Of a stretch of 26,352 nucleotides of DNA, positions 1-26,352 are shown in pieces; positions within the stretch are counted from its first letter, which is position 1, and each line of letters begins with the position of its first letter. Under the pieces are notes generated by a model. It worked only from the letters and a program-made list of their open reading frames with translations. It searched no databases and had not been told where the DNA came from. Both the position numbers and the translations under genes were made by a program. The DNA lies in IMG/VR virus record IMGVR_UViG_3300010300_000090, positions 1 through 26,352 of that record. The stretch is one strand, 5' to 3'. This DNA is from a virus.

Positions 1-176
1 AGTCTGGTCCATATCCAGCGTCATTGAGAGGACCAGCATAATTTCCTGTAAAATATTGGTAGCTACTGGTATAGAATCCTACATAGGGGTTTCTATATCC
101 ACCAAATGCAGGCAATACTCGTCTGGTCCCAACCCACTGAAATTGCCTATCTCCACCATAAATGGCAACACCACCT
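1..176 (-). repeat. Fibre cassette copy A (cut by window edge)
   Basis: This segment matches 3897-4072 with 4 differences in 176 bases by direct alignment, and matches 3303-3478 less closely. It encodes the GGVAIYGGDRQFQW ... PLNDAGYGPD module inside the left-edge fibre gene. In the other two copies the similarity continues past the point where this copy is cut, so it probably extends beyond base 1. Confidence 0.93.
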
Positions 177-1588
177 GCAAAAGTTCCAGGTTGAGCTACA
201 GATCTAGTGCCAGCAAAGTTTACAGTTACAACTCCAGCAAAATTTCCAGGTTGAGATGCAGTGCCTGCAAAGTTTGCTGGTTGAGGTCCAACATAGTTTA
301 CATTAACAAAACCAGCAAAGTTAACATTTCTGACACCAAGGTAATTTATAGTTCTTACGCCAAGGTAGTTAACATCTCTGACGCCAAGGTAGTTAACATC
401 TCTGACGCCACCAAAGTTAACATTTCTGACGCCACCATAGTTGGTTGGTGTCGGTCCAGCAAAGTTTGCTGGTTGAGGTCCAGTAAAGTTTGCTGGTTGG
501 GGTCCAACAAAGTTTATTGGTTGAGGTCCAACGAAATTATTTGGTTGAGGTCCAACGAAATTAGCTGGTTGCGGTCCAGTGAAATTCGCTGCTCGAGGAC
601 CACTAAAAGATACATCTCTGACACCACCAAAGTTAACATTTCTGATGCCAAGGAAGTTAACATCTCTGACACCACCAAAGTTAACATTTCTGACGCCAAG
701 GAAGTTAACATCTCTGACACCGCTGTAATTTTGAGGTCCAGTATACTGAGAGGAATAACTTCTATCACCAGCATAGTTCTGAGATGCAGTAGTATATCGA
801 GTATCTACCGCTGTACCACGTGCTTCCCAAGTCCCTGTAGCGACAGGAGCACCTTGCGCTGACGAACGTAGTTCATATGTTCCGACATCTCCGTGAACGA
901 AATGTCTGCTTAGGATTTGACCGAATGTTGTGGATTGTTCGGTATCAGACATCGCCTCAAGACCGCCGTCATAGGCAGCAAGAGGATATGCGCCATAACT
1001 ACCACGTTTAATGTGTATGGCATTACACTTAGTTGGCGCTGTGCCTGTTTGTCTTTCCCAAATAGTGTAGTTAGTTACTGTGCCATCAGTGGTAGTATCT
1101 GAAAAAATATTTGTTAGATGAGCAGACCAATCTCCACTAGGTGCTGAAGAGGCAAGTCTATATGAACCAGGATATTCATTACTTACTAATATAGACCTCA
1201 GTGCATGTGAAAGATCATGCATTTGGTCATTATCAAAGTCGTGAATTTGTGCAGAAGTTTCATATACTGGGCGACGAAAATTAACAGTATCGTCTAGAGT
1301 TATACTAGCACTTCCAGAACGTTGGTACAAGGTAGTGGTTGTAGAACCAATGCTAAGAGAAGATCCAGGATGAGTACCTACTGGCTCATTATAAAAAGTG
1401 TTGGTAAAAGAACCAATCGCCGTATCATTAGAAACTGAAGAAGATCTAAGTGTACCACCATGATCTGCTGTTCCTGCTAGATGGACTCCTGCCTTGAACG
1501 CCAAATAGTTTTCATTGGTAGCAGTCGCTCTCTGGAGATTACCAGAAGCGTCTTTTTGGACTATAGGTAGTTCGTATGGTTTTGCCAT
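1..1588 (-). CDS. Octapeptide-repeat tail fibre protein, partial (C terminus beyond window)
   Basis: Reading from an ATG at 1588, the frame stays open for 529 codons to base 1, so the 3' end lies outside the window. The N-terminal ~260 residues are a non-repetitive domain with TNTFYNEPVGTHPGSSLSIG near residue 65 and GTWEARGTAVDTRYTT near residue 250. Both motifs recur in the 803-residue fibre at 2842-5253, so the two are paralogues. Residues ~270-470 are tandem octads of the form NFxGVRDV or NFVGPQPA. From about residue 472 a longer Gly/Tyr-rich module (GGVAIYGGDRQF...) begins. Octads with a regular aromatic-Gly pattern suggest a long beta-structured, probably trimeric shaft; this is inference. 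A TATAAATA late promoter lies 32 bases upstream. Likely role: host-receptor-binding fibre or fibre shaft. No catalytic motif is visible. Confidence 0.8.
   Translation of the reverse strand, partial: MAKPYELPIVQKDASGNLQRATATNENYLAFKAGVHLAGTADHGGTLRSSSVSNDTAIGSFTNTFYNEPVGTHPGSSLSIGSTTTTLYQRSGSASITLDDTVNFRRPVYETSAQIHDFDNDQMHDLSHALRSILVSNEYPGSYRLASSAPSGDWSAHLTNIFSDTTTDGTVTNYTIWERQTGTAPTKCNAIHIKRGSYGAYPLAAYDGGLEAMSDTEQSTTFGQILSRHFVHGDVGTYELRSSAQGAPVATGTWEARGTAVDTRYTTASQNYAGDRSYSSQYTGPQNYSGVRDVNFLGVRNVNFGGVRDVNFLGIRNVNFGGVRDVSFSGPRAANFTGPQPANFVGPQPNNFVGPQPINFVGPQPANFTGPQPANFAGPTPTNYGGVRNVNFGGVRDVNYLGVRDVNYLGVRTINYLGVRNVNFAGFVNVNYVGPQPANFAGTASQPGNFAGVVTVNFAGTRSVAQPGTFAGGVAIYGGDRQFQWVGTRRVLPAFGGYRNPYVGFYTSSYQYFTGNYAGPLNDAGYGPD
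461..604 (-). repeat. Tandem 24-bp repeats (six units) in fibre gene
   Basis: Six consecutive 24-base units, 461-484, 485-508, 509-532, 533-556, 557-580 and 581-604, each encode one octapeptide of the type GPQPANFV. They share the core gctggttgaggtcca with a few substitutions. The unit is exactly eight codons, so gain or loss of units keeps the frame. Confidence 0.88.
613..720 (-). repeat. Tandem 48-bp repeat in fibre gene
   Basis: A 48-base unit (613-660) is repeated immediately at 661-708 with one base difference, and a partial third copy starts at 709. Each unit encodes two octads, alternating NFGGVRDV and NFLG(V/I)RNV types. Related single octad units occur at about 373-440. This level of identity suggests recent duplication or ongoing homogenisation. 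Confidence 0.88.
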
Positions 1589-1620
1589 GACTATCTGCTA
1601 TACTGATGAATTTATTAATC

Positions 1621-1628
1621 TATTTATA
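1621..1628 (-). promoter_or_regulatory. T4-type late promoter (TATAAATA)
   Basis: The minus strand reads TGTATAAATAGATT, an exact match to the T4 late promoter core TATAAATA. It overlaps the stop codon of the glycosyltransferase gene and lies 32 bases before the ATG of the left-edge fibre gene. No -35 element is expected, because late promoters in this group use a phage sigma factor (gp55) and clamp. Confidence 0.75.
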
Positions 1629-2364
1629 CAGAAGAAGGTTGATAGACTTCTCTATCAGCTTGGCATGATCGATGGAAGACAACAACGTCATCAGTAAGAG
1701 GTTCTTTAGTTCGATCAGTTAATGCCCAATAATTCCACCGATAATCTTTTTCAAACGTGGAAACCTTTACATCCTTCCACTCTGGCATCTTTTCTGTCAT
1801 CCACCAAAGAGTAAACTGGTCCCATATATGATTCTCGTGGGGATAGTTATGTGTATCCCAGTTTCCTGCTTCGTCTGTGGGCCACCATTCTTTTGCTTGT
1901 TGCTTCACAAATAAATCAAACCAGTATTGCATAAACTGCATTACACGAGGTTTAGAACTATTATAAAGGCAGCAAGCACCGCAAAGTTTGAACTCTCCTC
2001 CTGGGAAATCTCCTCCATTAAACATGTACATTCTTTCTGGAGTTATTTGCGGGAATAGTACATCATTGTCTCCAAGTTCATCAAAAACCGTTTCAATCCC
2101 AGGACCAATAATATTCATATCGGCGTCCATGTAAAACGTTTTATCGAAGGGAGATCTAGCCATCCCCCACATTTTAGTTCTTCGATGACTTGGACCGATT
2201 AATAAATGATCTGCTATTTTTTCCCTACCGTCAAGAAATTTCTCTTCAGTAACAAAACAAATTTTTGCTTCAGGATACCAATCTTTTATTTCTTCCATGA
2301 GCATGCATGCCCAAGGATAATAGTAGTATTCATTTGAAGCAACAATCAAATATCCATTATTCAC
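1624..2364 (-). CDS. Putative GT-A fold glycosyltransferase
   Basis: This 246-residue protein begins with a beta-strand-like GYLIVASNEYYYYPWACMLM, where a nucleotide-sugar binding strand would lie. It carries a DAD triad (residues 80-82, in FYMDADMN) typical of the metal/nucleotide-diphosphate-binding DxD motif of GT-A enzymes. DQFTLWW (182-188) and a C-terminal FHR (230-232) resemble the acceptor-side DQ and the late metal-binding His seen in GT8-like families. The start is a GTG at 2364 inside the end of the upstream gene (8-base overlap), consistent with translational coupling. Its place between two fibre genes suggests that it decorates a fibre or a host glycan. Donor, acceptor and exact GT family cannot be read from the sequence. 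It is cytoplasmic, with no membrane segment or signal peptide. Confidence 0.7.
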   Translation of the reverse strand: MNNGYLIVASNEYYYYPWACMLMEEIKDWYPEAKICFVTEEKFLDGREKIADHLLIGPSHRRTKMWGMARSPFDKTFYMDADMNIIGPGIETVFDELGDNDVLFPQITPERMYMFNGGDFPGGEFKLCGACCLYNSSKPRVMQFMQYWFDLFVKQQAKEWWPTDEAGNWDTHNYPHENHIWDQFTLWWMTEKMPEWKDVKVSTFEKDYRWNYWALTDRTKEPLTDDVVVFHRSCQADREVYQPSSV

Positions 2365-2818
2365 TTTTTACAACCGCAATACCAAGTTCTTCCATCATTA
2401 TTAATTGAGCATAGAGATTCATCTCTACTACGTTCTTTGCCCGTCTAAGTTTAGACTTCAATTCTTTATTCTCAGTATTCTTTATTTGATCAATTTCTAA
2501 AATTTTAATTTTAGCATCAAATAGTTGTTCAAGTTCTCTTGCCTGTTCTTCTGCTTTTTTACGTTGAGCATGAATTTCTGCTTCTTTTTCTTTTCTTTCT
2601 TTTCTTTCAGCAGTATTTTTATCTATTTGTTCGACAGAAACCTGTGAGATAAGTTCCTCCCAATCAGGATTAATGCTTTCATTCTGGTCGAACTTGCGAA
2701 CAGTTACTACTTGGTTTATGTTGCGCCCTTCATCATCAGTGATAACTAAAATCGCTTCAGCGATTTCTTTCTCATCATTGTGCCAAAAAGCATTATCTAA
2801 CCATTTTCTTGTTGCCAT
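2357..2818 (-). CDS. Hypothetical coiled-coil protein, possible fibre assembly factor
   Basis: I do not recognise a named family. The first ~65 residues are mixed and acidic (KWLDNAFWHNDEKE ... NPDWEELI). After the phrase QIDKNTAERKERKEKE the protein becomes a strongly charged Lys/Glu/Arg/Gln helix, predicted coiled coil, to about residue 135, ending in a short hydrophobic helix (MNLYAQLIMMEELG). Two adjacent ATGs exist at 2821 and 2818. AGGAG is 6 bases from the second and only 3 from the first, so I chose 2818 (153 residues). Small coiled-coil proteins next to fibre genes in T4-like phages are often assembly chaperones, but that role is only inferred from position. Confidence 0.7.
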   Translation of the reverse strand: MATRKWLDNAFWHNDEKEIAEAILVITDDEGRNINQVVTVRKFDQNESINPDWEELISQVSVEQIDKNTAERKERKEKEAEIHAQRKKAEEQARELEQLFDAKIKILEIDQIKNTENKELKSKLRRAKNVVEMNLYAQLIMMEELGIAVVKSE

Positions 2819-2824
2819 CATAAT

Positions 2825-2829
2825 CTCCT
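2825..2829 (-). promoter_or_regulatory. Ribosome binding site AGGAG that selects the second ATG
   Basis: The minus strand reads AGGAGATTATGATGGCA. The Shine-Dalgarno core lies 3 bases from the first ATG and 6 from the second, which favours the second. Confidence 0.6.
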
Positions 2830-2841
2830 ATGATAAAATTA

Positions 2842-5253
2842 TTATACACCTACTCTTACATATAAGGTATAAGTTTCAATGTCTGCACTAACTGCAACCA
2901 AAGTTTCTCCTGTGTATTGGGCACTATATTGTGCAGAAAATTGACTAGTGAAATTACCAGTATATTGTCCTGAATAGTAACCAATAAAGTTCTGGGTGAT
3001 AGTACCTGCGAAATTTCCTGGTTGTGGACCTGCAAAATTACCAGGAACAATAACTGTGCCTGAGAAATTTCCAGGAACAACTCTTGTTCCTGAGTAGTTC
3101 GTAGGAGAACTAAAATTCCCTGGCCTGACACCAGAAAAGTTTGTTGGTTGTGGTCCTAAAAAGTTTGAAGGAACACTTCCGCCAAAGTTCGTAGAATAAG
3201 TTCTACTACCAGAAAAACTCCTAACGCCTGAAAAATTCCTAATTCCTGAAAAATTTCTTGTACCAGACCAATACCCTATACCAGAAAATTGATTGATAGG
3301 GGAGTCTGGTCCATATCCAGCGTCATTGAGAGGACCAGCATAATTTGCTGACCAATATTGATAAGAAGAAGTATAGAATCCTACAAAGGGGTTTCTATAT
3401 CCACCAAATGCAGGCAATACTGATCTGGTCCCAGCCCACTCAAATTGTCTATCTCCGCCATAAATGGCAACACCACCTGTATAGTTCGCTGGAGCAGAGG
3501 CGAAGTTGATAGGAAGAGAGACAAAGTTACTAGGAGCAGTGTAACTTGTAGAATAAGTTCTACTTCCAGAAAAATTTGCTGCTCTAGCACCAGAAAAATT
3601 AACTTGGGCAACACCAGAGAAATTTGAACTTCTAGTACCGCTATAAGTTGCAACACCAGTAAAACTTCCTGTACCGCCAACGAAGTTTGCTGGTTGTGGA
3701 CCAACAAAGTTTGCTGGTTGTGTCCCAGAAAAGTTTCCTGGTTGTGGCCCAGAAAAGTTTCCTGGTTGTGAACTTGCAAAATTCGATGCTACTGTGCCCG
3801 TAAACTGTGCTGTTACAACACCAGCAAAATTTCCAGGTTGGGGAACAACTCTAGTTCCTGCCCAATATCCAACACCAGAAAATTGATTGATAGGGGAGTC
3901 TGGTCCATATCCAGCGTCATTGAGAGGACCAGCATAATTTCCTGTAAAATATTGGTAGCTACTGGTATAGAATCCTACAAAGGGGTTTCTATATCCACCA
4001 AATGCAGGCAATACTGATCTGGTCCCAACCCACTGAAATTGTCTATCTCCACCATAAATGGCAACACCACCTACGAAATTTCCAGGTTGTGTGACATCTC
4101 TAACTCCAGAAAAGTTTGCTGGTTGAGGTCCAGAAAACTGTGCTGGCACAGGCGAAACAGAACTTACAGTTCTAACACCAGAGAAAGTTGCGTCTCTAAC
4201 GCCAGCAAAGTTTACAGTTCGAACACCACTAAAGTTTACATCTCTAACACCAGAATATTCTGTAGTGCCACCTACAGTCCTTGTTCCTGCAAAGTTTGCT
4301 GGTTGTGCTCTAGTACCTGAAAAGTTTACAGTTCGAACACCACTAAAATTTGCTGGAGTAACTGTTGTAGAATACCCAACATATACACCAGTAAATTGAC
4401 TAGAAAAAGTGCCTGTAAACTGAGGACCAGAAAAATATGCACTGGTATATTGAAGATTTTGTGTTGTGTACCGAGTGTCTACTGCTGTACCGCGTGCTTC
4501 CCAAGTTCCAGAAGCAGTTGGCGCACCTTGAGCAGATGTTCTCAATTGACACTCGCCAATACCACCTTTTTCAAACCCATATTTGATCATAGAGGCAGCA
4601 AGTATTGATGTTTCGCTATCTGTCGACTCTTGAAAATTAATCCCACCGTTATGTTTTAACGGATTTATTGTCTCAGTTAAACTAGAAGATTCTTTTCTCC
4701 AGATACTATAAGTTTCAGTTGGACCGCCAGAGGATTTTGTATCAGTGTATATGTTTGGAAGCCAAATTTGCCAACCAGTAGCAGGTGGGTTTTTCGAAAG
4801 TCTAAAAGATCCAGGGAATTCATTGGAAACGGATTGCTCTGCTATTCTTATACTGAGTGTCTCGAAAGAAGCAGAATCCATTACATACAGATCGCCATCG
4901 CTATCAGTCGCGACTACGTCTACAGTTGAACTGTTCCAAGGCAAATCATCAACAGAGTCTAGCATTTGTCTGAGAGGATATGAAACAGATCCTATAGACA
5001 ATGAAGATGCTGGGTGTGTTCCGACTGGTTGATTATAGAATGTGTTTGTAAATTGTGCAGGACCAACATCTGAATCTAAAGCAGTGTTTGTGGTTGTTAA
5101 AGATCCACTGTATCGCGCACCTGCTGAATCATATTGTGAAACTATTTTGAGACATCCAAGTTCAGAAAGAACTAGTTCTTCTGCGGATGTTAATTGTTTC
5201 AAGTCGCCATTAGAATTTAGTAGTTTTAATGGGACTGTACTAAAAGCAGTCAT
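2842..5253 (-). CDS. Octapeptide-repeat tail fibre protein with two long cassettes
   Basis: An 803-residue protein. Residues 1-~270 form a non-repetitive domain sharing TNTFYNQPVGTHPASSLSIG, SVSNEFPGSFRLS and GTWEARGTAVDTRYTT with the left-edge fibre. Residues ~275-785 are octads such as NFSGVRTV, NFAGTRTV and NFVGPQPA. These are interrupted by two copies of a ~73-residue Gly/Tyr-rich module at about residues 395-467 and 593-665. The last ~20 residues are non-repetitive (LVAVSADIETYTLYVRV). AAGGA lies about 8 bases before the ATG. The upstream gene ends 9 bases away. I read it as a fibre or fibre shaft with a conserved attachment head and a variable-length repeat body. The repeat style resembles fibre proteins of marine T4-like phages. 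Receptor and oligomeric state are unknown. Confidence 0.82.
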   Translation of the reverse strand: MTAFSTVPLKLLNSNGDLKQLTSAEELVLSELGCLKIVSQYDSAGARYSGSLTTTNTALDSDVGPAQFTNTFYNQPVGTHPASSLSIGSVSYPLRQMLDSVDDLPWNSSTVDVVATDSDGDLYVMDSASFETLSIRIAEQSVSNEFPGSFRLSKNPPATGWQIWLPNIYTDTKSSGGPTETYSIWRKESSSLTETINPLKHNGGINFQESTDSETSILAASMIKYGFEKGGIGECQLRTSAQGAPTASGTWEARGTAVDTRYTTQNLQYTSAYFSGPQFTGTFSSQFTGVYVGYSTTVTPANFSGVRTVNFSGTRAQPANFAGTRTVGGTTEYSGVRDVNFSGVRTVNFAGVRDATFSGVRTVSSVSPVPAQFSGPQPANFSGVRDVTQPGNFVGGVAIYGGDRQFQWVGTRSVLPAFGGYRNPFVGFYTSSYQYFTGNYAGPLNDAGYGPDSPINQFSGVGYWAGTRVVPQPGNFAGVVTAQFTGTVASNFASSQPGNFSGPQPGNFSGTQPANFVGPQPANFVGGTGSFTGVATYSGTRSSNFSGVAQVNFSGARAANFSGSRTYSTSYTAPSNFVSLPINFASAPANYTGGVAIYGGDRQFEWAGTRSVLPAFGGYRNPFVGFYTSSYQYWSANYAGPLNDAGYGPDSPINQFSGIGYWSGTRNFSGIRNFSGVRSFSGSRTYSTNFGGSVPSNFLGPQPTNFSGVRPGNFSSPTNYSGTRVVPGNFSGTVIVPGNFAGPQPGNFAGTITQNFIGYYSGQYTGNFTSQFSAQYSAQYTGETLVAVSADIETYTLYVRVGV
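3280..3478 (-). repeat. Fibre cassette copy B
   Basis: This is the second long module in the 803-residue fibre, offset exactly 594 bases (198 codons) from copy C. Over the 176 bases comparable with copy A it differs from copy C at 14 sites. Eleven of these are packed into 3347-3370, which changes the encoded FTG to WSA and switches two Ser codons from AGY to TCT type. Confidence 0.92.
3874..4072 (-). repeat. Fibre cassette copy C
   Basis: This is the first long module in the 803-residue fibre. It is nearly identical to copy A at the left edge of the window (4 differences in 176 bases) and less like copy B in the same gene. Confidence 0.93.
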
Positions 5254-5262
5254 GTCCAGTCC

Positions 5263-7086
5263 TTACGGCAATGGATTCAGTAATATACCATTACGGTCGT
5301 ACACATTTGGTATTCTACTATTAATATCTGATAATGCGCCGTCTACTGTTTTTGTTGTAGTGATTGGCGAACCAGTGCCACTTGAAGGCATTGTAATACT
5401 ACCTGCAACCGTAACATTCGCGCCAGAAAATGTCATTGCAGTAGTTGTGCCAGATTTTAGGATCAAATTACCAGAAGTATTTGTAAAAGCAGCAAATTGA
5501 GTACCAGCATCTTTTAAGAAAACATCACCGCCATCAGCATCTAATGCAATATCACCAGAAACATCTAAGGTGTAGTTTCCTGTGACCGCAACGGTATTAG
5601 TTGCGCCCATGGTATGTTGAATACGAGTAGTGCCAGCGTCCTTGAAGAAGATATCTGCACCATCAGCATCTAACGTAATATCGCCAGGAGTATCAAACGT
5701 CAAACTACCAGCACTTTGCGTATGTGTTACATTACTAGGATATGTTACTGAGTAATCAGCATTGTCTGCAAGAGTGTGCGTTACTTGATCAGCACCTGCG
5801 CCATTTTTGAATACGATGTCGTTTCCGTCCGCATCCAGTGTAATATCACCAGATATGTCAAATATAAGATCACCTGTACGTGATATCGTACCATTTGTAG
5901 CAAATTGATAGTTTGTGGTTCCACCGTCTTTCAGGTATACATCACCACCATCCGCATCAAGTGTAATATCTCCCGAAACATCAAGTATGGCATCTCCAGT
6001 ATGAGTGATGGTATCAGTATCAATGTCCCAACTCTTGGTTCCAGCATTTGTATTGAGGACAAAAGATTGATAAGCATTTATTGTGAAATCGCCTGCTGTA
6101 TTAGTAATACTAGCAGCGGTTCCTGTAATCGTCATATTAGGAGCAGCATCAGCGTTTAATCTAAATCGCTCAGTCGTTCCATCTTTAAATATAAAGTCGT
6201 CACCGTTAGCATCAAGAGTGATGTCGCCGGAAACATCATATGTTAAGTTTCCTGTTACAGTCGCAGTGTTAGTTCCTGCTGGGTCTAAGGAGTAGACTAT
6301 AGCATTTGCGCCATCATCTTTAAGAGAAAGAGAACCAGTACTAGTATCAATGACAACATTTCCGGCAACGTCAACGGTGTAGTTTCCGTTTACTGTTACA
6401 GTGTTAGTTGCGCCGAGAGAATGTTTAACTCTAGATACTGTAGCAACTTGCATGTCAATGTCAGCACCACCTGCATCAAGAGTAATATCTCCGGCGACGT
6501 CAACAGTTAAATTACCCGTCGGAACATCTATCTCTTGATTCGCTCCCATTTGAAAATCGAAACGAATGGCACTATCATCTTTGAAAGTAATATTAGCACC
6601 GCCAGCATCAATGATAACATCGTTTACTGCATCTAAGAAAATATTATGCCCTGCTCTGAGTTCAATTCTTTGACCACCAGATTGCGCAGTGCTGATCAAT
6701 AAACGATTTTCAGTTTCAGTAACATCGCCAGTAGGATACAAAATCTCACCAGAGGAAGCATCGAACACTCGTTCAATCTCGTTGATAGCGTCAGTTACAG
6801 TCTTATATGCTGTATTCGTATCTGCTTTAAAATTACCGCCACCTACTCCGTGTAAGTCGCTATCAAGTTCGTTCAAAGCGTCTGTGACGGTGTTAGCAGT
6901 AAAATCGTCCAGTCCCCTCAACTTGCCCAAATAACCTGAAGTTTCTGGTCCTAAAGCAGAATCCAGATACTTCATATCCGAGTCAACAATATTACCGAAA
7001 TGGTTAAGATCGTTAATTAATTGTTGAAACGTATCCGTCGTTTGAAATAGAGGATGATCGCTATCATGAAATTGATTGTTAGCCAT
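5263..7086 (-). CDS. Repetitive beta-rich fibre or baseplate structural protein
   Basis: A 607-residue protein. The N-terminal ~110 residues are helical and Asp-rich; QTTDTFQQLINDLNHFG resembles the short head regions at the N terminus of phage fibre proteins. From about residue 135 the chain is built of ~40-residue repeats whose core is VSGDITLDADGGDVYLKD. I count about eight recognisable units, some degenerate (TAGDFTINAYQSFVLN). These predict a beta-helix or beta-prism shaft, probably trimeric. The Asp-rich turn DxDGxD recurs in four units. The C terminus ends NVYDRNGILLNPLP. The start ATG overlaps the last 8 bases of the upstream 81-residue gene. I assign a virion fibre role from the repeats and the position just after the wedge genes; I do not recognise a specific T4 equivalent. 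Confidence 0.72.
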   Translation of the reverse strand: MANNQFHDSDHPLFQTTDTFQQLINDLNHFGNIVDSDMKYLDSALGPETSGYLGKLRGLDDFTANTVTDALNELDSDLHGVGGGNFKADTNTAYKTVTDAINEIERVFDASSGEILYPTGDVTETENRLLISTAQSGGQRIELRAGHNIFLDAVNDVIIDAGGANITFKDDSAIRFDFQMGANQEIDVPTGNLTVDVAGDITLDAGGADIDMQVATVSRVKHSLGATNTVTVNGNYTVDVAGNVVIDTSTGSLSLKDDGANAIVYSLDPAGTNTATVTGNLTYDVSGDITLDANGDDFIFKDGTTERFRLNADAAPNMTITGTAASITNTAGDFTINAYQSFVLNTNAGTKSWDIDTDTITHTGDAILDVSGDITLDADGGDVYLKDGGTTNYQFATNGTISRTGDLIFDISGDITLDADGNDIVFKNGAGADQVTHTLADNADYSVTYPSNVTHTQSAGSLTFDTPGDITLDADGADIFFKDAGTTRIQHTMGATNTVAVTGNYTLDVSGDIALDADGGDVFLKDAGTQFAAFTNTSGNLILKSGTTTAMTFSGANVTVAGSITMPSSGTGSPITTTKTVDGALSDINSRIPNVYDRNGILLNPLP

Positions 7087-7324
7087 TCTGCTGCTTCTCT
7101 ATCATTGTTCTTATTAGGTCTTTGAGTTCTGAAAACTCTTGCTTTAGTTGGGCAACGTCGTTTTGCATTGCCTGTTCTGCTTCTCTCTTTTCGAGCATAC
7201 GCTTTTTAGATTCACGTGCTCGGCGAATCTCTTCACTGTTTGTATTTAGTATTGCTCCTGTTGACATGTCCTTTACTAGACCAGTGTACCCCTCAACAGT
7301 AACATATCCTTTTCTATTTATCAT
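7079..7324 (-). CDS. Small coiled-coil protein of unknown function
   Basis: 81 residues. The first ~30 residues (MINRKGYVTVEGYTGLVKD, TGAILNTN) look like a short beta-hairpin unit, and the rest is a charged helix (EEIRRARESKKRMLEKREAEQ ... LKQEFSELKDLIRTMIEK) with heptad-like spacing of Leu, Met and Ile. The ATG overlaps the TGA of the 1942-residue gene as ATGA, and its own stop overlaps the next ATG. The gene is therefore embedded in a tightly coupled run, which supports it being real despite its size and the lack of a clear Shine-Dalgarno sequence. A structural linker or assembly role is possible but unproven. Confidence 0.72.
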   Translation of the reverse strand: MINRKGYVTVEGYTGLVKDMSTGAILNTNSEEIRRARESKKRMLEKREAEQAMQNDVAQLKQEFSELKDLIRTMIEKQQNG

Positions 7325-10300
7325 ATCAATGCAATCGCTTTGATGTCTCTAATAATAGGAATCTGACAACTGTTTCTAGATCTCAGAACTACTTTAACTT
7401 GGAATTGTCTGAAATCAGGCAAGTCGCCATCTACACCGCCAACCAAGTATCGGTATTCGCTATAAGACAGTTCGCCAGAACCTTGTACATAGAGATCTTT
7501 AGATGGATCATTTTCTGCACTAAGTTGAATCCAGTTTCTGCTATAAATGTCGTCATCCGAACCTGTAGTTGTTCTATAGTATGTGTCGAAATCTGCTTGA
7601 GGTGGTACGTGCATCTTAATAATAATCCTTAAACCATTACCTGCCTCTGGCAGAACAACTGGTTTAGTGATGTGTTTAGATGGCGTCGTACCTGAAAGCG
7701 GATTAGTTTCAGCAACATAATCCGTTGGCGCATTCCTAATGGTAGTTGCTACTCCATTATCAGCTTGGTTATCAATCAGGTAATTCATCATCATAGCACC
7801 AACACCCTGTATGTCGATGATAGGCGTCACGTCAGAAACATAACCCGATGATTTGAAAGTCTGTGCTCTCGGACCACCAAAGTTGGATACCTGTGAAGTT
7901 TGCATTGAAGTGGTTACCACAATAGATGGTTGACCGTTCAATTGAGACGGATTAACTGTTTGATCACTGTTGGCCAAATATCTTGGATTATCAAAGTAGA
8001 TTGTTTCAAACGGAGTTAAAGTAAACCTACCGTTTCCATTAGTTCCTGTTGAAGCAGCATCATCAATGTTAAATCGCGTGTCTTGAGTTGCTGTTGATAA
8101 TCCAACTTGTCCATGAGAAAATCCGCTTACGAAACTGGCTTCATATCTGATACTTGTTCCTGTAAAATTGACATCGGATATGTTCCAATTGAATCTATCT
8201 ATGTTACATGCTGAAAGCGAAGTCACAGAATCAGCACCAAATTTTCCTGTGCTAGTAAACGTAGATCCATCATCAATTGCAACATAATATCCAGTAATAT
8301 CTGGATCAACAACTACGTTAGCAGTATCCATGATCGATGCGCCAGTAACGCCATTATAGTTAGTTGCTGCGCCCAATCCCTCAATAAGGACTTTATCACC
8401 GTCCAAAAGATTGTGATAGAAATGATCAACGCGGAATCTATTCAAGTCATCAGAGTCAACTCTCATGCTAGTAGCATAGTTGTGATGCGTTCTAAAATTA
8501 GGTTGATTGTAGAAGTTAACATTACCAGAATTTTTGAATTTCGCAGTATAGATTCTAAACGCCAAATCTTGATTCTGTTTTGGAGTCCATGAAGAACCGT
8601 TTTGTGACAGGAACAAAGATCCTGTCGCTGGTTGCTTACTAACTCTCTTATCTGTTCTACCAATAATCAAGTCGTATGTGGTAGCAATAAATGCTTGGTA
8701 ATCATCGCAATCTGATAACAAACAAATAGCATACTCTTTACCCGCACGAATGTAAATTGGTTCTGGGAACTCAAACGTAACTGGATTAGACAAGATGTCA
8801 TTTAAAGTTCCTTCATCAGGATCAGTTACATTGGGAATGTTGTTAACTATAGCATAAACATCAGCAGCAGATCTGTATACGCAATGTTGTTCACTTATAG
8901 GTGCATTTACAGGCGTACCGTTTACCACATCTCTAATTTGTAGTTGTATTGGAATTTGTGGTTTGCCTGGAGGTGGTGCTGATCGCAAAAATATATCTAC
9001 TTTTGTCACAAAAGCACCGTCCGTCATAGAAGATCCTACAAGCGAGAAAGTTTGCGCGAGTGGGTCATATGGTTGCCAAACTACTGTAGTTTGTGAGTCA
9101 ATAGTTTCTGATTCAAGAATTCCACTTACTGTATCAATGTAATCTTCAGACCTTACTACTCGCGTGCTGATAATATCCTTTCTTCTAGTAATTGCTCTAC
9201 CAGCAGCAGCATATTTTGTTTTCGCTCTAGAAAGAGCGTCCGCGTTTATGCCTGAAGAAATATCAAGGAGTTTTATTTCCCGAGTGCCGATCCTGAATTT
9301 CCAACCTGCGTAGTCATAAACTTGTGGCGAACCTGCTCCATAAAGGGCAACACCTTCTTTTACCTTTTTAACCCAAGTATCCAGTTCTTCCTCATAAGGG
9401 AATACGTCAGATTTAGGAATAGGTATGGTTGCTGTATTAGGAATAAATAAATCGAAATACAAATTACCATTAGCATCTGAAAACAATGCGTTCTCGTTAC
9501 TAACTCCTAGGGAGTTTGGATGTCTTTTTATAGTCGTCCAACTCGTAGGATATTGGGTTTGATGCGCCCGTTGAGCCAAGAGAGTAGTATAAGATCCCTC
9601 TGTTCTGCTAAGAACCCATTGATCCATTCTAATACCATCAAAATATAACCAGAAGCGAGTGTCTGGGCGTAGACCTTCTGCTTTACCCAAAACTCGACGG
9701 TTCCTTATAAAAGGCACAGTACTAACATCGATGATTTTATCATCTTCAAATGTTTCGATTTGATCGCTTACTACTCTGGTTCGAACACGTTCCGTAGTTC
9801 TCTGCGTAAGTCGACGAGTAGTGGTTGTTCGTTCAACTTCTCGTTCGACTCGCCCTTGCTCATTGATCCTACGACCGCCTAAATCACGAACAGTAGTTCT
9901 AGTTGATACGAAAGTAGATGTCCAAGTTCTTGGTACATATGCTGACAAATCATTAAGTTTAATATAAATTGTTTCGTTAGTAACACTTCGATCTGGTAGT
10001 CTGTAATGGTCAACCCAAAAATCTCTTGAAGGGGTGACTTTAAGATTACCTTCACCAGCAAACACATTAAATGGGTTTACGTTATAATATCCACGCTCTT
10101 CATAAGAATATGGCGTTCTCCAAGAAATTACTTCTTGCGTTAAGGCAGAATCCAAAACTTCTACATAGTCAAGCATTAGCATATCGCCACGCCTAACAAC
10201 GTTGTTCAACTGAGGTATGCTTGCTCTTGGTCCTCCAAGGGTAGATCCGTTGTAAGCATTAGCAGAATCCCAATAGAAATCGTTCCAGAACTTAGTATGC

Positions 10301-13149
10301 TTTGGTTGAATTTCGCCTTTTAAAGTGTCGAGTGTTTGTGTAATCCAAGACTCATCGTCTATGAAGTTTGGTCCAACTTCAGAGGAAGCAAGTGCTAATC
10401 CGTAACTGAAATCATCTACGAAGAATCCAGTCTTAGAACGAATTGTATTGTTACTATTTTGTTCAATTAAATTTTGCGCTTCTTGTTCGATGAACGAAAG
10501 AGCAACAGTTTCTTCCAATCTACCGACTCGAGTTCTCAAACGATCAACATCGCGCATAGTGTATCGAGGATAACGGTTCTGAGAAACCATAAGATCGTTA
10601 ATTGATTTGGTGTTACCATTCAACAAGACGTTAAACAGTCTCATATTTTTGTCCATGGCACCTCTAACACCAGGAGAGAGTGATTCATCACCTTTAACAA
10701 CGTTGATCCTTGGTTTAAAGGTAACTGCGTCATACGTTAAGTTAATCGCATCAATTCTCTTATTATAGAAAGTAGTACCATGACTTATCGAACCGCCATC
10801 CCTTGGCATTTCATTGTAATCAGCTGCTGATATAGAACTTGCAAGAGGATCCATTTTGGAACGGAAGTCAAAGTATTGGTGCAATGGGTAAGGTTCGCCG
10901 TCTAATTTAGAAAGGAACGTTGGAATATCACCATAATCGAATTCAGGATACTGTGTGGTTGCAGATGCCGCGTCCGTTAACAAATATGAATTAGGCGAGA
11001 AGTATCCGTCATTTCTAGTCCAAGTGAAGTATCCAATTTTAGCGAGAACAGAATCGACTAGATTACTGACGCCTCTGTTTGGCGTCAAATAAATTGGACC
11101 ATAATAGTTATCCCTTTGACCGCCATCAAATACAATGTTGTTGGTGATAACTGATCCATCTGAATCAGAATCATATGCCTCGAGCAATCTTACTCCATCA
11201 TATAATCCAGACAAAGCAGTACCATCTGCTTGACCAGTAACCAAGAAACGGTCGCCAACGGAATCTGTGTATCTTCGTAGTTTAAACCAACCTTCGGTGT
11301 ACTTCTTGGTATCAGCAACTAATCCGCCAGATTTTTGACCTTTTTCAACATAAGCATAGATTACATAAGTTTTGCCAGTTGTAAGACCAGTAACAGTTGC
11401 AACATTACCAGTTCCAGTAATATTAGCAGCAGGCACATATTCTTCTTGATTATCAGTAATGTTAATAATTGTCCATTGACCTTTATCAACAAACTCTTCA
11501 GAAGCAGCAGCAGTAATTCCTATTGATGTTCCTGCTCCAGTAGCATCAGTAAAATATCTCTGTACGGTTACATTAACGTCACTAACACTTTTAACTCTGT
11601 GTGAAGAAATTTCAAACAATGAAGTATTTTCTTCTGGTCCTTGTATATAATTTTGTTGATCTTCTAGAAGTGGACGAATCACTTCAGAATTTAAAGTGCC
11701 ATACTCGCCGATTTTAGAGACAGCACGGAAATTATACCCATCTTTCATTTGAATATCCATCAAATGAACGCGATAGTTGGTTTCTCTTTGTCTAGGTAAT
11801 CCTCTTGCAGTTGCAACACCACTACCATCACTATCTTTTAAGTATCCAGTGTTTACTACTGATTTAATTCTAGCATTACCTATTACAGAGTCACTGCTGT
11901 TGTACAAATAATGTTTTGTAAGAAGATTGATGTTACTTGGAGTCCAATTACCTAAGAAGGAATTAGCAGAATCGTTTCTAACACCTAGATAATTTTTAAA
12001 ACTAACGCCAGTATTCATGCCCGAATCAGTTGTTGTGCTGATTGGTTTTTCTACATATAAGATTTGATCGAGTTCTTGCTCTAGACGGAATCCCTCAAAA
12101 TAAGCAAGTGGGTTTTCGCCTAGATCATTAGGTGCTGGCATGAAATATCGAAGTCTCTTAGAATCTCCGTTAGAATCATCCCATTCAGAAATTTCTAAAT
12201 TATGCTTGTGTACAATAAAATCGCCCAAGCTCTCGGAATGTCTAGTCGCCGCTCTTTTTTCTATTTGATTAAAATTATCTGTACCTGATTTAATTTGTAC
12301 AATTTTAGATTCTCTAACTTTGGCGAATTCTAAAAAGTCAAGTTTATCAGCGATTTCATCTCTGGTTGTTAGTAGAAGACGAATTCTATAGCGATCTGCT
12401 CCTGGCGAAGAAAGATTAGGTCTTGCGCCTTGATTATCATAAAGTGCCTCGTCATCAAGAGCAGTAACAACATCTTGTACAATTTCAAATCCAACATCAG
12501 CATTTGCTTGTGGAGTGTGTTTAGAAATAGCACGTTGTTGTTTGGGCGCGATGACGAAGTGCCCTTGAGTGAAGAAATCAACGCTGCCCATGGTAAAGAT
12601 TACACCTCTACCAGTGGAGGTTGGTTCTCCTGGTCCTTGCTTATGCACTTTTAGATTAACCAATCCAGGACTGGTCAAAGTTTCTTCATCTAAGAAAGAC
12701 AAAGTATTGGCGACGTTATCAGTAGATGAAGCGCCAGAAGATGCTTGTGAGATATATCTTCCGTACAACACTGGAAGATCGTCTCCGCTCGCGACTTCAA
12801 CGTGACTACAAACAAATACCAATCCTGTAGTTTTATTAGAATGAGTACTGCTTCCTGTAAAGACTGCGCCGAGATAATCCTCAACATCGTCAAGCAATTC
12901 GTCTACAATAACATATGACCGAAGATCTGTACCCGCGCCAGCACCTTTAGGACTTACAGCAGCACCATCTAGGAAAACATTTTGTGCGAATTTGGTAATT
13001 TGATTTTGTAGAATCGTTTGTAACTGAGTAAGTTCTCTTGCCTGCAATGGACGTCCGCTGTTAAACAGAATACGATAGTATCCTGCGCTATCAAGGAAGT
13101 CGTCCTTATAGTCGTTTTTTAAAGTATTATTAGTAAACGGATTAGGCAT
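7321..13149 (-). CDS. Giant DUF4815-type baseplate/fibre structural protein
   Basis: A 1942-residue protein, the largest in the window. The N terminus (FNSGRPLQARELTQLQTILQ, residues ~29-48) is the signature I associate with DUF4815 proteins of marine T4-like phages. Near residues 864-900 a short coiled coil follows TMRDVDRLRTRVGRLEE. An Arg/Thr-rich stretch (TTTTRRLTQRTTERVRTRVV) lies near residue 1110. The C-terminal half contains YDPLAQTFSL (~1359) and ends with a beta-rich domain closing in IPIIRDIKAIALI. The position directly after gp8 is where T4 encodes gp9-gp12, so it probably forms the outer baseplate or links wedges to fibres. TAAGGA, in which the SD overlaps the gp8 stop codon, lies 7 bases from the ATG. 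Family assignment is from memory; function is inferred. Confidence 0.8.
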   Translation of the reverse strand: MPNPFTNNTLKNDYKDDFLDSAGYYRILFNSGRPLQARELTQLQTILQNQITKFAQNVFLDGAAVSPKGAGAGTDLRSYVIVDELLDDVEDYLGAVFTGSSTHSNKTTGLVFVCSHVEVASGDDLPVLYGRYISQASSGASSTDNVANTLSFLDEETLTSPGLVNLKVHKQGPGEPTSTGRGVIFTMGSVDFFTQGHFVIAPKQQRAISKHTPQANADVGFEIVQDVVTALDDEALYDNQGARPNLSSPGADRYRIRLLLTTRDEIADKLDFLEFAKVRESKIVQIKSGTDNFNQIEKRAATRHSESLGDFIVHKHNLEISEWDDSNGDSKRLRYFMPAPNDLGENPLAYFEGFRLEQELDQILYVEKPISTTTDSGMNTGVSFKNYLGVRNDSANSFLGNWTPSNINLLTKHYLYNSSDSVIGNARIKSVVNTGYLKDSDGSGVATARGLPRQRETNYRVHLMDIQMKDGYNFRAVSKIGEYGTLNSEVIRPLLEDQQNYIQGPEENTSLFEISSHRVKSVSDVNVTVQRYFTDATGAGTSIGITAAASEEFVDKGQWTIINITDNQEEYVPAANITGTGNVATVTGLTTGKTYVIYAYVEKGQKSGGLVADTKKYTEGWFKLRRYTDSVGDRFLVTGQADGTALSGLYDGVRLLEAYDSDSDGSVITNNIVFDGGQRDNYYGPIYLTPNRGVSNLVDSVLAKIGYFTWTRNDGYFSPNSYLLTDAASATTQYPEFDYGDIPTFLSKLDGEPYPLHQYFDFRSKMDPLASSISAADYNEMPRDGGSISHGTTFYNKRIDAINLTYDAVTFKPRINVVKGDESLSPGVRGAMDKNMRLFNVLLNGNTKSINDLMVSQNRYPRYTMRDVDRLRTRVGRLEETVALSFIEQEAQNLIEQNSNNTIRSKTGFFVDDFSYGLALASSEVGPNFIDDESWITQTLDTLKGEIQPKHTKFWNDFYWDSANAYNGSTLGGPRASIPQLNNVVRRGDMLMLDYVEVLDSALTQEVISWRTPYSYEERGYYNVNPFNVFAGEGNLKVTPSRDFWVDHYRLPDRSVTNETIYIKLNDLSAYVPRTWTSTFVSTRTTVRDLGGRRINEQGRVEREVERTTTTRRLTQRTTERVRTRVVSDQIETFEDDKIIDVSTVPFIRNRRVLGKAEGLRPDTRFWLYFDGIRMDQWVLSRTEGSYTTLLAQRAHQTQYPTSWTTIKRHPNSLGVSNENALFSDANGNLYFDLFIPNTATIPIPKSDVFPYEEELDTWVKKVKEGVALYGAGSPQVYDYAGWKFRIGTREIKLLDISSGINADALSRAKTKYAAAGRAITRRKDIISTRVVRSEDYIDTVSGILESETIDSQTTVVWQPYDPLAQTFSLVGSSMTDGAFVTKVDIFLRSAPPPGKPQIPIQLQIRDVVNGTPVNAPISEQHCVYRSAADVYAIVNNIPNVTDPDEGTLNDILSNPVTFEFPEPIYIRAGKEYAICLLSDCDDYQAFIATTYDLIIGRTDKRVSKQPATGSLFLSQNGSSWTPKQNQDLAFRIYTAKFKNSGNVNFYNQPNFRTHHNYATSMRVDSDDLNRFRVDHFYHNLLDGDKVLIEGLGAATNYNGVTGASIMDTANVVVDPDITGYYVAIDDGSTFTSTGKFGADSVTSLSACNIDRFNWNISDVNFTGTSIRYEASFVSGFSHGQVGLSTATQDTRFNIDDAASTGTNGNGRFTLTPFETIYFDNPRYLANSDQTVNPSQLNGQPSIVVTTSMQTSQVSNFGGPRAQTFKSSGYVSDVTPIIDIQGVGAMMMNYLIDNQADNGVATTIRNAPTDYVAETNPLSGTTPSKHITKPVVLPEAGNGLRIIIKMHVPPQADFDTYYRTTTGSDDDIYSRNWIQLSAENDPSKDLYVQGSGELSYSEYRYLVGGVDGDLPDFRQFQVKVVLRSRNSCQIPIIRDIKAIALI

Positions 13150-13159
13150 TTTTTATTCC

Positions 13160-14707
13160 TTACAGGTCGATAACGATTTTAACGTCTTCAGTTTGTTCAT
13201 CGTCTCGAGTAATTTTCACTCTATTGTCTATGTAGATAACTTCACCAGAAAATCTATCGACTTCCGCTGGGCGCAGATTAGGACCACTAGGATTGGCAAC
13301 GATAGTTCCAGTACCCAAAGCACTTGTTCCTTCAAAAAATTGAATATTATTAGAACTATCGAATCTCTTAAATCCTGTCTCTCTAGTTTGATGAACATAC
13401 GCAATTGCGGTAACTGAATCATATGTAGCATCAAAATAATCTAGAATACAAGAGGCATTACTGGTAGTCTGAGTAAGTATTTGGTCTCCAGTTAAGTTAG
13501 CAGCAAATCCACTTGTTCCCTGTACAAATAATTTCTTGTATACTTGTCCAGTCAAATCGCTGAATTCAGAATCTCCAACAAAACTACCAAACTCTGCTGA
13601 ATCTTTTTGTGGGTTCTTTATCAATCCAACTTGGCGGAAATCGTTTCGAACAGTAAAGTCGTTATTTTCTACGCCAGTCAAAGTAGCGTTGAACATAATA
13701 GCAGATGAATTCAAATTAACTACTGGATTGCTTCCCATGCCAGAATCGCCATCAATAATAGCACGAAGAACGGCACCAGTGCCACCGCCTCCTGAAACTG
13801 AAATACTAGCATGCCTATAATTTTTACCGAAGGTAAAATATGGAGCAGTAGAAGAATCTTTCATAACGATTTCATAAATTCTACCATTCGCTATTTTAGC
13901 AATTGCTTGTGCTGAATCTCCAGACCTAAATTTATGCCCAAGAGATCTGCCTCTTATCGGTTCGCCGACAATAGTTACAGTAGGAACGCTGGTATAACCT
14001 GATCCCCCAGAATCTACTGCGATACCAATAAGTTGTCCATCAATTGATGCCTTTTGAATCGCTAACTGGTTTGCTCTGGTCGTTGTAAGTTCATCTGCAG
14101 CAGGTCCACCCTGACTAGAATCCAAGATTTTTTCAACTGGCAAATATGCCGAAGTCAAGAATTTTCTGGTTTCTGTAGCACCGATAGTGAACAAGAATTT
14201 CCAAACATAACCATCTTGTGCGCCAACGAAGAGTTGGGTTGGGGGGTCACCAGCAATTGGTTTATTTTGCGAGTTATTGACATTTCCGTTAACATCTTTA
14301 CCTTGCTGAATACAAACAAAGACGCTGTTATCATCTGTAATCACATAATATGGATGTTGAATATCACCAGAAGGACCTACTGTGGTATTAGAACTAAAGT
14401 TATTATCCCAAGCACTGTATTGATTTCCCGCAATCCAATTATACCTAGGAACAACGTATGAAACGTCTGGTACCAATTTTACAGATTGTAGACTTTCCTG
14501 AAATTTCAATGTTTCGTTTGTTGAGGGATTTGGTACTGGTGGATTTAATTCACCAGTGGTTGCAGTTGAATCCCAAATTTCAGCACGACCGATACCCAGA
14601 TAATATCTGTCAGAGTCGGTTCCTGCTGTCTTACCTATGTTTTGATAAGATTCATAAATTTTTTCAAGAATATCTCTTTTAAAGAAATCTGATACTGTTG
14701 CTACCAT
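13160..14707 (-). CDS. 8: Baseplate wedge protein gp8
   Basis: 515 residues. Three anchors match T4 gp8 in order: YYLGIGRAEIW (residues 35-45, T4 ITFGRSEPW), DGYVWKFLFTI (165-175, T4 DGYVWEYLFEI) and FSGEVIYIDNR ... DDEQTEDVKIVI near the C terminus (486-513, T4 HSGEMIYMENR ... DQTEEINILF). VVPRYNW (85-91) matches T4 VIPRRDW. T4 gp8 has 334 residues, so this protein carries roughly 180 extra. Much of this lies between ~225 and 480, including a Gly-rich segment (DSGGSGYTSVPTVTI) and another beta-rich stretch. In T4, gp8 is a wedge component that binds gp6, gp7 and gp10, and the same role is expected here. The next gene starts 10 bases after the stop. Confidence 0.93.
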   Translation of the reverse strand: MVATVSDFFKRDILEKIYESYQNIGKTAGTDSDRYYLGIGRAEIWDSTATTGELNPPVPNPSTNETLKFQESLQSVKLVPDVSYVVPRYNWIAGNQYSAWDNNFSSNTTVGPSGDIQHPYYVITDDNSVFVCIQQGKDVNGNVNNSQNKPIAGDPPTQLFVGAQDGYVWKFLFTIGATETRKFLTSAYLPVEKILDSSQGGPAADELTTTRANQLAIQKASIDGQLIGIAVDSGGSGYTSVPTVTIVGEPIRGRSLGHKFRSGDSAQAIAKIANGRIYEIVMKDSSTAPYFTFGKNYRHASISVSGGGGTGAVLRAIIDGDSGMGSNPVVNLNSSAIMFNATLTGVENNDFTVRNDFRQVGLIKNPQKDSAEFGSFVGDSEFSDLTGQVYKKLFVQGTSGFAANLTGDQILTQTTSNASCILDYFDATYDSVTAIAYVHQTRETGFKRFDSSNNIQFFEGTSALGTGTIVANPSGPNLRPAEVDRFSGEVIYIDNRVKITRDDEQTEDVKIVIDL

Positions 14708-14719
14708 TTCCCTACTCTC

Positions 14720-15562
14720 TTATGGTATAAGTTTTAAGTTGTCGTCAGAGTCTAGACCCATGGCCATCCATTCTGAACCGCCCCAAATTAGTTCTACTCC
14801 ACGTTTTCCTCTAAGAACCATGGAAGTCGCTGGTCCAAAATTAGAAGGAGTGATAGTAGAATATCCAGTACTAATGTTTATAAACTTTTTCATCTGCCCT
14901 AGTACTGTTCCGTCTGAACAAGAAATTGCCGATGGGTTTACCTGATTAATAAATGTTATAGGAACCATAGGATCCGCAGCACCAGTTACAGTTGATATAG
15001 TTTCTGATGCTTGTACGATTGGTCCATTTATACTTACCACGCCTTCGTTTAATGGAGTAATGTCTATACCCACATTGGTTAATCCACTAGCAGCGTCACT
15101 ATCAACGCAAAGTTTTACTGCGCTCGCGGAGTCGCCGTTATCTATCCTCAGAAAATGAGTTGAAGAAGTAACACCATTTAACTCTAGAATCTGATTACCA
15201 TTGCTGTCGTGGACCATACCAATCCTAGGATTGGTTAATGTTTTATTTGTTAGGGTATCTGTAGTATTTTTTAGAACTACAGTACCAGTCGTATTTGGTA
15301 AAGTGATTGTTTTATTACTACCAGTCGCGACATCACCAACTAACTTAGTTGTGTATGATCCTACATCAGAATCGCCGAATATGATATTACCATCAGAGTC
15401 TAAATGAAAGTAACCACTTGCTGCGTCTGATTCGCCTAATAATGCAAAAAGAGTTTGGAAATTTCCATTAATCTTATCAGCAGCATCGCGCAGTGTGTCT
15501 CCCGTACCATCATTTGCGATGGTTCCGTTTAATAAAATTAGTCTGGTTGTACTGTGTGACAT
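14720..15562 (-). CDS. Baseplate fibre-type protein with gp9/gp10-like N terminus
   Basis: 280 residues. The N terminus (GTIANDGTGDTLRDAADKIN, then NFQTLFALLG) matches the start of T4 gp10 (VVDDGTGDYLRKGGIKINEN) and, more loosely, gp9 (GEIGNASTGDILFDGGNKIN), which in T4 mount on the wedge. The length is close to T4 gp9 (288). The middle has the fibre-type phrase TLTNKTLTNPRIG; the C-terminal region ends in a compact domain (GKRGVELIWGGSEWMAMGLD). It lies between the proposed gp7 and gp8 genes behind its own late promoter. I infer a wedge-mounted connector or short fibre. Which T4 protein it replaces cannot be settled from sequence alone. Confidence 0.72.
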   Translation of the reverse strand: MSHSTTRLILLNGTIANDGTGDTLRDAADKINGNFQTLFALLGESDAASGYFHLDSDGNIIFGDSDVGSYTTKLVGDVATGSNKTITLPNTTGTVVLKNTTDTLTNKTLTNPRIGMVHDSNGNQILELNGVTSSTHFLRIDNGDSASAVKLCVDSDAASGLTNVGIDITPLNEGVVSINGPIVQASETISTVTGAADPMVPITFINQVNPSAISCSDGTVLGQMKKFINISTGYSTITPSNFGPATSMVLRGKRGVELIWGGSEWMAMGLDSDDNLKLIP

Positions 15563-15587
15563 TTTTAGGTTCCGTAAATTATAATGT

Positions 15588-15595
15588 TATTTATA
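15588..15595 (-). promoter_or_regulatory. T4-type late promoter (TATAAATA)
   Basis: The minus strand reads GAGTATAAATAACATT in the 40-base gap between the 517-residue gene and the gp9/gp10-like gene. The exact TATAAATA core ends 25 bases before the ATG at 15562. Confidence 0.78.
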
Positions 15596-15602
15596 CTCGT
15601 TC

Positions 15603-17156
15603 TCAAGAAGTTCCGCTAGGATTATGAATAGTTCCGTCGCTATCTATCGGCAACAGAGGAAACTCCACGTATTGAATTAGATTAGGAGCGTTTAGTCCCA
15701 ACGCGGAGGTATTACCCCGTCCATCACTGTCGCCGTTGACGTAAGCATTTCTCAGTGTCCGTGGTTTTGGCAAACCAGCATCATTATCTCGTATGGTATC
15801 TAATTCATCAATAAACCATTGTATTGGGTTATTTCCAGAATCTAATGTAATTGGGAACTTAATATTAGCTCTGTTACCTGATCCATCCGAGTCATATGAG
15901 TACCACTTACCTTCGTCAAGCAAGTTGATGGAGTTCGATAAGTCAGCATAAGTATCGTCCAAAGTTCTTGCTTCAATCAGATCTGCCTGATAGATCGATC
16001 CATATTGAGTGTGCCATCCCGCAACATTACGTGGATGGAACATATCGTTAACTCGCGTCCTAATACGTTCGCCATATGGTCCTGGACCAATCTCTGAAAG
16101 CGAAGTGGTGAAAAGACCGCGACCATTGCGCTTGAGAACCTGCGCAGTAGAAAATACTTCTACTGGTGGCGGTGGTTCGATAAACGATGGTTGCGGACCC
16201 AAATTAAAATCATAAATTGAATTAATTTGTACTTGACCAGCAAGGTACATTCCAGCTGGGTGGACAAAAGTTTTATATGCTTCTCTCCAAACTGGAACGC
16301 CGATTGGAGTAGAAATCAAAATCCCATACAACTGATAGAACTTGTTGTCAGTAATTCTTTTTAAAGTTACTTCCGTTCCAATAGTTGAATAGGATCTTCT
16401 TACAGATTCTATTTTTAACGAACTTCCGTCAGGAACATATCCAGTTTTTCCAAAGTACGTTAGTCTACTGTCGCTGTCATAAATAGGATTATCCGCAGAA
16501 TCAAAAGAAGCAGGAGTTAATGGGTTAAGATACAACCCTGCGCTGTCAACTGGTTGTAGTCTGATATTAGATCTGCTAAATTCTCTGATGTAGTCAACGT
16601 CTTGCCTTAAAGTGACATATTCACCTTGACTATCTTGCAAGTATACAAAGATTTCAGATCCTCTGAATGTATATGGGAAATTGTATCCAGTTGACTGACC
16701 GCCTCCCTCAAATATCATTACTTCTCTATTAGGATCGCCAACGTAAAAGACTTCATCTTTTCCATAACGAACTTCAATATCAAGACCGTAGAATACACGG
16801 AAGAACTGTTTGATAGAAAACTCAGTTCCCTTTGATCGGTATAATAAGTTTGAATATTGTAATGATGTTCTTTTATCAGAGAATGACTCATAATATGGTT
16901 TGCCCATCAAAAGTTCATTTGCGATAAAATCTAGGAGTTCAACCTTTGCGCCAGTAACATCTCGATTTAATAAGAGATCGTTCAGTGCTTCAGTTGCGGC
17001 ACCTTCTTCTTCTAATGTTTTATAATATTCCTGAAGGAAGTTTACTAATTTTGGATATTTTGTATCAAAATGCCCAGGAAGAGCCTCAAAGACGTGATAT
17101 TTGTCTAAGTCAAGTTTATGACGATAAACATCTGTTAGAGTCTTATCTAATGGCAT
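15603..17156 (-). CDS. Probable baseplate wedge protein, gp7/gpI (TssG-like) position
   Basis: 517 residues, directly downstream of gp6 and upstream of gp8, the T4 position of gene 7. The N-terminal ~130 residues contain LPGHF (26-30), a helical YPKLVNFLQEYYKTLEEEG, ELLDFIANELL (73-83) and KRTSLQYSNLLYRSKGTEFS (95-114). The last resembles the 'R.KGT...I...' segment of the P2 gpI tail protein family, the simple-phage counterpart of gp7. Residues ~130-330 are beta-rich; the C-terminal part has Asp/Ser-rich loops (YDSDGSGNRA, NGDSDGRGN). T4 gp7 is twice as long (1032), so this would be a shorter version. The start lies 6 bases after the gp6 stop. Wedge assignment is fairly safe from context; gp7 equivalence is inference. 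Confidence 0.68.
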   Translation of the reverse strand: MPLDKTLTDVYRHKLDLDKYHVFEALPGHFDTKYPKLVNFLQEYYKTLEEEGAATEALNDLLLNRDVTGAKVELLDFIANELLMGKPYYESFSDKRTSLQYSNLLYRSKGTEFSIKQFFRVFYGLDIEVRYGKDEVFYVGDPNREVMIFEGGGQSTGYNFPYTFRGSEIFVYLQDSQGEYVTLRQDVDYIREFSRSNIRLQPVDSAGLYLNPLTPASFDSADNPIYDSDSRLTYFGKTGYVPDGSSLKIESVRRSYSTIGTEVTLKRITDNKFYQLYGILISTPIGVPVWREAYKTFVHPAGMYLAGQVQINSIYDFNLGPQPSFIEPPPPVEVFSTAQVLKRNGRGLFTTSLSEIGPGPYGERIRTRVNDMFHPRNVAGWHTQYGSIYQADLIEARTLDDTYADLSNSINLLDEGKWYSYDSDGSGNRANIKFPITLDSGNNPIQWFIDELDTIRDNDAGLPKPRTLRNAYVNGDSDGRGNTSALGLNAPNLIQYVEFPLLPIDSDGTIHNPSGTS

Positions 17157-17162
17157 AGTATT

Positions 17163-19088
17163 TTACTCAGTATCAACCAATATTGCTTTAGCAAATGATT
17201 CTTCTGGGTCAAATCGAATTACGTTGTTTAACTTGGCAACCACTGCTGATTCATTAGCAGGCACTGCAAAAATTTTAATATAATTTCTAGCATTAGGAAT
17301 TGACTGTACTCTAAGTCCACTAATATTCACGATACCTTTAGAAGCATCGTAAGATCCTATGTTGCTAACTAAAACCTTACCTGTAATCGAGACTAGTTCC
17401 AAATCACTAGAAGGTTTGCTATCAAATACTACTGGGTTTCTACCAGGAAGGGATATTCTAGTTCTTTTATCTAACTTATTCCTAATGAAGCAGGTCTGAT
17501 TTCTGTATATAAACAGACTGCTTGTAATTGTAGGTTCAATCACCAGAGTAGATTCTCTTAACGACACTGGAAACGTCAACACATGATTTTGATTCAAATT
17601 AAATGTAGGGGTTATTCTTCTATTAATTTTTATGTTCGATCTAGAAGAAAGTACCGATGGGTTAGTTGAATCAATCCTGGTTAACAAGTTAGATCTTCGG
17701 AAAACTTGGTCAAACTTACCTGTGTTTTCTAAGAAGTACTGGTCGATTGCTGATTGTACGTTTGCCCGAATAGTCGATTCTGTCAATCCTGTAAGAGAAG
17801 GGTTCCATTGAAAAAATGTTTGAGCAGAAATATAAGTTACTTCTGGATCAGTAAATTTTAAATCGAAGGAAGCAATTGAGAAGTCGTCTGCCAAATCGAG
17901 GATACCACGACGAACGTTGTCTATGGTTGCGTTAGTGAGATTATCTTTAAATACAATTGAAGTAAAGACCGAACCATAATCTGGTAGAGGATCGTCCTCG
18001 CCTCCCCAAGATTTTATATCGTTAATAAAAGCAGAATACTTTTTCAAGATTAGCGCAGAATAATCAGTTGCAGTCACCATTCTATTCTGTGCGGCATATT
18101 GATACGGTGCGTTAAGTCTCATTGATTCCAGACTTTCTTTACCACCGCCACCAGCAGATCTAGTTCGAACAGCAATGGTAACGTCTTCATTCGAGATCTC
18201 TACATCAGAGTTGCCAGCAACCTCAGGAGCGAAATTAATAGTTGTATTTAAAGTCAAGGTTGGTATGTTATTGGCAAGTTCACCATTAGTTCTTAGATAG
18301 TTTACATTAATCACATTACCAGCGACTGGCGCTTGTCCTAAGGAATTACCGTTTCCGAATGTAAGTTCGTAAAATCCATTAGGCGATTCTCTTAAAACAT
18401 ACAAACGAGAAAGTTCAGTAATTGTAGTTGCGTCCAAAAGGTTAGTGTGTTCTGTAGAACTTCCACCAGTAGAAGCTGCTTCTTGGTTTTCAAAAACTTT
18501 TACAATTGCAGTAGAAATATCCATATCAACGTCAGGAATTACATAAACTGCATCTTCAACATCGCCTACAATAAATTGTATGTCTACTTCTTCACCTTCA
18601 AAAACTCTGATAGGTTGCGAAGGATCGTCTAAAGGAGCGAACTTATATGCTTCGCCTTCTCTAGAAGTAGCAGAGATAGATTCCCTATTACTGAAAGTGT
18701 AGTCTAATCCATCTTTAGTTCCGCGAAGAATTAACTCGCCAGGATTAATTATTTGTGTATTAGCAATACCAACTACGTCTACTGTATTAATTGTTAAGTT
18801 GACGGTCGCTTCTGGCGATTTTTTAGATCCTGGGACATAACCCAAAGATTCAGCAAGGGAAACTACAGATGGGCGCAACTGAGCAGTGACAAGGTAGGAT
18901 TCATTTAAAGCAAAGTTTGCTATGAGTGCATTCAAATGCGTGTTGTAGGCGAGTACATCAAGTATATTAGAAATACCCGATCCTTCAAAATCATAATCAT
19001 TAAACTCATCAGTATTCTTCAAAGAATTCTTTAGAGTTTCCTTGATCTCTTGAAAGTCTAATTTTGTAGAAGTTATAGTTGTCGCCAT
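17163..19088 (-). CDS. 6: Baseplate wedge protein gp6
   Basis: 641 residues, close to T4 gp6 (660). The N terminus is characteristic of the family in T4-likes: LDFQEIKETLKNSLK, DYDFEGSGISNILDVLAYNT (31-50), AQLRPSVVSLAESLGYVPGS (69-88). Later landmarks are FGNGNSLGQAPVAGNVINVN (244-263) and NAPYQYAAQNRMVTATDYSA (326-345), the J/gp6-type core that pairs with gp7. gp6 dimers form the ring joining wedges around the hub. The start codon overlaps the gp25 stop by one base (TAATG), indicating coupled translation. Confidence 0.93.
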   Translation of the reverse strand: MATTITSTKLDFQEIKETLKNSLKNTDEFNDYDFEGSGISNILDVLAYNTHLNALIANFALNESYLVTAQLRPSVVSLAESLGYVPGSKKSPEATVNLTINTVDVVGIANTQIINPGELILRGTKDGLDYTFSNRESISATSREGEAYKFAPLDDPSQPIRVFEGEEVDIQFIVGDVEDAVYVIPDVDMDISTAIVKVFENQEAASTGGSSTEHTNLLDATTITELSRLYVLRESPNGFYELTFGNGNSLGQAPVAGNVINVNYLRTNGELANNIPTLTLNTTINFAPEVAGNSDVEISNEDVTIAVRTRSAGGGGKESLESMRLNAPYQYAAQNRMVTATDYSALILKKYSAFINDIKSWGGEDDPLPDYGSVFTSIVFKDNLTNATIDNVRRGILDLADDFSIASFDLKFTDPEVTYISAQTFFQWNPSLTGLTESTIRANVQSAIDQYFLENTGKFDQVFRRSNLLTRIDSTNPSVLSSRSNIKINRRITPTFNLNQNHVLTFPVSLRESTLVIEPTITSSLFIYRNQTCFIRNKLDKRTRISLPGRNPVVFDSKPSSDLELVSITGKVLVSNIGSYDASKGIVNISGLRVQSIPNARNYIKIFAVPANESAVVAKLNNVIRFDPEESFAKAILVDTE

Positions 19089-19597
19089 TATCGTAACCTG
19101 TTCATGTTAACTCTTGCGGTAAACACTCCGTCAGAATTGTCTATTTCAAATTCTACTACTATCGCTATGGTGTTTCTTAGACTATCCCGACCAAATACGT
19201 TTGCTGCTCCTGCTTTTACTAATTTTTCGCTATCATAAAACTTAACATCAGTAACAGTAACTCTTGGTTCATCTCTTTCTAATGCTGCAATTATTCGCTG
19301 TTTCAAAAATCTTTCTGAATATGACTCAACCATGTCAAACAACATTGCACGAAGATTACCGCCAAAATTTGGCGTAAATGGTTTTTCTAATCTGTTAGTC
19401 AGTAATATATTTTCTACAGACTGAATCACCGCAGCAACATCTGTTTTCTTAAATATATCGCCTTGCCTAATTCCCTGCTCGTTGATAGACCCCGACTTGG
19501 CAGTAAACGTAAGATCAATGTCTTTGTAATCAATTTGTTTACCAGTAACCAATCGTTTGTCGTTGGTAAGTCCTGGTGTAATCCTTCTGAGCGCCAT
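19088..19597 (-). CDS. 25: Baseplate wedge protein gp25 (GPW/gp25 family)
   Basis: 169 residues. NRLEKPFTPNFGGNLRAMLF (68-87) and the ERDEPRV core with EPR at 110-112 are the hallmark of the GPW/gp25 family, whose EPR motif supports interaction with sheath and wedge. T4 gp25 has 132 residues; the extra length is at the N terminus (ITPGLTNDKR...) and the C terminus. First gene after the late promoter at 19628-19635, and coupled to gp6 by a TAATG overlap. gp25 bridges the wedge to the first sheath ring. Confidence 0.94.
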   Translation of the reverse strand: MALRRITPGLTNDKRLVTGKQIDYKDIDLTFTAKSGSINEQGIRQGDIFKKTDVAAVIQSVENILLTNRLEKPFTPNFGGNLRAMLFDMVESYSERFLKQRIIAALERDEPRVTVTDVKFYDSEKLVKAGAANVFGRDSLRNTIAIVVEFEIDNSDGVFTARVNMNRLR

Positions 19598-19627
19598 TAT
19601 TGTTATTATCCAATGGGTTGATACATC

Positions 19628-19635
19628 TATTTATA
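19628..19635 (-). promoter_or_regulatory. T4-type late promoter (TATAAATA)
   Basis: The minus strand reads CCAGTATAAATAGATG in the 44-base gap before gp25. The exact TATAAATA core ends 30 bases before the ATG at 19597. It shares the preceding G (GTATAAATA) with the other two late promoters in the window. Confidence 0.8.
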
Positions 19636-19641
19636 CTGGCA

Positions 19642-22023
19642 TCAATCAGTTATTTCAATAAGATCAGCACCAGATAATAATTGTCTATTGAAATAAGTAC
19701 AGACCTTCATTTCAAATGTTGCCTTAAAGTCTTTTTCAATTTTAGGCATAACAACTAAAAGTTGTTGGGTCATAACATTATCTGGTCTGGTGTAATCATA
19801 ATCTAGACTTAATTGATCATAAAAGAACAGATCGCGGATATGTAGCGATAACTCAAAGGTTGCGCTGTAGTCGATCTTTCCTCGAGAGTTATAAAGAGTG
19901 TACGCGCATGCGCGACCCTCATACTTCAACTCATTAATATATGGCGTTCCTTGTACGACTGATTTTTGACAACTACCGCCATCTTCTTTTCGATACGGTT
20001 CTCTCCAATATCTCCTGATAGCAGGTTCAGTTGTGGAACCATCATACTTTCTACGAATACCATTCGCTGGATTGTAATATCCTTCCGTAACCTGCAATCT
20101 AAAATCTTTAAATTCCTTCAATGACGCAACGCCTTCCATTAACCATGCATGCAGATAAAACTGTCGCGCGAGGTCTTGCCTGTCTTTTACGATAGGCACA
20201 AATTCTAAACTGGTTTTAGATCCTGGTGCGCCAAAGAACTTAGACATGGTGCTAGACTTAGACAACCTAGTTTTACTTGTGATTGGCGCATCCATTTTAT
20301 CTGGGTTATATAAAGGATCTGCCAAAATAGTTCTACTCGCCGCTTGTTTATTTTTAGGTGTAAAAGTCTTTGATGCGCGTTCTACTGGGTTGCCCAGAAG
20401 CGTGTAACCGAATCTCGGAATAGGTACGCTCGTGCCAGTTCTTTTAATTTCATATGGTGCTGATGGTCCTGGATCTTTATATTTTGGACTTAATCTATTT
20501 TCATCAAGCAAAGATTGAATACACTTAGGACCATCAGTCTGCCCTTCAGGAGAAGTTTGTATATCGTTAGCACCGTCCATTGTTCTCAACTTGGAGCGAA
20601 TCTCTGGCGTTTCTGGAGTCCAGTTGAAATAATAAGTGTACGTGTCGTTTTTTGCAATTTTATCTTCTAGAATACCGTCTTCATCAACGTAGACCTTACG
20701 AACTGCATATGGCGAAGTCTTGTTCCAAACTTCCCACCATTTAGTTGGGTTGCCATAATAATCATACAACGGTTCGTGCCCTACAACATTTTCTGAGTGC
20801 GGACTAGACATGGCATAACCTTGGTTCAGTCCTCCTGGTAATCCTGATATGACCCAAAAATCTGGGTCGTCGTTTAGTATACTACCGTCTTGCTCCATTG
20901 ATTGTAGAACTACATGATTATCTGGTGCATTCCATCCCCAAGTAAAATCATAATCTGGTTTTAAGTTCATGGGTGATGGAGTAAATGGTCCTGCGCTTCC
21001 TATCCCTGATGCAGTCAAAGCATTAGTAGCAGCATGCGCTGAATGAGAGTGTTCTGCGAACTTAGAAAATTTTGCAGTCCATGCTTCTAGAGCACGACCG
21101 ACTAAGTTGCCATGAAACACAGTATTCTTTCCTTGCGTATCATCGCCGCCACCTGTAAACAATGATCCAAAGAAATGAAAATCTTCGCCGCCAATCTTTC
21201 CCTTACGCCCAATAATAGAAATCTTTTCAGAAGAGAATGTGGTGAATCCACCGCATGCAGTAGTAAGGTGTTTTTCCGCTGTCATCCTAATACCGCGACG
21301 AGCATTAGGAATAATATCTTTATTGGACAAGATACGGAAATCGCCCTTCGTGATAATTTTATGTTCGCTGGCAGTAAAATCTACAACATCGCCCCAAACT
21401 TTTCTATCCATATTGCCGCGAACAATTGTTTGGTGTGTGTCTCCAGTTTCAGTAATGTAAGAACCATGAATCGAATGATTATGATTCGCGCCAATATCGA
21501 CGTTCATAGTACCGCCAACAGTCAGATTATAGTTTCCGTTAACTGTTAGATTCATGTCTCCGTCGTATGTTATGTTTCCTTCACCCTGCACGATAACTTC
21601 ATGATCTGCACCGACTACTTGAATCTGATGAGTACGAGAAGCGACTAGAACTGACCCGTCTTGTTTAAGTTCAACACCAGCACCAGTATGATGTTTAATA
21701 AGAATTCTCTGATTGCCAGGAGTATCGTCTATCTCAAAAGAATGCCCTGATGGTGTTTCGTTTGCTTGATTAAAGGGATATATGGAGGTCGTGCCAACAG
21801 GAATATCAAAACTGACATTCATAGTGCTGCCACGCATCCAAAGATCGTTTACTTTTATACCGCGCCCAGCAGCACTTACATTGCTAGAAAACCAATTGTA
21901 TCGTAAAGGATATTCACCTGTAGGGTCAACTGATCCGTCTAAAGGGATTCCTGTAGTGAGTTCTTGGCTTTCGCTGTTAGCGTCCTTAATTCGATCTGTT
22001 ATTTTATTAGAACCAGTAGTCAT
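19642..22023 (-). CDS. Beta-helical baseplate spike/needle protein (gp5 C-terminal-like) with unusual C-terminal domain
   Basis: 793 residues. Residues ~90-280 form short beta-strand repeats (DGSVLVASRTHQIQVVGADH, NLTVNGNYNLTVGGTMNVDI) of the kind that build the triple-stranded needle of T4 gp5 and VgrG. A His-rich segment follows (AEHSHSAHA, 323-331). Residues ~350-610 are Trp/Tyr/Pro-rich and I do not recognise them. Residues ~615-745 carry LQVTEGYY (643-650) and LKYEGRACAYTL (699-710), which resemble the VTEGW ... LHYEGRAVDIT core of the Hedgehog/M15 peptidase fold but lack its zinc-binding His and Asp. It overlaps the amidase gene by one base (TAATG); GGAG lies 11 bases upstream. Expected to sit under the hub as the membrane-puncturing spike. 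Confidence 0.75.
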   Translation of the reverse strand: MTTGSNKITDRIKDANSESQELTTGIPLDGSVDPTGEYPLRYNWFSSNVSAAGRGIKVNDLWMRGSTMNVSFDIPVGTTSIYPFNQANETPSGHSFEIDDTPGNQRILIKHHTGAGVELKQDGSVLVASRTHQIQVVGADHEVIVQGEGNITYDGDMNLTVNGNYNLTVGGTMNVDIGANHNHSIHGSYITETGDTHQTIVRGNMDRKVWGDVVDFTASEHKIITKGDFRILSNKDIIPNARRGIRMTAEKHLTTACGGFTTFSSEKISIIGRKGKIGGEDFHFFGSLFTGGGDDTQGKNTVFHGNLVGRALEAWTAKFSKFAEHSHSAHAATNALTASGIGSAGPFTPSPMNLKPDYDFTWGWNAPDNHVVLQSMEQDGSILNDDPDFWVISGLPGGLNQGYAMSSPHSENVVGHEPLYDYYGNPTKWWEVWNKTSPYAVRKVYVDEDGILEDKIAKNDTYTYYFNWTPETPEIRSKLRTMDGANDIQTSPEGQTDGPKCIQSLLDENRLSPKYKDPGPSAPYEIKRTGTSVPIPRFGYTLLGNPVERASKTFTPKNKQAASRTILADPLYNPDKMDAPITSKTRLSKSSTMSKFFGAPGSKTSLEFVPIVKDRQDLARQFYLHAWLMEGVASLKEFKDFRLQVTEGYYNPANGIRRKYDGSTTEPAIRRYWREPYRKEDGGSCQKSVVQGTPYINELKYEGRACAYTLYNSRGKIDYSATFELSLHIRDLFFYDQLSLDYDYTRPDNVMTQQLLVVMPKIEKDFKATFEMKVCTYFNRQLLSGADLIEITD

Positions 22024-23501
22024 TAGAACTTTTTCTCCATAACATCAGGGTCTTTGGTCAATACATCTGGTCCTTGCCCCTCAAGTGCCTTTAGGATATC
22101 CTGAGGCGACAATGCAGGGTCATTCGGTGGATCAAGGTATAATGATTGCTTATTGAAATTATTGTACGCATAGTCTCGTACATCAAATCCTGGGTCGTCT
22201 TGGGACACATCTACGTCCATATGACCGAGTGCCTGACCACCAGGATACTGGTCAAAAAACGTGCGAAATATTTGATACAAACTTTTATATTGAGATTGGG
22301 TTATGCTTCTGGCAGATACTTCGATTTCTAACTCTCTGGTGTCAGAAGGAACATTCACACCGCCGACTAAACACACTCCGATAGAGTATGCATTATGATT
22401 GTTAATTGGACAATGATTACCGACTGTATTTAAAGGAACTCCCCTTTCAACTGCTCCGTCTCTACGAATAATTAAATGATAGGCATTATCCCCAAATCCT
22501 GTTATTTCTGTTAATTGTGCAGCAGTTAAGTTTGCGTTCGTAAAAGTTTCTGACCAGTGAACAATTATCTCAGAAATATCACGCGTCATACTTGCCATTT
22601 CCGCTTCAAGTTCTTCTACTGAAGAAATATATTTACCACCAGCTTGTACATTACTCCCGTCTATCTCATAACTAGGAGGACCAATCAATTCTAGTTCGGT
22701 CACTTCAGTCAACCCTAGTATGGTTCCTTTTATAGATCCAATCGCGTCAGTGTATTCTCCTAAAGCATTAGGACCACCGTTGATTCCTTGTATCGCAGCG
22801 CCAGCGAGCTCGTTCGCCTTCTCCACTGATTGTTCAGCAGTGTCAATGATTCCTGATGCATCTGCCACGTCTTTTATAGATTCTAAAACTTGTTCTGAAG
22901 TGTATTCTCCGGCGATATCATTAACAGTGATTAAATCTTGTTGTGATAAAATTTTATTAACAACAATTGTAGTAGCATCATTGACAGAAGCAGGATTACC
23001 ATTAATATTAGTAATACCATTAGTTCTTAACGTGTCGTTAATTAATGATTTGGTGTCGTTAATAATTCCATTTGCTGCGTTTTGAGCGAATCCTGGCAAT
23101 CCCAATCTAAGGACTTCTTGATCTACTGCCCCAGTAATTTGTAATAACTTATTTTCGTACTTAGATGTTATATTTGCTAATTGATTCTCAATGTTAATAG
23201 AAGGCGATTTGCCAGTCAAAATTCCTCCTATGTCAGTAGTGCGAAGTACATTAGCAAGAGTTTCAACACTCATTCCTGGCGTCGAACCAATCATCAACTC
23301 CGCTACTTGGTCATACAACTGCGCAGTAGGGTTGTTATTATTACGTTTTAGTGTCTCAGTAACAAGTTTATCTATCGCAGTTTTAGTCTCAGCGGGTAAG
23401 GTTCCACCTGTAAGAGCATCGAATGCATCATCGGAACCGTTCGCCGTGACAAGTGACTGCGCGATTAACGTGTTAAAAGAACTTTGCGTCGGAATTGCCA
23501 T
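22023..23501 (-). CDS. Hub-associated protein with C-terminal N-acetylmuramoyl-L-alanine amidase domain
   Basis: 492 residues. Residues 1-~295 are helical, Asn/Thr/Ala-rich and unrecognised. Residues ~308-445 form an Amidase_2/PGRP domain: SEIIVHWSET gives the first zinc ligand (His315), AYHLIIRRDGAVERG is the central strand (Tyr341-His342), SIGVCLVGG the core strand, and GHMDV plus DDPGFDV supply His427 and Asp436. The third ligand is Asp as in AmpD/AmiD, not Cys as in T7 lysozyme. The domain would cleave the amide bond between N-acetylmuramic acid and the stem peptide. Position in the spike/hub operon points to local peptidoglycan opening during infection rather than host lysis. AAGGA is 10 bases from the ATG. 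No signal peptide. Confidence 0.85.
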   Translation of the reverse strand: MAIPTQSSFNTLIAQSLVTANGSDDAFDALTGGTLPAETKTAIDKLVTETLKRNNNNPTAQLYDQVAELMIGSTPGMSVETLANVLRTTDIGGILTGKSPSINIENQLANITSKYENKLLQITGAVDQEVLRLGLPGFAQNAANGIINDTKSLINDTLRTNGITNINGNPASVNDATTIVVNKILSQQDLITVNDIAGEYTSEQVLESIKDVADASGIIDTAEQSVEKANELAGAAIQGINGGPNALGEYTDAIGSIKGTILGLTEVTELELIGPPSYEIDGSNVQAGGKYISSVEELEAEMASMTRDISEIIVHWSETFTNANLTAAQLTEITGFGDNAYHLIIRRDGAVERGVPLNTVGNHCPINNHNAYSIGVCLVGGVNVPSDTRELEIEVSARSITQSQYKSLYQIFRTFFDQYPGGQALGHMDVDVSQDDPGFDVRDYAYNNFNKQSLYLDPPNDPALSPQDILKALEGQGPDVLTKDPDVMEKKF

Positions 23502-23507
23502 ATTAAA

Positions 23508-24512
23508 TTAGTCCTTGGGAACTTCATTAACAGGAGAAATAAAGTTTACGATACCATCGATCTTGTCCTTCACAAACTTTAGTCCATTGTTAGGAGGATA
23601 GTTACCAACGTCTTTCGCAAGTTGCGGTGTACTACCATCATACATACCGTTTGACCCTTCTTTGATAACATTTTCAAGCATGTTCTTCACGCTCTTTGCT
23701 GACGCTGCATTAATAACTCTCCATGGATAATTATTTCTCTCGTTATCTAAGTGATACACGATATCATCATTATCTGCATCTGCTTTATCTCCCTGCCTTT
23801 CTCTTACTTGATCACCACCAATAGTGTAAGTGATCGTACCATAGAACCAAGCAACGGGGTCGCTGTATGTAGCAGGAATACCATTCGGTTCTTTCCAAGT
23901 TCCGTTAACAATCGTTGGGTTTACCTCTGGCGCAAGTTTCGAAAGATATCCATGCTTCCAACCTTGGTCCCCCCAACCAGGAGCCGCTCCACCAGCAGTA
24001 GTGGGTGGAGTTCTTCCTGGATTTCCAGTCCCATTAAGACCTGTTTTTGGTTCATACCAAAAAGTGTATGTTTCGCCAGTAACTCTTTCAAACAGAAATT
24101 TCTGCGTTCCGGAATAGTTTACCTGATGAAACTCATCATCGTACATGTGATCGCCTGGCTTGCCGCCCTGCTCTTTCCAGTATTCGGGCAACTCCATTTC
24201 ACCATGTACATAAAGCATGCCCGTGCCATATGTTAGATGATCAATATCAGGAACTTCTTCAGTTAACGAAACCCAACCATCTGCTCTGTCATGATGAGTT
24301 GGTCGCATATCATTATAGGGGTGTTTACCGAAAGAGTTTAAATTACCTGTTCTCTCAAAGTCTCGAACACTGTATCTACCTATATTCGATAAGTTTTCTA
24401 TTAACCATTGCTTAATTCTATCAGCATGTACCTTTTCAAGATCACGTAAACCGATTCTCTCAAAAAAGTTTTTGATATATAAATTTATTTCGCTGAGATT
24501 TATTCTGGCCAT
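23508..24512 (-). CDS. Hub-operon protein of unknown function
   Basis: 334 residues; I do not recognise a family. The N-terminal ~60 residues are helical (INLSEINLYIKNFFERIG, RIKQWLIENLSNIG). Residues ~65-157 are rich in His, Tyr, Trp and acidic residues (MLYVHGEMELPEYW, GETYTFWYEPKTG). A Gly/Pro-rich linker spans ~158-182, followed by a second beta-rich part (DPVAWFYGTITYTIGG) and a C-terminal helix. Its ATG overlaps the gp5-like gene's TAA by one base (TAATG), and six bases separate it from the amidase gene. Position between gp5-like and amidase genes suggests a structural or adaptor part of the hub. There is no signal peptide, transmembrane helix or enzyme motif. Confidence 0.7.
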   Translation of the reverse strand: MARINLSEINLYIKNFFERIGLRDLEKVHADRIKQWLIENLSNIGRYSVRDFERTGNLNSFGKHPYNDMRPTHHDRADGWVSLTEEVPDIDHLTYGTGMLYVHGEMELPEYWKEQGGKPGDHMYDDEFHQVNYSGTQKFLFERVTGETYTFWYEPKTGLNGTGNPGRTPPTTAGGAAPGWGDQGWKHGYLSKLAPEVNPTIVNGTWKEPNGIPATYSDPVAWFYGTITYTIGGDQVRERQGDKADADNDDIVYHLDNERNNYPWRVINAASAKSVKNMLENVIKEGSNGMYDGSTPQLAKDVGNYPPNNGLKFVKDKIDGIVNFISPVNEVPKD

Positions 24513-25411
24513 TATCTTGCCCCAAGTCCACCATATATTGCCTTCGCTTTAGATATGGCAGAACCTTCACTATAAGCGAGTCTAGTATCAACATAATATT
24601 TTGACAATGCAGCAACCATTCCATTACCTTTTTCTTCGATGCCGTCTATTTTGGCGCCATATAAAGAACCTTCAATTTCCCTAGCACGAAGCAACTTGGA
24701 CATTGCAATAGATCTTGCAGTCTTAAGTTCATGAAGAACATAAAGCAATTGCCCTTCAAAGTCACTAGCATCTCTTGCGGGAGCGAGTCTACGGATATAA
24801 GCATAGAAGCGATTATATCTAGGGGAGTTTGGTATCCAACCTGCGATTCCTACTCCATTACTCACATTATTCGGATCGAGTCCACTTATTTCATCTAAGA
24901 CGCCTGTTATAGAAGAAGCTTGTTTCGCGTTAAATCCGTTATCAATAAAGTATCTGGCAACATCACCTGCTGGTCTAGCAGAAGTTGTTAATATTGGGTC
25001 AACTGCTTCAGCATTAGATTGATTAAATTCATAAGTAAATGGATTAGTCGCCATATCCTCACGATTCGATGCTTGTACTGTAGTAGGAAATTCGATACGA
25101 GGCAATGACCCAAGCACAAGAGGCAATTGAGAAGTAGCACCGTCTAAGAAAAATCCAAACACTAATGCACCAGGAAGTATTTGTGCGCTCGTTCCTAAAC
25201 CCGAAACTCCATAAGTATCTCCTGGGTTCATAACTTGCGCCCAAGGAAGATCTCTTTGTGGTATACCAGTCTTATCGGTATTATCGGTATGAATTCCATG
25301 TATCCGAATTTGTACCCTACCCTCTAGTCCATAAGGGGGAGTGTTGTCGATAACATTCGCAACAAACCATCGGATATCGTCGCCATAATATTCATAATTC
25401 CAAGTTTTCAA
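24512..25411 (-). CDS. 5: gp5-like baseplate hub protein: OB fold plus lysozyme-like domain
   Basis: 299 residues. Residues ~14-105 form the gp5/VgrG-type OB fold: WFVANVIDNTPP, LEGRVQIRIHGIH, LPWAQVMNPG, VFGFFLDGATSQLPLVLGSL. Residues ~148-245 look like the phage tail lysozyme family (VARYFIDNGFNAKQASSITG, SGLDPNNV, GVGIAGW, HELKTARS). The expected catalytic Glu of the AESG motif aligns with Ile175, although Glu174 is adjacent. There is no C-terminal beta-helix, unlike T4 gp5 (575 residues); that part is encoded two genes further on. The start is TTG at 25411, overlapping the hub stop as TTGA, with GGAGG 9 bases upstream. The first ATG (codon 61) would remove most of the OB fold. Confidence 0.83.
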   Translation of the reverse strand: MKTWNYEYYGDDIRWFVANVIDNTPPYGLEGRVQIRIHGIHTDNTDKTGIPQRDLPWAQVMNPGDTYGVSGLGTSAQILPGALVFGFFLDGATSQLPLVLGSLPRIEFPTTVQASNREDMATNPFTYEFNQSNAEAVDPILTTSARPAGDVARYFIDNGFNAKQASSITGVLDEISGLDPNNVSNGVGIAGWIPNSPRYNRFYAYIRRLAPARDASDFEGQLLYVLHELKTARSIAMSKLLRAREIEGSLYGAKIDGIEEKGNGMVAALSKYYVDTRLAYSEGSAISKAKAIYGGLGAR

Positions 25412-26352
25412 ATTGACGTACCTCCGTCATAATCAGCGACTTTAGAAACCGATGCAATGACTTCATGAGTAGTGCTCTTAAAGATATTTCTACATTTATG
25501 CACTAAAAAAGTTCCTGAAAGTTCTTTATTAACTTGTTCGTCACCATCTGCATCTACGTTAGTGTTTTTAAAATCTATTTTTACAAGATCGCCAACAGTT
25601 ACGCCTGAAGCACCAAATTCTAATGCCTGCCAAAATGTGATACCAGGAAAGGAGAGGTCTATCATATTCTTATTAAACAAACTCTTAATAGCATAATGCC
25701 TTATTTTATTCAATGCTTGCGACTGATCAAAGACGTCATGGTAACTGTTTCTATATCCGTATGTACCATATGACGTGACAGTATTGATGTATCGCGCATC
25801 ATATTTGTCTAGAGTTTTAGTTTCATTCGAGAGCGTCAGTTTTTGTTCTTCGTCGAATACATTTTGTTTGCCCTCACCAAACATATTATTTTGTTCCATT
25901 TTACCAAGAAGTTCGCGAATATTAAAATGCCTTGTGTATCTTTGACTGCTGAATAAATCATAGGAACTTAGATTGCTTCCAAGAGCACCCTCTTGTATCA
26001 ATTTCAGAGTGTCTTGTATGTTTTGCATAGACAATCTTTTGACTATGTATTTTGATTTTTCTAATTTAGCACCGCCACCTTCTTGACCTCTTCCTTGAGA
26101 ATACAATAATGGTTGATTTTGATTCCAAACTGGTTTGCTGAACATATATTCTAAATTACCAAATCGGAGTACATCTTCACCACCATTTAATTGTTGATCG
26201 TATATAGTTTGATAGGCATAAAAGGGAGCGCCAATCTGAGTGGTTGCTCTATCCATCAACCATGTAACACTTTCTAATGGCGTTATATATGGAGTTATGA
26301 TGCGAACGGGTTCTTGAATGCTGGTGTTACCGCCCATATAGTTGCGGTCAGC
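25408..26352 (-). CDS. gp27-like baseplate hub protein, partial (N terminus beyond window)
   Basis: The frame is open to the right edge; five codons precede the first visible ATG at 26337 without a stop, so the gene probably starts outside the window. The C-terminal ~110 residues read as a hub beta-barrel: NKNMIDLSFPGITFWQALEF, GVTVGDLVKIDFKN, ELSGTFLVHKCRNIF, HEVIASVSKVADY. This arrangement fits gp27/gpD-type hub proteins, which form the trimeric adaptor between the tail tube and gp5. Position immediately upstream of the gp5-like gene, with a 4-base overlap, agrees. The middle part is Gln/Asn/Tyr-rich. Identity as gp27 is inferred; sequence similarity to T4 gp27 is not obvious to me. Confidence 0.65.
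   Translation of the reverse strand, partial: ADRNYMGGNTSIQEPVRIITPYITPLESVTWLMDRATTQIGAPFYAYQTIYDQQLNGGEDVLRFGNLEYMFSKPVWNQNQPLLYSQGRGQEGGGAKLEKSKYIVKRLSMQNIQDTLKLIQEGALGSNLSSYDLFSSQRYTRHFNIRELLGKMEQNNMFGEGKQNVFDEEQKLTLSNETKTLDKYDARYINTVTSYGTYGYRNSYHDVFDQSQALNKIRHYAIKSLFNKNMIDLSFPGITFWQALEFGASGVTVGDLVKIDFKNTNVDADGDEQVNKELSGTFLVHKCRNIFKSTTHEVIASVSKVADYDGGTSI

Follow-up and report, generated by a model that had tools for sequence, protein, structure and literature searches.

Near-identical copies of a cassette in two old paralogous fibre genes of a T4-like phage

Two paralogous fibre genes of a T4-like phage carry three near-identical copies of one in-frame cassette, and related phages keep both genes without it. 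With modest confidence, we favor a model in which the two fibres are old paralogs and the cassette is a replaceable insert that would have been gained by recombination and then multiplied within the genome to three copies. A natural phage population would thus have recently multiplied a single fibre module over two genes that probably serve host recognition, and the same fibre block has also been exchanged between species.

The fibre family and its cassette copies

The window analysed here, i.e. the whole IMG/VR record of 26,352 bases, comes from an uncultured T4-like phage with kin among the Kyanoviridae, such as the Pelagibacter phages HTVC008M and Mosig and the phage C48C1, and covers its tail and baseplate module. 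The fibre genes, the cassettes and the upstream gene all lie on the minus strand, and two small genes separate fibre 1 from fibre 2. The features are as follows, with the basis of each in brackets.

5263–7086, minus strand: upstream gene, 607 residues, with recombination junctions inside (matches PHROG baseplate assembly and wedge initiator families)
2842–5253, minus strand: fibre 1 gene, 803 residues, holds cassettes C and B (open reading frame and comparison with relatives)
4453–5253, minus strand: anchor (N-terminal) domain of fibre 1 (anchor alignment)
4072–4452, minus strand: octad array 1 of fibre 1, 127 residues (sequence layout)
3850–4072, minus strand: cassette copy C, fibre 1 residues 395–468 (direct base count and alignment)
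3478–3849, minus strand: octad array 2 of fibre 1, 124 residues (sequence layout)
3256–3478, minus strand: cassette copy B, fibre 1 residues 593–666 (direct base count and alignment)
3347–3370, minus strand: 24-base block of copy B, one octad, with 11 sites unlike A and C (direct base count)
2905–3255, minus strand: octad array 3 of fibre 1, 117 residues (sequence layout)
2848–2904, minus strand: conserved C-terminal strand of fibre 1, ETLVAVSADIETYTLYVRVG (relatives' sequences; predicted by AlphaFold to pair with the anchor)
2–1588, minus strand: fibre 2 gene, 529 residues visible, the rest cut off by the contig edge (open reading frame; its ortholog is the 711–836-residue second fibre of relatives)
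797–1588, minus strand: anchor (N-terminal) domain of fibre 2 (anchor alignment)
1–176, minus strand: cassette copy A, its C-terminal part beyond the contig edge (direct base count)

The gene of 246 residues between the fibre genes (1624–2364) is kept in relatives and resembles a nucleotide-sugar transferase (DADMNI motif); family searches returned no family above the cut-off for it. Its product, a putative nucleotide-sugar transferase, might modify the fibres.

Members of the fibre family share a plan that consists of an anchor of ~265 residues, octads (aromatic-x-Gly followed by five residues), non-octad inserts and a conserved C-terminal strand. An alignment search of IMG/VR with the anchor domain gave 50 loci, across which the anchors are homologous by alignment, and the fibre 2 anchor matches C48C1 in tblastn with E=1e-30. 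In the window, the octad array followed by the C-terminal strand (ending in ETYTLYVRV) is present in fibre 1; the end of fibre 2 lies beyond the contig edge, and its visible part consists of the anchor, some 207 residues of octad arm and then cassette A. No anchor domain was found in GTDB genomes, and the family, with its about 50 IMG/VR loci, is not described by Pfam, PHROGs, NCBIfam or PDB, none of which gave a match above cut-off. The HMM match to C48C1 was set aside as circular because C48C1 sits in the training alignment. A 307-residue protein of Mosig, picked out by eye as an array-less relative (N...DTR...TYYL), was rejected since the HMM of anchor and C-terminal strand ranked it no higher than its own shuffles.

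The full cassette comprises 74 residues (GGVAIYGG...GYWAGTR; bases 3850–4071 in copy C and 3256–3477 in copy B) and is inserted in frame among the octads, as an earlier note on this DNA had described it with an estimated length of ~73 residues. A direct count agrees with that note in finding four differences per 176 bases between copies A (1–176) and C (3897–4072), i.e. 97.7% identity (172/176); copy B (3303–3478) differs from C at 14 and from A at 18 of these bases. In the full-length alignment of B and C, which covers 223 bases, the identity is 90.6%, and the copies are 88–97% identical as proteins. That the rest of the two genes is much more diverged is borne out by the anchor domains, which share 364 of 780 aligned bases (46.7%) and 93 of 260 residues, and against which the near-identical cassettes clearly stand out. 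Thus, a near-identical tract with diverged flanks is present in both paralogs, and recent transfer or duplication of the cassette between the fibre genes is, on these comparisons, well supported. If purifying selection had preserved an ancient module in the two genes almost without change, the copies would likewise encode nearly the same protein. This explanation is scarcely tenable: it is already contradicted by the orthologs of both genes, which are without the module, and by the synonymous sites, at which A and C likewise hardly differ (three of 58 codons differ, one synonymously and two with a change of amino acid).

The earlier note also placed B further from C than A is. Taken literally this holds (14 versus four differences), but a single 24-base block causes the gap: 11 of the 14 B–C differences, which together affect ten codons, are packed into copy bases 45–68 (within codons 36–44), and a clustering of at least 11 of 14 differences inside 24 bases occurred in none of 200,000 random placements. 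Four of the seven codons changed between B and C in this block are changed synonymously. Without the block, B and C differ at 3/152 bases and A and C at 4/152, from which it follows that B is not older, that elsewhere all three copies are related to about the same degree and that the argument for a more recent exchange between A and C falls away. Copy B looks like a mosaic that carries one octad-sized patch from a diverged allele; alternatively, the patch belongs to A and C.

Because the window ends within copy A, so that the true length of A is beyond the contig edge, and because the last 83 bases of A are exactly those of C, reads from cassette C could conceivably have extended the contig end into the fibre 2 cassette during assembly; the related contigs L034 and L032 also break in fibre genes. 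We consider such an artefact very unlikely, given that four bases between positions 84 and 146 are particular to A, that the flank on the anchor side of A occurs in fibre 2 alone and that the remaining junctions of the window have overlaps of 6 and 11 bases, which is too short for a k-mer chimera.

Related lineages and the origin of the copies

Three lineages keep the gene pair around the same two small genes, with fibre 1 and fibre 2 lengths of 650 and 711 residues in L028 (four contigs), 810 and 828–836 residues in L036/L039, and 703 and 835 residues in L043. With its L028 ortholog the fibre 1 anchor of the window shares 49% identity, with its fibre 2 paralog 35%, and the paralogy therefore predates these lineages. 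In the alignment with related genomes that the earlier note had proposed as a check, both paralogs are retained and none of the three lineages has the cassette. The cassette is absent from 11 related contigs, including both fibre orthologs; it has no match in IMG/VR by peptide patterns (from the single sequence or from the alignment of A, B and C) or by a 31-base DNA pattern, and tblastn against INPHARED gave only weak matches to unrelated Pseudomonas phage proteins (best E 0.3), leaving no second genome with the cassette among the IMG/VR and INPHARED records searched. In L028, L036, L039 and L043, the centre of fibre 2 is occupied by another insert, with NGPMP and WQF as its anchoring motifs. 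As relatives keep both genes without the cassette and none was found elsewhere, the cassette appears to have been gained and multiplied in the lineage of the window. Downstream of fibre 2, L028 also encodes a 1,229-residue protein of short repeats of the SGVAERTI type (5769–9458).

Combining these data, we suggest that the cassette is a replaceable insert module of the octad-array fibres that would have entered the fibres by recombination in the lineage of the window, and that intragenomic recombination would then have multiplied it to one copy in fibre 2 and two in fibre 1. In this scheme, the fibre 2 copy would have been placed where the orthologs hold their central insert, and the octad repeats on both sides could supply the in-frame homology for the exchange. 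The earlier note had proposed recent gene conversion or cassette transfer. Of these, transfer across genes stands, in view of the 97.7% identity of the cassette copies A and C, which lie in old paralogs. Conversion specifically is not supported because the orthologs of both genes lack a homologous cassette to convert; insertion or replacement combined with duplication, or two imports from one donor, would fit at least as well.

Alternatively, each fibre gene may have acquired its cassette independently from the gene pool of other phages, without any copying from one gene to the other in this genome. Phages of different species demonstrably exchange this block, as described below, and the divergent 24-base block of B implies that other alleles of the cassette exist outside the genome of the window. 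Against this, neither IMG/VR nor INPHARED contains a donor, and the import of two near-identical alleles in addition to a third copy in one gene is less economical, and we regard separate imports as unlikely.

Intragenomic multiplication of an insert, which we favor, can also be compared with the behavior of the family at large. In other two-fibre genomes, the longest match between the two genes at 88% identity or more spans 101 bases, compared to 220 bases at 92.7% in the window, and exchange between the genes does not appear to be a general habit of paired fibre genes. If all octad repeats evolved in concert, the cassette would be just one example of a general process, and other fibres do show matches of 72–140 bases at 88–94% identity between or within genes. 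However, the 220-base match at 93% is an outlier and the octads that flank the cassettes are only about 29% identical between the two genes (58/200 bases in the best register tried), which makes this explanation highly improbable. The giant fibre of C48C1 contains an in-frame tandem duplication of an insert and the octads next to it, 225 bases long with a single difference, at the end of the duplication. Within the fibre family, insert duplication has thus occurred independently in a second phage.

Recombination of the fibre block between phages

Comparison of contigs identified two adjoining tracts with different closest relatives.

4582–5541, no strand assigned: tract 98.6% identical to L034 (13 mismatches in 960 bases; contig comparison)
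5531–5970, no strand assigned: tract about 95–96% identical to L036/L039, inside the upstream baseplate/fibre-connector gene (contig comparison)

The bases of the fibre 1 anchor from 4582 to 5253 fall within the first tract. Outside it, L034 is about 66–71% identical to the window over most of the comparison, with one more stretch of high identity near 6460–6840, and, judged by these values, is a different phage species. Similarly, L036/L039 are about 64–76% identical to the window outside the second tract. Rightwards from about 5945, L032 and L033 are 99.75–99.78% identical to the window, but with an allele break at about 5960 they change to another fibre allele that is 99.4–99.7% identical to the start of L043, which may represent the rest of the L032/L033 strain. 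Two fibre alleles therefore occur on one backbone, in strains that are 99.75% identical. The exact overlaps at the junctions, i.e. at the ends of the second tract, are 11 and 6 bases long and thus below usual assembly k-mers, and the junctions are most likely the result of natural recombination. In total, positions 4582–5970 of the window, where the fibre 1 block meets the end of the gene upstream of it, are a mosaic of three phage backgrounds.

Fibre 2 is affected as well. The fibre 2 genes of L028 (10176) and L036 (13685) are 90.7% identical over their first 901 bases, the anchor; L039 (11041) is 96% identical to L036 elsewhere, yet its fibre 2 anchor is like those of the window and L043. 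There are two types of fibre 2 anchor, and phages that are otherwise nearly identical have swapped them.

Known fibre systems and a possible fold-back of the chain

Phages are known to alter host binding by duplicating and exchanging modules of their fibres. In the T4 adhesin gp37, duplications of small domains are reported to expand the host range (Tetart et al. 1996, J Mol Biol 258:726; PMC6466182, PMC9603124). In gp37 as in the window, a T4-like phage has a long tail-fibre protein with a short module duplicated in frame; the present case differs in that the module has 74 residues and is inserted into an octad array, in that two paralogous genes are involved and in that no sequence relation to gp37 was found. 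At the T-even fibre loci, recombination is reported to take place between conserved motifs (Tetart 1998, J Mol Biol 282:543; PMC6466182). Here too the fibre region is exchanged via short conserved stretches with junctions in or beside fibre genes, but the protein family is another one and the exchange in the window extends into the upstream baseplate-type gene. The gp38 proteins of S16 and T2 contain a polyglycine sandwich with hypervariable loops, Gly-rich repeats that extend from beta structure, in S16 from a beta-helix, and variable loops at the distal end (PMC6851490). They share with the window fibres the long, repetitive, Gly-containing extensions from beta structure, and their variable distal segments have been proposed as receptor contacts; the window fibres, in contrast, are without GGG motifs or short polyglycine helices, have far longer arrays and combine anchor, array and inserts in one gene. 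The triangular beta-helix of T4 gp5 is likewise built of eight-residue repeats with a recurrent glycine, with Gly at position a, Asn/Asp at b and Val at g (PMC3004832), whereas in the window octads aromatic-x stands before the glycine and Val-Arg or Pro-Gln frequently comes after it. The gp5-type pattern was found neither in the fibre sequences of the window nor in those of relatives, and there was no match to a PDB profile; similarly, searches of Pfam, PHROG, NCBIfam and PDB gave no match to a known fibre that would place the proteins in the gp37 or gp38 families. Within the Kyanoviridae, a 3,347-residue hypothetical protein of C48C1 (L004 14992–25035) has an anchor 37% identical to that of the window together with octads, inserts and the same C-terminal strand; unlike the window, C48C1 has one giant gene instead of two moderate ones, and other inserts.

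By analogy, the case described here would resemble the gp37 and gp38 systems in its working without belonging to them by sequence, and duplication and swapping of T4-type adhesins is its closest precedent. This precedent, together with the central position of the insert in relatives, makes the cassette a candidate receptor-contact unit that may touch the host surface.

Several features suggest, but do not prove, that the fibre folds back with the insert at the tip: the pairing of the C-terminal strand, arms of near-equal length that change together, and a mirrored order of motifs. In AlphaFold models, which are of low confidence overall (pTM 0.35 for fibre 1 and 0.20 for the array alone), the C-terminal strand of fibre 1 (residues 784–802) is a paired strand with a pLDDT near 80. 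As there is no strand in residues 268–783, its partner in the model must be in the anchor; when the array is modeled without the anchor, the C-terminal strand is not formed and the confidence is 45–67. With landmarks picked by eye, the arms around the central insert of fibre 2 measure 181 and 186, 252 and 253, and 246 and 251 residues; in a second group, for which TRGY was the landmark, they measure 218 and 251, 246 and 288, and 321 and 354 residues, with a near-constant offset. Arms of near-equal length were noted at L028 10176–12311, L036 13685–16195 and L043 4131–6638 and in the fibres of L047 and L049. The motif order is mirrored, in that the reversed comparison exceeds the forward one, in 10 of 10 fibres of 650–952 residues from L028, L036, L043, L047 and L049 (z 1.2–3.6), which are partly related and thus not independent tests; a mirrored order was not seen in the giant fibres or in fibre 1 of the window, and a search for the position of the mirror axis gave a modest signal.

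Tentatively, and at somewhat less than even chances, the array might thus form a giant loop between the anchor and the C-terminal strand paired with it, the inserts at the tips recombining within and between fibres and species while the arm lengths change together. If so, the insert of fibre 2 would be the tip and a second arm of ~207 residues is predicted past the contig edge; moreover, fibre tips of the family could be located from sequence alone, as the middle of the array, and their diversification measured in metagenomes. In fibre 1, the two cassettes lie between the arrays of 127, 124 and 117 residues and are roughly symmetric about the middle.
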